Assembly (NCBI GenBank): GCA_028293125.1
Contig: JAQGPJ010000049.1
Coordinates: 62,001 to 126,000 of the forward strand
Source of the DNA: Verrucomicrobiales bacterium
Lineage (GTDB): Bacteria > Verrucomicrobiota > Verrucomicrobiia > Verrucomicrobiales > V1-33
Reading direction: 5' to 3'
DNA: 64,000 nt
Part shown: piece by piece, positions 1 through 64,000 of the stretch
Layout of the letters: each line of letters begins with the position of its first letter
Position numbering within the stretch: position 1 is the stretch's first letter
Program-made: the position numbers and the translations under genes
Notes under the pieces: model-generated
Databases searched by the model: none
What the model saw: the letters and a program-made list of their open reading frames with translations, nothing else
Told to the model about the DNA's origin: nothing

Positions 1-63
1 TTGATGACAGGGAAGGTGGTTGAATTCCACCCCTGCCGGACGGGCTTCCTAACACATATTCCC

Positions 64-426
64 ATGAGCACCCATTCCCCGGTTTTCCAGCGCCTGTGGC
101 GTCAGGGCGATGTCCTGATCGCGGAGTGCGGTCCTCTGCCCCCGGGATGTCTGCCCTTTCAGGGGCGGGTGATCGCCCAGGGCGAGGCCGCTGGACATGC
201 TCACAGGCTGACAGGTCCGCGCGCCTCCGCATCTCTGCTCCACCCTCCCTTGCGCCGTGTGCGGCCATGGAACCGCGCCGAGTTTTGTCTACAGGTGACC
301 GGCCCCAAATGCGTCATTTCCCATCCGGAGCATAGGCCCATTCCACTGGAGCCCGGATGCTATATGATCTGGCGACAGCGGGAGTTTGATCCGCGCAGCG
401 GCGCCTCCCGCACGGCGGGGGATTGA
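64..426 (+). CDS. Small conserved protein with a GEAAGHAH motif, function unknown
   Basis: A 120-residue soluble protein with no signal peptide or membrane segment. Near the N-terminus it has RQGDVLI, followed by a Gly/Ala-rich stretch ending in GEAAGHAHR, and later an HPEHRPIPLEPG-like segment. I recognise this pattern (RQGDVL ... GEATGHAH ... H..I.L) from small uncharacterised proteins found beside DUF6745 proteins. The conserved histidines suggest metal or ligand binding, but that is inference. An in-frame upstream start (TTG at 1, ATG at 4) exists, but the ATG at 64 places the conserved motif at the usual distance. The stop TGA overlaps the ATG of the next gene by one base, so the two are almost certainly translated from one message. 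Confidence 0.7.
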   Translation: MSTHSPVFQRLWRQGDVLIAECGPLPPGCLPFQGRVIAQGEAAGHAHRLTGPRASASLLHPPLRRVRPWNRAEFCLQVTGPKCVISHPEHRPIPLEPGCYMIWRQREFDPRSGASRTAGD

Positions 427-1883
427 TGAACTCCGGCTTCGCTTCAATTTCAGTTTCAGTTTCCGTGCCTCCCATCCAGTTTTCCAAAACCTGGCCCGTT
501 CCGGACTCCGGCACCTTGAACGTGGCGGATCTGGCGTTCAGCGACCCGCGGCCATCCTCTTTGCCCGCCGGTCCACGGGTTATGTCGTCCCTGCGCCTGC
601 GGGGGATGAAACGCCTGACGGAAATCCCGCCACAACTGTTCGCCGGGCATTCCCTGATGCTGATTGGCTGTCCGGCGCTGCGCTCCCTGCCTGTTATCAT
701 ACGGCCTCTGCGGCTGCTGGTGCTGGATGGGGTGGGGATCGAATCCCTGCCGGAGACGCTGCGCTTTGAGGAGGGCGCGGTGCTGGTGGTGCAGAACTGC
801 TGCCACTTGCGGTCCCTGCCCGCCGCGGTGGGGGAAGGGGATCTGTCCCATATCACCATCCGCAACTGCCTCCGCCTGACAGCACTGCCCAGATTGACCG
901 CCTCGGACCGGATAATGCTGGGGAGGTGCTGGGGAAAAACGGTGGATCAACCGCTCCAGGCTCCTGAAATCCGCATCCAGGCCTGTCTGGAGTTGGAGGG
1001 CACTGACGGACAGCTGAACGGAAAGCGGATCAAAATCTCGGATTGCCCAAAACTGGTCCGCATGACCGCTCCCACCGGTGGGTTGGAGCTTCTCCACCTG
1101 AAAAACTGCCCGGCTCTGCCAGCGCTGCCGGAAGGCATGAGCTTCCAAGGAGAGCCGGCGGAGCTCATTCTGCGTGAATGCGGATCATTGGCCGCGCTGC
1201 CTGCCGATATGTCCACCGGCACGCGGATCCCGGATCCGCAGGGCCCGGCTTCGCTGGTGGTGGAGGCTGCTCCCTTTCCGCCGGGAAAACCTCCGGCCTG
1301 GCCCTTCACATGGAGCGTGCGTGTGCGAGGGGTTCTGCTGGAGCCCGCCACGGTGCTGGACCCGGAGGGCATCGATCCTATAGTGGTGCTGAGGCATCCC
1401 AATGCGGAGGTCCGCCGCGTGCTGCTGGAGAATCTGGGCATGGAGAGGCTGCTGTCCACAGTGCCGCATGAGAATGTGGATGAGGACACAGACCCCGGCG
1501 GGCCGCGCCGGCTGATTCAGTTTCAATTGGTGGAGCAGCCCCGCGCCGCAGGCCGGGCATCACTGGCGGATCTCCCATACGCTCCCGCATCGGAGCCTAA
1601 GGATTTTTCTTTGGTGGAGCGCATCGCTTATGGGATAGAGAGGATGATTCTGAATTTCCAACGCCGAAAAATTGGGCTGCCCGCTGTTTCGCGGCCGGCC
1701 ATTGTGTTGGGTTCGCCTCCCGTCCCTCCCCGCCTCGTGTGCTATCTGGAATGCCGCTGCCCCTCCACGGGCCGCCGTTATCTTCTGCCGGTGCCGCCCG
1801 CAGTGCGCACCTGCCGCGCGGCGGCGGCGTGGATGGCCGGCTTTGACAACCCTGACGACTACGCCCCCCTGCTGGAGACATGA
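426..1883 (+). CDS. Leucine-rich-like protein with DUF6745-like C-terminus
   Basis: A 485-residue cytoplasmic protein. Residues about 40-280 are degenerate leucine-rich-type repeats of roughly 20-24 residues, seen as recurring 'L.I..C..L..LP' units (for example CPALRSLP, CHLRSLPAA, CPALPALPE). The C-terminal third has the features I associate with DUF6745: an 'AEVRRVLLE' segment, and near the end 'CPSTGRRYLLPVPP' followed by 'AAAWMAGF' and a terminal acidic ending. The function of this family is not known to me. It starts at the ATG overlapping the previous stop and its own TGA overlaps the ATG of the following gene, so three genes form one translationally coupled unit. The repeat surface suggests protein-protein binding; this is inference. 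Confidence 0.75.
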   Translation: MNSGFASISVSVSVPPIQFSKTWPVPDSGTLNVADLAFSDPRPSSLPAGPRVMSSLRLRGMKRLTEIPPQLFAGHSLMLIGCPALRSLPVIIRPLRLLVLDGVGIESLPETLRFEEGAVLVVQNCCHLRSLPAAVGEGDLSHITIRNCLRLTALPRLTASDRIMLGRCWGKTVDQPLQAPEIRIQACLELEGTDGQLNGKRIKISDCPKLVRMTAPTGGLELLHLKNCPALPALPEGMSFQGEPAELILRECGSLAALPADMSTGTRIPDPQGPASLVVEAAPFPPGKPPAWPFTWSVRVRGVLLEPATVLDPEGIDPIVVLRHPNAEVRRVLLENLGMERLLSTVPHENVDEDTDPGGPRRLIQFQLVEQPRAAGRASLADLPYAPASEPKDFSLVERIAYGIERMILNFQRRKIGLPAVSRPAIVLGSPPVPPRLVCYLECRCPSTGRRYLLPVPPAVRTCRAAAAWMAGFDNPDDYAPLLET

Positions 1884-3263
1884 GCGCACCCGTTTCCCCT
1901 GAGGACTGGAGTGCCGCCCTGCGCGTGCTGCACGCGGCGCTGGATGAGGACACCCTGCTGCCGGACCGCGCCGAACTGGAGCGGCTGGTGGTCCGTGTTG
2001 CCAAGGCCGCGCGCCGGAAACGCCGCGCAGCACCCGCTGCTCCGGAGGAGCTGGAGGACCGCGCCCGCCAGTCGTCCGAGGACCGCGCCAAAGCGGCGGC
2101 GCACGACCGCTCCCTGCTGGCGGGCACGGCCATGCAGCGGGCGCACCTTGAGGGACTGGAGGCGCGCGGGCGGGGCGGGGAACTGCGGGGCCGCTCCCGC
2201 TGCTGCCACATCTGCGGCGCGGACTTCCGGGAAATCAATGCTCTTTACCACCGGCTGTGCCCCCCCTGCGCGGCGGAGAACCGGATGCGGCGGGAGCAGT
2301 CCGTGGACCTGTCAGGGCGCATCGCGCTGGTCACCGGCGGGCGGATTAAAATCGGCCAGGCCACCGCCCTGCGGCTGCTGAGACAGGGCGCGGGTGCTGG
2401 TGACAACCCGCTTTCCGCATGATGCCGCGCACCGGTTCGCGGAGGAGCGGGATTTTGCCGCCTGGCGGGACCGGTTGGAGATTCAGGCACTGGACTTTCT
2501 CGATCCCCGGTCCGTGCTGGTCTTCGCCGGCGGGCTGGAGAAGCACCTGCCGCACCTCGATATCCTGGTGAACAATGCGGCCCAGACCGTGAAGCGTCCG
2601 GAGTCCTTTTACGCCCAGGCCATGGCCCGGCGGCTGCAGCCTCTGCCGCCGGGGGGCGCCGCTCTGCTGGAGGCCGGAAGCGGTTCCCGCGGCGGGGACG
2701 CGGCGTTCTTCGGGGAACTGGCGGTGCCGGCTCCGTGGGCCGGGGTGCTGGATCGCCACGGCCTGCCCTTGGATCAGCGGGACCACAACTCTTGGACGCT
2801 GCGGGCGCATGAGGTGCCGCCCGGCGAGCTGCTGGAGGTGCTGCTGGTGAACGCTGCCGGTCCGGCGTTTCTGGTCAGCACGCTGAAGCCGCTGCTGCTG
2901 CGCTCCCCGTGGCCGGACCGCTTCATTGTGAATGCCACGGGCACGGACGGACGGTTCGGAGTGCCGTCCAAGCCGTCGGAGCATCCCCACATCAACATGG
3001 GGAAAGCGGCCCTGAACATGCTGACCTGCACCGCCGCCGCGGACTATGCCGCGGACCGTATTTTCATGAACAGCGTGGACACCGGCTGGGTGTCCGACGA
3101 GTCCGGCCACGCCAAACGCGAGGCGCGGGCCGCCGCCGGATGGTGCCCGCCGCTGGACATGGCGGATGCGGCGGCCCGGCTTTGCGCCCCGGTGCATGAT
3201 GGGGTCACCGGCACGCCGTATTCCGGGCTGCTGCTGCGGCATTATCATCCCGCGCCGTGGTAG
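1880..3263 (+). pseudogene. Zinc-ribbon short-chain dehydrogenase, interrupted by a frameshift
   Basis: Two frames together encode one protein. The first (1880-2422) has a charged helical N-terminus, a four-cysteine ribbon (CHICGADF ... CPPCAAE) and the start of a Rossmann fold (LVTGGRIKIG). The second continues from about 2394 with VLVTTRFP, NNAAQTV, a conserved serine/asparagine region and HPHINMGKAALNM, ending in a typical SDR tail at 3263. The break falls at about 2388-2397, directly after 'LLRQGA', and a change of one base extra or two bases missing restores the frame. The downstream frame is fully conserved in character, so this is either a very recent mutation or a sequencing error. 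It overlaps DUF6745 by four bases (ATGA). Substrate unknown; the proline- and asparagine-rich insert differs from ordinary SDRs. Confidence 0.75.
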
Positions 3264-3370
3264 CCGGCGGGAGCGGGGAAAGCCGGGCAATGCGGAGCCG
3301 GCTTATGCGGAGGGAGCGAAAAGGGCAAGGCTCGGTCGCCGTTCTCATCGTGCCGCTTTCCCCCTCCGCC

Positions 3371-4825
3371 ATGACTTCCCGTCTTCTGACCTTTTTTCTT
3401 CTCCTCTGCGCTGGCGCTCCCGCGGTGGTCCATGCCGCCGAGGCCGAAGCCGCGCCGGCCCGTCCAAATGTGGTGATCTTTTACGCGGATGACCAGGGAT
3501 ATGCCGATCTGGGGGTGCAGGGGGCGGTGGGTTTCCGCACGCCGAACATCGACCGCATGGCCATGGAGGGGCGGCGGTTCACGGATTTCTACGTGGCTGC
3601 GCCAGTGTGCTCGGCCTCCCGCGCGGCGCTGCTGACGGGATGCTACCCCATCCGCGTGGGCATCACCGGGGCGCTGCCGCCGCATTCCCAAACCGGCCTG
3701 AATCCGGAGGAGATGACGCTGGCGGAGGTGCTGAAAACCCGGCGCTACAGCACCGCCGCCCTGGGCAAATGGCATTTGGGGGACCACCCCGACCTGCTGC
3801 CGGTGCGGCAGGGATTCGATGAATACCTGGGGCTGCCCTACTCCAACGACATGTGGCCGGACAATCCGGATATCGGCAACCGCAGGTGGCCGCCGCTGCC
3901 GCTGATTGAAAACGACCGCATTCTCGATCCCGCCGTCAATGCCGATACCCAGGCCAGCCTGACCACCCGCTATGCGGAGCGCGCCGTGGACTTCATCCGG
4001 CGGAAAAAGGACCAGCCGTTTTTCCTTTATATCGCGCCGGCCATGCCGCATGTGCCGCTGTATGCCAGTGACAAATTCAAAGGGAAGTCCGCACAGGGGG
4101 CCTACGGAGACGTGATTGAGGAGATCGACTGGGCGGTGGGACAGGTGCTCACCACCCTGAAGGAGCAGGGACTGGATGACAAAACCCTGGTGATTTACAC
4201 CAGCGACAACGGTCCGTGGACGGTTTACGGCAACCACGCCGGCGGCGCGGCCCCCCTGCGCGAAGCCAAGGGAACCTGCTGGGAAGGCGGCATCCGCGTG
4301 CCCTTCGTGGCGCGCTGGCCGGGGAAAATTCCCGCCGGCACCATTTGCCGCGAGCCGGTCTGCACCATCGATATCCTGCCCACGCTGGCCCGGCTCTCCG
4401 GAGCGGCGCTGCCGTCCAAAAAGATCGATGGTCTGGACATCCTGCCGCTGCTGACCGGAGAGCCCGGCGCGAAGTCACCGCATGAGGCGCTCTTTTTTCA
4501 CTATGAAAACAATCAGCTCCAAGCGCTGCGCAGCGGACCGTGGAAGCTGATCCTGCCCCACCAGTACCGCGTGGTCAGCCAGTTTGGAAAGGATGGCGCC
4601 CGCGGAGCCTACGTTCAGAAAAAAGCCGGCACCGAGCTTTACAACCTGGTGAATGATCCATCCGAAACCAGGGATCTGGCCACCGCCGAACCCGCCACCG
4701 TGGCCCGTCTGCTGGCCTTGGCGGAGCAGTCCAGAAACGATCTGGGGGACACGCTGACCCGCAGTGGCCCCGGCCCCGGCACCCGCCCCGCCGCGCAGGT
4801 CACTTGGCTGGAGAAGGAGAAGTAA
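3371..4825 (+). CDS. Exported Cys-type (formylglycine) sulfatase
   Basis: A 484-residue arylsulfatase-family enzyme that hydrolyses sulfate esters, probably on sulfated polysaccharides outside the cytoplasm. The ATG at 3371 gives a clear signal peptide (hydrophobic LLTFFLLLCAGAPAVVHA); an in-frame upstream extension would bury it. Residues 33-42 (NVVIFYADDQ) carry the metal-binding aspartates. The CSASR motif at Cys80 matches the CxAxR signature that is converted to formylglycine. GKWHLGD and TSDNGPW supply further active-site residues. Length is normal for the family. The maturase (FGE or anSME) is not in this window. The natural substrate cannot be read from the sequence. Confidence 0.93.
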   Translation: MTSRLLTFFLLLCAGAPAVVHAAEAEAAPARPNVVIFYADDQGYADLGVQGAVGFRTPNIDRMAMEGRRFTDFYVAAPVCSASRAALLTGCYPIRVGITGALPPHSQTGLNPEEMTLAEVLKTRRYSTAALGKWHLGDHPDLLPVRQGFDEYLGLPYSNDMWPDNPDIGNRRWPPLPLIENDRILDPAVNADTQASLTTRYAERAVDFIRRKKDQPFFLYIAPAMPHVPLYASDKFKGKSAQGAYGDVIEEIDWAVGQVLTTLKEQGLDDKTLVIYTSDNGPWTVYGNHAGGAAPLREAKGTCWEGGIRVPFVARWPGKIPAGTICREPVCTIDILPTLARLSGAALPSKKIDGLDILPLLTGEPGAKSPHEALFFHYENNQLQALRSGPWKLILPHQYRVVSQFGKDGARGAYVQKKAGTELYNLVNDPSETRDLATAEPATVARLLALAEQSRNDLGDTLTRSGPGPGTRPAAQVTWLEKEK

Positions 4826-4921
4826 AACCCGGTGAAGGAGCTGGTTAAAAAGACAGAATCCACGGCAGCGGGTTTTTCTTCCCCTCCTTGCGCTGTCGCA
4901 GCGACCCATTACAGTGGTCCT

Positions 4922-5632
4922 ATGAAACGGAAAATGCTCCTCCCCTCCGCCTTCCTCACCGTCATGCTTCTCTGCCAGGCTCCGCCCATGAGCCGGGCGG
5001 ATGAAAAGGAAAGCCAGAAGCCGGATCAGGCCCCGGAGGTGCAGAACGAGGCCAAGGACAAGGAGGACGACGCAGACAAGGAGCAGGAGCCTGATGCTGA
5101 TTCCCCGGACCAGCTGTCGCCCGAGGAGTTCAAGGAGCGGATGAAGAAAAAGGAGGCCGCCGACAAAGCCACGGTGGCCAAAATGATGAAGGTTTTTTCG
5201 TCGCTGGAGGGCGAGTGGACGGGTCAGGAGGAGTTGAAATTCGAGGATGCCTCGACCCCGCCCCTGCAATGGAAGGATCAGTGGAAGGGCGTCTACACCA
5301 TGGGCTCGAAGTATTTCGAGATGACCGGCAAGACGGCGGGTGAGGACATGAACTCCGAATACAAGTGGATCTGCACCTACGACGTTGAGGCCCAGCGCTA
5401 CCGCGCCTGGTATTTCGGAGACAATGCCATCAACCAGTACGTCGGCATGCTGTCCGAGGACGGCAAGCACGTGGTCTGGCGCACCCGCAGCCGTGTCACG
5501 GGGGCGGAAAGCGAGTTCACCATGCAGGCCGAGGGCAACCGTCTGAAGTGCCGCGGCACCGACACCCTGCCCAACGGCGATCTTTTCTCCACCCAGACCT
5601 CCGAATACACCCGCAAGCGCGTGGATCTCTAA
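4922..5632 (+). CDS. Secreted DUF1579-like protein
   Basis: A 236-residue exported protein. The ATG at 4922 yields a basic start and hydrophobic segment (KMLLPSAFLTVMLLCQAPP), then a highly charged Glu/Lys/Asp linker to about residue 85. The C-terminal 150 residues begin with 'LEGEWTGQEEL' and contain alternating beta-strand patterns with 'WKGVYTMGSKYFEM' and 'RYRAWYFGD', which resemble DUF1579 or lipocalin-like beta-barrel proteins. The function is unknown. An open frame extends upstream to 4832, but the signal peptide decides the start. It precedes ribBA by 25 bases on the same strand, though their functions appear unrelated. Confidence 0.65.
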   Translation: MKRKMLLPSAFLTVMLLCQAPPMSRADEKESQKPDQAPEVQNEAKDKEDDADKEQEPDADSPDQLSPEEFKERMKKKEAADKATVAKMMKVFSSLEGEWTGQEELKFEDASTPPLQWKDQWKGVYTMGSKYFEMTGKTAGEDMNSEYKWICTYDVEAQRYRAWYFGDNAINQYVGMLSEDGKHVVWRTRSRVTGAESEFTMQAEGNRLKCRGTDTLPNGDLFSTQTSEYTRKRVDL

Positions 5633-5657
5633 CACCTTGGAAACAAAGCCCAGCCAA

Positions 5658-6869
5658 ATGGCACCAGCATCAGCACCGGGGTTTGACTCCGTGGCGGAAG
5701 TCATCGCGGAAATCCAGTCCGGCCGCCTGGTGGTGGTCACGGATGACGAGGACCGGGAGAATGAGGGCGACCTGATCGGGGCGGCCTCGCTGCTCACGGC
5801 GGAGTCCGTCAATTTCATGATCACCCAGGGCCGGGGCATGCTCTGTGCCCCCGTTTCCCAGGAGATCGCGGAGAAAATGGGGCTGGGCCCCATGGTGGCC
5901 CGCAACCGGGAGCAGTTCCACACCAACTACACGGTGACCATTGATGCCTCCCATGGCATCACCACCGGCATCAGCGCCCACGACCGCGCCCGCACCATCC
6001 GCCTGCTGTCGGAGCCGGACTCCATGCCCTCCGACTTTGTGCAGCCCGGCCACATCAGCCCGCTGGTGGCCCGCCCCGGGGGGGTGCTGCGCCGCGCTGG
6101 CCACACGGAGGCCGCCGTGGATCTGGCCAGGCTGGCCGGCCTGCCCGCAGCCGCCGCCATCATTGAGATCCTGAGCCCCGACGGCATGCCCGCCCGCCTG
6201 CCGGAGCTGCGGGAGTTCGCCAAAACGCACGGGCTGAAGATCACCAGCATCGCCGCCCTTATCGAATACCGCCGGCATCTGGAGACCCTGATTGTCCGCG
6301 AGCAGGTCATCACCATGCCCACGGACTACGGTGACTTCGATCTCTACCTTTTCCGCAGCACCATCGATGGCCAGGAGCATCTGGCGATGGTGAAGGGGCC
6401 TGTGGACGACGGGGAACCGGTGCTGGTCCGCGTGCACAGCGAATGCCTCACCGGCGACGTCTTTGGATCCCGCCGCTGCGACTGCGGCTGGCAGCTTCAG
6501 AACGCCCTGCAGCGCATCTCCGACGAGGGCCGCGGCGTGCTGCTCTACATGCGCCAGGAGGGCCGCGGCATCGGCCTCGCCGCCAAAATCCACGCCTACA
6601 AGCTGCAGGAGGAGGGACTGGACACTGTGGAGGCCAATATCAAACTCGGTTTCCCCGGCGACCTCCGGGACTACGGCATGGGCGCCCAGATGCTGCACGA
6701 CATCGGTGTGCGCAAAATCCGCCTCATGACCAACAACCCCAAAAAGGTCGTCGGCCTGGAGGGGCACTCCCTTGAGATCGTGGAGCAGATCGGCATCATC
6801 CAGGAGCCCAATCCCCACAACGCCCGCTACCTCGCCACGAAGCGGGAGAAGATGGGGCACGCGTTGTGA
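5658..6869 (+). CDS. ribBA: RibBA: DHBP synthase / GTP cyclohydrolase II
   Basis: A 403-residue bifunctional riboflavin enzyme in the cytoplasm. The N-terminal half makes 3,4-dihydroxy-2-butanone 4-phosphate from ribulose 5-phosphate; it shows DDEDRENEGDL (acidic metal site) and GHTEAAVDLARLAG. The C-terminal half opens GTP to the pyrimidine precursor; it shows the zinc site with cysteines in ECLTGDVFGSRRCDCG, the RQEGRGIGL motif and YGMGAQML. Both halves look intact. I chose ATG 5658; an in-frame TTG at 5637 would add seven residues. No FMN riboswitch fits in the 25-base gap upstream. The other rib genes are not nearby. The stop lies four bases from the stop of the convergent ABC exporter. 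Confidence 0.96.
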   Translation: MAPASAPGFDSVAEVIAEIQSGRLVVVTDDEDRENEGDLIGAASLLTAESVNFMITQGRGMLCAPVSQEIAEKMGLGPMVARNREQFHTNYTVTIDASHGITTGISAHDRARTIRLLSEPDSMPSDFVQPGHISPLVARPGGVLRRAGHTEAAVDLARLAGLPAAAAIIEILSPDGMPARLPELREFAKTHGLKITSIAALIEYRRHLETLIVREQVITMPTDYGDFDLYLFRSTIDGQEHLAMVKGPVDDGEPVLVRVHSECLTGDVFGSRRCDCGWQLQNALQRISDEGRGVLLYMRQEGRGIGLAAKIHAYKLQEEGLDTVEANIKLGFPGDLRDYGMGAQMLHDIGVRKIRLMTNNPKKVVGLEGHSLEIVEQIGIIQEPNPHNARYLATKREKMGHAL

Positions 6870-6873
6870 CCCA

Positions 6874-8628
6874 TCATTTCTGATTCTGCGGCTCCACAGG
6901 CAGGGTTTTCTGTTCCGGAAAGCCAGTGGCGCAGAGCCTGGCATACAGCCCGCCGCGGGCGATGAGCTCCTCATGCCTGCCGGACTCCACCACGTGACCG
7001 TGCTCCAGCACGCAGATCCGGTGCGCATCACGGACAGTGCTGAGCCGGTGGGCGATCACGAAGGACGTGCGGTGGCTGCGCAGGCGGTCGAGCGCCTGCT
7101 GGATGAGTTTCTCCGTGGTGTTGTCCACGGCGCTGGTGGCCTCATCCAGCAGGAGGATAGGCGGATTTTTCAGAAGGGCGCGGGCGATGGACAGTCGCTG
7201 GCGCTCGCCGCCGCTGAGCCGGGTGCCGCGCTCCCCTGTGATGGTGTCCAGTCCCTGCTCCAGAAGACTGACAAATCCGTCGGCATTGGCAGCGCGCAGG
7301 GCGTCCCACAGCTCGTCCTCGGTGGCGCCGGGTTTGGCCAGCAGCAGGTTTTCGCGGACGGAGGCGTTGAAGAGGAAGCTCTCCTGGGTGACATAGCCGA
7401 TGTGGTCGCGCAGCCACTCCTTGGACAGTTCCGTCAGGGGGATTCCGTCCATGAGGATGCGGCCCTCGTCGCATTCGTAAAACCGGGTCAGCAGGTTTAG
7501 AAGCGTGCTTTTCCCCGCTCCTGTAGGGCCGACCAGAGCGATCGTCTGGCCGGGCAGGGCCTCGAGATTGATGCTGCCGACGGTGGGGGCTTTCTCCGCG
7601 TAGGAGAACGACACATTCTCAAAGCGGACATGCCCATGGAGATGCTCCGGGCGCAGGCCCTCGGTCAGGTTCACCTCGTCGTGAAGATCAAGAATGGAGA
7701 AGACCCGTTTCCCGGAGACCACGCCCCCGACAAAGGTCTGGGTGAGCGGGCCGATGCGGGAAAGAGGATCAAAGAGATAGCCCCAGGAAATCAGGAAAGC
7801 TCCCAGGGTGCCGACCTCCATCTCCCCTTTCAGAATCCAATACGCCGAGGCCGCCATCATGGCCACGATGCCGGATTCCGCGATCCACGAGACGGCGGGC
7901 CAGGTGAAGGCGTTGGCCTTGGCCACATTCAGCTGCGCCTGGCGGACTCCGGCGCTGAACCGGTCAAAGCGGAGCAGTTCCTCGGGCTCGACGGTGTAGG
8001 CCTTGATCTGGCGGATGCCGGCGATGTTGTCGTGCAGCATGGAGTGCAGGGCGCTGCCGGCCTCGCTGGCGGCTTTGTAGCGGGCCTCGTTCCGGCGTGA
8101 GTAAATCCAGGTGGCCACCGCGATCAGCGGCATCGGGGCCAGAGTCACCGCGGTCAGGCCGGGGTGCAGCGAGAGCAGATATCCCAGCACGATGCTGAAC
8201 TGAAGCAGGCCGCTCAGCGCTTGGTCGATGGTGTCCACGATCACTTTCTCAATGGCCGGCACATCGCTGCCCACACGGGTCATGATGTCGCCCGTGGGCT
8301 GGTTGTCGAACCAGCGCATGGGCAGGCGCTGGATTTTGTCATACAACTCCCGCCGCAGGTCGTGCACCACCACCTGCTCGAAGGCACTGTTGCTCAGGGT
8401 GCGGGCCGTGAAGATCACCTGCCGCAGGGCGATGGCCGCGATGACCACCAGGGAGGCGGGCAGGATGGCATCGAATTTTTTATTCGGGATGATGTCGTCC
8501 ATGAAGGTCTTCAGGGACATGGGCATGACCACCACCAGCAGGGTGCCGGACACCGCCAGCATCAGGGCCAGCAGGGTCCGCCATCGGTAACGTGCGGTGT
8601 AGCGGAGGATGCGGAACAGCGTGCTCAT
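6874..8628 (-). CDS. ABC exporter, fused membrane and ATPase domains (MsbA/MdlB type)
   Basis: A 584-residue half-transporter expected to work as a homodimer in the inner membrane. Residues 1-310 carry six membrane helices, starting RYRWRTLLALMLAVSG. Residues 335-570 are the ATPase: Walker A GPTGAGKST near residue 367, Q-loop (YVTQESFLF), signature LSGGERQRLS, Walker B ILLLDEATSA and an H-loop (IAHRLS). The family includes lipid A flippases and drug exporters; the substrate cannot be decided here. The gene is monocistronic, faces the lipase-like gene across a 205-base divergent region, and ends four bases from ribBA, so read-through from either side is likely. Confidence 0.95.
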   Translation of the reverse strand: MSTLFRILRYTARYRWRTLLALMLAVSGTLLVVVMPMSLKTFMDDIIPNKKFDAILPASLVVIAAIALRQVIFTARTLSNSAFEQVVVHDLRRELYDKIQRLPMRWFDNQPTGDIMTRVGSDVPAIEKVIVDTIDQALSGLLQFSIVLGYLLSLHPGLTAVTLAPMPLIAVATWIYSRRNEARYKAASEAGSALHSMLHDNIAGIRQIKAYTVEPEELLRFDRFSAGVRQAQLNVAKANAFTWPAVSWIAESGIVAMMAASAYWILKGEMEVGTLGAFLISWGYLFDPLSRIGPLTQTFVGGVVSGKRVFSILDLHDEVNLTEGLRPEHLHGHVRFENVSFSYAEKAPTVGSINLEALPGQTIALVGPTGAGKSTLLNLLTRFYECDEGRILMDGIPLTELSKEWLRDHIGYVTQESFLFNASVRENLLLAKPGATEDELWDALRAANADGFVSLLEQGLDTITGERGTRLSGGERQRLSIARALLKNPPILLLDEATSAVDNTTEKLIQQALDRLRSHRTSFVIAHRLSTVRDAHRICVLEHGHVVESGRHEELIARGGLYARLCATGFPEQKTLPVEPQNQK

Positions 8629-8833
8629 GCGGAAAGGGGAAAGTTGGCCGGAGTGGTCGGTAGGGGAGGAGGGAGGGCACCACCCGTGCGGCCGGATTTT
8701 GACTGTCTGATGAAGCGCTGGTCCGGGCAGCGCGTCAATAAGGGAAAGAAACCGGAACGCCCGGCAGCACCCCGCCGGATGAAATTCGGTCAGGACGGTT
8801 CCCGGTGGATTTTTGATAAATCCGTGTCAGAAA

Positions 8834-9610
8834 ATGTCCCCATCCATGTCACCCCGCCGGATTGTTGTTTTCGCCGCCCTTTTGTTCTGTCTGCTCGCCG
8901 CCCCCGCCAGGAGCATTGCCGCCCCCTACGGGGTGGAGGAAAGCGGCGGGGCAGGGGATTACGTGGTGCTGGTCCACGGCCTGGACTGGTTCCGGGACAC
9001 GCTGAAACCCACCGCTGATTTTCTGAATAGGCAGGGTTTTCACACCATCAATGTGCGATACCCCTCCCGGAAAATCGCCTGCACCAGCGAGGCGGTGGAG
9101 TGGGTGGGGAAGGTGGTGGCCAGGCGCTGCACCGATCCACGCCGCAGGATCCATTTCGTGGCCCATTCCATGGGCACCGTGGTGGTGCGTGAGTATCTGG
9201 CCAAAGGCCGGCCTGGGCAGCTGGGGCACGTGGTGCTGCTGGCCGCGCCCAACCGGGGCACCCCGCTGGCCTCGTCCCTGCGCTGGAAGCCGCTGGGCCG
9301 GATCATCTGCCCCGCCGCCTCGGGACTGGGATGCGGCAAAAAAGGCGCACCCCTGACAGAGCCGGTCGCGGTCGATTTCGCCCCTGGCATTCTCATGGGC
9401 AACCGTGCGGGATGGTTCCCTTACTTTTCCCCGTTCCTGCCGGGACCCGATGACGGCGTGGTGCCGGTCTCCAGCGGCCAGCTGCCGGGAATGGCGGAGA
9501 TGCGGGTGCTGCCGACCTCGCACACGGGCATGCCGCGCAATGCCGGCACCCTTTCCGAAACTTTGAGCTTCATCCGCACCGGCCGCTTTTCGCCGGAGCC
9601 CCTGCGCTGA
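8834..9610 (+). CDS. Exported alpha/beta-hydrolase, lipase-like
   Basis: A 258-residue predicted secreted hydrolase. The first 30 residues form a signal peptide (RRIVVFAALLFCLLAAPARSIA). The oxyanion region VVLVHGLDW and the nucleophile elbow AHSMGTVVV are as in triacylglycerol lipases and LipA/PGAP1-like enzymes. An aspartate in PGPDDGVVP and a histidine in PTSHTGM complete a plausible catalytic triad. The start at ATG 8834 is preferred over an upstream TTG at 8813; ATG 8846 is also possible. The substrate is probably a lipid ester, judged from family resemblance only. Confidence 0.85.
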   Translation: MSPSMSPRRIVVFAALLFCLLAAPARSIAAPYGVEESGGAGDYVVLVHGLDWFRDTLKPTADFLNRQGFHTINVRYPSRKIACTSEAVEWVGKVVARRCTDPRRRIHFVAHSMGTVVVREYLAKGRPGQLGHVVLLAAPNRGTPLASSLRWKPLGRIICPAASGLGCGKKGAPLTEPVAVDFAPGILMGNRAGWFPYFSPFLPGPDDGVVPVSSGQLPGMAEMRVLPTSHTGMPRNAGTLSETLSFIRTGRFSPEPLR

Positions 9611-9733
9611 CACGCGACGGCGCTGTGCTGCCGGCTTCAAATCCAGGACCGGGGAAGCTGCCGCCGTGGCGGAAACAGGAGAGGAGCAGCAGGGAGGCGG
9701 ACCCGCATTCGCATTCGCTTTCCCTGCGGAGCG

Positions 9734-10555
9734 ATGACATCTGTAAAGAGCAAATCCGCACCGCCGATGCAACTCCAGCTTCAGAATAAACTTGCCCTCG
9801 TCACCGCCTCCACCGGCGGCATTGGTCAGGCCATCGCCACCTCCCTGGCCCGCGAGGGCGCCGCGGTGATCGTGAATGGCCGCAGCATGGCCAGTGTGAA
9901 CAAGGCCATTGATGCCATCCGCCGGGAGGTGCCGGAGGCCAACCTGCTGCCGCTGGCGGCGGACAATGGGACGCCGCAGGGAGTGGGGGAAACGATCCGC
10001 TTATTCCCAACAGCGAATATCCTGGTGAATAACCTCGGGATTTACGAGGCCGTCGGGTTTTTCGATGAATCCGACGAGGCGTGGCAGCGGCTGTTCGAGG
10101 TGAACATCATGAGCGGTGTGCGGCTGGCGCGGCACTACCTGCCGGCCATGCTGGAGCAGGGCAGCGGGCGCATCATTTTCATATCCAGCGAGTCCGCCAT
10201 CAGCCCGTCCCCGGAAATGGCCCACTACGCGGCCACCAAGACCATGCAGCTCTCCCTGTCGCGCAGCCTGGCGGAGCTCACCAAGGGCACCGCCGTGACT
10301 GTGAACACCGTGCTGCCGGGATCCACCCGGACGGAGGGTGTGGACAAGTTTGTGCAGGATCTTTTCCCCGGCAAATCCGTGGAGGAGGCCGGGCGTCTCT
10401 TCATGGAGCAGAACCGCCCCACTTCCCTGATCACCCGCCTCATCGAGCCCCGCGAAATCGCCGATCTGGTCACCTTTGTCAGCAGCCCCCTCGCCTCCGC
10501 CATCAACGGTGCCGCGCTGCGCGTGGACGGTGGCTTGGTGCGGAGTGTGTTTTGA
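9734..10555 (+). CDS. Short-chain dehydrogenase/reductase
   Basis: A 273-residue NAD(P)-dependent oxidoreductase of the classical SDR family. The cofactor motif is ASTGGIG (a variant of TGxxxGIG), followed by NNLGIY, a catalytic serine in FISSESAI, and YAATK with Tyr and Lys of the active site. The C-terminus ends in the usual NGAALRVDGG. Overall it resembles FabG-like 3-oxoacyl reductases, but such enzymes act on many substrates and no partner is nearby. GGAG lies three bases before ATG 9734, rather close; ATG 9767 would remove an eleven-residue tail and is an alternative start. Confidence 0.88.
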   Translation: MTSVKSKSAPPMQLQLQNKLALVTASTGGIGQAIATSLAREGAAVIVNGRSMASVNKAIDAIRREVPEANLLPLAADNGTPQGVGETIRLFPTANILVNNLGIYEAVGFFDESDEAWQRLFEVNIMSGVRLARHYLPAMLEQGSGRIIFISSESAISPSPEMAHYAATKTMQLSLSRSLAELTKGTAVTVNTVLPGSTRTEGVDKFVQDLFPGKSVEEAGRLFMEQNRPTSLITRLIEPREIADLVTFVSSPLASAINGAALRVDGGLVRSVF

Positions 10556-10859
10556 GGTCGGGCGAGGTTTATAGTGTATTATAATGACAGCCCCCCGAAA
10601 GCCAAGGCTCAGGGGCAGGGGACAGTCATGCATTGAAAAGAGCGCACAGGAAGCTGACGCACTCTGGACCCGATGGTGGCGGAGTTCTGAAAAAGGCCCG
10701 CATGGCACTGCCTGCCGAACTGCGATGGCATGGCATGGCGCGGAGGATCATGAATCCCATTCACGGTTTTGCCTGAAATGATTCAGGGCGCAGGCGGAGG
10801 CACCGGGGAAAATGGCACAACTGCGGCTTGGGAAACGGAGGTCCATTCACCTGAACCTT
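10556..10859. other. Intergenic region before the nitrate cluster
   Basis: 304 bases without a credible gene. A TATAAT hexamer at 10579-10584 could be a -10 element for the nitrate genes, but no matching -35 hexamer lies at the usual distance. Small open frames here lack coding character. No riboswitch fold or operator was recognised. Confidence 0.4.
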
Positions 10860-12065
10860 ATGAATCTCTCCGCCATCAAACGCTCCGGCCACTGGCCCAC
10901 CCTGCTCACCGCATTCCTTTATTTCGATGTCAGCTTCATGGTCTGGACCATTCTGGGCGCACTGGGCGCGCAGATTGGATCTACCCTGGGTCTGACTCCG
11001 CAGCAGAAGGGACTCATGGTGGCGGTGCCCTATTTGTCAGGCGCGTTTCTGCGCATTCTGCTCGGTCTGCTGTCCGACCGCATCGGTGCGAAAAACACCG
11101 GCATTGCGGCCCAGATCGTGGTCATCCTCGGGATGATGGTGGCATGGCTGACGGGCCTGCATCACTTTTCGCATACCCTTATGCTGGGCGCGGTGCTGGG
11201 GGTGGCGGGCGCGAGCTTCGCGGTGGCGCTGCCACAGGCCGGCCGCTGGTATCCGCCGCAGATGCAGGGACTGGTGCTGGGCCTGGCAGGGGCGGGCAAT
11301 GTGGGAGTGGTGATCGACGCCATTCTGGCTCCCCGGCTGGCGGCGGTGTATGGATGGAACGCAGTGTTCGGCCTGGCACTGATCCCTCTGGGGCTGGTGC
11401 TGGCGCTGTATGTCTTTTTCGCCAAGGACGCTCCGGGTGAGGTGAAACGGAAATCCCTCTCCGACTATGGCAAGCTGCTGAAGGAGAAGGACGCCCACTG
11501 GTTTTGCTTTTTCTACACCGTCAGCTTTGGCGGCTTCTCCGGCTTGGCGGCCTCGCTGGTGATTTACTTCACATCGGAATTCGGCCTCACTCCGGTGAAT
11601 GCGGGTATGTGGGCCGCCATGTGCACCTTGGTGGGGGCAGTTGGCCGGCCTTTCGGCGGAGCGTTGGCGGACCGCATCGGCGGTCTGAAGGCGCTGAACA
11701 CCTTCTTCATGCTGGCCGCCGGCAGTCTGGTTCTGGCCGCCGCCTCCAGCCACATCGCGTGGTGTGCCCTGGGATTCTTCCTGGCGTCCGGAGCCTTTGG
11801 CATGGCGAACGGCGCGGTCTTCCAGCTGCTGCCCCAGCGGTTTGGAAAGGACATGAGCGTCATGACCGGACTGGTCGGCTGCGGCGGCGGGCTGGGCGGT
11901 TTCCTGCTGGCCAGTTCCCTGGGATATTCCAAGGGCCTGACCGGCAGTTATCTGCCGGGGCTGCTGACCTTCGCCGGTCTCTGTGCTCTGGCGCTGGTGG
12001 CTCTTACCCTGGTCCGCGCCCGCTGGCGCATGACGTGGGGAGCTCTGACTGAGGCCCGCATCTGA
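10860..12065 (+). CDS. NarK-family nitrate/nitrite transporter
   Basis: A 401-residue major facilitator with about twelve membrane helices. It begins GHWPTLLTAFLYFDVSFMVW, the typical opening of NarK/NasA transporters, and has the inter-helix loop LLSDRIGAK and the matching second-half loop ALADRIGG. The glycine-rich helices (GVAGASFAVALPQAG and GLAGAGNVG; GCGGGLGG) match the nitrate-signature helices of this family. ATG 10860 is chosen because a 48-base upstream extension only adds a charged tail. Directly followed, after 60 bases, by the electron-transfer and catalytic subunits of a nitrate reductase, which fits import of nitrate for reduction inside the cell. Confidence 0.92.
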   Translation: MNLSAIKRSGHWPTLLTAFLYFDVSFMVWTILGALGAQIGSTLGLTPQQKGLMVAVPYLSGAFLRILLGLLSDRIGAKNTGIAAQIVVILGMMVAWLTGLHHFSHTLMLGAVLGVAGASFAVALPQAGRWYPPQMQGLVLGLAGAGNVGVVIDAILAPRLAAVYGWNAVFGLALIPLGLVLALYVFFAKDAPGEVKRKSLSDYGKLLKEKDAHWFCFFYTVSFGGFSGLAASLVIYFTSEFGLTPVNAGMWAAMCTLVGAVGRPFGGALADRIGGLKALNTFFMLAAGSLVLAAASSHIAWCALGFFLASGAFGMANGAVFQLLPQRFGKDMSVMTGLVGCGGGLGGFLLASSLGYSKGLTGSYLPGLLTFAGLCALALVALTLVRARWRMTWGALTEARI

Positions 12066-12125
12066 TCCGGTTTCCCCCCTGCCTTTCCGCCTCCCGTCCG
12101 TTCCCCTCAATACAGGAAAACCCTC

Positions 12126-13745
12126 ATGAGCCTGCGCCCGCCAGAACCTGAAATTGCCGCCGCTCCAGCAGGCGATGTCGAATGGACTCTCGTCGATCAG
12201 TTGCTCGCCGAACAACGCACGCTGACGGCGGTGGAGCGCTTCAGCCAATGGCATGAACAGGGGCAGCATGGTGGAGGCCGGGGCCAGGGCACCGGGGATG
12301 GCTACAGCCACCTCATGCCGGCAGCGCCTCCAGGGCCGGGCGAGCAGTACCGGTTCGAGGTGAATCTGGACGCCTGCACCGGCTGCAAAGCCTGCGTGAG
12401 CGCCTGCCATTCCCTGAACGGGCTGGATGATGACGAGGCTTGGCGGGATGTCGGGTCCGTCATCGGCGGACGCCGCGGCGAAGCCTGGCAGCAGACCGTC
12501 ACCACCGCCTGCCACCACTGCGCGGATCCCGCCTGCGCCTCCGGGTGTCCGGTCGCGGCTTATGAGAAGGAGGCGGACACGGGCATTGTCAGGCATCTGG
12601 ACGACCAGTGCATCGGCTGCCAGTACTGCATCCTGAAGTGCCCCTACGACGTGCCCAAATACAGCAAACGCCTGGGCATTGTGCGCAAGTGCGACATGTG
12701 CGTGGGCCGCCTGCGGGAGGGGGAGGCCCCCGCCTGCGTGCAGGCCTGCCCCACGGGGGCCATCGCCATCCGGATTGTCAGGATTGACGCCATCCAGCCC
12801 GAATCCGGATCGCGGCTGGTGCCGGGTGCCTTTGACTCCGCCTACACCCGCCCGGCCACGCTTTACCGCACCACGCGCCCCATCCCCGCCGATGCCCGCC
12901 CGGCGGACGCGGGAGCGCTGCGGGTGGAGCACGCGCACTGGCCGCTCATCTGGATGCTCACCCTTACCCAGCTCAGCGTGGGGCTCTTCACCGCCCTCGC
13001 TGTCCTGGCCCTGGCCGGCAAACCGGTGCCGTCGGCCGCTGTTTTCAGCGCCACCGGAGTGTTGATGGCAGGCTTGGCGGTGAGCGTGCTGCATCTGGGG
13101 CGGCCCTTGGGCGCGTGGCGGTTTTTCCTGGGGCTGAGGACCTCCTGGATGAGCCGTGAGATCCTCGCCTTCAACGCTCTGGCCGGGTGCGCCACGCTGG
13201 CTTCGGGGGCAGCGTTCTTCGGTCAGGACAGATTCATGCCCGCCATCCTTGGGCTTACGGCCCTCACCGGGCTGGCATCCGTTTTCACCTCCGTCATGAT
13301 TTACGTGGACACCCGCCGGCCCTATTGGAATGCCCCGCTCACCGCCGTGCGTTTCTTCGGCACCGTGCTGACTTTAGGCACCGGAGCCGCAGCGGCGGTT
13401 TTGGGACCTGACAAATCCTGGCTGGGCACCTCCATGGGACTGCTGGCGCTGCTTCACGGCTGGATGCAGGCCCGCGTGCGCCGGGCCTGGGAGGATGATG
13501 ACAGTCCCTGGAATGCCTCTGCCCGCGTCATCCGGCTGCGGCTGCGCGGCATCATGGACAGCGGGGACGCGCTCTTTCTCACCGCGCTTCTCTGCGGATT
13601 CTGTGCGCTGATCACCGGTGGGATGGCTTCCGCTGTTTGGGCCGCGCTTTATTTCTCCGCCCTCCTGGCCGGTCAGGTGCTGGACCGGATGCTGTTCTTC
13701 ACCGCCGCCATGGGACCCCGCATGACAGGAGGCTGCCGCTCATGA
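12126..13745 (+). CDS. Fused DmsB-like ferredoxin and DmsC-like membrane anchor
   Basis: A 539-residue fusion of two subunits that are usually separate. Residues about 75-225 are a four-cluster ferredoxin with [38 protein letters not shown] and CDMCV...ACVQACP, giving sixteen cysteines for four [4Fe-4S] clusters. Residues about 265-535 contain roughly eight membrane helices starting [16 protein letters not shown], typical of the quinol-oxidising DmsC/YnfH anchor. There is no twin-arginine signal, so the iron-sulfur part is expected on the cytoplasmic side. Its stop overlaps the start of the reductase (ATGA), which argues for a complex in which quinol electrons reach the molybdenum subunit. 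A similar DmsBC fusion is known to me from other PVC nitrate clusters. Confidence 0.9.
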
Positions 13746-16006
13746 AACTGAAACTTCCCGCCAAAGCTGAAGCGCTTCAAAAACTGGTCAGGCAGCACGG
13801 TGGTCCGCTGACCTCCCGCCTGGTGCGCGAACCCGGAGCCTTCGGGCTGGGCCAGGTGCCGTCCCGCCTGAAGCCGGACGCGGTGACCACCGCGGTGTGT
13901 GGCTTCTGCGCCACCGGCTGCGGCCTGAAACTTCACCTGCGCGACGGCCATGCCGTCAATCTGAGCGCCGATCCGGCCTATCCCGTGAATCTCGGCATGG
14001 CCTGTCCCAAAGGGTGGGAGGCCCTGACGCCGCTGGACGCTCCGGACCGGGGCCTGACACCGTTGCTGGAGGGAAAACCCGTCACCTGGCAGACCGCCGC
14101 CGGCGCGTTCGCCACCCGGATGAAGCGCATCCTTGAGGAGCACGGGCCGGAATCCGTGGCCGTCCTCAGCACCGGGCAGATCGTGACCGAGGAGATGGCG
14201 TTTCTCGGCGCGTTCGCCAAATTCGGCATGGGCCTGCACCACATGGACAGCAACACCCGGCAGTGCATGGCCACGGCGGCGGTGGCCTACAAGCAATCCT
14301 TCGGATTCGACGCTCCGCCATTCACCTACGCCGATTTTGAGGAGTCCGACGTGCTGGTCTTTATGGGCTCCAACCCCTGCATCGCCCATCCCATCATGTG
14401 GCAGCGCGTGATGATGAACCGGCGGAATCCCAAGATCGTCGTCATTGATCCCCGCCGCACGGAGACCGCCCAGGCGGCCACGCACCACTGCGCCATCCGG
14501 CCCAAAAGCGACCTCGTCCTGCTTTACGGACTCGCCCGGCTGCTCATTGAAAAAGGGGCGGTGAAACATGATTTTGTGGAGGCCCACACCACGGGTTATG
14601 AAGCCTTCGCGGAGTTTATTGAAGGCTTTGATGCCGCCCGCGTCAGCCGGGAGACCGGGCTTACGGAAGCCCGGCTTCATGAAATCGCGGACCTCATCGC
14701 CGGCCATGAGCGTGTCTCCTTCTGGTGGACCATGGGGGTGAACCAGGGCCACGAAAGCACGCGCACGGCGCAGGCCATCATCAATCTCGCCCTCATGACC
14801 GGCAACATGGGCCGCCCCGGCACCGGTGCCAACAGCATCACCGGCCAGTGCAATGCCATGGGCTCGCGGCTCTTCGCCAATGCCACCAGCCTGCTCGGCG
14901 GCCACGATGCCGGCAAGCCCGCCGACCGCGCCAAAGTCGCAGGCATTCTCGGCATCCCGGAGGACCGCATCCCGCCGCAGTCCGCGGTTACCTACGACCA
15001 GATTATTGAGCGCATCGCGGATGGCCGCATCAAGGGGCTCTGGGTGCTGGCCACCAACCCCTCCCATTCCTGGATTGACAGTGAAGCCTGCAACCGTGCG
15101 CTGGAGAAGCTGGACTTCCTGGTGGTGCAGGACATGTACCCCACCACCGACACCGCGAAGCGCGCCCACCTTTATCTCCCCGCCGCCGGCTGGGGTGAGA
15201 AGGATGGCACCTTCATCAATGCCGAGCGCCGCATCGGCGTGGTCAAAAAAGTGCGCCGGGCTCCCGGCCAGGCGTTGTCCGATTTCAACATCCTGCGTCT
15301 CCTGGCCGAAGCCTGGGACGGGGGCGGCATGTTCCGTGGCTGGACCAGTCCGGAGGCCGTTTTCGGCATTCTGAAGCAGCTCTCCGCCGGCCAGCCCTTC
15401 GACTTCACCGGTATTGAGGACTACTCCATGCTGTGCAAGGAGGGCGGCATCCAATGGCCTTGGTCCGCCGCGGAGGCTCAGGGAAGCGCCGGACAGCCTG
15501 AGGGCGCTGCCGTGCAGGCTGGGAGCGCTGCTGTCACCTCTCCACCACGCGAACGCCGCCTCTTTGCCGATGGCCGGTTTTTCCATACCGATGGCCGGGC
15601 AAAATTCCTCTTCGAAGCCCCTCGGCCCCTTCCTGAGCCAACGGACAATGCCTATCCTTTCTGCCTGCTCACCGGCCGCGGCACCTCCGCCCAGTGGCAC
15701 ACCAACACGCGCACCGGCAAATCCGACGTCCTGCGCAAGCTCCACCCGCAACACTGTCTGGTGGAGATCCATCCCATGGATGCCGCCCTTCTCAGAATCC
15801 GCAACCAGGACCGCGTGATCATCACCTCCCGCCGCGCCACCGTGGAGGCCACCGCCATCCTCACCCCCTGCGTGCAGCCCGGCCAGTGCTTCATGCCCAT
15901 GCATTATGAGGAGGTGAACCGGCTCACCCTGGCTTCCTTCGACCCTCACTCCCGTCAGCCCTCCTACAAAGCCTGTGCTGTGAGGATCGGAAGAAAAGTG
16001 GAGTGA
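13742..16006 (+). CDS. Molybdopterin nitrate reductase, NasA/NapA type
   Basis: A 754-residue member of the DMSO-reductase superfamily. An N-terminal [4Fe-4S] site is formed by Cys53, Cys56, Cys60 and Cys88 (CGFCATGC ... ACPKG). Cys175 in NTRQCMA is the expected molybdenum ligand, with the sequence context of nitrate reductases. The molybdopterin domains follow ([31 protein letters not shown]). No Tat signal is present, so the protein should stay in the cytoplasm. Position after NarK and the DmsBC fusion supports nitrate reduction to nitrite. No nitrite reductase lies in this window, so whether it serves assimilation or respiration is open. A low-complexity Ala/Gly stretch at about residues 580-600 is an unusual insert. 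Confidence 0.92.
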
Positions 16007-16070
16007 TTGTCCGTGGTGTGTTCCGGCCTTCTCCGGATTCAAATTTTGACAGCCCCGCTTCGTCACAACC

Positions 16071-16101
16071 GCCCACCGGGAATTACTGTATCCCGGTGGG
16101 C
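16071..16101. terminator. Perfect 11-bp hairpin between convergent genes
   Basis: GCCCACCGGGA (16071-16081) pairs perfectly with TCCCGGTGGGC (16091-16101) around a nine-base loop. It sits between the stop of the nitrate reductase and the stop of the minus-strand thioesterase, so it probably ends both transcripts. There is no T-tract on either side, so the mechanism may not be the classical intrinsic one. Confidence 0.6.
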
Positions 16102-16117
16102 AGCCGGTGTTCGAAAG

Positions 16118-16573
16118 TTATTCCCCAGTGGAGGAAGTGGCGGTGCTGTCTCCGCTGCCGCCGTTATTGCCATATTTTTCCCGCCATTGGGCAGGAAGAC
16201 GCAGGGGACGGCCGGTTTTGAGGTTCACGAGGGCGAGGACCTGGCGGCAGGTGATGAGGAGGGCTCCATCACTGGGGCGCACAATTTCGAAGTGGCACCA
16301 GAAGCGGGCGCGCTCCACGAGACCGAGCACACCGCGGATCTCCAGATGGTCGCTCAGCACGGCGGAACGGCGGTAGTCGATCTCCGTGCGCACGACCACA
16401 GGAGCCTCGCCGGCGGCGACCATGTCCCGCATGCTCATGCCCATGAGCCCGGCCATGCGGGTGCGGCAGGTCTCAATGAAGCGCAGATAGGCGAGATTGT
16501 GCACCAGCCCGCCGGCGTCGGTGTCGAAGAACATCACCTCCTCGCGGGTGATCAGGGTAACAGGGCCGCTCAT
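16118..16573 (-). CDS. YbgC/4HBT-like acyl-CoA thioesterase
   Basis: A 151-residue hotdog-fold protein. The motif 'FFDTDAGGLVHNLAYLRFIE' is the active-site region of the YbgC/FadM group (DxDxxGHVxN.Y), with the aspartate present and valine-histidine-asparagine following. Expected to hydrolyse acyl-CoA thioesters in the cytoplasm; chain length is unknown. The C-terminal twenty residues are Gly/Ser/Thr-rich and probably disordered. The start codon overlaps the TGA of the upstream dienelactone hydrolase by one base, so the two are co-translated. Confidence 0.88.
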   Translation of the reverse strand: MSGPVTLITREEVMFFDTDAGGLVHNLAYLRFIETCRTRMAGLMGMSMRDMVAAGEAPVVVRTEIDYRRSAVLSDHLEIRGVLGLVERARFWCHFEIVRPSDGALLITCRQVLALVNLKTGRPLRLPAQWREKYGNNGGSGDSTATSSTGE

Positions 16574-17433
16574 CAGTATACCTTGATCGGAGCCTTGGGT
16601 GCGAGCACCTCATTCAGGAAATCCTGCAAGGCCTGCCAGGAGCGCTTGTCGGCCAGGGCGTTATAGGCCGCGCCCTTGCTGTTGTCATCGCCGGCGACCT
16701 TCTGAGTGAAGGAGTGTACCGCGCCGCTGTAACTGGTCATCTGCCAGTCCACCTTGGCGGCGTTGAACTCGGAGATCATGGCCGCGATACCCTCCGGTTT
16801 CACAAAGGGATCATCAGCCCCGTGCAGGATCAGCACCTTGGCTTTGATGTTTTTGCCGTCGGCCGGAGTGGGGGAATCGAGTCCGCCGTGGAAGGACACC
16901 ACGCCCTTCACATCCGCCCCGGCGCGGGCCAGCTCCAGCACGCCGGTGCCGCCGAAGCAGTAACCGATGGCCGCGATACGGGTGGAGTCCACATTCGGCT
17001 GTTTTTTCAGCTCCTCCAGACCCGCCAGCAGACGCTGGCGGAAAAGCGCGCGGTCGGCCTTATAGATCCCGGCCTGCTCGGAGGCGGCTTTCGGATTGTC
17101 AGGACGCACGGATTTTCCATAAATATCCGCCGCGAGGACCACATAACCCAAGCCGGCCAGCTGCTCGGTGCGGCTTTTGGCATAGGCGGCCACGCCCATC
17201 CAGTCATGGATGAGGAGGACGGCGGGCAGTTTGCCGCTGGCCTCCTTCGGGGCTGCCAGCCAGCCCTCCAAAGCGGTGGAGCCCTGGGTGTAGGAAACGG
17301 CTTTGGTGTCGATGGCTGTCGCCGCCGCGCTTTGGGCGGCGGGGGCCGCGCCTTGGGCGGAGACGGGCAGGGTGGATCCGGAAACGAAGGCCAGAAGGGA
17401 GCCGGCCAGACAGAGGGATTTCAGGAGGTTCAT
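16573..17433 (-). CDS. Exported dienelactone hydrolase family protein
   Basis: A 286-residue alpha/beta-hydrolase. Residues 1-26 form a signal peptide (LLKSLCLAGSLLAFVSG...VSAQ), followed by an Ala/Gln-rich linker. VLLIHDWMG gives the oxyanion region, GYCFGG carries the nucleophilic cysteine typical of the dienelactone hydrolase family, and aspartate in HGADDPFV and histidine in SGAVHSFT complete the triad. Unlike classical catabolic enzymes it is exported, so the substrate is probably not an aromatic degradation intermediate. First gene of a two-gene unit with the thioesterase. Confidence 0.88.
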   Translation of the reverse strand: MNLLKSLCLAGSLLAFVSGSTLPVSAQGAAPAAQSAAATAIDTKAVSYTQGSTALEGWLAAPKEASGKLPAVLLIHDWMGVAAYAKSRTEQLAGLGYVVLAADIYGKSVRPDNPKAASEQAGIYKADRALFRQRLLAGLEELKKQPNVDSTRIAAIGYCFGGTGVLELARAGADVKGVVSFHGGLDSPTPADGKNIKAKVLILHGADDPFVKPEGIAAMISEFNAAKVDWQMTSYSGAVHSFTQKVAGDDNSKGAAYNALADKRSWQALQDFLNEVLAPKAPIKVY

Positions 17434-17544
17434 AAGGCGGCAAGGCTAATGCGGCGCCTGAGGACTGCAAACCGGAGAACTGCCGCCACTGCGGAGCATC
17501 CGAGGGCTGTGCGCGGGGAGTGGGCACCGGGCAGGGACGGGGGA

Positions 17545-17587
17545 TGGACGGAGTGGACAAAAGTGGACGGTGATGGACGAGGTGGAC
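17545..17587. repeat. Five TGGAC motifs at 9-10 bp spacing
   Basis: TGGAC occurs at 17545, 17554, 17564, 17574 and 17583, almost exactly one DNA helical turn apart, in the region between the dienelactone hydrolase and recF. This phasing would put all five on one face of the helix. The role is unknown. Confidence 0.75.
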
Positions 17588-17667
17588 GGGCTGTGCGCCA
17601 TGATTGGCCGGGACTGGCTTTATTTTCAGTTTTCCCGGCGGGATTTCCAGCTATGCGGGGGAGGAAC

Positions 17668-18756
17668 ATGCCGATCACTTCCCTCCGCCTGCGGGACTTC
17701 CGCTGTTTTGAGTCCCTGTCCTGCCCACTGGCGCCGGGGGAGACGCTTTTCACCGGCGACAACGCGCAGGGGAAAACGTCCATCCTGGAAGCGGTCTGCG
17801 TGCTGCTGCGGCTGCAGTCGCCGCGCACCTTGGCGGGCAGGGAATTAGTGCGGTTCGGCGCGCCGGGATTCGGCATCGCGGGCTCGGTGAACGGACGGGA
17901 GCTGACGCACACCCACACGCTGGCGGGGACGGAGCGACGGCTGCTGATCGATGGCGAGGCCTCCACCCGGCCCGGGGACTATCTGGCGGCCAGCGGGCTG
18001 GTGGTCTGGATGGGGAATAACGATCTGGAGCTGGTCTCCGGCTCCGGCGAGCCACGGCGGCGGTTTCTCGACTTTCTGGGCAGCCAGCTTTTCCCGGAAT
18101 ACCGTCCGGCGCTTCGGGCCTATGAAAAGGCCCTGAAGCAGCGGAACTTCCTGCTGAAGCGGGACGCCTCGCCCGCGTGGGCGGAAATCGACGCCTACAC
18201 CGCGGTGCTGGTGCCTTATGGGGAAACCCTGCTGCGCCTGCGCGCGGCGTTGCTGGAGAAGCTGGCCCCGCATGCCACCGCCGCGCACACCGCCATCCGC
18301 ATGGCGGACGGGGGCGCGCCGGCCTCGGAGGCGCTTTCCCTGACGTTCCATCCGGGCGGCGACTCCAGTCAGTTGTCGGCGCAGCTGCTGGCCCGCCGGG
18401 CCGATGAGGCCCGCCGCCGGGTGACACTGCACGGCCCGCACCGGGATGACTTTCTCATCGCCCTCGACGCCATGCCCGCCGCCTCCTTCGCCTCGGAGGG
18501 GCAGCAGCGGACCATCGCCCTGGCGCTGAAGCTGGCCCAGGCCACTCTGCTGCGCGAGGCGCGCGGGCAGGCGCCGGTGCTGCTGCTGGATGATATTTTT
18601 GGTGAACTTGATCCCGGACGCCGGAATGCCCTGCTGGCGGCGCTGCCGGCGGATTCCCAAAAACTGATCACCACCACCCATCTCCACTGGCTGGAGGCCC
18701 ATGAGCGGCCCGCCGCCCGCTACCACGTTGTGAAAGGAAGCGTGACGCCGGAGTGA
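17668..18756 (+). CDS. recF: RecF DNA repair ATPase
   Basis: A 362-residue SMC-like ATPase that helps load RecA at single-strand gaps. Seen: N-terminal RLRDFRCF, Walker A GDNAQGKT at residues 30-37, the signature region FASEGQQRTIALALKLAQ, and Walker B VLLLDDIFGELD. GGAGG lies about five bases before ATG 17668, which decides this start; an in-frame ATG at 17653 is less well placed. In many bacteria recF follows dnaN; here neither dnaA nor dnaN is present, so this locus is not the standard origin region. Upstream lies the phased TGGAC repeat. Confidence 0.93.
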   Translation: MPITSLRLRDFRCFESLSCPLAPGETLFTGDNAQGKTSILEAVCVLLRLQSPRTLAGRELVRFGAPGFGIAGSVNGRELTHTHTLAGTERRLLIDGEASTRPGDYLAASGLVVWMGNNDLELVSGSGEPRRRFLDFLGSQLFPEYRPALRAYEKALKQRNFLLKRDASPAWAEIDAYTAVLVPYGETLLRLRAALLEKLAPHATAAHTAIRMADGGAPASEALSLTFHPGGDSSQLSAQLLARRADEARRRVTLHGPHRDDFLIALDAMPAASFASEGQQRTIALALKLAQATLLREARGQAPVLLLDDIFGELDPGRRNALLAALPADSQKLITTTHLHWLEAHERPAARYHVVKGSVTPE

Positions 18757-18872
18757 GCGGCAGGTGGACACCGGGCTGTGCGGCCTGTCGCGCCGCTGGA
18801 AGCCACGTCCTCCGCGCCTGCGGTGAAGGCGGCGGTTGGGATATTGCCGGACTGCTGGAATGATTTCTGAAA

Positions 18873-18898
18873 CCGGAAGGGGTGCCGCCCCCGTTTTT
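18873..18898 (+). terminator. Possible weak intrinsic terminator after recF
   Basis: A short GGGG/CCCC stem (within 18873-18893) is followed by TTTTT at 18894-18898. The stem is short and the distance to recF is about 120 bases, so support is limited. Confidence 0.4.
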
Positions 18899-18985
18899 CC
18901 CCAAGCGAAGCCGCCGTCCGGCGGCGCTTGCCAGGACCGCGTCCGCGCACTCCTTTTTATTCCTTCGCCTGCTTTTCCTCCGCCT

Positions 18986-21961
18986 ATGAAAAATTTCCAT
19001 CTGGTCCCGCTGCTGACCTTGGCCTTTGTTTTTCCGCTGGCCGCCCAGCTCAAGCCGCCGGTTCCGCCGGGAACTCCTCCTGCGGACGCTCTCAAGGCTC
19101 TAAAAGCTGAAGAGGTCAAACCTGCGCCACCGGTGACCCTGGACACCCCGGCGGTCTGGGCCCAGGATCACAGCGACCTGAAAGCCGATCCCAAAATCAC
19201 CTTCGGCAAACTGGACAACGGAGTGCGCTACGCCATTCTGCCCCATGCCGAGCCGCCGAAGCGCGTCAGCCTGCGCATCTATATCGACGCCGGCTCGCTG
19301 ATGGAGGAGGACAACCAGCAGGGGCTGGCCCACTTCCTGGAGCATATGGCCTTCAACGGCACCACTCATTATCCGTCGGATGAAATGGTGGAGTTTTTCC
19401 AGCGCCTGGGCATGGCCTTCGGTGCTGACACCAACGCCCATACGGGCTTCAAGGAGACGGTTTACAAATTGGAGCTTCCGGAGGCCGGCGAGGCTCTGAT
19501 GGACAAGGGGATGCTGTTTTTCAGCGATGTTGCCGGCAGCATGCTGCTGGCGGAGAAGGAATTGGAAAAGGAGCGCGGGGTCATCCTCAGTGAAAAGCTG
19601 GCGCGGGACAATGTGGACTACCGCACCATGATCGAGGGCTTCAAGTTCACGCTGCCCGATTCGCTGATTCCGCGCCGCCTGCCTATCGGCACGGAGGAGG
19701 TGATCAAATCCGCGCCGCACGCCCGCTTTGAGGAATTTTATAAGAAATGGTACACTCCCGACCGCATGGCCGTGGTCGTGGTGGGGGATGTGGATCCCGC
19801 CCTGGTAAAAAAAGTGATCACCGCCCGCTTCAGTGAGCTGAAAGCTCCAGCCAAACCGGCGGCGGATCCCGATTTAGGGCCCGTGACGGCGGCCAAGGGC
19901 ATCGAGGCCCGGCTCCTGACGGAGAAGGAGGCCGGGCAGGTGACCCTCAGCATCGACTCCTCCCACGCCTCGCGGAAGCGCCCGGACATCGCCGCCACGC
20001 GCCGGGAGGATCTGGTGCGCGGCCTCGCCGACGCCATTGTGAACCGCCGCTTTGAAATCCTGGCGAAAAAGCCCGGCGCCCCCTTCCTCGCCGCCCAGGC
20101 GGGTTATGATGACTGGATGCGTTACGTGGAAAGCTCCACCCTCCAGATCGGCTCCAAGCCGGAGAACTGGGACAAAGCCCTGGCCGTGGGCGAGCAGGAG
20201 ATCCGCCGCGCGGTGAAATACGGTTTCACCGCCGCCGAGCTGGCGGAGATGAAGGCCAACATCCTGACCGGTTATGAGAACGCCGCCAGGGGCGCGGCCA
20301 CCCGCAAGAGCCGCGAGCTGGCGGACCGTCTGGTGAAGTTCATCGCCGACCACAATGTCTTCACCACGCCGGAGGACGATCTGGCGCTGGTCAAAAAACA
20401 CTTGGAGTCCATCACGGCGGAGGAATGCCACGAAGCGTTCGCCCGCGACTGGGCCACGGACAGCCTGCGCATTTTCGCGGGCGGCAATCTGGAGCTGGAG
20501 GACGCCCCCGCCAAAATCACCGCCGCCTGGAAGGCCAGCGCGGCCACGGAGGTGACCGCGCCGGAGGAGGCCAAGGACAGCGCCTTCGCCTACACGGATT
20601 TCGGTCCCTCCGGCAAAATCGTGAAGCAGGACACGGTCGCGGATCTGGGCATCACCCAGCTCACCTTCGCCAATAATGTGCGGCTCAGCATCAAGCCCAC
20701 GGACTTCAAAAAGGACACCATCCAGATCTCCTGCCTGTTCGGGGAGGGCGAACTGAGCCTGCCGAAGGACAAGCCGGGGCTGGACACCTTCACCAGCTCC
20801 GTCTTTGAGATGGGCGGGCTGGAGAAGCACAGTGTGGACGACCTCCAGCGGCTGCTGGCCGGCCGCACCGTGGGCACGAATTTTGTGCCCGGTGATGATG
20901 CCTTCCTCCTGGCCGGAAAAACGAACCGCAAAGACCTGCTGCTCCAGTTTCAGCTGATGGCCGCCACCCTCCAGTCGCCCGGCTGGCGGGAGGACGGAGT
21001 GTCCCTGTTCCGCGAGAACCTGCCGGCCATGTACCAGCAGATCGCCCATACTGCCGAGGGCGTGATGCAGACCCAGGTGGGCGCCTTCACCCACGGCAAT
21101 GATTACCGCTTTGTGCTGCCGCCACAGGAGGTGCTGGCGTCCCGCACCATGGAGGAGGCCAAAGCCTGGCTGCAGCCGGCGCTCAGCACCGGTTATCTGG
21201 AGATCGGCGTCGTCGGCGATCTGGACCCGCGGGAGGTGATCACCGCCGCCAGCGCCACCTTCGGAGCGCTGCCCGCGCGCGCCGCCGCCAAGGCCGACAA
21301 TCCCAAAGCCCGCGAATTGAAATTCCCCGCGGACGTGAAGGAGAAGGACTTTCCCTTTACCAGCAAAATCCCCAAATCCGTGGTCGCCGTTTACTGGCCC
21401 ACCACGGACCGCATGAAGGATATCCGCACCTCCCGGCAGATGTCGCTGCTGGCGGAGATCCTCAGCGACCGCGTGCGCCTCAAGGTGCGCGAGGAGCTGG
21501 GGGAAAGCTACAGCCCCAATGTCGCCAGCAGCATGAGCGACAGCTTCCCCGGCTACGGCCAGATGCTGGCCATCATGATCTCCCAGCCCAAAGACGCCAA
21601 ACAGCTCGGGGACATTGTCCGCGAACTCGCGGACAAACTGGCGAAGGAGGGCGCCACCGATGATGAGCTGGACCGCGCCCGCAAGCCGCTCCTCACCGCC
21701 CTCGACGAGCAGCGCCGCAACAACGCCTACTGGCTGGGCACCGTCGTCGCCCCCGGCCAGAGCCAGCCCCAGCGCCTCGACTGGGCCCGCACCATGGTGG
21801 AGGACTTCAAGTCCGTGAAACTGGAGGACCTCAACGCCTTGGCCAAAAAATACCTCCCCGCCACCCGCGCCGTCGTCACCTGCGTGGTGCCGGAACAGGA
21901 AAAGGATAGCGCGCCGGAAAGGAAACTGGAGTCCGGAAAACCGACAGCTGCGGCGAAATAA
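18986..21961 (+). CDS. Exported M16 (pitrilysin-type) zinc peptidase
   Basis: A 991-residue exported metallopeptidase. ATG 18986 gives a signal peptide (HLVPLLTLAFVFPLAAQ); a 150-base upstream extension lacks coding character. The inverted zinc motif is His116-Phe-Leu-Glu119-His120, and the expected distal glutamate lies in a conserved EKELEKERG segment. The second half (from about residue 560) repeats the fold without the zinc motif, as in full-length pitrilysins with two active and two inactive lobes. Probably degrades peptides in the periplasm. A strong terminator follows directly. Confidence 0.93.
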   Translation: MKNFHLVPLLTLAFVFPLAAQLKPPVPPGTPPADALKALKAEEVKPAPPVTLDTPAVWAQDHSDLKADPKITFGKLDNGVRYAILPHAEPPKRVSLRIYIDAGSLMEEDNQQGLAHFLEHMAFNGTTHYPSDEMVEFFQRLGMAFGADTNAHTGFKETVYKLELPEAGEALMDKGMLFFSDVAGSMLLAEKELEKERGVILSEKLARDNVDYRTMIEGFKFTLPDSLIPRRLPIGTEEVIKSAPHARFEEFYKKWYTPDRMAVVVVGDVDPALVKKVITARFSELKAPAKPAADPDLGPVTAAKGIEARLLTEKEAGQVTLSIDSSHASRKRPDIAATRREDLVRGLADAIVNRRFEILAKKPGAPFLAAQAGYDDWMRYVESSTLQIGSKPENWDKALAVGEQEIRRAVKYGFTAAELAEMKANILTGYENAARGAATRKSRELADRLVKFIADHNVFTTPEDDLALVKKHLESITAEECHEAFARDWATDSLRIFAGGNLELEDAPAKITAAWKASAATEVTAPEEAKDSAFAYTDFGPSGKIVKQDTVADLGITQLTFANNVRLSIKPTDFKKDTIQISCLFGEGELSLPKDKPGLDTFTSSVFEMGGLEKHSVDDLQRLLAGRTVGTNFVPGDDAFLLAGKTNRKDLLLQFQLMAATLQSPGWREDGVSLFRENLPAMYQQIAHTAEGVMQTQVGAFTHGNDYRFVLPPQEVLASRTMEEAKAWLQPALSTGYLEIGVVGDLDPREVITAASATFGALPARAAAKADNPKARELKFPADVKEKDFPFTSKIPKSVVAVYWPTTDRMKDIRTSRQMSLLAEILSDRVRLKVREELGESYSPNVASSMSDSFPGYGQMLAIMISQPKDAKQLGDIVRELADKLAKEGATDDELDRARKPLLTALDEQRRNNAYWLGTVVAPGQSQPQRLDWARTMVEDFKSVKLEDLNALAKKYLPATRAVVTCVVPEQEKDSAPERKLESGKPTAAAK

Positions 21962-22024
21962 GTATCCGCACCGGCCTGTCCGCCGGGCTGCGAAGCACCG
22001 GCGGATGATTGAATCTTGAAAGGG

Positions 22025-22066
22025 AAGCGCCCGGGCTGTATGAAAGCCTGGGCGCTTTTTCTTTTC
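22025..22066 (+). terminator. Strong intrinsic terminator after the M16 peptidase
   Basis: AAGCGCCCGGGCT (22025-22037) pairs with AGCCTGGGCGCTT (22045-22057) with one G-T pair and a seven-base loop, followed by TTTTTCTTTT. Placed 64 bases after the peptidase stop. Confidence 0.9.
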
Positions 22067-22091
22067 CCGCGCCAAACCGCAATGCCATCCC

Positions 22092-22853
22092 ATGTCGGAA
22101 TCTTCTGAAAAGCCCTCCGAAGGTCAGCCGCGGGATAACGCATCAAAAGGCATGCGACACAGCCAAGGAGTAATCCACACCCATGCCGGTCTATTCACGG
22201 CATTGGAGGTTCCTGTTCTCCCAGCGGAAAGCGTCCGTCCACTGTACGCGGATTACGTGATTCCGTTTTACATGAACCGCCTTTGCCAGTTTGGGCCGGA
22301 GGAGGAGGGGGCATTCAAATGCATCCGTCCGTCCATCACGGATCAGCTCATCACCACTTTGCTGAGTGACTTCAATTGGCGTTCCCGGACTGCCGCCGCT
22401 TATTTTGCCCTGATCCTAGACCGGCCCGGCCATACGGAGCATATCGGCCGGCTGCTGCTGAGAAGTGATGTCTGTTTCGCCGGCCGTGCTTATTGCCTGT
22501 ATCTGGCGCATATCCGCACGCCGGAGGCCATCGGTTTCCTGAACCGCTATTTGGACTATTATCTCAACCGGCCCCATCTGTATTACGATCAGGCGGAAGC
22601 CCTTGCCGCGTTGCGCTTCATTGACTCCCGTTCAGGCTCCCGGCATGAAAAGTCCCACGCTGCGGCCTTGACCGTAATGATGGCGGCACGGCCTGACTTC
22701 CTGAAGCAGGTGGCTGTGAAGAGGTTCTCAGCGGATATCCAGGCTGCGGACTGCCTGCGTGGTTTTAGTGTGCTGGGGCGGGCAGCTGAGGAACCCGCTT
22801 TGCCTCACGGACAAGCTCCGGCATGGCCGATGAATTCGGACTCACTTTCATAA
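22092..22853 (+). CDS. DUF6000-like protein of unknown function
   Basis: A 253-residue soluble protein. The central part resembles DUF6000 as I know it: a 'YVIPFYMNRL' opening, a WRSRTAAAYFALI helix, a GRAYCLYLAHIRTPEAIGFLNRYLDYYLNR stretch and a YDQAEALAALRFID stretch, which together suggest helical HEAT-like repeats. The first 30 and last 30 residues look disordered. No catalytic motif is visible. Base composition is lower in GC than its neighbours, which fits an acquired gene, but no mobility signature is present. The stop is close to the stop of the convergent antitoxin-like gene. Confidence 0.6.
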   Translation: MSESSEKPSEGQPRDNASKGMRHSQGVIHTHAGLFTALEVPVLPAESVRPLYADYVIPFYMNRLCQFGPEEEGAFKCIRPSITDQLITTLLSDFNWRSRTAAAYFALILDRPGHTEHIGRLLLRSDVCFAGRAYCLYLAHIRTPEAIGFLNRYLDYYLNRPHLYYDQAEALAALRFIDSRSGSRHEKSHAAALTVMMAARPDFLKQVAVKRFSADIQAADCLRGFSVLGRAAEEPALPHGQAPAWPMNSDSLS

Positions 22854-22871
22854 AATCCGGATGGGAAGCGG

Positions 22872-23072
22872 TCACTTCCGTCGCCGGGAAGCCTTGTAGG
22901 CATAGTCCCTGGCATAATCAATCCGCCCAAAAAACTGGATGATTTCGCTTTGCCTCCTTCGTTGGACATATTCCCTGAGCGCCTCCTCGACAGCCGCCCG
23001 TTTGGAGGAGTGACCGCCCAGACGCTGGGCTTCCCTTACCAGATTTTCATCTACTCGGATGGTCTTGGGCAT
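22872..23072 (-). CDS. VapB-like orphan antitoxin
   Basis: A 66-residue protein with the layout of VapB-type antitoxins (DUF2191-like): MPKTIRVDENLVREAQRLGG forms a strand-helix DNA-binding start, then SSKRAAVEEALREYVQRRR, and a short basic tail. In this family a PIN-domain toxin normally follows directly on the same strand, but here the convergent DUF6000-like gene begins 18 bases away, so no toxin is present. Start chosen at 23072, the first methionine that gives the family N-terminus. It could be a relic of a toxin-antitoxin pair or a free regulator. Confidence 0.75.
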   Translation of the reverse strand: MPKTIRVDENLVREAQRLGGHSSKRAAVEEALREYVQRRRQSEIIQFFGRIDYARDYAYKASRRRK

Positions 23073-23211
23073 AGGACAAAATACCATGATGCGGCGCGCC
23101 TGTCGATAACTGTGAAAGCCGAAAATCACGCGGCCTGCGATTGAACCCCCGGCGGAGCGGGCTCCATTGAGGCTGGCCCGCTTTCCGGGCCTCAAAACCC
23201 TGATCCTGACC

Positions 23212-24390
23212 ATGAGCACCTTTGATTTTGACCACGTCCCCGACCGCCGGAACACGGGCAGTCTGAAATGGGACCGCTACGCCGGACGCGATGTGCTGCC
23301 GCTGTGGGTCGCGGATATGGACTTCGCCGTCTGCCCGGCCATCGTGAAGGCCCTGCACGACCGGGTGGACCATGCGGTTTTCGGCTACACCCGGCAGCCC
23401 GCGCCGGCGGTGGAGGCGGTGCTGGACTATCTGGAGCGCGTGCATGGCGTGAAGGCCGAGGCTTCGTGGCTGGTGTGGATGCCGGGCATGATTCCGGGCC
23501 TGGCCATGTCGTCCGTGGCCATCGGGCAGCCGGGGGACGAGGTGATGACCTTCACCCCGGTTTACCCACCCTTCCTGCACGTGCCCAAGGATGCCGCGCG
23601 CGGTCTGGTGGCCGTGCCGCTGACGGAGATTGACGGACGCATCACCTTCGATTTTCCAGCCATGAGGACCGCGCTCACGCCGCGCACCAAAATGGTCATG
23701 CTGTGCAGCCCGCACAATCCTGTGGGGCGGGTCTGGGCCCGCATGGAGCTTCAGGCGCTGGCGGACTTCTGCGTGGAGCACGGTCTGGGGCTGTGCTCGG
23801 ACGAGATCCACTGCGATATCCTGCTGGAACCGGAGACGTGCCCGCACACCACCGCCCTGCGGCTGGAGGGACCCGTTCGCGACCAGCTGATCGTGATGAT
23901 GGCGGCCAGCAAAACCTACAACGTGCCCGGCTTGGGGCTGTCCTTCGCCATTATCCCGAATGCGGAGACGCGCCGCCGTTTCATTGCGGCCAAAAACGGC
24001 TTTGTCGCTGAAACCAACCCGCTGGGATTCGCGGCCACGGCGGCGGCCTACAGTGAAGGGGAAACCTGGAGAAAGGAACTCTGTGATTATCTGCGCGGAA
24101 ACCGCGATCTGCTGGCCGGCTTCCTGGCCGAGCACGCGCCGGAGATCAAAATGCCGCCGCTGGAGGCGACCTACCTGGCCTGGCTGGACGTGCGGGCGCT
24201 GGGGCTGGCGAATCCCTGCGCGTTTTTTGAGAAGCACGGCCTCGGTTTCTCCGACGGCGCGGACTTCGCGGGACCGGGCTTTGTGCGCTTCAATCTGGGC
24301 TGCACCCGGGCCACGGTGGAGGAGGCGCTGAGGCGATTCTCCCGCGCCCTTGAGGCCCTCACCGCCGTAAATGAGGCGGTGCCCGCGTGA
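23212..24390 (+). CDS. PatB/MalY-type PLP aminotransferase or C-S lyase
   Basis: A 392-residue fold-type I PLP enzyme. It starts with FDFDHVPDRRNTGSLKWD and has LPLWVADMDF, the hallmark of the MalY/PatB group, which often act as cystathionine beta-lyases. SPHNPVGRVW, SDEIHCD and ASKTYNVPGL with Lys234 as the PLP-binding residue are all present, as is a late arginine in FVRFNLG. Family members make homocysteine or split cysteine conjugates; which reaction applies here cannot be told. The start at ATG 23212 follows a run with no clear Shine-Dalgarno site. Confidence 0.9.
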   Translation: MSTFDFDHVPDRRNTGSLKWDRYAGRDVLPLWVADMDFAVCPAIVKALHDRVDHAVFGYTRQPAPAVEAVLDYLERVHGVKAEASWLVWMPGMIPGLAMSSVAIGQPGDEVMTFTPVYPPFLHVPKDAARGLVAVPLTEIDGRITFDFPAMRTALTPRTKMVMLCSPHNPVGRVWARMELQALADFCVEHGLGLCSDEIHCDILLEPETCPHTTALRLEGPVRDQLIVMMAASKTYNVPGLGLSFAIIPNAETRRRFIAAKNGFVAETNPLGFAATAAAYSEGETWRKELCDYLRGNRDLLAGFLAEHAPEIKMPPLEATYLAWLDVRALGLANPCAFFEKHGLGFSDGADFAGPGFVRFNLGCTRATVEEALRRFSRALEALTAVNEAVPA

Positions 24391-24427
24391 TTGGATGGAC
24401 TGAAACCGCGCCGGAGCGCCGGTTTCC

Positions 24428-27283
24428 ATGTCGTCGCTACCTGTCATCTGGCAAAAAGGGATTCACCTTCCGGAGGCCGGTCTGTGGCTGGATGCGCACG
24501 GCGGCCAGGGGCTGAGCTTTGTTTCCCACGCGCACGCCGACCACGTGGCCAACCACCGGCACATCGTGTGCTCGGTGCCGACCGCGCACCTGCTCCGGGA
24601 GCGGTTCGGTTTCACGGCCCCCATCACCGCTCTTGAGTTCGGCCAGCCGTGGGAGCACGGCGGGCACCGCATGGTGCTGGCCCCCGCCGGGCATGTGCTG
24701 GGCAGCGCCATGATCCACGTGACGCGGCTGGCCGACGGGCGGTCGCTGCTTTACACCGGCGATTTCAAACTGCGCCACGGCCTGACCGCCGAGCCCGCGC
24801 AGCCGTTGCCGGCGGACACGGTGATCATGGAATGCACCTTCGGCCAGCCGCACTATCAGTTCCCGCCGCTGGAGGAGGTCCGCGCCGCCATTCACCGCTG
24901 GTGCCGGGATGCCCTGGACAACGGGTCGGTGCCGGTGCTGTTCGGCTATTCGCTCGGGAAGGCCCAGGAGATCCAGGCGCTGCTGGCCGGCGGGGATTTC
25001 GCCATCGCCGTCCATCCGGCGGTGGCGGGAATGAATGAGGCGTATGAGCAGCTGGGTGTCACTCTGCCGCCGTGGGAAAAATACACCGGCGACTCCGGGG
25101 GCCGGGTGCTGGTTTTCCCGCCGAACACGGTGCGATCCACCCTGCTGCGCAAAATCAAAAACAAGGTCACGGCCATGGTCAGCGGCTGGGCCATGAATGC
25201 GGGGGCGCGGTTCTCCTATCAGGTGGACGAGGTTTTCCCGCTGAGTGACCATGCCGATTTTCCGGAACTGCTGAAGTTTATCGAACTGTCGAATCCTGAG
25301 ACCATTCTGGCAACCCATGGCAACAGTGCGGAGTTCGCCGCCCTCCTGCGCCGCCGCGGTCTGAACGCGTGGTCACTGGGTGGAAACGATCAGATGGAGC
25401 TGACGCTGAGTCTGGATACTGAGGATGCGCCTGTGGCGGAGGATGGAGTGTTGGGCGATGACGACCGGGGGCTTCGGATTGAGGACCAAGCCGAACCTCA
25501 TCAGCCACAGCCGGTGGCTGGAACGGAGCCGACGGCAACAACCGATATTCCGGCACCGGGCGGGTCGGCGGCTTTGGACGATGGGCCTTTCGGGGAATTC
25601 TGCGCGGTGGGGGAGGCGGTGGGCGCGGCCTCGGGACGGCTGAGAAAGATCACGCTGCTGGCGGACTATTTCCGCACTCTGACGGATGCGGGGCAGCTGG
25701 ATATGGCGGTGCGGTTTTTCTCGGGAAAGCCGGCGGCCACGCGTGCGGAGCTGCAGTCCATGGGCACCGGCTGGGCCATCATCCGCTTTTCACTGCTGGA
25801 GGCCACGGGACACGATTCCCGCAAATACCGCGAGGTCTCCCGTTCGCAGAACGACGCCGGGCGGACGGCGTATCTGCTGCTTCAGGACCGCACACAGCCC
25901 CGGCCATGGACTTTGGAGGAGGTGCAGGCGCTTTTTGACCGGCTGAGGCAGGGGCGCGGCCCCTCGGGAAAAACCCCGCTGCTCACCGAGGCCTTCCGCC
26001 GGCTTTCCGCGCTCAGCGGCGGATATGTGGTGAAGATCCTGACGGGGGACACGCGGCTGGGCCTGAAGGAGGGACTGATTGAGGACGCCATCGCCGAAGC
26101 CTTTGCCCAGCCGGCGGAGGCGGTGCGGGAGGCCCATATGCTCAGCGGTGACTTGGGGGAAACTGCCCGCCGCGCGCGCGATGGCACCCTGACGGACACC
26201 GCCATGCGCCTGTTCCAGCCCGTGCGTGTGATGCTGGCCAGCCCGGAGGAAACCGCCGCCGCTGTCTGGGAGCGGCTGGTGCCGGCGGCGGAGGCAGGGG
26301 CTGTTGACAGTGATGAAGACATCGGCCCGGAAAGCACCGGCACCCTGTGGCTGGAGGACAAGTTCGACGGCATCCGCGCCCAGCTGCATCACTCCGCGGG
26401 CCGCACGGAGATTTACTCCCGCGATCTCCGCGGCATGGAGCGGGAGTTTCCCGACCTGCTGGCCGCTGCCGGCGGCTTCACGGATGAGGTGGTGCTGGAC
26501 GGCGAGATCATCGCCCGCGCCGGAGACCGCACGCTGACCTTTTTCGATCTTCAGAAACGGCTGGGAAGACGGGAGACGGATCTGTTTCTAACGGATGAGG
26601 TGCCACTGCTGTTTATTGTCTTCGACCTGCTCTGGCTGAATGGAAAATCCCTGCTGCGCGAGCCCCTGCATGAGCGCCGCCGGCTGCTGGAGATGCTGCC
26701 GCTGCCCGCTGGTTTTGAAAGAATCGGCGTCCGCCAGGCGGGCTCCGCGACGGCGGTGCAGGCGGAGTTTCAGGCCAGCAAGTCGCGCGGTAATGAGGGG
26801 CTCATCGCCAAGGATCCCAACAGCCTCTACGCCGCCGGACGGCGGGGAAAAACCTGGCTGAAGCTGAAGACCAGCTCCCTCAGCCTGGATGTGGTGGTGG
26901 TCGCCGCCGAGCAGGGGCATGGCAAGCGCAGCCACGTGCTCAGCGACTACACCTTCGCCGTGCGCGATGAGGACACCGGCGCGCTCAAGACCATCGGCAA
27001 AGCATACAGCGGCCTGACGGATGCGGAGATCGAGGAGCTGACGGCACATTTCAAGGAGAGGACGATCGAGGACAACGGCTGGCGGCGCACCGTCATTCCG
27101 GACCTCGTGCTGGAGGTCGCCTTTGACTCCATCCAGGCCAGCAAACGCCACGACAGCGGCCTCGCCCTGCGCTTTCCGCGCATCAAGGCCATCCGCCGCG
27201 ACAAAACCCCTGCCGATATCGACACCCTGCGGGCCGCGCGTCAAATGGCTGCCAGTCTCACGGTTCAGCCTTCTCCCGCCTGA
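24428..27283 (+). CDS. Fused MBL-fold exonuclease and ATP-dependent DNA ligase
   Basis: A 951-residue fusion. Residues about 1-335 are a metallo-beta-lactamase nuclease of the ligase-associated type, with His34-Ala-His36-Ala-Asp38-His39 and later GHVLGSAM, YTGDF and DHADF metal ligands. Residues about 335-395 are an acidic, Pro/Thr-rich linker. Residues about 400-945 are an ATP-dependent ligase: an N-terminal helical domain, nucleotidyltransferase motif I at Lys645 (EDKFDGIR), VVLDGEIIA, EGLIAKDP and KTWLKLK, then an OB-fold. In other bacteria these are adjacent separate genes of the ligase-associated DNA damage cassette with an Lhr-type helicase and a metallophosphoesterase, neither of which is in this window. 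Expected to trim and seal DNA ends in repair. Confidence 0.92.
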   Translation: MSSLPVIWQKGIHLPEAGLWLDAHGGQGLSFVSHAHADHVANHRHIVCSVPTAHLLRERFGFTAPITALEFGQPWEHGGHRMVLAPAGHVLGSAMIHVTRLADGRSLLYTGDFKLRHGLTAEPAQPLPADTVIMECTFGQPHYQFPPLEEVRAAIHRWCRDALDNGSVPVLFGYSLGKAQEIQALLAGGDFAIAVHPAVAGMNEAYEQLGVTLPPWEKYTGDSGGRVLVFPPNTVRSTLLRKIKNKVTAMVSGWAMNAGARFSYQVDEVFPLSDHADFPELLKFIELSNPETILATHGNSAEFAALLRRRGLNAWSLGGNDQMELTLSLDTEDAPVAEDGVLGDDDRGLRIEDQAEPHQPQPVAGTEPTATTDIPAPGGSAALDDGPFGEFCAVGEAVGAASGRLRKITLLADYFRTLTDAGQLDMAVRFFSGKPAATRAELQSMGTGWAIIRFSLLEATGHDSRKYREVSRSQNDAGRTAYLLLQDRTQPRPWTLEEVQALFDRLRQGRGPSGKTPLLTEAFRRLSALSGGYVVKILTGDTRLGLKEGLIEDAIAEAFAQPAEAVREAHMLSGDLGETARRARDGTLTDTAMRLFQPVRVMLASPEETAAAVWERLVPAAEAGAVDSDEDIGPESTGTLWLEDKFDGIRAQLHHSAGRTEIYSRDLRGMEREFPDLLAAAGGFTDEVVLDGEIIARAGDRTLTFFDLQKRLGRRETDLFLTDEVPLLFIVFDLLWLNGKSLLREPLHERRRLLEMLPLPAGFERIGVRQAGSATAVQAEFQASKSRGNEGLIAKDPNSLYAAGRRGKTWLKLKTSSLSLDVVVVAAEQGHGKRSHVLSDYTFAVRDEDTGALKTIGKAYSGLTDAEIEELTAHFKERTIEDNGWRRTVIPDLVLEVAFDSIQASKRHDSGLALRFPRIKAIRRDKTPADIDTLRAARQMAASLTVQPSPA

Positions 27284-27324
27284 CCTGTTGGGGAGGGGAA
27301 AGCAGCTCATGGTAAAGCGCAGTC

Positions 27325-28242
27325 TCAAGGGGCTGCCGGAGCGGGCGGCTGGTGCTTCAAAATGAAATCCACCACCGGTCCGGGATCCTCCAGACCGTGC
27401 GGGTGATGTCCCACGCCGGGTTTGTGGATGACTTCGATTTCCCCGCCCAGCGCCTTGTAGCGCTGCTCAATCAGAGCGGTGTTCTCCGCCACCGGCACCA
27501 CGTCGTCGGTGTCACCCACCACGTGGATGATCGCCACCTTTGCCTTTGCCAGCGGGGCCAGGGTGTCGATGGGATTGCCCGGCCATGCGAGGGCTTCCTG
27601 ACCGTCTTTGAACCCGTAAAGGCTGATCAGCGAATTCCAGTCCGTCGGGCTGCCCTTGCCTTTTCCTTTGCCTCCGGGCCAGCTTTTGAAATCGCAGACC
27701 GGCGCATCGCCATAGATCACAGCCACCTTTTCCGGATTGGCGGACGCCCAGCGGTAGGCGTAAAGGCCGCCGCGGCTCAGGCCAATGAGGGTCACCCTTT
27801 CCGCAAAACCGCGGGCTTTGAGCGCTTTGTAAAAGGCGTCGAAATGTCCCAGCGCCGTCGGACTGCCGAAGGTGTTGCCAACCACAATGTGCGCGTGGTG
27901 GAACCCCGCCTGCAGCAGTTGCGGGGCCGTACAGCGCTCCGCGAAGGCGTCAGGAAACTCCATGCACCACGAAAGCGGCTTGCCCGGCAGAGCTTTTTGG
28001 GGTTCCACCACCCAGGCCTCGCAGCCGTCCACTTGGAAGCGGTGCCGTTTGAAGCCATGCCAGCTGTCGATGGTTTCCCCCGGAAAGGACAATGCCGCCG
28101 GAGCGCTGGAGACCTCTGCCCGTGCAGCATTCGCCGACGGACTGGTCTCTTTGGTATCCTGCGCCATCGAAGGCCTCACTGCCAGCAGCAGAGCCACAGC
28201 GGCCGCACAGCGGAGGGGGTATACCGGATTTTTCCTTTTCAT
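27325..28242 (-). CDS. Exported alpha/beta-hydrolase
   Basis: A 305-residue protein with a signal peptide (PLRCAAAVALLLAVRPSMAQ) when started at 28242; a longer frame to 28386 adds only a non-conserved Pro/Arg-rich segment. The nucleophile elbow is GLSRGG, with an aspartate in VGDTDDVVPV and a histidine in KPGVGHHPHG. Such proteins often occur in PVC carbohydrate-use regions as acyl or sugar esterases; the substrate is unknown. The last residues are Pro/Ala-rich. It lies 70 bases downstream of an exported SGNH hydrolase on the same strand and may be co-transcribed with it. Confidence 0.82.
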   Translation of the reverse strand: MKRKNPVYPLRCAAAVALLLAVRPSMAQDTKETSPSANAARAEVSSAPAALSFPGETIDSWHGFKRHRFQVDGCEAWVVEPQKALPGKPLSWCMEFPDAFAERCTAPQLLQAGFHHAHIVVGNTFGSPTALGHFDAFYKALKARGFAERVTLIGLSRGGLYAYRWASANPEKVAVIYGDAPVCDFKSWPGGKGKGKGSPTDWNSLISLYGFKDGQEALAWPGNPIDTLAPLAKAKVAIIHVVGDTDDVVPVAENTALIEQRYKALGGEIEVIHKPGVGHHPHGLEDPGPVVDFILKHQPPAPAAP

Positions 28243-28312
28243 GCTGTGAGCACCGCGGGCGGATGGGCTGTCAGTATCGGTGAGAGGAGCCGGAGTTGGG
28301 GGAGGCTCAAAA

Positions 28313-29629
28313 TCAGGCCGCCTTGATGGTGATGGTGTGGGCCACCGGCACCAGGGATTTTTTGAGCGCCTCCACCAGCGGAGCACGGGCTTTCTCCGTC
28401 AGGGCGGCGGTGGCGTCCATGTCCGCCGCGCCCTCGGGGCCGTGGAAGAGCTGTTTGATCTGGCGGGTTTCGTAGTCCTGCTTGGCGAAGACAGCCTTGG
28501 AGACGCTCTCAAAAGGCCCGGAGAAGGGATTGTCCGCAAAGTCCGCCGCCAGATTGATGCCTTTCTCCAGCTCCGCTTTGGAGTAGGTGCGGGTTTTAGT
28601 TCCCCAAGTGACAGCGCAGTTTTCGGCGGGGGCGTTTTTAACGATGAGAACAAAGCGGTTCAGGCTTTCATTGAAGGGGATCAAGGCCATGGCCGAGCGG
28701 ATGTTGTCATCCTTGGACAGATCGCCCTCGGGGGCGCAGAAGGGGTAGCGGGTGCTGGTCAGTTTCAGCTCCGTGGGTGTGGCGGCATTGACCGCATGGC
28801 CCGCGGTCGCGGTGGCGGTGCCGGCAGCGGCGTTCCAAGTGAGGGTGCCGATCTCGCCCACCAGTCCCATACCTTTCAGGAACGCGTAGGCCATAACCGT
28901 CTGGCCCGCCCAGCCGGGATGCACGCCGTCCTTGCCCCAGATCATGTAGTCCTTGCCGTATTTCTGCTGGGCGGTGAAGCCGGCGGTGAGCATGGGCCAG
29001 TAAACATCCGCGAAGCGCACCCCCTCCTGCTCCGCCAGTTCAATGTCAAGATTCCGCAACCTCAGCAGGCTCAGATTCAGGTCCTGCTGGGTGCCGGTGG
29101 CGGTTTTCACCCACGAGGGCATGAGGCCGATGGTGCCCGGTGATCCCAGCACCACCCGGACTCCCTCCTCCCTGAAAAGGCGCAGACTCTCCTTTTGGTT
29201 TTTGACATACTCCGCACCGATCTGCTCCGTGTAGGGCACATAGCGGTGATCGTTCATGCCATAGCAGGTGGTGGCAATGGTGGGCTTGAACCGCAGCACG
29301 TCGTTTTTCAGCCGGTTCACAAATCCGGAGGCCTGCTCGCCGCTCCAGCCATACTGGCGGCAGGTGATCCCCAGATGCGGCACGCAGGCCGTCAGATAAG
29401 CCTCCATGATGCGGCTGTACATTTTCTGCTCCGTGATGGAGTCACCGCAAATAGCCAGACGGTCACCTTCCTTGATGTAATATCCCGCAGCGACCGGTGC
29501 CAACCAGCCCTCATACTTCTCGAAATAGGCATCCGCCGGGCGGGGTTGGAGATCCCGGGCCTGAAGAGCGGCGGGCAGGGTGAGGGAAAGGGACAGTAGC
29601 GCGGCGGCAAAGGCGGTGGTGGATTTCAT
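28313..29629 (-). CDS. Exported SGNH/GDSL hydrolase
   Basis: A 438-residue esterase-type protein. A signal peptide covers residues 1-24. GDSIT with Ser64, a glycine in GWSGEQ, asparagine in YGMND and the Asp/His pair in DGVHPG are the four SGNH blocks. About 170 extra residues at the C-terminus form a separate beta-rich region. The family removes acyl groups from glycans or lipids; here it lies next to another exported hydrolase, which suggests carbohydrate ester breakdown, by inference. The promoter should lie in the 259-base divergent gap shared with the CotH protein. Confidence 0.9.
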   Translation of the reverse strand: MKSTTAFAAALLSLSLTLPAALQARDLQPRPADAYFEKYEGWLAPVAAGYYIKEGDRLAICGDSITEQKMYSRIMEAYLTACVPHLGITCRQYGWSGEQASGFVNRLKNDVLRFKPTIATTCYGMNDHRYVPYTEQIGAEYVKNQKESLRLFREEGVRVVLGSPGTIGLMPSWVKTATGTQQDLNLSLLRLRNLDIELAEQEGVRFADVYWPMLTAGFTAQQKYGKDYMIWGKDGVHPGWAGQTVMAYAFLKGMGLVGEIGTLTWNAAAGTATATAGHAVNAATPTELKLTSTRYPFCAPEGDLSKDDNIRSAMALIPFNESLNRFVLIVKNAPAENCAVTWGTKTRTYSKAELEKGINLAADFADNPFSGPFESVSKAVFAKQDYETRQIKQLFHGPEGAADMDATAALTEKARAPLVEALKKSLVPVAHTITIKAA

Positions 29630-29888
29630 GGGTGCTGAAAAGCTTCCCTGCTTAACGCTCCGGCATTCGCCGGTCTGTCTCCGGGCGTGTGCGGAGTGGA
29701 GTGGATCAGGGTGCGCCTACTGGATTTTGATTAATGAATCGGGAAATCCACTACGCTATACCGGAATTCTTACTTAAAAATTCTTTCCGTCGGGAAGCCG
29801 GTTCTGATAAAAAGGCCATTGGCGTTGAAATAAAACGCCGATTGCGCCGCCACCCTGTTTTCACGGCCTCCCTGCCCCTTGTCATTTC

Positions 29889-32800
29889 ATGAAGGCTTTT
29901 TCGTCTCTCATCCAGGGTTTGCTGGCCCTTGGTTCCGCCGTGCTTGCCGCCGCGCCTTCCATGCTGTGGGCGGATACCGTAATTACCCCCGTGCATCAGG
30001 TGCTCACCACCTCCTGGCAGGCGGACAAGGCCATCGTGCTGTCGGCCACGGCGGTGCCGGCGGTGCCCTCGCTTACCTATACCATCTCCCGCCAGCCGGC
30101 CCACGGCCGGATCATCGGCACCCCGCCGAATGTCACCTACCGCCCGGAGGCGGGCTACCTTGGCTTGGACAATTTCGCCTTCACGGCCACGGACGGCGTG
30201 GTGGTCTCTCCGCCCGGGGGCGTCAGCATTACTGTCACTCCGGACGTGCCGGCAGCCGCTGACCTCAGCGTCCTCACCGGCCACAACCAGGCGGCTGCCA
30301 TCACTCTGGGCGCGGTGGACCCTGACCATGAGCCGCTGGTTTACACCATTGTCACCCAGCCGGCTTCCGGGACGCTCAGCGGATCGGGCAATGCCTGGAC
30401 CTATACGCCGAATGCGGGCTTCACCGGCACGGACACCTTCACCTTCAAGGCTGGCGACGGCACCTTCGACTCCAACACGGCCACGGTGCGCGTCACCGTG
30501 AACGCCCCGCCCACGGCTCCGACCGGCGCGGTGCTGTCGGATGACAAAATCCTGACCAGCGACGTGCCGGGATCGTTCATTGCCCGCCTCCAGGCCTCCG
30601 ATCCCAATTTTGGGGAGACGCACACCTTTGAACTGGTGGCCGGCGCCGGGGACAGCGGCAACAGCCTTGTAAAAATCACGGGCAGCCAGCTGACCGCCAA
30701 CTCCAGCTTCGCCGGCAGCTTCGGGCAGACCGTCAGCATCCGCGTCAAAATGACGGACAGCACCGGGCGCAGCACCGAGCAGCAGATCAACCTGCCGGTC
30801 CGCAATCCCAACCGGAATGTGGTCATCAACGAGATCCACTACAACCCCGCGCGGAATGAGATTCCGGCGGAGTTTGTGGAACTTTACAATCCCCTGCCCA
30901 TGGCGGTCGATCTGTCCGGATGGAAACTGGCTGACGGTGTGTCCTACACCATTCCCGCAGGCACCAGCATCGCGCCCGGCGGCTATCTGGTCATCGCCGA
31001 GGATCCGGCCACCATCCAGGGCATGTACGGCGCGGCGGCGCTGGGGCCATGGTCCAGCAGCCTGAGCAGCGACGGCGAGAAGGTCGAACTGCGGGATGCC
31101 GCAAACGGCATTGTGGATGAGGTGGACTACGGCGTCGTCTCCCCATGGCCGGCGGGCAGCAACGGCAACGGGCCGTCGATGGAGAAAATCGATCCGCTGC
31201 TGAATGGAAATCTGGGCTCCAACTGGCGGGCCTCCACCGCTGTGCCCGCCGCTCTTTCCCTGCTGCCCCTTTCCTCCACCGGCTGGCGCTACCGCAAGGG
31301 CAGCACCGCCAATGGTGAGCCCTCCAGTCCGGTGGACGCCTGGCGCGGCAACGGCTTTACGGAGGACGCCACCTGGCTGACCGGGCAGACGCCCATTGGC
31401 GCGCCCCTGGGCAACTCCGCCACGGAGACCGGCATCACCTCGCTGAAGACCACTCTCAGCGACATGAACTCCTCCACCGCCGGCTACAGGTCCGTGGCCC
31501 TGCGGAAAACCTTCACCGCCACCGCGCCGCTGCCCAAGGCCGTGCTGCTGAGGGTCCTGTACAACGACGCGGCCATTGTCTGGATCAATGGGAAGGAGGT
31601 GGTGAGGCTTTCCATCCGCCCCGGCGATCAGGCCTATAATACGACGGACTACTATGAGCACGGCAACGATCCGTGGAGCGAGACTGTCATCGCCAACGCC
31701 GACAAGCTGCTGGTGGAGGGCACCAACACCATCGCCATCCAAGCCTTCGCCAAGCCCCCGCAGCTGCGTTCCGCGCAGGACGACAGCACCTACTACGGGA
31801 ACAGGGACTTCGCCATCGACGCCTCCCTCACCAACGTGCCGGACGGCCTGCCTACACCCGGGGCACAGAACTCCGTCTTCAGCGCCAACGCCGCGCCGGC
31901 CGTGCGGGGTATCGACCATATCCCGTCCGCACCCGCCGGCGGACAGGCAGTGACCGTCACTGCCCATGTCACCGATCCCCAAGGTGTGCAGTCTGTGGAA
32001 GTGCTCTATCAGGTGGTCGCCCCGGGCGATTTCATTCCCGCCAAATTTCCGCTGACCGCCGCCCAGCTGGTGGCCAATCCCAAACAGGAGCGCCCTGACA
32101 ATCCGGCATTTGAGCAGGACTCGAACTGGACCGCGGTGCCCATGACCGACGACGGCGGCGCGGCGGATGGCACCGCCGGCGATGCCGTTTACCGCGCCGT
32201 TATTCCGGGCCAGCCGCACCGCACCCTGGTCCGCTACCGCATCCGCGTCACGGACATGGCGGGCAACACCGCGCGCCTGCCGTATGCCGATGATCCTTCG
32301 CTGAACTGGGCGTATTTCAGCTACGATGGGGTGCCGGACTACGTGGCCGGCGGCAAAACCTTCACCTCCGCCCAATTGACCTCGGTTCCGGTCTATCATT
32401 TCATCATGCGCGAGGCCGACCGTCTGACGCTGATGGCCTACAGCAGTGCCCAGCAGATGGAGAACAGCATCCGGCTGAATGCCCTGCAGGCCCGCCGCAC
32501 GGAGAACTGGGAAGCCGCTCTGGTGTATGACGGCAAGGTTTACGACCACATCAACACCCGGCTGCGCGGCGGCAACAGCCGCTACATGGGCAGCGCCAAG
32601 CGCCACCTGCGCGTCAACTTCAACAAGGGTTATCCCTTCGAGGCCAAGGACGAGAAAGGCCGCGCCCTGCCGGTGAAGTGGGACGCCATGCTGGTGAACA
32701 AGATGTTTGGCAACAAGGGCTACATGAGCTGGGGCCTGGAGCAGGAGGTGGGGGCCAACCTCTGGCAGCTCAACGGCATCCCGGTGCCGGAGTCCCACTG

Positions 32801-34949
32801 GTTCCACATGCGCATGGTCTGCAGCGCCGCCGAGGCCCCCGCGGCCGCGACCGGGGATTTTTACGGCCTGTTCCAAGCCATCGAGTTTGTGGACAAGCGC
32901 TTCCTGGAGGCCCGCGGCATGGAGAAGGGGAATCTCTACAAGCTCAGCGACTGGACGCAGAACGGCGAAATGCTGGACCGCTACACGCCGGCGGGAGCCC
33001 CCCGGTTCAGCGAGGACTACGACAATTTCCGTTATAATATCCACGGCGCGGCCAGCGAGGAATTCATCAACACCTACGTGGACATGCCCTCATGGTACCG
33101 TTACAACGCGGTGCAGGAGGCCATCCGGCACTATGATATCTTCACGGAGCCCACAGGCCGCCATCGGATGAAGAACCTGATCCTGTGGTTCGAGCCCATG
33201 GCCGGCACCAACGGACTGGGCCGGGCACTGGTGATGCCCTACGACTGGGACGCTTCGTTCGGTCCCAGCTGGAACGCCGGGCAGGACACCGTGAAAAACG
33301 CCATCTACAATTACAACACTTTCCCCGACTCCCCCACCTGGGGCCCCATTGCCCCGCGGCCCACCTTGAGGATCGAGCACCGCAACGCCATCCGGGAGCT
33401 CCGCGATCTCATCTGGCAGCAGGACCAGATCCTTCCCATGATCGACGACGCCCTGGCCACCATCAGCGATATCTGGCCGGCGGAGCGCGCCCGCTGGCCC
33501 TCCAGCGGCGCACAGGGAAATCACGCCAACGGCCCGGTGTTCAAGGCCCAGGACATGAAGAATTTTGCCTTCACGGGCTGGACAGACCCCTTCAACGGAG
33601 ACCCGGCGGTGCCCAATGGACGTGATGCCTATCTGGACAGCATCATGGACAGCGGCGACAGCGGCCAGCTTCCTGCCAAGCCGGTGATCACCTATGCCGG
33701 CGACGCCAACCACCCGCTGGACGGGCTGCGCTTCACGGCTTCGGAATTCAGTGATCCCCAGGGCGTGGGAGATTTCGCCGGCATTCAGTGGCGGGTGGGG
33801 GAGATCACCGATCCCGCGGCTCCGGCTTATGACCCCGCCGCCGACCGCGTTTACGAGGCCGAGGCGGTTTGGGATTCCGGCACGCTCACGGTGCCGGGCA
33901 CCGCGCTCAGCCTGCCCGCCAGCGCTCTGAAATCCGGCCGCACCTACCGGGCCCGCGTGCGTTATCAGGATCTTTCCAAACGCTGGAGCCACTGGTCCGC
34001 GCCGGTGCAGTTCACCACCACGGGAGCCGATGCCCTGACGGAGCTGCGGAGAAGCCTTATCATCTCCGAGTTCATGTACAAACCTGCCGGCCCCACCGCC
34101 GCCCAGGCCGCTCTGGGGTATGAGGCCGCGGATTTCGAGTTCATCGAACTGCGGAACATTTCAGCCGCCAAAACTTTGGACCTGACCAATGTCCGCTTCA
34201 CCAAGGGCATCGACTTCGATATCGTCTCCGGCACCACCCTGGCTCCCGGGGCCTACTTGGTGATCGCAAAAAACGCCGCCGCCTTCGCCAGCCGCTACGG
34301 AGCCGCCATTCCGGTGGCCGGCTCCTGGGGCTCGCAGAACCTGAGCAACAGCGGCGAGCAGCTGAAGCTGTCCCTGGGCTCCGGCTCCGCCATCCGCGAC
34401 TTTGTTTACAGCCCGGACACCCCCTGGCCCACCGGAGCCGCGCAGGGCGGCATCTCCCTGATCTACACCGGCGCGCTGCCCGTGGACGAAGTGACCGATC
34501 CGCAGTTGGTTCCTGGGAACTGGAGCGTCTCCGCCACTCCCGGCGGCACCCCCGGCACCGGTGAGGCCTCCACCGGCGGCTCCTTCAGCGCTTGGATGAC
34601 CCAGCACGGCTTCACCGATCCCGCCGCCGATCCGGACGGCGACGGCTACAGCAATCTCGCCACCTTCGCCTTGGCCTTGGATCTCCAAGCGGCCCCGCCC
34701 GCCGTCGCTTGGTCAACGGACGCCGGTGGTCCATACCTGGCCCTGACCTACAACCGCCGCAAGGGGGCTGGCGATGTGACCTTCAAACATCAGATCTCCA
34801 CCGGCCTCAACGACTGGGCGGACACCGGCACCATCCTCGTGGAAACCGTGGCCCAGCCCGACGGCACAGAGCGCCTCACCTTCCGCAGCGCCCTCCCCGC
34901 CGCCGCGCGGCCCCGGTGCTTCCTGAGAGTGATGATCATCTCGCCGTGA
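29889..34949 (+). CDS. Giant exported CotH-kinase protein with lamin-tail domains
   Basis: A 1686-residue secreted protein. Order: signal peptide (1-28); two cadherin/Ig-like beta domains with 'TYTPNAGFTGTDTFTF' (about 29-215); a further beta domain; lamin-tail domain (about 306-430, VVINEIHYNP); a beta region with RVLYNDAAIVWINGKE; a CotH-type protein kinase-like domain (about 815-1205, with RLRGGNSRYMG and YDWDASF); a fibronectin-like domain (about 1275-1385); a second lamin-tail domain (about 1387-1520); and a calcium-binding DPDGDGYSN motif near residue 1576. CotH proteins elsewhere phosphorylate other proteins with ATP. This domain set recurs in exported proteins of planctomycetes and verrucomicrobia. 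The partner and location (outer surface) are inference. Confidence 0.92.
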   Translation: MKAFSSLIQGLLALGSAVLAAAPSMLWADTVITPVHQVLTTSWQADKAIVLSATAVPAVPSLTYTISRQPAHGRIIGTPPNVTYRPEAGYLGLDNFAFTATDGVVVSPPGGVSITVTPDVPAAADLSVLTGHNQAAAITLGAVDPDHEPLVYTIVTQPASGTLSGSGNAWTYTPNAGFTGTDTFTFKAGDGTFDSNTATVRVTVNAPPTAPTGAVLSDDKILTSDVPGSFIARLQASDPNFGETHTFELVAGAGDSGNSLVKITGSQLTANSSFAGSFGQTVSIRVKMTDSTGRSTEQQINLPVRNPNRNVVINEIHYNPARNEIPAEFVELYNPLPMAVDLSGWKLADGVSYTIPAGTSIAPGGYLVIAEDPATIQGMYGAAALGPWSSSLSSDGEKVELRDAANGIVDEVDYGVVSPWPAGSNGNGPSMEKIDPLLNGNLGSNWRASTAVPAALSLLPLSSTGWRYRKGSTANGEPSSPVDAWRGNGFTEDATWLTGQTPIGAPLGNSATETGITSLKTTLSDMNSSTAGYRSVALRKTFTATAPLPKAVLLRVLYNDAAIVWINGKEVVRLSIRPGDQAYNTTDYYEHGNDPWSETVIANADKLLVEGTNTIAIQAFAKPPQLRSAQDDSTYYGNRDFAIDASLTNVPDGLPTPGAQNSVFSANAAPAVRGIDHIPSAPAGGQAVTVTAHVTDPQGVQSVEVLYQVVAPGDFIPAKFPLTAAQLVANPKQERPDNPAFEQDSNWTAVPMTDDGGAADGTAGDAVYRAVIPGQPHRTLVRYRIRVTDMAGNTARLPYADDPSLNWAYFSYDGVPDYVAGGKTFTSAQLTSVPVYHFIMREADRLTLMAYSSAQQMENSIRLNALQARRTENWEAALVYDGKVYDHINTRLRGGNSRYMGSAKRHLRVNFNKGYPFEAKDEKGRALPVKWDAMLVNKMFGNKGYMSWGLEQEVGANLWQLNGIPVPESHWFHMRMVCSAAEAPAAATGDFYGLFQAIEFVDKRFLEARGMEKGNLYKLSDWTQNGEMLDRYTPAGAPRFSEDYDNFRYNIHGAASEEFINTYVDMPSWYRYNAVQEAIRHYDIFTEPTGRHRMKNLILWFEPMAGTNGLGRALVMPYDWDASFGPSWNAGQDTVKNAIYNYNTFPDSPTWGPIAPRPTLRIEHRNAIRELRDLIWQQDQILPMIDDALATISDIWPAERARWPSSGAQGNHANGPVFKAQDMKNFAFTGWTDPFNGDPAVPNGRDAYLDSIMDSGDSGQLPAKPVITYAGDANHPLDGLRFTASEFSDPQGVGDFAGIQWRVGEITDPAAPAYDPAADRVYEAEAVWDSGTLTVPGTALSLPASALKSGRTYRARVRYQDLSKRWSHWSAPVQFTTTGADALTELRRSLIISEFMYKPAGPTAAQAALGYEAADFEFIELRNISAAKTLDLTNVRFTKGIDFDIVSGTTLAPGAYLVIAKNAAAFASRYGAAIPVAGSWGSQNLSNSGEQLKLSLGSGSAIRDFVYSPDTPWPTGAAQGGISLIYTGALPVDEVTDPQLVPGNWSVSATPGGTPGTGEASTGGSFSAWMTQHGFTDPAADPDGDGYSNLATFALALDLQAAPPAVAWSTDAGGPYLALTYNRRKGAGDVTFKHQISTGLNDWADTGTILVETVAQPDGTERLTFRSALPAAARPRCFLRVMIISP

Positions 34950-35210
34950 CATGGCGGGCGAGGCTCCGGGCAAGACGGTTTTGGCTGTATCCAGGATGCG
35001 GCACATGCTCCCGGACCGGGAGGATAACGTCTGATCCGTAAAATCATCTCTGAAGGGGACTGGCTTTTCCGGCGCTGCACGCTGGGCGGCTTGAAGTGTC
35101 AGCCCGGCATTTTCTGCTTGCGTTAGTAAGCCCGGCGGGGAAAAATAACGGAGATTGACCCCCCTTCCTGACAAGCGGGCGCGGCGGAGACGGCGCCTTT
35201 CTGCCCACAC

Positions 35211-35387
35211 GCTGGTCATGTCAAAGGCTTCAAGGTGCTGCCCAAAAGGTGGATCGTTGAAAGGACCTTCGGCTGGTTCATCCAGTCCCGCCGCTTGGTC
35301 CGGGATTACGAGGCCGGAATCAGCCATTCCGAGTCCATGATCCACATCTCCAGGATCAAAAGCATGCTCGCCAGAATCGCCCGTTAG
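35211..35387 (+). mobile_element. IS5-family transposase remnant (C-terminal end only)
   Basis: Reading from 35211, the frame gives about 58 residues containing [18 protein letters not shown], then RRLVRDYE and an [14 protein letters not shown] ending at TAG 35385-35387. This is the conserved end of IS5/IS427-type transposases around the catalytic glutamate (VERTFGW). No N-terminal part or DDE aspartates can be found upstream. TTATTTTTAAGACAGCCTCT follows at once (about 35388-35407) and looks like one terminal inverted repeat; its partner is not visible upstream. Confidence 0.8.
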
Positions 35388-36035
35388 TTATTTTTAAGAC
35401 AGCCTCTTATGAATTCCGCTCTGAGGGGACGGTCCAAGCGTTGGTTTGCCCTCATCCGCCGCAGGCAGCGCGCCGGATTCCCGTGTCCTCACCCGTGCTC
35501 CGGCATTCCAAGCCGGGCCTTCAGTCCTCCCATTTGCCGCCCTGACATTTCCTGGGCGTTGCTCCGGGCTCCCCTTTGGAACCGGGGAGGCCGGCGCATC
35601 CGCGGACTGGAGCCGCTCCTCAATCACCCGGGCTTCAATAGTAAATCATATCAATTATAACATTATTTTGAATTCATGTTTCCAACTTTCCGGCGTCTCC
35701 GCGAGGGCCGTTCCAGCAGCGGGTAAAGCCTTGATTTTCCTTGAAATTACTTGCCTTGAATGAGGTTTCGTGCTTTATTGGGAATCACTGATGGAGCAGG
35801 GGTGAAGTATAGCTGAATTCTGTTATTATGAAATGCTTTTTCCGTCCGCGGCGTCTCTCCTCTCCGTCCGCCGCCGGAAAGCGGATCCGCAACGGCGCGC
35901 GGTGGCCTGACACCGGGCAGTGCCGCCATGCGGGATCCGGTCCGGTTGACGACCAGTGGCGGTCTGTTCAGGACGCGGTCCGGCGGGGCTTAAAATCGAC
36001 CGGATACCGGCTGAATCCGGAGGCTCCATCCTCCC

Positions 36036-36202
36036 GTGACGCCGGCTTCAGACCAACCGGTGACACCCATGTCACTGGTGACACGAAATTCTTTTTCCAA
36101 AATTCCGCCGAGGGGGTGGCGCCCATGCCACCGGAGGGGTGGCGCGGAGGTCACCGGGGGATGACGCCGGCGTCACCGGGAGAGTGGCGCCCATGCCACC
36201 GG
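36036..36202. repeat. Array of about six palindromic 20-nt units, 22-23 bp apart
   Basis: Units begin near 36036, 36059, 36115, 36138, 36160 and 36183. Four are directly in tandem with spacing 23, 22 and 23. Each has inverted arms around a short centre: GGTGAC/GTCACT, GGTGGC/GCCACC, GGTGGC/GTCACC, and the perfect palindrome TGACGCCGGCGTCA. When the left arm changes (GGC to GAC) the right arm usually changes to match (GCC to GTC). The junctions also pair (GCCACC...GGTGGC). The period is not a multiple of three, so this is not coding sequence. Confidence 0.85.
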
Positions 36203-36647
36203 AGCCCTCCATCATGCATCCACCCTCAGGGGGATGGCCTGCCGGGCGCCTTTCCGGAAAACCGCAAAAAGCGGGAGCCGGCATCTCCCTGTCCGACCTC
36301 GCTCCCGCCGCCATCTTCGGCAACCGGAGGGGAATCCACCTCGACAGGCTGGATGTCCTCCCCGCCTCTCACAGACCCGAGGGGGCGGTCCGGAGCCGGC
36401 CTTTCAGGCCTCAACCACAGGCGGCTCAGCCTGTTTCATGGATTCCAAATCCGGATCCCGGCCACGCGGAAATGGACCCCAATGCTTACTGAAAATGGTC
36501 TTACGCCTTGTGGCTCCAAAAATTCCATCCCCCGCGATGCCCTCAAAACGCGTTCAGGCCATTCTCCAAAATGACAGGTTGTTAACGGCGGCGGACATGA
36601 AGCGCCGGATTCGGGCGTTTGGGTGGGAGGTTTCCCGTTAAAAAATC

Positions 36648-39600
36648 ATGCTGACTTTCCGCTATTCCGCTCCGGCACTTTTGGCTTCCTGCGTGGCCTT
36701 GGCCGCGGCGCTCGCTGTTTCCTCACCGCCGGAGAAGGAAAAGGAAGGCTTGTTCCGCGCCGGGGCAGCGGAGGTGGATATTTCCCCGCCGGCGTATCCC
36801 GTGAGGGTGAACGGCATGTTCACGGAGCGCTCGGCGGACAAAACCATCGACCCGCTGCGTGCCAAGGCTCTGGTGTTGGACAACGGGGAAACGCGCCTGG
36901 CGTTCTGCGTGGTGGACACCTGCATGATGCCGCGGGAGGTGATTGACAAGGCGAAGGCCGCAGCCAGCCAGGCGACGGGCATTCCGGTGGAGCGCATGCT
37001 GGTTTCCGCCACCCACACGCACTCCGCGCCGTCCGCCATGGGGTGTCTGGGCTCGCGGGCGGACGAGGCCTACACCGCCTTCCTGCCGGGGAAAATCGCG
37101 GAGGCCATCGCGGGCGCGGCGAAAAACCTCCAGCCCGCCCAGGTGGGCTGGACGGCGGTGGATGATTGGGAACACACCTTCAACCGGCGCTGGGTGCGCC
37201 GTCCGGACCGGATGCTGAACGACCCCTTCGGCGTGGCCAATGTGCGGGCCAACATGCACCCCGGTTTTCTGAGCCCGGATGCCGTCGCGCCTTCGGGGCC
37301 GGTGGATCCCCAGCTGTCGCTGCTGGCGGTGCGGTCGGTGGACGGAAAGCCGCTGGGGCTGCTGGCGAACTACTCCATGCATTATTACGGTTCGGACCTG
37401 CTGTCGTCCGACTACTTCGGAAAGTTTGCCGGCCATGTGGCCGCGGAGCTGGGCGCGCCGGCGGGGTTTGTGGGCATCATGTCGCAGGGGACCAGCGGCG
37501 ATCTGGCCTGCATGGATTACGGCGCGCCGAAAAAACCGGATATCGGTTATCACGCGTATGCCAAGGAGATCGCCCGGCATGCGGTGGAGGCTTGGAAAAG
37601 AATCGAATGGAAGAATACGGCTCCTCTGAAAGCAGCCCAGTGCCTGCTGCCGCTGAACTACCGCCAGGCTGACGAAAAGCGCTTGGCCCGCGCCCGTGAG
37701 GTGAATGCCGCCGTCAATGGCCGCCTTCCGCAGACCATGGAGGAGATTTATTCCCAGGAAGCCGTCATCCTGCATGAAAAACAGCGGACGGAGTTGGTCA
37801 TGCAGGCGGTCCGGGTGGGGGATCTGGGCATCGCCGCCCTGCCTAACGAGGTTTATGCTCTGACCGGCCTGAAGCTGAAGGGCCTCAGCCCCTTTGCCGC
37901 CACCATGAACATTGAGCTGGCGAACGGTTCGGAGGGCTACATTCCCCCGCCGGAGCAGCATCATTTGGGTGGATACACCACCTGGGCGGCACGAACGGCG
38001 GGGCTGGAGACGGAGGCGGAGCCGCGCATTCTGGAGACGGCGCTCAGCCTGCTGGAGGAGGTGGCCGGCAAGCCCCGGCGGGTTGTGCAACTGACCGGCG
38101 GTGTGTATGCGGACACCGTGGCGGCCTCCAAACCAGCGGCTTGGTGGCGTCTGGAGGAGATGGAGGGCACCACCGCGGTGGACGCCACAGGGCAGAATGG
38201 AAGCGGGGTGTTCGAGGACGGCACAGCGCGCTTCCTGCCGGGGGCGGACGGACGCCGTGGGTTCCTCCCGCCCCAGCCACCCGCCGCCAATGCCTTCAGC
38301 GGTCCGGCCATCAACCGCGCCGCTCATTTCGCGGGCGGACGGCTGAAAACCAAGCTGCCGGCCGGCGAGTCCTGGAGCGCGGAGCTGTGGGTGTGGAACG
38401 GTCTGCCCGCCGACGCGCGGGCGGTGACGGGTTACGTGTTCTCACGCGGGCCGGAGGGCGATGCCGCGGCGCACGGCGAGCATCTGGGCATCGGCGGCAC
38501 CTTCAGGGGAGCGGACGGCGCCGGTCCTGACATTTCCGGAAAGCTGATGCTCTTCAACGGCAACGAACGGGACCAGGTGCTTGCCGGGCGCACTCCTCTG
38601 GCCTTTCAGGCATGGCACCATGTGGTGCTGGTGCGGGAGGGAGCAAAGGTGCGCGTGCATCTGGACGGAAACGCGGAGCCGGAGCTGGCCGGGGACTTTG
38701 CGCACACCCTTCCCGCCGGCTGCGATGACGTGTTCTTCGGCGGGCGGAGCGACGGTCTGTTCGGGCTGGAGGGGAAGCTGGATGAGATCGCATTTTACAA
38801 CCGCGCCTTGGCTCCCACGGAGATCGCGGCGCACTACGCGGCTTCGGGTCTGACGCCGCCGGTGAAAGCGGTGGCCGCCGCTGGCGGAACGCCCGCGCCC
38901 CTGACGCCCCCGCTTTCGCCGCAGGAGTCCATGGGCAAGATCCACGTCCGCGCCGGTTACGGTTTTGAACTTGTGGCCTCCGAACCGCTGCTGGCGGATC
39001 CGGTGGCGATTGACTGGGACCTGGCGGGACGCCTGTGGGTGGTGGAGATGGCGGACTATCCGCTGGGCATGGATGGAAAAGGCAGCCCCGGAGGGCGCGT
39101 GAGGATGCTGGAGGACACGGACGGCGACGGTCGTTATGACAAGTCCACGCTTTTCGCCGAAGGGCTCAATTTTCCCACCGGTCTCCTGACCTGGCGGGAC
39201 GGAGTGATCGTCACCGCCGCCCCGGATATCCTGTTTCTCCGCGACACGGACGGCGATGGCCGTGCGGATTCGAAGGAAGTGCTGATCAGCGGCCTGCTGG
39301 AGGGGAACCAGCAACTGCGGGCGAACGGCCTGCGCTGGGGGTTGGACAACTGGGTGTACTGCGCCGCCGGGGGACATCACGGCGAATACGGCACCGGCAC
39401 CAAATTCCGCTCCCGCCGCAGCGGCACGGAGGTCACCGTGGGCAGCCGCGATTTCCGTTTCCGTCCTGACACGGGCGAACTGGAGCCGCAGAGCGGTCCT
39501 TCACAGTTCGGGCGCAACCGCGACGACTGGGGACACTGGTTCGGCACCCAGAACTCCCGCCCGCTGTGGCACTATGTGCTGGAGGACCAATATCTGCGCC

Positions 39601-42600
39601 GCAACCCGCTGGTGGCCGCGCCGGATCCCAAGCATCAGGTGGTCACGCCGCTGAATCCCCCGGTGTGGCCCGCCAGCCGTCAGGAGAAGCGCTTCCACTC
39701 CTTCAATGAGGCCGGGCATTTCACCTCCGCCTGCGGCGGCATGATCTATCGGGACACCCTTCTTTTCCCGGAGGGCGGCATCCACGCCTTCACCTGCGAG
39801 CCCTTCCACAATGTGGTGCAGCACAACATTCTGACGGAGGACGGGGTCACGTTCAGTTCCCGTCAGGATGGCGATGCCGACCGTCTGGATTTCTTCGCCA
39901 GCGAGGACCGCTGGTGCCGTCCCGTGATGACCCGCACCGGCCCGGACGGTGCCCTGTGGGTGGTGGACATGTACCGCTACATGATCGAGCACCCAGACTG
40001 GCTGCCGGCGCAGGGGAAGGCCGAGCTGCTGCCGCACTACCGACTGGGCGAGGACAAGGGACGCCTCTACCGCGTGTTTCCCGTCGGTCAGGAGCGGCGG
40101 GCGTGGGTGAATCTGGAGAAAGCCGCCCCGTCCGAACTGGTCGCCGCCTTGGACTCACCGAATGAATGGCAGCGGGACAAGGCGCACATGGCGCTGCTGT
40201 GGCGGCTGCCGGCCCTCCCCGGGGCGGAGCGCGATGCGGCGGTCAGCCTGATGAAGGAACAGGTGACCGGCAGTGCCAATCCGCTGGTGAAGGTGCATTT
40301 GATGGGTGTCCTCAGCAGGCTGGAATCCCTGACAGGAGAGGCTCTGGCCGCTCTGGTGAAGGACACCCATCCCCGGGTCCGGGAGGTGGCGCTGCGTTTT
40401 GCCGAGGGCCGCACGGATGCGGGATTGCTGGCCAGGGTGGTTTCCCTGACAGAGGATCCCGATGCCAAGGTGCGGCTGCAGCTGGCGCTTTCGCTGGGAA
40501 CGTGGGGGGCCGGGACAAAGGAGGGACTGGATGAAACCGGTGAGGCCTTGGGCCGGCTGGCGGTGCGGGACGCGGGGGAACCCTCCATCCGGGGCGCGGT
40601 TCTGAGTTCGGCCACCGGGCATGTGAAGGCGCTGGCGGCGGCGGTGGTAAAGGCGGGGGAGCCGGCTTATTCGGCGTTTTTGGAGCCACTGGTCACCATG
40701 TCCCTCGCGGGTGGGGAGCGCGGGGCGATGGCCTCCTTGCTGACCCCGGTGCTGACGGCCTCCGGCACAAACCCTTCCTTCACGCCGGCCCAGATGGAGA
40801 CTTGGTGCCGCTTTCAGGACTTGGTGGCGCGTGAGCCCGGCCGCCTTGCCAAAACCATTGATGGGAATGACGGGCTGTCCGCCCTCCTCCAACAAACCGC
40901 GGCCCTCACGCAGGCCGCCGTGGCCGCCGCCCGTGACTCCGCCGTGGCGGCCCGCGCCCGCATCGCTGCCGCCGGTGTGCTGCTGCGCGCTCCGGATCAC
41001 CGCGCCTCCGCTTTGAAAATGCTGGCGGAATGGCTGGGGCCGCAGATGCCCGGCGATCTGCAAACCGCCGCCATCGGCGCATTGGAGGATTCGGAGGACG
41101 ATTCCGTGCCCGGCACCCTGCTGGCCGCCTGGCCGTCCCTGCCGCCCTCCGCCCGCGATGCCGCGGCGGATGCCCTGATGAGCCGCGAGCCGTGGGCCTT
41201 CGCCCTGGCGGAAAGCCTGAGCCAGGGAAACAACCTGGCCTTGGACGCCGTGCGCCGGGCGCGCCTGCTGCAGCATCCGTCAAAGCGCGTGAGCGAACTT
41301 GCGGGCCGTGTCATCAGCTCCGGAGCCGCCGGCAGCCGAGCCAAAGTGGTGCAGGACTTCAAGGCAGCGCTGCAGCTGGCCGGCGACGCCGTGCGTGGCA
41401 GGGAGGTTTTTTCCCGCACCTGCATCGGCTGTCACAAGGTGGATGGCCTGGGCAATGACATCGGGCCCAATCTGCTGTCCGTGGCCGGGCATCCGCCGGA
41501 AAAGCTGCTGACGAATATCCTCGATCCCAACGCTGATGTGCAGCCGGGGTTCCACGCCTACCAGTGCCGGCTCCAGGACGGCACGGAACTCTATGGCCTG
41601 CTGGCCTCCGAGACCGGTGGCAGCATGACTTTCAAGCTGGTGGACGGGAGCACCCGCGCCGTGCCCCGCCGGGAAATCGCGTCACTGTCCGGAGCCACCC
41701 TCTCCCTGATGCCGGATGGGCTGGAGGCCGCCATGACGCATCAGGACATGGCCGATCTCATTCAGTTCCTGCGCGATGGCTCATCGGTGGGCTCAGCCGG
41801 GGGCAATACTCCGTCCGGCACCGGGACCGGTGCCGTTCCCAGTGCGGCGGGGCAGGATGGCGATGGCGAAGTCCGCGTGGGGGCCGCCGCCGTGAATCTG
41901 AAGAGCGACGACGACATGCCGCTGGCCGGCTACCTGCTGTCCCGTTACACCAAGGAACAGGAGGGACAGCTGCGCGCCACCGCCGTGGTGGTGGACAAGC
42001 CGGGATCCGCCCGGGTGGCCATGGTGGCCTGTGACGTGCTGTGGGTCACGCGCGCCATCGTGGACGCCGCTCTGGAGGAGATCGAGCGCACCACCGGGAT
42101 TCCGTCGTCAAACATTCTCGTGAACGCCACGCACACCCACCACGCCCCCGGCACCGCGCCCGCGCACGGGTTTGGCTGGTCGGAGAAGTTCGCGGAGGAG
42201 GTGCGGCGCGGCATTGTCCTGTCCGTGCAGGAGGCCAATGACCGCCTGGCCCCGGCACGGCTGCATTTCCATCTGGGCCACGAGCAGACGGTGGGGGCCA
42301 ACAGCCGCCTGCTGCTGAAAGATGGCTCCATTTCTTGGCTGAATCCGGCGGTGGAGGCGGCGCTGCGCGTCGAGCCCACGGGCCCGTTCGACCCGCAACT
42401 GCCGGTGCTGGATTTCCGGTCTCCCGGCGATGCCACGCTGGCCCTGCTGTTCAACCACTCCACCCACACCATCGGCACCCGGTCGGGCCGGGATGTGCGC
42501 TCGCCGAGTTTCTACGGACTCGCCGCACAGGACTTGGAGGCGGAGCTGGGCGGCGGAGTGGTCAGCTTTGTGGAGGGCGCGTCCGGCTCCACCCACAACA

Positions 42601-43154
42601 TCCGCGGCGTGTCCGTGCCGGTGGCCATCGAGCGCATAAAGGAGGCGGTGCGCGAAACCCGCGCCCAGGCGGAATACCGTCCGGTCACCCGCGTGGCCGC
42701 CCTGAAGCGGCCTTTCAAATACCGCGTGCGCACCCCGGATGAGGCGGCGGAGGTGGCGGACATCACCCGCTACTCCACCAACCACGCCAAGGGAAGTGAA
42801 CCGCTGATCCAGGAGATCTTCGCTACCGCCCGCCGCGCCATTATCCCCACGGCGGGCGTGGAGCGCACCACCTGGCTGCAGGTGGTGCTCATCGGCGATG
42901 TGGCGTTTGTGGGGGTGCCGGCGGAATATTTCACCGCTCTGGGGCTGGATATCAAAAAGCGCTCGCCGTTCCCGAACACCTACATCGCGGAGTTGGCGAA
43001 CGACTGGATCGGCTACCTGCCGGACCGCTTCGGCCATGCCCGCGGCGGCTACCAGACCTGGACCGGATTCCACAGCTACTGCGAGCCCGGCACCGGTGAG
43101 CGCATGGCAGACGAGGCCGTGAGAATGCTGGAGGAGCTGGCCGCTGGAAAGTAA
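36648..43154 (+). CDS. Giant exported fusion: ceramidase-like, LamG, PVC dehydrogenase/cytochrome c, ceramidase-like
   Basis: A 2168-residue exported protein. Order: signal peptide (1-26); neutral/alkaline ceramidase-like domain (about 35-470) with SATHTHSAP metal site; LamG-like beta-sandwich (about 484-740); PVC-type glucose/sorbosone-dehydrogenase-like propeller (about 760-1140) with DTDGDGR repeats; HEAT-like helical repeats (about 1150-1545); one haem c site CIGCH at 1592-1596 in the PVC cytochrome module (to about 1705); a Gly/Thr-rich linker; and a second ceramidase-like domain (about 1740-2165) with NATHTHHAP. Both ceramidase-like domains keep the leading histidines. Propeller-HEAT-haem proteins are typical of the PVC group; flanking by two amidase domains is unusual. 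Probably acts outside the inner membrane; the substrate is unknown. Confidence 0.92.
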   Translation: MLTFRYSAPALLASCVALAAALAVSSPPEKEKEGLFRAGAAEVDISPPAYPVRVNGMFTERSADKTIDPLRAKALVLDNGETRLAFCVVDTCMMPREVIDKAKAAASQATGIPVERMLVSATHTHSAPSAMGCLGSRADEAYTAFLPGKIAEAIAGAAKNLQPAQVGWTAVDDWEHTFNRRWVRRPDRMLNDPFGVANVRANMHPGFLSPDAVAPSGPVDPQLSLLAVRSVDGKPLGLLANYSMHYYGSDLLSSDYFGKFAGHVAAELGAPAGFVGIMSQGTSGDLACMDYGAPKKPDIGYHAYAKEIARHAVEAWKRIEWKNTAPLKAAQCLLPLNYRQADEKRLARAREVNAAVNGRLPQTMEEIYSQEAVILHEKQRTELVMQAVRVGDLGIAALPNEVYALTGLKLKGLSPFAATMNIELANGSEGYIPPPEQHHLGGYTTWAARTAGLETEAEPRILETALSLLEEVAGKPRRVVQLTGGVYADTVAASKPAAWWRLEEMEGTTAVDATGQNGSGVFEDGTARFLPGADGRRGFLPPQPPAANAFSGPAINRAAHFAGGRLKTKLPAGESWSAELWVWNGLPADARAVTGYVFSRGPEGDAAAHGEHLGIGGTFRGADGAGPDISGKLMLFNGNERDQVLAGRTPLAFQAWHHVVLVREGAKVRVHLDGNAEPELAGDFAHTLPAGCDDVFFGGRSDGLFGLEGKLDEIAFYNRALAPTEIAAHYAASGLTPPVKAVAAAGGTPAPLTPPLSPQESMGKIHVRAGYGFELVASEPLLADPVAIDWDLAGRLWVVEMADYPLGMDGKGSPGGRVRMLEDTDGDGRYDKSTLFAEGLNFPTGLLTWRDGVIVTAAPDILFLRDTDGDGRADSKEVLISGLLEGNQQLRANGLRWGLDNWVYCAAGGHHGEYGTGTKFRSRRSGTEVTVGSRDFRFRPDTGELEPQSGPSQFGRNRDDWGHWFGTQNSRPLWHYVLEDQYLRRNPLVAAPDPKHQVVTPLNPPVWPASRQEKRFHSFNEAGHFTSACGGMIYRDTLLFPEGGIHAFTCEPFHNVVQHNILTEDGVTFSSRQDGDADRLDFFASEDRWCRPVMTRTGPDGALWVVDMYRYMIEHPDWLPAQGKAELLPHYRLGEDKGRLYRVFPVGQERRAWVNLEKAAPSELVAALDSPNEWQRDKAHMALLWRLPALPGAERDAAVSLMKEQVTGSANPLVKVHLMGVLSRLESLTGEALAALVKDTHPRVREVALRFAEGRTDAGLLARVVSLTEDPDAKVRLQLALSLGTWGAGTKEGLDETGEALGRLAVRDAGEPSIRGAVLSSATGHVKALAAAVVKAGEPAYSAFLEPLVTMSLAGGERGAMASLLTPVLTASGTNPSFTPAQMETWCRFQDLVAREPGRLAKTIDGNDGLSALLQQTAALTQAAVAAARDSAVAARARIAAAGVLLRAPDHRASALKMLAEWLGPQMPGDLQTAAIGALEDSEDDSVPGTLLAAWPSLPPSARDAAADALMSREPWAFALAESLSQGNNLALDAVRRARLLQHPSKRVSELAGRVISSGAAGSRAKVVQDFKAALQLAGDAVRGREVFSRTCIGCHKVDGLGNDIGPNLLSVAGHPPEKLLTNILDPNADVQPGFHAYQCRLQDGTELYGLLASETGGSMTFKLVDGSTRAVPRREIASLSGATLSLMPDGLEAAMTHQDMADLIQFLRDGSSVGSAGGNTPSGTGTGAVPSAAGQDGDGEVRVGAAAVNLKSDDDMPLAGYLLSRYTKEQEGQLRATAVVVDKPGSARVAMVACDVLWVTRAIVDAALEEIERTTGIPSSNILVNATHTHHAPGTAPAHGFGWSEKFAEEVRRGIVLSVQEANDRLAPARLHFHLGHEQTVGANSRLLLKDGSISWLNPAVEAALRVEPTGPFDPQLPVLDFRSPGDATLALLFNHSTHTIGTRSGRDVRSPSFYGLAAQDLEAELGGGVVSFVEGASGSTHNIRGVSVPVAIERIKEAVRETRAQAEYRPVTRVAALKRPFKYRVRTPDEAAEVADITRYSTNHAKGSEPLIQEIFATARRAIIPTAGVERTTWLQVVLIGDVAFVGVPAEYFTALGLDIKKRSPFPNTYIAELANDWIGYLPDRFGHARGGYQTWTGFHSYCEPGTGERMADEAVRMLEELAAGK

Positions 43155-43341
43155 CCGGAGACGGCGGGCGTCAGAGCGCGGACTTCATTTGCCTGCCCTA
43201 ACCGGTCCGGTGGTTCCTCCGCCAGGCTGGAATTGGTTCCGGCTGAGGAGCCTTGATAGCGGTTTCTTGTTGTCCGGGAGCCGGGGCGGGCTAGCTTTGA
43301 GACCGCGTGCGGATGTTCCGGCGCGGCAACCCATTCCCGCC

Positions 43342-43626
43342 ATGACCACCGACCAGATGAAGGACGCCCTGCGCCAGCTCCATGCCGAGCTGGAGGGGAA
43401 AGGCACCGCAGACCCTGAACTCCGGGATCTGCTCACCACCTTGGAGACCGATATCCACCGCGTGCTCGACCGGACGGAAACTGATCCGGCCTCGGACGCT
43501 GAACCAGACACGGCCTCGGTGACGGGCCGGCTGGACAGTATCGCCGCGCAGTTTGAGACCGAGCATCCGCAGATGGCTCCCGTGCTCCGTCAGGTGGGCG
43601 ATGCCTTGGCCCGCATGGGTATTTGA
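43342..43626 (+). CDS. DUF4404 family protein
   Basis: A 94-residue acidic helical protein. MTTDQMKDALRQLHAELEG at the start and a 'DSIAAQFETEHPQMAPVLRQVGDALARMGI' type ending are characteristic of DUF4404, whose function is unknown. A longer frame from 43189 exists but the extra 51 residues are Arg/Pro-rich and unlike the family. Codon use fits the neighbours. It faces the carboxypeptidase gene with a hairpin between them. Confidence 0.85.
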   Translation: MTTDQMKDALRQLHAELEGKGTADPELRDLLTTLETDIHRVLDRTETDPASDAEPDTASVTGRLDSIAAQFETEHPQMAPVLRQVGDALARMGI

Positions 43627-43652
43627 GGGGGGGATGGGGCGGGGACTTCCCC

Positions 43653-43670
43653 CCGGCTGTGGTCAGCCGG
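43653..43670. terminator. 7-bp hairpin between convergent genes
   Basis: CCGGCTG (43653-43659) pairs with CAGCCGG (43664-43670) around TGGT, between the stops of DUF4404 and the carboxypeptidase. No T-tract is present, so terminator function is likely but not certain. Confidence 0.5.
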
Positions 43671-43692
43671 TTGGTTCCGCTGCATCCTCCCA

Positions 43693-45321
43693 TCACAAAC
43701 CCCCCAGCGCTTCGAACAGCTCATGCAGGCCGGGGGCGACATCGCTGTCATAGGCACCGTCATAGTTGTTGATGAGCACCGCGAAGATGAAATGGCGGTC
43801 GTCACCTGTGTCCACCACGCCGGTGTAGGATTTCACGCGCTCGATGGTGCCGCTTTTGGCGCGGATCACGGTGGCGGGGTCGGAGACCCCTAGGCTGTGC
43901 AGGGTGCCGCCGCTCCCGCCCGCCTCCGGCAGGGATGCCAAGTAAGCCGCAGCGTGGGGGCCGGTCAGGAAGGAGGCATTGGCACGCGCCAGCAGTTCGG
44001 GGGTGACCATGTTGGTGCGCGAAAGGCCGGAGCCATCCTGCTGCTCATAACCGGCGAGTGGCAGGTTTTTGCCTGACAGATGTTTGCGGATACGGGCCAG
44101 GCCGGCACGGGTGCTTCCCTTGCCCATGGTTTTCAGCAGGCACTCGCAGTCCAGGTTCAGGCTCAGGTGGTTGATGGGAATGAGCATGTCCCGCAGAGGC
44201 TCGGAGAAATGGCTGGCCACAAGGCGTGCATCCTTCGGCAGGGACCAGCCGGGGGAGGGCTTGGGCGCGGAAGCGGGCGCAGGAGCGCGGGCGGGCGTGG
44301 ATGCTGGCGTTTTGGATTTGGCCCGGCCTTTGGAAGCTGCTTTGACGGATGGAGCAGGCTTTGAAACAGGTTTCGGGGCGGGTGGCTCCGGAAAGGTGAG
44401 TGCGATGCGGGCTGCGGTCTCCAGCCGCCGGGTGGTGGTGGCGGTGCCGTGAACCGGGATTTCATGATGATTCAGCCAGTCCGTGAAGTGCTGCGCGCAG
44501 AACAGGGCGGGATCGGGCAGCGCTCCGCGGATATAGTCCCGGTCCGTGTCCGCCGCCAGGGTGCCGCGCACGGTGTAAACCGTGGTGCCGGGTGGGCCGT
44601 AAACGTAGGCGTTGTCCCCGGTGCCGGGCGGACCGACCCGCAGCTCATCCGCAAAGTTCAATCCTGACGGCCAAGGATCGGCATCATAAAAGCCGGCGGG
44701 CTCCCCTGGCTTGCCGGAGAGTTGGAAATGGACCTTCAGGGAGTTGTTCTGATAACAGAGCGGCGTCAGCGGCGGGGCATAATAATTCCCCATGTCCAGC
44801 CAGGCCCAGCCGTCGGGGATCTCCTGCGACTCCCAGGCGGTTTCATCGGCGATCACGCGGCCGTGGATTTCGCGGATGCCGGCGGCAGCCAGGCGGTTGG
44901 TCCAGTCATTGAAAAGATCCTCCCAGTCCGAACGCCCCAGCGAGGGATCGCCCGCGCCTTGGAGGATGAGGTCGCCGGTGGATGGTGAAAAAAGCACCTT
45001 GGTTTCAAAACGGAAATCCGGCCCCAGCACCTCCAGCGCCGTGCCGGTGGTCAGGGTTTTCATCGTGGAGGCGGTGATGAAGCTCTGTTTGTGGCTGCGG
45101 GTGGCCAACGGCTGGTCCGCCGCCCCCAGCGGGGCCAGGTAGAACCCCACGGTGCCGCTGCTCACAGCGGGCGTTTTGGCCAGATCCTCCACCACTTGCC
45201 GGATGCGCTCCACAGGATCCGGGGACGTGGCTTTTTCCCCGCCATCCTCCTGCGCACAGGCGGTGAGGCCAAAGCTGCCCGCAGTGGAAAGCAGTATGAA
45301 CAACAATTTTCCAGCATGCAT
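43693..45321 (-). CDS. dacB: PBP4-like D-Ala-D-Ala carboxypeptidase/endopeptidase, lipoprotein
   Basis: A 542-residue S13-family enzyme acting on peptidoglycan cross-links. When started at 45321 it has a lipoprotein signal with lipobox LTAC (Cys22), so it should be anchored to a membrane. Active-site motifs: Ser85-Thr-Met-Lys88, SLNLDCECLLK in the place of SxN, and KSGT in the place of KTG. Residues about 340-390 are a long Pro/Ala/Lys-rich insert that is unusual for the family and probably flexible. It follows the HAD-NUDIX gene by 44 bases and may be in the same transcript. A start at 45333 is possible. Confidence 0.88.
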   Translation of the reverse strand: MHAGKLLFILLSTAGSFGLTACAQEDGGEKATSPDPVERIRQVVEDLAKTPAVSSGTVGFYLAPLGAADQPLATRSHKQSFITASTMKTLTTGTALEVLGPDFRFETKVLFSPSTGDLILQGAGDPSLGRSDWEDLFNDWTNRLAAAGIREIHGRVIADETAWESQEIPDGWAWLDMGNYYAPPLTPLCYQNNSLKVHFQLSGKPGEPAGFYDADPWPSGLNFADELRVGPPGTGDNAYVYGPPGTTVYTVRGTLAADTDRDYIRGALPDPALFCAQHFTDWLNHHEIPVHGTATTTRRLETAARIALTFPEPPAPKPVSKPAPSVKAASKGRAKSKTPASTPARAPAPASAPKPSPGWSLPKDARLVASHFSEPLRDMLIPINHLSLNLDCECLLKTMGKGSTRAGLARIRKHLSGKNLPLAGYEQQDGSGLSRTNMVTPELLARANASFLTGPHAAAYLASLPEAGGSGGTLHSLGVSDPATVIRAKSGTIERVKSYTGVVDTGDDRHFIFAVLINNYDGAYDSDVAPGLHELFEALGGL

Positions 45322-45365
45322 GCCGCCGACCATACCCGGCCACCGGCGGATGGCGTGGGGGAATT

Positions 45366-46442
45366 TCACAGAAGCGCGGGGACTGGATTCCCTGCCTCCG
45401 GTCCCGGCCTCCACACCGCCTCCAGGAGCCGGCGGGTGGGGATATTAAGGTCCATGGCCGAGGCCTCGTCCGGGGAAACCCAGCGCCATTCCTCGGCCTC
45501 ATCATTGAGCGTGACGTCGGTGCCAGTGGCGTGGGCGGTGTAATTGAGAAGCAGAAAGTGGGCGGAGCGCTCGAACTCCGCCGGCTCCACGCAGTCCTGC
45601 ATCAGGACGAACTCCACCTCCCGCACGGTGAGGGCGGTCTCCTCCAGGATTTCGCGGTGCAGAGCGGCCTCAGCGGTTTCGCCACGCTGGATTTTGCCGC
45701 CGGGGATGCCCCATTTGCCGCTCCATTTGTGGGTGCGGATCATGAGGACTTTGGTGCCGGAGGGATCACGGATCAGCGCGCCCACCGTGGCCAGCGGCCA
45801 GGCATTCAGGTGCTCGGCGCGCCCGGCGTCCAGCATGGCCTCCAGATGGGAAAGGTCGGCCACCGTGATATCCGGCACCGACTGGGCAATGACCTCCGGA
45901 AATTCATAGCCTGTCAGCACGGCCACGGAGCGGATGCCGGCGGCCTTGGCGGCATGCACATCGTGGCGCATGTCCCCGACCATGATGGTTTCCGCCGTGG
46001 CCAGACCGTGCTCCTCCATGATGGCGGAGATGCGGCGTGTCTTGTCCCGGATGCCGGCGTAAATGGTTTCAAAATAGGACGTCAGCCCCAGCAGCTCCGC
46101 CTGGCTCCGGACGGCATCCGGCGGCGCGGAGCTGAGAACAAACATCCGCCGCCCGGCCCGTCGGCTGCGCTCCAGGAATTCCCGCGCGCCCGGGATCATC
46201 GACACGGAAGCTGTGCTCGCCGCCATCGCCGGGCGGAAGACCAGTTCCAGTTCCTCCAGATCCACGCCCGGCAGAATCCGCTCGTAAAACTCCGTGAACG
46301 GCAGGGAGAACTCGCGCCGGAACATCTCGCGGGTCATGGTCTCCAAGCCGTAGCGCACCAGCACGGCATTGGTGGCCTCCACCACCGGCGGCAGGTCATC
46401 CACCAGAGTCCCGGACCAGTCGAAAAGGATATTGCGGATCAT
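45366..46442 (-). CDS. HAD phosphatase fused to a NUDIX hydrolase
   Basis: A 358-residue fusion. Residues 1-215 are a HAD hydrolase of the phosphoglycolate phosphatase type: FDWSGTLVDD (nucleophile Asp8; the usual second aspartate is Ser10), FVLSSAPP, and VGDMRHDVHAAKAAG. Residues about 220-350 are a NUDIX domain with the box GKIQRGETAEAALHREILEE, matching GX5EX7REUXEE; the next residue is threonine-alanine where glycine is expected. The combination suggests cleaning up a nucleotide or sugar phosphate in two steps, but the substrate is unknown. The replaced HAD aspartate may lower or change its activity. Confidence 0.9.
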   Translation of the reverse strand: MIRNILFDWSGTLVDDLPPVVEATNAVLVRYGLETMTREMFRREFSLPFTEFYERILPGVDLEELELVFRPAMAASTASVSMIPGAREFLERSRRAGRRMFVLSSAPPDAVRSQAELLGLTSYFETIYAGIRDKTRRISAIMEEHGLATAETIMVGDMRHDVHAAKAAGIRSVAVLTGYEFPEVIAQSVPDITVADLSHLEAMLDAGRAEHLNAWPLATVGALIRDPSGTKVLMIRTHKWSGKWGIPGGKIQRGETAEAALHREILEETALTVREVEFVLMQDCVEPAEFERSAHFLLLNYTAHATGTDVTLNDEAEEWRWVSPDEASAMDLNIPTRRLLEAVWRPGPEAGNPVPALL

Positions 46443-46579
46443 GCCGCGCTGCCATCCGGCGGGTGGGACCGGAAATCAACGCCGATGGCGGTCAACGGAG
46501 CCAAGGGAAAGACCAAAGGGCTGGCGGGTGATAAACGGGGCGGGCCTGGCTTTGCCTCCTTCTGCCCCCCGCCTCCGCT

Positions 46580-47545
46580 TCAAAAGCCCAGCAGCTCGCG
46601 CAGAGCCTCCGCGATGGTGGCGGCGGTGGGACGATGCGCGGCCCAGAGGTTGGGGTGGTAGGGGATGGGTGTGTCGCGGGCGTTCAGACGTTTGGGCGGG
46701 GCGTCCAGCAGGTGGAAGCCCTCGGCCACCACGCGGCTGACCACCTCGGCGGTGACTCCCCCCCAGGGAAAGGCCTCGCCGACGGCCAGCAGGCGCCCGG
46801 TGCGGGCCACGGAGGCCAGGATGGTGTCCGTGTCCATGGGTTTGATGCTGCGGAGGTCCACGACCTCGATCTCGTAGCCCAGTTTCGCCAATTCATCGGC
46901 GGCGCGCAGGGACTCGTGAAGCATGGCGCTGTAGGTCACCACGGAGGCGTGCTTGCCGTGGCGCACGATGCGGGCCTTGCCGATGGGCAGGCGCTCGTCG
47001 GGCAGCTCGTCGGCCTTGAGGTGGTAGTAGAGGAACTTGTGCTCGCAGAAAATGACCGGGTCATTCAGCGTGATTGCCTCCAGCAGCATCCAGTAGGCAT
47101 CCCCGACCGTGGCCGGCGTGAGCACGATCAGGCCGGGGTAGTGGGCATAAAGGCTCTCCATGCTCTGGCTGTGGAAGGGTCCGCTGCCGGCAGTGCCGCC
47201 GCTGGGCAGGCGCACCACCAGAGGGCAGGGAATGCCCGTGCGCCAGTAGTGCGTGGCCGCCTGGTTGACGATCTGGTTGAAGGCGATGGAGGAGAAGTCC
47301 GCGAACTGCATCTCCACGATGGGTCTCATGCCCTCGATGGCCGCGCCGACCGCCAGACCCATCATGGCATCCTCGCTGATGGGGCTGTCGAGCACCCGTC
47401 CCGGGAATTCGCGGGCCAGGTTTTTCGTGGCTTTGAAGGCCCCGCCGAAGCGGGCGATGTCCTGTCCGTAAATGAAGACATTCGGGTCTTCGCGCAGGGC
47501 CCGTGCCTGGGCTTCACGGATGGCTTCCAGGTAGGTGATGCTCAC
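46580..47545 (-). CDS. 2-oxoacid dehydrogenase E1 component, beta subunit
   Basis: A 321-residue transketolase-like subunit. Features include YLEAIREAQARALRED, an ARFGGAFKAT segment, the EMQFADF region and RLPSGGTAGSGPFHSQS, as in pyruvate, 2-oxoisovalerate and acetoin dehydrogenases. It forms an alpha2-beta2 thiamine-diphosphate enzyme with the preceding gene. It starts with GTG at 47545, whose bases overlap the stop of the alpha subunit (GTGA), a sign of tight translational coupling. E2 and E3 are not in the window, so the substrate (pyruvate or branched-chain 2-oxoacids) is open. Confidence 0.93.
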   Translation of the reverse strand: MSITYLEAIREAQARALREDPNVFIYGQDIARFGGAFKATKNLAREFPGRVLDSPISEDAMMGLAVGAAIEGMRPIVEMQFADFSSIAFNQIVNQAATHYWRTGIPCPLVVRLPSGGTAGSGPFHSQSMESLYAHYPGLIVLTPATVGDAYWMLLEAITLNDPVIFCEHKFLYYHLKADELPDERLPIGKARIVRHGKHASVVTYSAMLHESLRAADELAKLGYEIEVVDLRSIKPMDTDTILASVARTGRLLAVGEAFPWGGVTAEVVSRVVAEGFHLLDAPPKRLNARDTPIPYHPNLWAAHRPTAATIAEALRELLGF

Positions 47546-48609
47546 GCGCGCTTGGAGTCGGTGTGGAATGGGGAATTGGTCATGGTCTCCATCAGCCAGG
47601 TGGAGGAGATCGGCTGCCAGGATTCCTGAGCGGGATCGGGAAGGGGATCGCGCTGTGCCTGGGCGACAGCCTGCTGGACGGCTTCGGAGGCCTCGGCCTC
47701 CATCATCTCCAACTCGCTGAGGGTGGCCCAGTTCTTATTCAGCATCCGCTGCCGGGCCAGCTTCAGGCAGTCACGGCCCAGGTCCGTGGCTTTCAGCTCG
47801 TCCGGGATGTAGGATCCGTCATCGTGCGCGCCGTGGCCGCACAGGCGCAGGAGATTGCCCACCACCATCTGCGGGCCGTGGCCGGCGCGGGCGCGGCTGA
47901 CAGCCTTGGTGAAAACCTCCAGGCAGGCCTCCAGATCCGTGCCGTCCACCACATAGCCCTCCACCCCATAGCCGGCGGCGCGGTCCACCAGATCGCGGCA
48001 GCCATACTGCCGGTCCGTGGGCGTGGAGTAGGCGAACTGGTTGTTGGCCACCGCGATGACCAGTGGCAGGCGCTCCACGGAGGCCATGTTCATGGCTTCG
48101 TGAAAAGCTCCCGTGGACGTGCCACCGTCGCCGATGCAGGTGGCGCCCACCGTGCCGGACTGGCCTTGGAACTGACGGGCCTTGAGCATGCCGCAGACCA
48201 CGGCGATCATGGCCCCCAGATGCGAAATCATGGCCGGCATGCCCTTGGAAGGGCGGCCCCGATGAATGTTGCCGTCGCGCCCCCGCATGGGGCCCAGCGC
48301 ACTGCCGAGGTAGGTGCGGGCGGTGTCGATCATGGGCTCACCGAAGGCCATGCGCCCGGCTTGGTCGCGGATGAGCGGGGCGAAAATATCACGTCCCTTC
48401 TCCAGACACAGCGCCATGGAGGCGCTGAACGCCTCCTGCCCGCGCCCGAGGTACACACCGCCGACGATTTTCCCGGCGTGGTAAAGAGCGGCGATTTTCT
48501 CCTCGAGCGTGCGCGCCAGAAGCATCCAGTGGAACCCCTCCTGAAAGAGGGAGGCATGGGAATCCACTACGGGACGGGGGGATACGGCCGTGGAAACGAC
48601 AGAGGTCAT
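47542..48609 (-). CDS. 2-oxoacid dehydrogenase E1 component, alpha subunit
   Basis: A 355-residue thiamine-diphosphate subunit. The cofactor motif runs from GDGGTSTG to VANNQFA with normal spacing. GGVYLGRGQEAF and HRGRPSKGMPAMISHLG line the active site and phosphorylation-loop region. The C-terminal thirty residues are Gln/Ser/Pro-rich. It decarboxylates a 2-oxoacid and passes the acyl group to E2 lipoate in the cytoplasm. First gene of a pair with the beta subunit; its promoter should lie in the 365 bases upstream. Confidence 0.93.
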   Translation of the reverse strand: MTSVVSTAVSPRPVVDSHASLFQEGFHWMLLARTLEEKIAALYHAGKIVGGVYLGRGQEAFSASMALCLEKGRDIFAPLIRDQAGRMAFGEPMIDTARTYLGSALGPMRGRDGNIHRGRPSKGMPAMISHLGAMIAVVCGMLKARQFQGQSGTVGATCIGDGGTSTGAFHEAMNMASVERLPLVIAVANNQFAYSTPTDRQYGCRDLVDRAAGYGVEGYVVDGTDLEACLEVFTKAVSRARAGHGPQMVVGNLLRLCGHGAHDDGSYIPDELKATDLGRDCLKLARQRMLNKNWATLSELEMMEAEASEAVQQAVAQAQRDPLPDPAQESWQPISSTWLMETMTNSPFHTDSKRA

Positions 48610-48880
48610 GGGTGGAGGGGAAGGCCGGGTTTCGGAGACCGCGGCATCGTTTCAGGATAAGAACCCCCGCCGCCGGGAAGGGCAACCTCAAACTTGCCAC
48701 TCTCAGCCAGGATGAGAGGGGGGGAGCCCCTTTTTGAGCCTGCTTTTTTGTTCTGAGCCTTTCTGTCAGGAAAATTCAATCCGGAAGCCAAGGCTCATGC
48801 CTGCCTGCGGGAAACAAGCCGTTCACTGCCGGTGAACCCGTTTGCAAGGTTCCGAGAAGTTAGGAAACGGCGCGGTATTC

Positions 48881-48924
48881 AACCAAACAAAAACCGGCTG
48901 CCAGGGAAGCCCCGGCAGCCGGTT
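48881..48924 (-). terminator. Intrinsic terminator of tpiA
   Basis: On the minus strand AACCGGCTGCC (48924-48914) pairs perfectly with GGCAGCCGGTT (48902-48892), followed by TTTTTG TTTGG. It lies about 50 bases after the tpiA stop and has all features of a rho-independent terminator. Confidence 0.92.
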
Positions 48925-48930
48925 GGGAAT

Positions 48931-48950
48931 TGAACTGAACTGAACTGAAC
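48931..48950. repeat. Pentanucleotide repeat (TGAAC)x4
   Basis: Four exact TGAAC copies lie between the tpiA stop and its terminator, so they would be transcribed in the 3' untranslated part. Confidence 0.95.
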
Positions 48951-48974
48951 CAGAGCGGGCCAGCTCCCGGCCGA

Positions 48975-49781
48975 TCAGTTGCCCGCCGGCAGGATGGGGG
49001 CAGAGAGCTTTACGGTGTTGGCCTCGGCGGCGGCGCGGACGATTTCCCAGAAGCTGCCGCTTTCGAGGCTGGCTCCGCCGACCAGCGCGCCGTCAACATC
49101 CGGCTGGGCCATAAGCTCGCCCATGTTGCCGGGCTTGACACTGCCGCCGTACTGAATGCGCACGCGGCGGGCGGTTTCGGGATCGTAAAGGCCGGTGATA
49201 ATCCGACGGACGAGGGCGTGGGCCTCCTGCGCCTGGGCGGCGGTGGCGGTGCGGCCGGTGCCGATGGCCCAGACGGGCTCATAGGCGATGACGGTGCCCA
49301 CCATCTGGTCGGCGGTGACGCTGGCCAGGCTGCCGGTGAGCTGCGTGGTCAGCACCTCCTCCAGTTTGCCGGCGTCCCTCTCCTCCAAGGTCTCACCCAC
49401 ACAGAGGATGGGCTTGAGGTGGTAATGATGGGCGGCCAGGACCTTTTTGTTGATCAGGGCATCGGTTTCGCCAAAAATGCTGCGGCGCTCGCTGTGGCCG
49501 AGAATGACGTAGCTGACGTGCATGGTGCGCAGCATCAGCGGGCTGATCTCGCCGGTGTAGGCTCCGGAGGGCTCGAAGTGCATGTTCTGCGCGGACACGC
49601 GGACGTGGTCGCGGTTGGTGATCATGGCCAGCGCGGCGCTGAGACTGATAAAGGGTGGGGCGATGACAATATCCACACTTTCTCCGGACTGGGCCAGAAC
49701 GAGGAAATCCCGCAGAAAATCCTCCGTCTCCGGGGGGGTCTTGTGCATTTTCCAGTTCGCGGCAATAATGGGCTTACGCAT
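48975..49781 (-). CDS. tpiA: Triosephosphate isomerase
   Basis: A 268-residue glycolytic enzyme interconverting dihydroxyacetone phosphate and glyceraldehyde 3-phosphate. Seen: substrate-binding NWKMHK (Lys11), catalytic histidine in GHSERR, catalytic glutamate in AYEPVWAIGTG, phosphate loop YGGSVKPGN and GALVGGASL. The family start MRKPIIAANWK fixes the start at 49781; a 57-base open extension upstream is not conserved. Monocistronic with a strong terminator after it. Confidence 0.97.
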   Translation of the reverse strand: MRKPIIAANWKMHKTPPETEDFLRDFLVLAQSGESVDIVIAPPFISLSAALAMITNRDHVRVSAQNMHFEPSGAYTGEISPLMLRTMHVSYVILGHSERRSIFGETDALINKKVLAAHHYHLKPILCVGETLEERDAGKLEEVLTTQLTGSLASVTADQMVGTVIAYEPVWAIGTGRTATAAQAQEAHALVRRIITGLYDPETARRVRIQYGGSVKPGNMGELMAQPDVDGALVGGASLESGSFWEIVRAAAEANTVKLSAPILPAGN

Positions 49782-49862
49782 GGTTGGATGAAAATCTGTT
49801 CTCAGGGCACCCATGCCGGGAAGGAAAGAAATGTCCATCGGAGAATACGCAACAGCGGCTGG

Positions 49863-52800
49863 TCAGGCCTCCGGCGGGCGGCTGCGGAAGGTGCGCAGAT
49901 CGAAGGCGCGGAGGATGACGGCACCGGGCAGCACCGAACCGGCCTTCGGCAGCGGGGTTTCCAGCAGGTCGGTTTCCTGAAATTGCAGACCGGGCAGGGT
50001 GGTGCTCAGGCGGGCGGTGACGGAGCCGCCGTCGTCCTCGTGAATCCGCATTACCACCCCTTGGCCGTCCTCGGCCCGCTTGAAGGCGTCCACCCGCACG
50101 CTGGGATGGTCAAAGGACAGCCAGGACCGGGCCGCCGGGCCGGAAACAGCCCCGGGCACCGCCAGCAGCGGCACATTCAGCGCCATGGCCTCCGCCGCCA
50201 CGCCGCCGGACTGGGGAGTGCCCGCATGAGGGAACAGGCTGAAAATGCGGGAATGCACGCCGCGGTCCGCGTCCGGATCGGGAGCGCTGCCGGCCTTCAG
50301 CAGGGTCAGGCGCACGCGGGAGTGCTCCACATCGCAGCCGAAGATGCCATTGTTCAGCAATGCCACGCCGTAGCCGCTCTCATTCAGGGAGATCCACTGC
50401 TGCACCGGGATTTCGAACCGCGCCGCATCCCAGCTGGTGTTGCGGTGGACCGCGCGGCTCACATGGCCGTTCTGGATTTCGCAAATGGCGTGGTCCGTGC
50501 GCACCTGCAGGGGGAAGGAGACCTTCAGCACGCGGTGCCGCTCCCGCCAGTCCACGGTGGTTTCGAAATCCACACGCCGGCCGCCCGCCCGCAGCACCAG
50601 CCGCTGGGTGACCTTCGACGCGCCGAAGCTCCTGACAATCTCCAGCGCGGCCAGCAGCGGCCCGCTTTCCAGAACCCTGATCTCCGCTCCGCGCCCCACG
50701 ACCTCAAAGTCCTCCATCGCGGAGGCCTCGATGTCCCAGGCGTTCCAGCGGTTGGGGTAATCCCGCAGCAGGTGCAGTTCATTGCCGGGACCTGACAACA
50801 CCTCGCGCCCGCCGGCTTCAAGGTCGCGCACGGACGTCAGCGTGCCGTCGGTGGCGAGCTCCACGCGCAGCAGATCATTGGCCAGGATCCAGCCAGCGGC
50901 GTTTTCGGTGAGGGTGACCTCTCCGGCTGCGGAGGGAGCGGCACCGGTCTCAACCACGGCATAGCCGCAGGAGGGCACCGTCACCTGCCGATGGCCGCCG
51001 TCCGGCAGGATGATGACCTCCGTGCGGTCCTGGGCGAGGGTGTTGAAGACCGTCCAGTGGCCGGACTTCTCCTCCGGTTGGCTGCCCGCGCCGGACTGTC
51101 CGTGGCCTCCACCAGCCACCAGCCGCTCCAGGGCGGCTCCACGCACCGCCAGGGCGATGCGCTCAACGACTTCATAATCCCGCCGGCTGTCCTGATACAC
51201 CCGCCCGATGGATGAGCCGGGCAGGATGTCGTGGAACTGGTTCAGCAGCACCAGCTTCCAGGCGCGGTCCAAGGCTTTGGCGGTGATGGATCCCTCCTTG
51301 GCCGGGCCGTGGGCGTCCACATCCCAGACGGTCCGCTCCGGGGCGGGATCGGAGGTCAGCAGATCATCGCCGGGCGCGAGAAGGCCAGTGACGGCATCAA
51401 GGAGTTCCGCGTCGCGCAGCAGCAGCTCGCAGCGGCGATTCATGAATTTGTTGTGCGCCTGACTGGTGTAGGTGCCGCGGTGCAGTTCCAGATACAGCTC
51501 GCCGCTCCAGACCGGGGCGTCCTCAATATCCTTTTCGGCGGCGTCGAAGAACCCGGCGACCGTGCCCATCTCCACGACGGGCAGACCTTCGAAGTTTTGA
51601 CAGCGGCGGATGCGCTCGATCATCTCCATGGTCGGGCCGCCCCCGCCGTCGCCGTAGCCGAAGGGCATCAGCGAGCGGGAGGCCCGGTCCTTCTGGGCGA
51701 ACTGCCGCTCCGCCCGCAGCAGCTCTTTGGCACTGACCCGCGCGTTGTAGGTGTCCACCGGCGGGAAGTGGCTGAAGATGCGGGTGCCGTCGATGCCCTC
51801 CCAGAAAAAGGTGTGGTGGGGAAAGCGGTTGGTGTCGTTCCACGAAATTTTCTGGGTCAGAAACCGGTCCACGCCCGCCTTCCGCAGGATTTGCGGCAGG
51901 GCGGCGGAATAACCGAACACATCCGGCAGCCAGAGGTCGCGGGTGGTCACGCCGAACTCCCGCTGAAAAAAATCCATTCCGTGCACCAGCTGGCGTACGA
52001 GGGATTCGCCGGACGGGACATTGCAGTCCGGCTCCACCCACATGCTGCCGTTGACCTCCCACTGACCGCGGGCCACGGCGCGGCGGACGCCTTCAAAGAT
52101 GTGAGGATAGTGCTCTTTCATCCACAGATACTGCACTGGCTGCGAGGCGCTGAAGCGGTAGTCCGGATACAGATCCATGTAGGCCAGGGCGGTGGAGAAG
52201 GTGCGCGCGCACTTGCGGATGGTCTCACGCAGCGGCCAGCACCAGGCGGTGTCGATATGGGCGTGACCGGTGGCGGTGATGCGGTGCACGGTGTCGCCGT
52301 TGCGGCAGGCCAGCAGGGGGGCCAGCCGGGCGCGGGCGGCGGGAATCCAGTCCCGGCTGCCGGCCTCCATCAGGCGGCAGGCCTGATCCAGCCCCCGCTC
52401 CAGCCGGGCGCGGCGGGCGCTGTCGGCGGGCAGTTCCAGCATGGTCTCGCGGCAGACGCGGAAGTCCATCAGAAAGGCGAAAACCTCCGCATCCGCCAAG
52501 GCCAGCCGGGCCTCGCGGAGGCGGAACAGGCGCTCATCGGGATCGCGCCGCACGCCGCTGTCCCAGTGCCACTCGGCGGCGGGGTTGGCCGAGGCCTCGA
52601 TATAAAAATCCACCGGCTCCCCGCCCACGGCGGGATTAGCCAGGGGGACCGCTGTGCGCCGGCGGCTGACCGCGATTACTGGTTTTCCCGCCATCCAGAC
52701 CTGTCCCTCGCGGCCGAATCCCTCCTCATCCTCAAAGCTCAGGTCCACCAGGGCCACCACTTCCTTCCCCGCCCACTCCGCCGGGATTTGACCCTGAAAC

Positions 52801-53012
52801 CGGAACCACGCCGTGCCCCACTCCCGGCCCCAGGCGGCCCCCTCCTCCACCGGCTCAAACGTCTGGGCCACCGCCTCCCCATGCGTCACCGGCTCTCCCG
52901 GCGCCTCCCAGCGGCTGACCGCCAGCGGGCGGCGCTCCGGATGCAGCAGGGGCAGAATAAAGCGGGCTTCGGCGAACTCGATGCGTTGTTCGATTTTGGA
53001 TCTGGTTTCCAT
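49863..53012 (-). CDS. GH38 alpha-mannosidase
   Basis: A 1049-residue glycoside hydrolase. A beta-rich N-terminal part (1-235) with a galactose-binding-like fold leads to the catalytic domain (about 240-520): zinc site HAHIDTAW near residue 248, and nucleophile Asp364 in LPDVFGYS. A helical domain (about 530-660, with NQFHDILPGSS) and a large beta-sandwich C-terminal half follow. No signal peptide is visible when started at 53012, so it is probably cytoplasmic and cleaves alpha-mannosides taken into the cell. The open frame extends to 53156, but the added part is Arg/Pro-rich and unlike the family. Confidence 0.93.
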   Translation of the reverse strand: METRSKIEQRIEFAEARFILPLLHPERRPLAVSRWEAPGEPVTHGEAVAQTFEPVEEGAAWGREWGTAWFRFQGQIPAEWAGKEVVALVDLSFEDEEGFGREGQVWMAGKPVIAVSRRRTAVPLANPAVGGEPVDFYIEASANPAAEWHWDSGVRRDPDERLFRLREARLALADAEVFAFLMDFRVCRETMLELPADSARRARLERGLDQACRLMEAGSRDWIPAARARLAPLLACRNGDTVHRITATGHAHIDTAWCWPLRETIRKCARTFSTALAYMDLYPDYRFSASQPVQYLWMKEHYPHIFEGVRRAVARGQWEVNGSMWVEPDCNVPSGESLVRQLVHGMDFFQREFGVTTRDLWLPDVFGYSAALPQILRKAGVDRFLTQKISWNDTNRFPHHTFFWEGIDGTRIFSHFPPVDTYNARVSAKELLRAERQFAQKDRASRSLMPFGYGDGGGGPTMEMIERIRRCQNFEGLPVVEMGTVAGFFDAAEKDIEDAPVWSGELYLELHRGTYTSQAHNKFMNRRCELLLRDAELLDAVTGLLAPGDDLLTSDPAPERTVWDVDAHGPAKEGSITAKALDRAWKLVLLNQFHDILPGSSIGRVYQDSRRDYEVVERIALAVRGAALERLVAGGGHGQSGAGSQPEEKSGHWTVFNTLAQDRTEVIILPDGGHRQVTVPSCGYAVVETGAAPSAAGEVTLTENAAGWILANDLLRVELATDGTLTSVRDLEAGGREVLSGPGNELHLLRDYPNRWNAWDIEASAMEDFEVVGRGAEIRVLESGPLLAALEIVRSFGASKVTQRLVLRAGGRRVDFETTVDWRERHRVLKVSFPLQVRTDHAICEIQNGHVSRAVHRNTSWDAARFEIPVQQWISLNESGYGVALLNNGIFGCDVEHSRVRLTLLKAGSAPDPDADRGVHSRIFSLFPHAGTPQSGGVAAEAMALNVPLLAVPGAVSGPAARSWLSFDHPSVRVDAFKRAEDGQGVVMRIHEDDGGSVTARLSTTLPGLQFQETDLLETPLPKAGSVLPGAVILRAFDLRTFRSRPPEA

Positions 53013-53193
53013 GAAGGGCGGACGGGCAGGGTTTGGGCGGAACCGGCGCCGGCGCGGGCACGGAATTCCATACCGTTTTCCTCTGCCCTGGGCCGCCGGG
53101 GAACACAACGGTTTCCACAGCGGCCCAAGGTGTGAAGGCTCCCTCCGCAGGCTCATGCCGGCTTCATTTGCGGACGCGCCTCACCCTGACCGG

Positions 53194-53215
53194 AAAAAGC
53201 TTCAGGCCATGCCTG
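53194..53215 (-). terminator. Likely intrinsic terminator of leuA
   Basis: On the minus strand CAGGC (53215-53211) pairs with GCCTG (53207-53203) around ATG, followed by AAGC and TTTTT (53198-53194). The stem is short, so strength is uncertain. Confidence 0.5.
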
Positions 53216-53232
53216 GTTGGGCCGTGACAGGA

Positions 53233-54900
53233 TCAGCCCAGCCTGTTCAGCGCACTGAGCACCGCTTTGACAGGGGCAAGCTCGATATTGGTGTCCACTC
53301 CGGCACCCCAGCGCTTTTGACCGTTGGCGGATTTGATCTGCACATAGGCGATGGCGCTGGCCGCGGCGCCGGCGCCCAGGGCGTGCTGTTTGAAGTCGAT
53401 CACCTCAAACGGCGGGGCCTCGGTCTGGCCGAGGGCGGCGGCGAAGGCGGCGATGGGGCCGTTGCCCCGGCCCGTGATGCGGAGTTCCGCGCCGCCCAGC
53501 AGCACCGAGGCCCGGCATTCGAAGACGCCGTCCACGCCGTCGGCATGGAAGTGCTTCAGCTCCCATGGCAGCCGGCGGTCCACATATTCGTGCCAGAACA
53601 TGTCCTTCAGCTCCGTACCGCTCACCTCGCGGCCCAGGCGGTCCACAGCGTCATTGGCGAGGGGGCCGAACTCCCGCTGGAGGTCCTTGGGCAGATCGAT
53701 GCCGAACTCGCTTTCCAGCATCCAGGCCACGCCACCTTTGCCGCTCTGGCTGTTCACCCGGATGACCTCGCGGTATTCCCGGCCCAGATCCGAGGGGTCG
53801 ATGGTCAGGTAGGGCACATCCCAGTGCTCCGGCGCGGTGCCGGCGGCGCGTTCGGCCAGGCCCTTTTTGATGGCGTCCTGATGGCTCCCGCTGAAGGCGG
53901 TGAACACCAGTTCGCCGGCGTAGGGCTGGCGCGGAGGCACGGTCATGCCGGTGGTGCGGTGGTACATCTCCGCCAGGTGGTTGATGTTGGAAAAATCCAG
54001 CTGGGGGGAAATGCCGTGCATGTAGCAGTTCATGGCCACCGTCACGATGTCCAGATTCCCCGTGCGCTCGCCATTGCCGAAGAGCGTGCCCTCCACGCGG
54101 TCGGCTCCCGCCAGCAGGCCCAGTTCCGTGGCCGCGACCCCGGTGCCGCGGTCGTTGTGGGTGTGCAGGGAGACGACCAGGCTTTCCCGGTTTTTGATAT
54201 TCCGGCACATCCACTCGATCTGGTCGGCGTGGACATTGGGCATGGCCACCTCCACCGTGTCCGGCAGATTCAGGATCATTTTCCGCTCCGGCGTGGGCTG
54301 CCAGACATCCATGACGGCCTCGCTGATCTCTTTGGCGAACTCCAGTTCGGTGGCGCTGAAGCTCTCCGGTGAATACTGGAGCATGACCTCCGTGCCGGTG
54401 TCCTCCAGCCGGGACAGGCGGTCCTTGATCATTTGAGCTCCCTGCCGGGCGATGCCGATAATCTCCTCCTTCGATTTCCCGAAGACCACGCGGCGCTGAG
54501 CGGGCGAGGTGCTGTTATAGAGATGGATGATCACACGCCGCGCGCCCATCAGGCTTTCGATGGTGCGTTCGATCAGGTCCTCGCGCGCCTGCACCAGCAC
54601 TTGGATGGTCACATCCTCCGGGATGCGCTTCTCCTCGATGAGGCGGCGGTTGAAGGCGAACTCGGTGTTGGAGGCGGAGGGGAAACCGACCTCGATCTCC
54701 TTGAAGCCGCATTTCACCAGGGCGTCGAACATCTCCAGCTTCTGCGAGACATTCATGGGCACCGCCAGAGCCTGGTTGCCGTCGCGCAGGTCCACGGAGC
54801 ACCAGATAGGGGCCTGGGTCAGGGTGCGGCCCGGCCAGTGGCGGTCCGGCAGGTCGATGACGGGGAAGGCGCGGTATTTTTGAAAGGGTTCAGCGATCAT
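53233..54900 (-). CDS. leuA: 2-Isopropylmalate synthase
   Basis: A 555-residue enzyme that condenses acetyl-CoA with 2-oxoisovalerate, the first step of leucine synthesis. Seen: SVDLRDGNQAL with catalytic Arg/Asp, metal-binding HTHNDRGTG, NGERTGNLD, a linker, and a complete C-terminal regulatory domain (about 440-555, with GNGPIAAF) that normally binds leucine for feedback control. The length and the opening 'QKYRAFPVIDLPDRHWP' match the longer LeuA2 type. The other leu genes are not nearby. It appears to be controlled by a leader region directly upstream. Confidence 0.95.
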   Translation of the reverse strand: MIAEPFQKYRAFPVIDLPDRHWPGRTLTQAPIWCSVDLRDGNQALAVPMNVSQKLEMFDALVKCGFKEIEVGFPSASNTEFAFNRRLIEEKRIPEDVTIQVLVQAREDLIERTIESLMGARRVIIHLYNSTSPAQRRVVFGKSKEEIIGIARQGAQMIKDRLSRLEDTGTEVMLQYSPESFSATELEFAKEISEAVMDVWQPTPERKMILNLPDTVEVAMPNVHADQIEWMCRNIKNRESLVVSLHTHNDRGTGVAATELGLLAGADRVEGTLFGNGERTGNLDIVTVAMNCYMHGISPQLDFSNINHLAEMYHRTTGMTVPPRQPYAGELVFTAFSGSHQDAIKKGLAERAAGTAPEHWDVPYLTIDPSDLGREYREVIRVNSQSGKGGVAWMLESEFGIDLPKDLQREFGPLANDAVDRLGREVSGTELKDMFWHEYVDRRLPWELKHFHADGVDGVFECRASVLLGGAELRITGRGNGPIAAFAAALGQTEAPPFEVIDFKQHALGAGAAASAIAYVQIKSANGQKRWGAGVDTNIELAPVKAVLSALNRLG

Positions 54901-54941
54901 GAAACGGAAATGGGCAAACGAATAAAAAGAAAGGGAGGTGG

Positions 54942-55049
54942 AAAAACGAAAAGCCGCACCGCCGGATGCGCCTCTCTTTGGGAAAATCCTTCCCGCGCTC
55001 CAGCCGGCTCAGATATGAAAGCAAAGCTCCGCCGCATCACAGCGGAGCT
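54942..55049 (-). promoter_or_regulatory. Candidate leucine attenuator upstream of leuA
   Basis: On the minus strand three pairings can compete. (1) AGCTCCGC (55049-55042) with GCGGAGCT (55032-55025). (2) CGCATC (54970-54965) with GGTGCG (54960-54955), followed by GCTTTTCGTTTTT, a terminator form. (3) GATGCG (55038-55033), lying in the loop of pairing 1, with the same CGCATC, which would prevent the terminator. Pairing 1 overlaps codons 12-20 of a leucine-rich leader frame, so a ribosome stalled at leucine codons would cover its first arm. The layout is that of classical attenuation; it is inferred from pairing only. Confidence 0.6.
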
Positions 55050-55083
55050 GGCTAAGTCGCAGCAGGGGGAGGATCGGTTTCAT
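55009..55083 (-). CDS. Candidate leu leader peptide (24 residues)
   Basis: An ATG at 55083 opens a 24-codon frame ending in TGA at 55009. Six residues are leucine (5, 7, 8, 10, 13, 20), five of them within ILPLLRLSQL. It ends 108 bases before leuA and overlaps the first hairpin of the proposed attenuator. There is no convincing Shine-Dalgarno site, and the same frame is open upstream to 55197, so a chance frame cannot be excluded. If real, its translation would sense charged leucine tRNA. Confidence 0.5.
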   Translation of the reverse strand: MKPILPLLRLSQLRCDAAELCFHI

Positions 55084-55382
55084 GTCAGTCTCGGAGCCGA
55101 ACCAATGCACGGCCCGTGAAGGATGCAAGCGGTTGGTGGCGCAGCCATTCAGTCTGCTGGCCGCGCCCGAAGCAGCAGATTCAATAGTCGGATTCACAGA
55201 AGGATTGCGCTGCGGTTGTATGGTGTTTCACAGGCCCGGTCCTCACTGCGGCTGGCGCATGCCGTCAAAGCAGTCCAAAAAGTCCGTAAATTGGTTATAT
55301 TTCACTTTGCCTATCCTCGGCAGGCTTGGGATCAACAATTCCACTTTACCCAGCCGGGCCCGCGCCGCATTGATTGGCGGCG
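55084..55382. other. Intergenic region between the leu leader and the M48 peptidase
   Basis: 299 bases without a gene. It must hold the leuA promoter (minus strand) and the promoter of the M48 gene (plus strand). It is less GC-rich around 55280-55335. I could not name a reliable -35/-10 pair for either direction. Confidence 0.4.
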
Positions 55383-56573
55383 ATGTCTGACGATTATATT
55401 CAGGGTATAGGGCTGTCCTTGCTTTCAAGCTTCCTCACCACGGCGTTGGCATTGGGATTGCTTTCCATTCCTCTGCGGCGTCTGCCCGAGGGGACTCATT
55501 GGTCCATGGCTGCCAAGGAGTTTGCGCCGGTGCGGACAGCTCAAACCTTCATTCTGGTCTGGTCTGTCCTTTTTATGTGGATCTTCTCTTCGGAGCCCCG
55601 GGATTTTGAGTCTCCTCCGGAGACTTGGCAGCTGTTCCTGGTTTCCTGTTCGATTGTGGCCGGCTGTCTTGTCGGATCCCGCGTGGCATTACTGGGAGGT
55701 GAAATCCCTAAAACTGCCAGGAACTGGAAATCGTGCATGCTGCTTATAAAGTGGGTGCTGTTTCCGGCTGTTCCCGCCACGCTTCTTCTCATGCTTCTGA
55801 CGTGGAGGCAAGGACTGGACTGGAGGGCATTAGTGATCGCCGCCGCCATGCTGGCATTGTTGCTGCCGCTCTGCACCGGCACTTCCGTGGTCCTGCTGAA
55901 ATGGCTGAGGATTTTAAAACCCGCTCCTGGGAATATCCAGCAGGCGGGCCGCCGGCTTGCGGAGAGGGAGGGCGCGCCTCTGAAATCGGTGCTGACGATG
56001 AAGCTGGGCATTGTCAATGCCTTTGCCAGTGTCTGGACCGGAGACCTGATTCTCACCAGTTCAGCGCTGAGCGTTTTGAATGAGGAGGAAATCAACTGTG
56101 TGATGGCCCACGAAATCGGCCATCTGAATGAGAGCAGGCTCATGCGGTGGAGGCGGCTGATCATCCTGCCTGGATTGATATCCATGGGTCTGATGCCGGC
56201 GGCAGCCTCCAGCGGCCAAACCATGGCGGTATTCGGCTTTGTGGCTGTCTATATAGTGCTGAGAAGTCTCGCACACCATCATCATAACCGGATGGAGGTG
56301 CAGGCCGACGCTGCAGCCGTTCGTTCTCAGATTTCGGAAGGCGTTTACGCGCGGGCTCTGGAAAAAATCCATGCCGCTGGGCTGATCCCGGCTGATTTCG
56401 CCGCCGGCCATCCCTATCCCAGCCTCCACGACCGCATGATCAGCGCTGGAGTGAGGCCGGACTTCCCGCGGCTTGTGCCCGCGTCCCATCGCCGGGGTGT
56501 TTTTGCAGCGCTGGCAGCCAGCGCGGCATTCCTTGTTTTATGGAGATTTCTGATTCTGGTGGCCGGCGGCTGA
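55383..56573 (+). CDS. M48 family membrane zinc peptidase
   Basis: A 396-residue integral membrane peptidase, HtpX/Ste24-like. Two to four membrane helices lie in the first 190 residues, then the zinc motif His243-Glu-Ile-Gly-His247 in AHEIGHLNESR, two helices, and the third ligand Glu305 in MEVQADAAAV. HPYPSLHDR near the end is typical of the family. Expected to cut misfolded or signal-bearing membrane proteins on the cytoplasmic side. ATG 55383 is preferred to a TTG nine bases upstream. GC content is somewhat lower than in neighbouring genes. Confidence 0.9.
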   Translation: MSDDYIQGIGLSLLSSFLTTALALGLLSIPLRRLPEGTHWSMAAKEFAPVRTAQTFILVWSVLFMWIFSSEPRDFESPPETWQLFLVSCSIVAGCLVGSRVALLGGEIPKTARNWKSCMLLIKWVLFPAVPATLLLMLLTWRQGLDWRALVIAAAMLALLLPLCTGTSVVLLKWLRILKPAPGNIQQAGRRLAEREGAPLKSVLTMKLGIVNAFASVWTGDLILTSSALSVLNEEEINCVMAHEIGHLNESRLMRWRRLIILPGLISMGLMPAAASSGQTMAVFGFVAVYIVLRSLAHHHHNRMEVQADAAAVRSQISEGVYARALEKIHAAGLIPADFAAGHPYPSLHDRMISAGVRPDFPRLVPASHRRGVFAALAASAAFLVLWRFLILVAGG

Positions 56574-56770
56574 TCCGCCGGTGCCGGGTCCTGATTCGGT
56601 AAGGCATGCCGAATGCCTGTTTGCCTTGACTCCGTGCCGGAAGTTCACTATTGCCTTGTGAAGCACTCATTCCGCCGGATGCGTGCATATTCCCGGGAAA
56701 TCATAGGGAAGGCGCTGAACCGGTCGGGCCTGGGAGGCTCGTGGCAGCTGGAGCCGTTCACGGAGAAGTA

Positions 56771-56785
56771 AAGTGAAGTGAAGTG
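56771..56785. repeat. Pentanucleotide repeat (AAGTG)x3
   Basis: Three exact AAGTG copies lie 28 bases beyond the stop of the minus-strand pseudokinase gene, in the 239-base gap between convergent genes. On the minus strand the repeat reads as TTCAC units, comparable to the TTCAG units after tpiA. Confidence 0.95.
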
Positions 56786-56812
56786 ACAGTGGTGCCGGTC
56801 CGCCCCGCCGCC

Positions 56813-59260
56813 TCAGCGGTGCCAGACAGCCCGCCCGCTGAGCTCCGCCATCAGGGCGGCGATGGCGGCGCTGATCAGGATCACCACCAGCAGCAGCATC
56901 CACGGGCTGCGGCGGCGGGGCAGATGGGTGCCGCCCAGAGCGTTGTCGTCCTGCATGAAGGGGGAGTGCCGACGGGCCGCCTCCATAAAACCCAGCGGTG
57001 CGCCCTCCGGAATGCCGGGATCGCCGGCATGATGGGCCTCCGTGGCAAAGTCCGGATGATCATCCGGCACGGCACCGCCAAACAGCGGATGCGCCGGCGC
57101 GTCCTCCCTGCTGTTGCCTCCGGAACGGGAGGCAGATGACAGGGAATTTTTGCCGCCGAAAAGCGCCTCGGCAAACCCCAGGGCCGGTCCTTCGCTGGCT
57201 TCCTCGACCGGAGCCGCCTGACTGAAGAGGCCACCATTGCCTGGGCTTGGAGGCGTCTCCAGCACCGGGGTGCTGCGGTCATCGGCCATGGTGCCGGGGC
57301 CGGCGGTCACCGGGACAGCGGCGGCGCGCCGGGCGGCATTCCGGCGTCCACGGCTTCCACCGGCACGTCCGGGCGGGGTCACACCCGCCGGAGGCTGCGG
57401 GCGCACTGGCGGCACGGGACGGGGCGGAGTTCTGCCGGCATTCCCATTGTCCTGCACACGGATATCAACATCAGTCGCCGCCTTGTCCTCCGCCTCCGGC
57501 GCAGGCGCAGGCGCGGCGCCGGTTTCGGGTGCCGGGGCGGTTGTCAGGGCCGCACTGTGGGGAATGGGAACGGCGGAGCCCTCCACGCGCTGGCGGAAGC
57601 GCTCCAGAAACTCCCGGCGGCTTTCCGCGGTGGAGGGTTTGGCGTGCAGGGTTTCGTAAAGCAGGGGCTTCACATTCTCCCGCAGGTGCGTGGTGCCGCC
57701 CATCATCCACACCGCCAGCAGGGCGAAGTCCCGGGCCGATGGCGGAGGCACCTGGCCGGCCCGGCCGGGGGCCGCCTCCATCACCGGCAGGCCGGTGTCC
57801 TTCGGCAGCAGACGCTCCAGTTGGAACCGCTCCGGCTGGGTGAAATTCAGCATCAGGGGCCAAGTGCGCACCTTCAGGCGGAAGGCTGGCCATTCCCCCA
57901 GCGGCAGGCGGGCCAGTTGGTCCGGCGCCGCCAGCGCCGGCCCGGCGTCCGGCGCGGTGAACTCCACCGGCACCAGCCGGGGCGACCGCCAATAAAGGGG
58001 CAGATCCAGCAGCGCCGCCGACTCCGCGGCGTCGTCCAGCTGGCGGAGCAGCATCAGAACCTCCGCGGGCTCCAGCCGCCCGCGCAGGCGCACGATGGTG
58101 TCCAGGGTGCATTTGCCGGGCAGCTCCTCCACGGCCACCGGCACCGCGGCGGCGGCATCCCAGACGCGCAGCCTCAGCAGATGCGGAGCCCCGCCCGCCG
58201 ATCCCGCCGCCCAGGCCTGATCCAGCAGCGGGGCGAAAAACTCCGCGGGCACGATTCCCGGCGGCGGCAGCACCTGCGCCATCACGGCGTGGCGCGTGGC
58301 GCGCTCCGTGCCCCGGTGGCGGTAGGGCTGGGCGGCGTCGCCGGGCCGTATATCCAAGGCGCAGTCCTCGCCGGCGGCCTCGGCCACCTCCGCGCCGCCG
58401 GGCAGCCAGGGAATCAGCGGCAGCCGGGGACGCAGGGCGGCGGGCAGCTTTTCGGGGTGGGCTGCCGTGCCCGCAGGCAGATCGTGCAGGCAGCGCTCCA
58501 CCAGATTCCGCATCTGCTCCAGCGTGCGCGGATGGTGCGGGGCGGAGGCCTGGGTCAGGGTGTCCAGCAGGAAACGCACCTCTGCCATGTCCTGCCCCTC
58601 CGGCAGGCTGTCCGCCGTCATGGCCCCCTCCGGCATGGTGCCTGTGAGCATGTAAAGCAGCAGCCGGGCGGTGTCGTGAATGATCCGCGCCTCCACAAAC
58701 CTTGGCTCCGTGCTCACCGGTTTGGCGCTTGACAATCCCAGGTCGCACACCTTCACCAGGAGGTCGTCCACGCGGTCGCCGGTCAGGGTGATCCCGGAAT
58801 GCAGCACCTCCACCCCCGCCAGCAGCCGGGGATGGCTGGCCAGCGCCGCCAGACCCTCCACCAGCTGCATCAGCACCGTCAGCACCAGCCACGGGGGCAG
58901 GGGCACCACGCGCTTCAGCCAGGTGTCCAGCCGCTCGCCGTCCAGAAAATCCGTGATGTAATAATTCGCGCCCTCGTCCTCCCCGCCCTCAATGACGCCC
59001 AGCAGATGCCGGTGGTGCAGCGGCCCCGCCAGCTGCAGCAGGTGCTGGAAGCCTTGAAGGTCGCGCTGCTGCTCCGGCGGACCGATGGCCACATGCAGCT
59101 CCACCAGCAGGCAGCGTTTGGTGTCGAACGCCAGGCAGGCGACCTCGTCCGCGCCGCGCCATAGTTCGAGGGTGCCGCCTTCGGCGTCCTGGCAAATGCA
59201 GTAGTGGTGGAAAGCGGGCAGGGCGGACATGGCGGATGCAGAGGAGACCGGAGTGCTCAT
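56813..59260 (-). CDS. Tail-anchored protein with two degenerate protein-kinase-like domains
   Basis: An 815-residue protein when started at 59260. Residues about 10-270 follow a bacterial Ser/Thr kinase plan, but key residues are changed: the lysine of VAxK is replaced in VELHVA, HRD is HSG in VLHSGITLTGD, and DFG is DLG in VCDLGLSSA. Residues about 325-590 repeat the pattern more weakly ('PVAVEELPGKCTLDTIVRLRGRLEP...LLRQLDDA' type), suggesting a second inactive kinase-like unit. Then come about 170 Pro/Ala/Gly-rich residues and one membrane helix (WMLLLVVILISAAIAALMA) ten residues from the end. Such architecture suggests a scaffold or receptor anchored in the inner membrane. Partner unknown. 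Confidence 0.78.
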   Translation of the reverse strand: MSTPVSSASAMSALPAFHHYCICQDAEGGTLELWRGADEVACLAFDTKRCLLVELHVAIGPPEQQRDLQGFQHLLQLAGPLHHRHLLGVIEGGEDEGANYYITDFLDGERLDTWLKRVVPLPPWLVLTVLMQLVEGLAALASHPRLLAGVEVLHSGITLTGDRVDDLLVKVCDLGLSSAKPVSTEPRFVEARIIHDTARLLLYMLTGTMPEGAMTADSLPEGQDMAEVRFLLDTLTQASAPHHPRTLEQMRNLVERCLHDLPAGTAAHPEKLPAALRPRLPLIPWLPGGAEVAEAAGEDCALDIRPGDAAQPYRHRGTERATRHAVMAQVLPPPGIVPAEFFAPLLDQAWAAGSAGGAPHLLRLRVWDAAAAVPVAVEELPGKCTLDTIVRLRGRLEPAEVLMLLRQLDDAAESAALLDLPLYWRSPRLVPVEFTAPDAGPALAAPDQLARLPLGEWPAFRLKVRTWPLMLNFTQPERFQLERLLPKDTGLPVMEAAPGRAGQVPPPSARDFALLAVWMMGGTTHLRENVKPLLYETLHAKPSTAESRREFLERFRQRVEGSAVPIPHSAALTTAPAPETGAAPAPAPEAEDKAATDVDIRVQDNGNAGRTPPRPVPPVRPQPPAGVTPPGRAGGSRGRRNAARRAAAVPVTAGPGTMADDRSTPVLETPPSPGNGGLFSQAAPVEEASEGPALGFAEALFGGKNSLSSASRSGGNSREDAPAHPLFGGAVPDDHPDFATEAHHAGDPGIPEGAPLGFMEAARRHSPFMQDDNALGGTHLPRRRSPWMLLLVVILISAAIAALMAELSGRAVWHR

Positions 59261-59385
59261 GGTAGCACAGAGCGCGGCAAAAACCGGCTCCAATCATTAA
59301 TTATATGCCTTTCCCTGGAAATGGGTGCGCCAAGTGGAAATCCGCCGCCGGCAGGCTATCGGTGACGTCTTTCCCCTTTCCTGTT

Positions 59386-61284
59386 ATGCCGGACTCCCTG
59401 CCCACCCGTCTCCGCGATGCCCTCACGGCATCCTGCCAGCATTTGCTTTCAGAGCGCACCGCGTCCGGCCACTGGGAGGGATGGCTCAGTTCCAGCGCGC
59501 TCTCCACCGCCACGGCGGTGCTGGCGCTGCTGAAATCACCGGACGGTCCCCGCCGCCACGCCGGTTTGGCCGCCAAGGCTCTGGACTGGCTGGCCGACAC
59601 GCAGACGCATTCCGGCGGCTGGGGGGACACCCCCGTCAGCCGGCCCAACATCGCCACCACCCTGCTCTGCTGGGCGGCTTTCGGCCTGGCGGGGGAGGAG
59701 GCCGCGGCGGTCCATGCGGAAACCCTGCGCCGCTGTGAGGACTGGATTTCCAAGGAGGCGGGCAGCACCGCCCCGCCGGAGCTGGCGGCGGCCCTCGTCC
59801 GCCGTTATGGCCGTGATAAAACCTTTGCCGTGCCCATTCTCATGGCCTGCGCCATCGGAAAACGTCTGGGGCCGGAGCCGGACTGCTGGCGGCTGGTTTC
59901 CGCGCTGCCGTTTGAGCTGGCCTCGCTGCCGCGGACATGGTTCGCGGCGCTGCGGCTGCCGGTGGTCAGCTACGCGCTGCCGGCGCTCATCGCCATTGGG
60001 CAGGTGCGGCATCACCACGCCCCGGCTCTATGGCCGTGGTCGCGGGTGCGGCGGGCGGCGGCGGGGCGCACCCTGCGGCTCTTGGAGGAGATCCAGCCGG
60101 AGGGCGGGGGATTTCTTGAGGCCACCCCCCTGACCAGCTTTGTCAGCATGGCCCTCAGCGCCGCCGGTCAGGGGGAAGCCGGCACCACCGAGGCCGCCAA
60201 CGGCTTCCTGCTGCGGTCCGTGAGGCCGGACGGCAGCTGGCCCATTGACACCAATCTGGCCACTTGGGGCACCACCCTCTCCATCAAGGCATTGGGATCC
60301 GCCCTGCCGGCGGAGGCTGTCCCCGGTCTGCGGCACTGGCTGGAAAATCAGCAATACAAAGTCCGGCACCCCTATTGCCTCTCCGAGCCGGGGGGCTGGG
60401 CGTGGACGGACCTGCCAGGCGGGGTGCCCGATGCCGATGACACCGCCGGAGCCCTGCTGGCGCTTCACGGGCTGGAGCCTCCGGCCCTGGCTTCCGGTTC
60501 CTGCAATCTGCCGCAACAGACCAAATCACCGGAAAATACCCGGACATCCCTGCCTGCCGCGGAGGCCGGATCGCGCTGGCTGGCGGGACTGCAGAACCGG
60601 GACGGCGGCATGCCCACCTTCTGCAAAGGCTGGGGAGCGCTTCCGTTCGACCGCAGCGCCCCGGACCTGACCGCCCACGCGCTGGCCGCCTGGCAGGCCT
60701 GGCGGGGGCGGCTGGCCGGGGACCCGCTGCCCGCCATGCGCCGGGCGGTGGATTTTCTGGCCCGCACCCAGCGGGCGGACGGGGCGTGGCTGCCGCTGTG
60801 GTTTGGCAACGAATGGGAGGCGGATGAGGCCAATCCCGTTTTCGGAACCGCCACCGTTTTGAAATACCTCTGCCTGCTGCCCGCCGCCGGATTCCCCGCT
60901 CTGTCCAGGGTCCGGGCCGCCGCCGCCGGCTTTTTGCTGAAAAGCCGCCTGCCGGACGGACGCTGGGGCGGAGGCCCCGGCAACCCCCATGCCAGCATTG
61001 AGGAAACCGCTGCCGCGATCGAGGCCTTGGCGGGTTTTGCCAAAGCCGGAGGGGACAATTCCGGTCCTATCCTCTCCGCGGAGCTCCGGGAAGCGCTGGA
61101 ATCGGGAGCGGAGGCGCTGCTGGCGCTGACATCCGGAGGCACCCGGTTCGCACCCGCACCTATTGGCCTGTATTTCGCCCGGCTGTGGTACCACGAGCGG
61201 CTGTATCCGGTCATTGGTGCCACGGGAGCCCTTCGTGCCTTGGTGGAATATTTTTCATCTCCCGCCAGCGGTTCCGAACGTTGA
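59386..61284 (+). CDS. Class II terpene cyclase, squalene-hopene cyclase-like
   Basis: A 632-residue alpha/alpha-barrel protein of the prenyltransferase/squalene-cyclase superfamily. The acid motif DxDD is present as Asp349-Ala-Asp351-Asp352 in VPDADDTAG. QW-like repeats recur: SGGWGDTP, DGSWPIDTNLATWGT, DGAWLPLWFGNEW, DGRWGGGPG. The length is near that of bacterial squalene-hopene cyclases, but the first QW repeat and the usual membrane-insertion helix are not obvious. It should cyclise a linear triterpene or related prenyl substrate by protonation. No squalene synthase or hopanoid genes are next to it, so the product is open. Confidence 0.85.
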   Translation: MPDSLPTRLRDALTASCQHLLSERTASGHWEGWLSSSALSTATAVLALLKSPDGPRRHAGLAAKALDWLADTQTHSGGWGDTPVSRPNIATTLLCWAAFGLAGEEAAAVHAETLRRCEDWISKEAGSTAPPELAAALVRRYGRDKTFAVPILMACAIGKRLGPEPDCWRLVSALPFELASLPRTWFAALRLPVVSYALPALIAIGQVRHHHAPALWPWSRVRRAAAGRTLRLLEEIQPEGGGFLEATPLTSFVSMALSAAGQGEAGTTEAANGFLLRSVRPDGSWPIDTNLATWGTTLSIKALGSALPAEAVPGLRHWLENQQYKVRHPYCLSEPGGWAWTDLPGGVPDADDTAGALLALHGLEPPALASGSCNLPQQTKSPENTRTSLPAAEAGSRWLAGLQNRDGGMPTFCKGWGALPFDRSAPDLTAHALAAWQAWRGRLAGDPLPAMRRAVDFLARTQRADGAWLPLWFGNEWEADEANPVFGTATVLKYLCLLPAAGFPALSRVRAAAAGFLLKSRLPDGRWGGGPGNPHASIEETAAAIEALAGFAKAGGDNSGPILSAELREALESGAEALLALTSGGTRFAPAPIGLYFARLWYHERLYPVIGATGALRALVEYFSSPASGSER

Positions 61285-61313
61285 AGCCCTGTCGCCCCTG
61301 CTTTGTTTTGCCC

Positions 61314-61997
61314 ATGCCCCGAATTTCCGTGCCCCGCCAGCCAACTCCCCGGCAAACCCGGCGGATTCTCATGGGTATCGCTCTGGCGCTGGTGGTGGCC
61401 TTTGCGCAGTGGAAAGGCTGGCTACCGGAGGACCATCCCTCCGGATCCGGTAAAAAACCGCAGACCATTCCCGCTCCGCCCACCGGGAACCTGCCGCCCT
61501 CCGGCGAATGGCAGGAACTGGCCGGCTGCACACTGGTGGAGGACCGGGACAATGACGGCGACAGCTTTCAGGTGCTCTATCAGGGGGCGCGATACACCCT
61601 CCGGCTGTATTTTGCGGACTGCGCCGAGAAGCGGGTCACCCAGCTGACCCGCGAGCGCGTCGCTGAGCAGGGCAAATACTTCGGCGGGCTCAGTGAGGAG
61701 GCCACCGTGAAGGCCGGCGAGCGTGGCCGCGATTTCACGCTCCCCCGCCTGCGGGCCGCCCCGTTCATGGTCATGACCCGTTGGGAAAAAGTCTTTGGCG
61801 GTCCGCGCATTTATGGATTTGTGACCGTGGCGGACGGGGATCTGGCGGAGCTTCTCGTCCGTGAGGGCCTGGCGCGGATCCACACCAAAGGCGTGGACCG
61901 CCCCGGCGGCGGCACCAGCCGGGCGGAAAAGGAAAAGCTGACGGCTCTGGAGACGGCGGCCCGTAAAGCCCGGCGCGGTGCCTGGGGGATGCGTTGA
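61314..61997 (+). CDS. Membrane-anchored SNase-like nuclease
   Basis: A 227-residue protein. A basic start is followed by one hydrophobic helix (ILMGIALALVVAFAQWKGW), then a Pro-rich linker and a staphylococcal-nuclease-like domain from about residue 65. DNDGDSFQV and RLYFADCAEKR match the calcium/arginine region of the family, and LVREGLARIHTKG matches the typical C-terminal strand and helix. The nuclease side would face outside the cytoplasm, so it may degrade extracellular DNA or RNA. The frame upstream of 61314 overlaps the cyclase gene and is not used. It follows the cyclase by 29 bases. Confidence 0.85.
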   Translation: MPRISVPRQPTPRQTRRILMGIALALVVAFAQWKGWLPEDHPSGSGKKPQTIPAPPTGNLPPSGEWQELAGCTLVEDRDNDGDSFQVLYQGARYTLRLYFADCAEKRVTQLTRERVAEQGKYFGGLSEEATVKAGERGRDFTLPRLRAAPFMVMTRWEKVFGGPRIYGFVTVADGDLAELLVREGLARIHTKGVDRPGGGTSRAEKEKLTALETAARKARRGAWGMR

Positions 61998-62055
61998 GGA
62001 AAGGGCTTTGGCGCGGGATCCGCTTCCAAGGCGGAAAAATTTCCTAAAAATACTG

Positions 62056-62082
62056 TTCAATTGAATGATTTTGATTGAATGA
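62056..62082. promoter_or_regulatory. Candidate operator before the WYL regulator
   Basis: The palindrome TTCAATTGAA (62056-62065) overlaps two direct ATTGAATGA copies (62060-62068 and 62074-62082) in an AT-rich stretch, about 120 bases before the regulator start. TTGATT at 62071 could serve as a -35 element, with a poor -10. Autoregulation by the WYL protein is a reasonable but unproved reading. Confidence 0.45.
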
Positions 62083-62199
62083 AAAAAAAGGTGGCATAGA
62101 CTCCAAATGCGTCGCCTAAGGATTTTGGTCTGATTTTGGCAACGTGAAATCCCGGCCTTCCTTTGCCGGATCAAATCAACCTCCACTGAAAATAAAACG

Positions 62200-63027
62200 A
62201 TGGGCACAGCAACCAATCCGGAACAGTGGGCCGCCATGGAACGGCTGCGGTTTATCGAGCGGGCCGCATGGTGGCGCGGCATGGTGAGACGGCAGGATGT
62301 CAGCGATGTGTTCGGTGTGGGCGCGGCGCAGGTAAGCATGGATATTCAGAAATACCAGGAGATGAATCCAGGCTCGCTGGTTTACAGCCTGAACCGCAAA
62401 CGCTATGAGGGATCGCCGGACATGGCGCGCCTGCTGGACAACAGCACGCTGGAGGAGGCGGTGGCGCAGTTTATGACCCGGACCGGACGCCTGCCAGTGA
62501 CGGGCCGCATCGATGCTCCGGGCTCCCCGCAGGTGGACTGGCTGGTGCTGCCGGAGCGCCGTCCGGGGGCGGATGTGGAGCGCCGGGTGTTCCATGCGGT
62601 GCTGCACCGGATGCGTCTGGAGATTCTGTACGCTTCGCCGCACGGCAATTCCCGGGGCTGGCGGGCCATCATGCCCCATGCCCTGGCGTGGAGCGGCCAC
62701 CGCTGGCATGCGCGGGCGTGGTGTTTTGAGAAAGGGGGCTACCGGGATTTTGTGCTGGGCCGCATGGAGGAGGCCCGTTGGCCGGTGCCGGCGGAGCCCC
62801 TGCCGCTGCGGGATGAGGCGTGGGAGACGATGGTCACGGTGGAGGTGATGCCGCACTGGGATCTGAGCAAAGAGCAGGCGGCGGCGGTGGCGGCGGATTT
62901 CCGCATGGATAAAAACTGTCTGAGGATTCAGGTGCGGCAGGCCATGGTGCAGTATTTGGAAACGTTTTTGGGACTGCCTCCGCTGGATGGAAAGCCGGGG
63001 CCTCCGAAGCTGGAAAGAGTTAGATAG
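62200..63027 (+). CDS. WYL-domain transcription regulator, BrxR/CapW-like
   Basis: A 275-residue regulator. The N-terminus 'MERLRFIERAAWWRGMVRRQDVSDVFGVGAAQVSMDIQKYQ' pattern is a winged helix like that of BrxR/CapW proteins, followed by 'PGSLVYSLNRKRYEG'. A WYL-type domain (about 135-195) has RAIMPHALAWSGHRWHARAWC and RDFVLGRM, and a C-terminal WCX-like part follows (about 200-275). Known relatives repress BREX or CBASS defence genes and may respond to a nucleic acid or nucleotide ligand. No defence gene is seen on either side here, so its target is unknown. Monocistronic by position. Confidence 0.85.
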   Translation: MGTATNPEQWAAMERLRFIERAAWWRGMVRRQDVSDVFGVGAAQVSMDIQKYQEMNPGSLVYSLNRKRYEGSPDMARLLDNSTLEEAVAQFMTRTGRLPVTGRIDAPGSPQVDWLVLPERRPGADVERRVFHAVLHRMRLEILYASPHGNSRGWRAIMPHALAWSGHRWHARAWCFEKGGYRDFVLGRMEEARWPVPAEPLPLRDEAWETMVTVEVMPHWDLSKEQAAAVAADFRMDKNCLRIQVRQAMVQYLETFLGLPPLDGKPGPPKLERVR

Positions 63028-63189
63028 GGAAGGGAAAGGGTTCAGGTTTCAGGATTCAGAGGGGGAAGCTTGAGAGGGGGAAGGTGGGAAGCGGGAGGGG
63101 AAAAGTCCAAGCGGGGTGGGATGAAGGGGATTAACGGGGCTCTTGCGTTCCCTGGGGGAGGCGGTGAGGGTTTTGGGAGATTTTGCCGC

Positions 63190-64000
63190 ATGACCGACCC
63201 TTCCCCTGCTGTCTCACCGTTGCTGCCTGTCGGGCCGCCGGATTCCGGGTTTGATGAATCGGAGAGGGAGGCTGGAGCGGGCGGCGGGGATGGGGATCCG
63301 CCATTGCCGGCTTTTGCGGCGGACCGGCGGGAGCCTTTCCGGCCTGACTGGGGATCGCTGTGGCGGCTGCTGGTGGTGCAGACGCAGAACGCCTTTCATG
63401 ACAAGGTTGCCCAGTTCACTCTGTTGGGTCTGGCCAAGGTGCTGCTGGACCGGGCGGCCAGCGACCGTTACGCGCATCTGGTCTCGGTGCTGCTGGTGGT
63501 GCCGCTGCTGTTCTTCGCGCCGGTGGCGGGATGGATGTCGGACCGTTTCTCCAAGCGCCAGGTGGTGCTGTGGTGCAGCATCTCCCAGGTGGTGGTGCTG
63601 CTGGCCATCGCGCTGACCTTCCAGCTGGGCTGGTTCTGGGTGGCGACGGGTCTGTTTTTCCTGCTGGCGCTTCAGGCCGCCATCTTCCACCCGGCGAGGA
63701 GCGGCATCCTGAAGGAGTATGTGGGGGAGAAATACCTGTCCGTGGCCAGCGGCTGGGCGCAGATGACCGCCATCGCGGCTTTTGTCATCGGGCAGTGGAT
63801 CGGCGGGCGGGTGTTTGAGGATTTTTATGAGCACGGCCCCTCCACCGGAAACGGAAATCTGGCGGCCTGCTTCACCATCCTCATCCTGGCCGGTCTGGCG
63901 GTGATCCCGGCGGTGCTGGCGTGGCAGATGAAGCACACGGCCTCGCACTGCGGGGAGGCCTTCCGGCGGGGACTTCTTACCGAGCACTTCCACCACCTGA
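63190..64000 (+). CDS. MFS transporter, LplT/Aas-like (3' end outside window)
   Basis: At least 270 residues of an open frame that continues past the window edge. Residues 1-50 are an acidic, Pro-rich cytoplasmic tail. From 'WRLLVVQTQNAFHDKVAQFTLLGLA' onward several membrane helices follow, with the MFS loop GWMSDRFSKRQVV between helices 2 and 3, and FHPARSGILKEYVGE. This is the plan of lysophospholipid flippases (LplT), which in many bacteria are fused to an acyltransferase; the downstream half would show whether that applies here. ATG 63190 is chosen as the first start in frame with no family-based check. Confidence 0.82.
   Translation, partial: MTDPSPAVSPLLPVGPPDSGFDESEREAGAGGGDGDPPLPAFAADRREPFRPDWGSLWRLLVVQTQNAFHDKVAQFTLLGLAKVLLDRAASDRYAHLVSVLLVVPLLFFAPVAGWMSDRFSKRQVVLWCSISQVVVLLAIALTFQLGWFWVATGLFFLLALQAAIFHPARSGILKEYVGEKYLSVASGWAQMTAIAAFVIGQWIGGRVFEDFYEHGPSTGNGNLAACFTILILAGLAVIPAVLAWQMKHTASHCGEAFRRGLLTEHFHHL

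Follow-up and report, generated by a model that had tools for sequence, protein, structure and literature searches.

We found that a palindromic array in a Verrucomicrobiales genome is very probably a set of iterons for a dimeric winged-helix initiator, that arose within the gene encoding that initiator, an arrangement known from lambda O/ori. This interpretation rests on the homology of the array to other loci, its nesting in a gene, the phasing and frame usage of its units, the conservation of their arms, and the sharing of the sites with phage initiator genes. The array lies in the 64,000-nucleotide stretch of DNA that we analyzed (the window) and belongs to a dispersed family of 0.6-1.2 kb, whose best-preserved stretch it forms; it is not a free-standing structural element. 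Because its DNA-binding helix-turn-helix has been largely deleted, the window copy is classed as a relic rather than a working member, and the sites predicted from its sequence would at most be passive ones, bound by an initiator made elsewhere. On this interpretation, an unexplained palindromic array becomes a recognizable relic of a phage-type origin.

The array consists of five 18-bp palindromes of the GGTGRC-N6-GYCACC type at 36059-36200, to which no strand is assigned, with starts 56, 23, 22, and 23 bp apart. Iteron A (GGTGACACCCATGTCACT, 36059..36076), whose arms are 97% conserved over the 11 copies of the family, is followed immediately 3' by an extra half-site, GGTGAC (36077..36082), and then by a spacer (36083..36110) that is 61% A+T within DNA of 65% GC and is a possible unwinding stretch. 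Iterons B (GGTGGCGCCCATGCCACC, 36115..36132), C (GGTGGCGCGGAGGTCACC, 36138..36155), D (GATGACGCCGGCGTCACC, 36160..36177), and E (AGTGGCGCCCATGCCACC, 36183..36200) complete the array. The original prediction had counted about six units; the five palindromes and the 23/22/23-bp spacing of B-E hold, and to these are to be added a degenerate palindromic unit, TGACGCCGGCTTCA at 36037..36050, and the half-site.

The array is real by two measures. Tandem Repeats Finder reports a period of 23 at 36113-36204 (score 86), and arm-6/loop-6 palindromes with at most one mismatch number seven versus 1.3 in dinucleotide shuffles (p 0.001), a count above all 1000 shuffles; only one palindrome has exact arms (p 0.07). 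A CRISPR array, with its identical repeats and unique spacers of equal length, had already been rejected in the original prediction, and rightly so: the units are diverged, they recur with a period of 22-23 bp, and only 4-5 bp lie between most of them.

Ten further loci in the same 6.48-Mb genome were retrieved with a 260-bp query, the strongest at 77-84% identity, and a longer query recovered the same 11 loci, which are about 72-88% identical. No copy was retrieved from 26 relatives, four of them of the same genus (260-bp query), or from 12 genomes of the bacterial family; because the genomes from the same genus are only 68-89% complete, the lack of hits in them does not prove absence. By homology to the ten other loci, the window copy (35436..36500, forward strand) is a decayed dispersed element, left over from an O-like initiator gene and the leader of that gene. 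Across the genome we counted 18 instances of the word GGTGACN6GTCACC versus one of a reversed control, and 16 of the 18 lie within the array family; the relatives' genomes hold zero to three occurrences each. A lone GGTGACATAAATGTCACC palindrome outside the family stands upstream of a GntR-like gene (contig C21, L069:1006-1023).

The copies are scattered between host genes, with no phage module seen, and examples of neighboring frames read, by translation only, as uvrA, isoleucyl-tRNA synthetase, and alcohol dehydrogenase. Dispersed palindromes between genes would also suit a mobile repeat of the REP/BIME or MITE kind that has no connection with a gene. However, such repeats are short stand-alone units with fixed ends, whereas the copies here are pieces of a gene, their ends are ragged rather than fixed, and in some the initiator frame is complete or largely preserved; we regard a mobile repeat of this kind as highly improbable. 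Because of the ragged ends, we also rejected a transposon with fixed ends.

The ancestral gene can be read in the best-kept copy (L023, C103:20106-20873), where a 256-aa open frame starts before the array and runs through it. The encoded protein matches the Pfam winged-helix domain HTH_36 at 28.2 bits (curated cut-off 25) and phrog_8540, "replication initiation O-like" (E 2e-12). Other copies keep parts of this protein at 41-55% identity, several of them, including the window copy, without the helix-turn-helix part. In the window, a 248-aa open frame (35828..36574, forward strand) extends from the leader through the array as a remnant with most of the helix-turn-helix deleted. Part of it (35987..36163, forward strand), comprising the wing, the linker, and an array-encoded peptide (RLNPEAPSS...GDTHVTGDTKFFFQNSAEGVAPMPPEGWRGGHRG), matches residues 75-134 of the best-kept copy (tblastn, E 7e-9). 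Lying 5' of the ancestral coding start, a conserved leader block (35679..35895, forward strand; on average 66-71% identical between copies, 55 pairs) contains a promoter-like TTGCCT...TTTATT, and we infer a promoter role for it.

Two earlier descriptions, that the stretch is gene-free and that coding repeats are excluded by the period, are not confirmed. In the ancestral gene the array belongs to the coding sequence, and here it lies inside a decayed initiator gene; its units are read in different frames. Translated, the palindromes give GDTHVTGD (A), GVTPMSPE (B), WRGGHRG (C), GDDTGVT (D), and GVAPMPP (E). The frame is open through units A-C in the copies, and L019 has a deletion across unit B. 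In the best-kept copy the array is disturbed, and the direct repeats of that copy do not reach significance (p 0.36 and p 0.16). We found no close relatives of the protein from this copy in phages, plasmids, viral contigs, or genomes of the bacterial family, and a contig scan across genomes gave only a chance-like match in Mycolicibacterium.

Compared with an O-like initiator gene, the window copy has several phased sites in the coding frame (five palindromes in a 22-23 bp phase) and a site word common to recognized phage initiator genes. The HTH_36 domain expected upstream in the gene is largely deleted in the window and present in the C103 copy. Inspection of the predicted frames in the flanks of the 11 copies revealed no DnaB, helicase, or loader gene beside any of them. 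This absence, the disturbed array of the best-kept copy, and the failure to find a phage or plasmid with close similarity to its protein weigh against the iteron interpretation. In most of about eleven copies, the binding sites have outlasted the initiator gene.

The same sites are found in phage initiator genes. In IMG/VR, 90 contigs contain two GGTGACN6GTCACC words no more than 30 bp apart, and pairs of the reversed-word control, CAGTGGN6CCACTG, occur in no viral contig of that collection. The paired sites lie inside one open frame in 86 of the 90 contigs, where they use frame 0 (136 sites) or frame 2 (94 sites) and never the TGA-stop frame, and their translation gives GDTxVT or VTPxSP. Their spacing is mainly 22-24, 33-36, and 45-47 bp, and these approximate multiples of 11.5 bp place the sites on the same face of the helix. 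Among 82 of the site-bearing viral proteins, many of which are mutually related, 69 carry HTH_36, 70 match phrog_270 (replication initiation), and 77 have each of the recognition-helix arginines R61 and R65 (L112 numbering). Both arginines are also present in the best-kept local copy (SERHCKR versus SVRHCQR in L112) and in only 4 of 19 HTH_36 proteins from other loci, most of which have other repeat words. We interpret these sites as iterons of an origin nested in the initiator gene.

The viral initiators are 17-79% identical to the first sequence of alignment A2, and GGTGAC-N6-GTCACC is common to very divergent ones, such as L118, L148, and L165. The combination of an R-x3-R recognition helix with GGTGAC sites is suggestive of a recognition rule for phage initiators, one that may be testable across a large class of them.

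Is it the sequence of the arms or their pairing that has been kept? The original prediction held that arm changes are usually compensated and that the folded form, as RNA or cruciform DNA, matters. The units are palindromic and their stems can form, but unit B alone has a compensated arm difference in the window (GGTGGC/GCCACC). In a test whose power is limited by the number of copies, 11, pairing between the two arms of one copy is no better than pairing between arms drawn from separate copies (p 0.28-1.0 by permutation). In a few copies an indel shifts the alignment of unit D slightly, and this creates no covariation. In the frame of unit C, GGTGAC would yield a TGA stop, and TGG stands there in 11 of 11 copies. 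The opposite arm stays GTCACC in 10 of 11, and the pair is left uncompensated because TGA would be a stop.

An Rfam scan of the window gave no hit, and together with the lack of covariation this leaves RNA or cruciform folding unsupported. Across the 11 copies, the arms are 88% conserved versus 77% in the spacers (p 0.0025) with no codon-position signal, and the variation in cores and spacers is of the sort that binding sites would show. We therefore consider a structured RNA or cruciform-forming element, with its folded form under selection, to be very unlikely. Judging from the aligned copies, sequence rather than pairing is kept in the arms, as expected for protein-binding sites.

How would such an origin have worked? 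In the intact ancestor, an HTH_36 protein would be made from the array-bearing gene, and its dimers would bind the 18-bp palindromes, which are phased at 22-24 bp, or about two helical turns. The initiator-iteron complex would then open the neighboring DNA and recruit DnaB or a DnaB loader, starting replication as for lambda O. Binding, DNA opening, and recruitment are steps that we infer for this ancestor; in the present bacterium, the gene survives as 11 scattered, decayed copies between host genes.

Why do binding sites outlast their gene in a host chromosome? One answer is that the dispersed copies are not mere relics and are kept as decoy or regulatory binding sites, that is, as origin decoys resembling lactococcal phage-encoded resistance. 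In favor of this idea, the array is the best conserved part of the family (88% pairwise identity for units B-C versus 43-71% outside the array, 11 copies), its arms exceed its spacers in conservation without a codon signal, and the same site word is used by many phages. Moreover, blocking of phages by ectopic origins is on record (PMC4488673, PMC8965321). Precedents for decoys are ectopic lambda origins (PMC4488673) and the phage-encoded resistance PER (PMC8965321, PMC6356513), in which additional ori copies confer phage resistance (PMC8965321). However, no phage of this host is known with these iterons, the arms may be conserved from the time when the genes still worked, and units D and E are eroding. 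Retention as decoy or regulatory sites is therefore unlikely in our view. By analogy, one might go further and propose that the scattered arrays are natural chromosomal decoys that soak up the initiators of GGTGAC-N6-GTCACC phages and so provide innate resistance, as laboratory lambda-ori and lactococcal PER decoys do, a proposal that we hold to be quite unlikely. Under it, the arrays would have outlived their source initiator gene because of the resistance they conferred. We favor the view that the copies are relics of a nested initiator origin.

The iterons of lambda are located inside gene O. They are 19-bp imperfect inverted repeats bound by O dimers (PMC7466680), and the family described here likewise combines a winged-helix initiator with several 18-19 bp inverted-repeat iterons in its own coding sequence. 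Unlike lambda O/ori, it has another site word, many decayed chromosomal copies, and no adjacent P or helicase gene, and its window copy lacks the helix-turn-helix. In the lactococcal phages TP901-1 and Tuc2009, each replisome organizer binds repeats that lie within the organizer gene and act as ori (PMC8965321). Our array is like those of TP901-1 ORF13 and Tuc2009 Rep2009 in that the repeats, which there are bound by the initiator, lie inside the initiator's own gene. It differs from TP901-1, Tuc2009, and PER in its unrelated host and repeat sequence, and any resistance from it is hypothetical. With the IMG/VR HTH_36 (PF13730) O-like initiators it shares the palindrome word, the place in the gene, the GDTxVT and VTPxSP peptides, and the R-x3-R recognition helix; those genes are open and in viral contigs, whereas here they are decayed chromosomal copies.

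The array had been thought to match no described family, yet iterons inside phage O-like initiator genes fit it (PMC7466680, PMC8965321), and nested initiator origins are an already known kind. What is new is the existence of multi-copy chromosomal relics that keep the sites and lose the initiator, and of an iteron word common to divergent initiators with an R-x3-R recognition helix. As far as we found in the open-access literature, a set of 11 eroded chromosomal copies with the sites best conserved is apparently undescribed. Other cases may be spotted as HTH_36 genes whose middle part carries paired GGTGAC-N6-GTCACC words that translate to GDTxVT or VTPxSP.

Repeat arrays accompany other HTH_36 genes in the taxonomic order. 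With loci assigned by hand as full-length or partial from profile coordinates, an array of period 21-30 bp is present in 17 of 21 full-length HTH_36 loci versus 1 of 10 partial, GntR-like loci (Fisher p 3e-4). The repeats lie roughly 230-520 bp downstream of the domain start. For the majority of the loci that we checked, the next gene downstream encodes DnaB (five loci), a DnaC/IstB-like ATPase (three), or a Toprim protein (one). Of four more HTH_36 genes in the present genome (L064, L065, L066, and L067), three have a clear internal array of another sequence with a period of 23-24, and the fourth has a weaker one. Three of the four genes lie immediately 5' of DnaB genes, and these are probably prophage or plasmid replication modules.

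Downstream of the array, a 2168-aa open frame at 36648-43154 is, from its translation, an apparent fusion of neutral-ceramidase-like, LamG-like, dehydrogenase-like, and cytochrome-c-like segments. We rejected the array as a conserved leader of this large gene because the best match of the frame in a same-genus genome (G002) has a different gene directly upstream and no array. On the other side, the neighboring IS remnant reported in the original prediction is confirmed at 35224-35406, with copies at 83-87% identity on contigs C38, C60, and C88. The C88 copy contains an open frame that, from its translation, looks like an IS5-family transposase.
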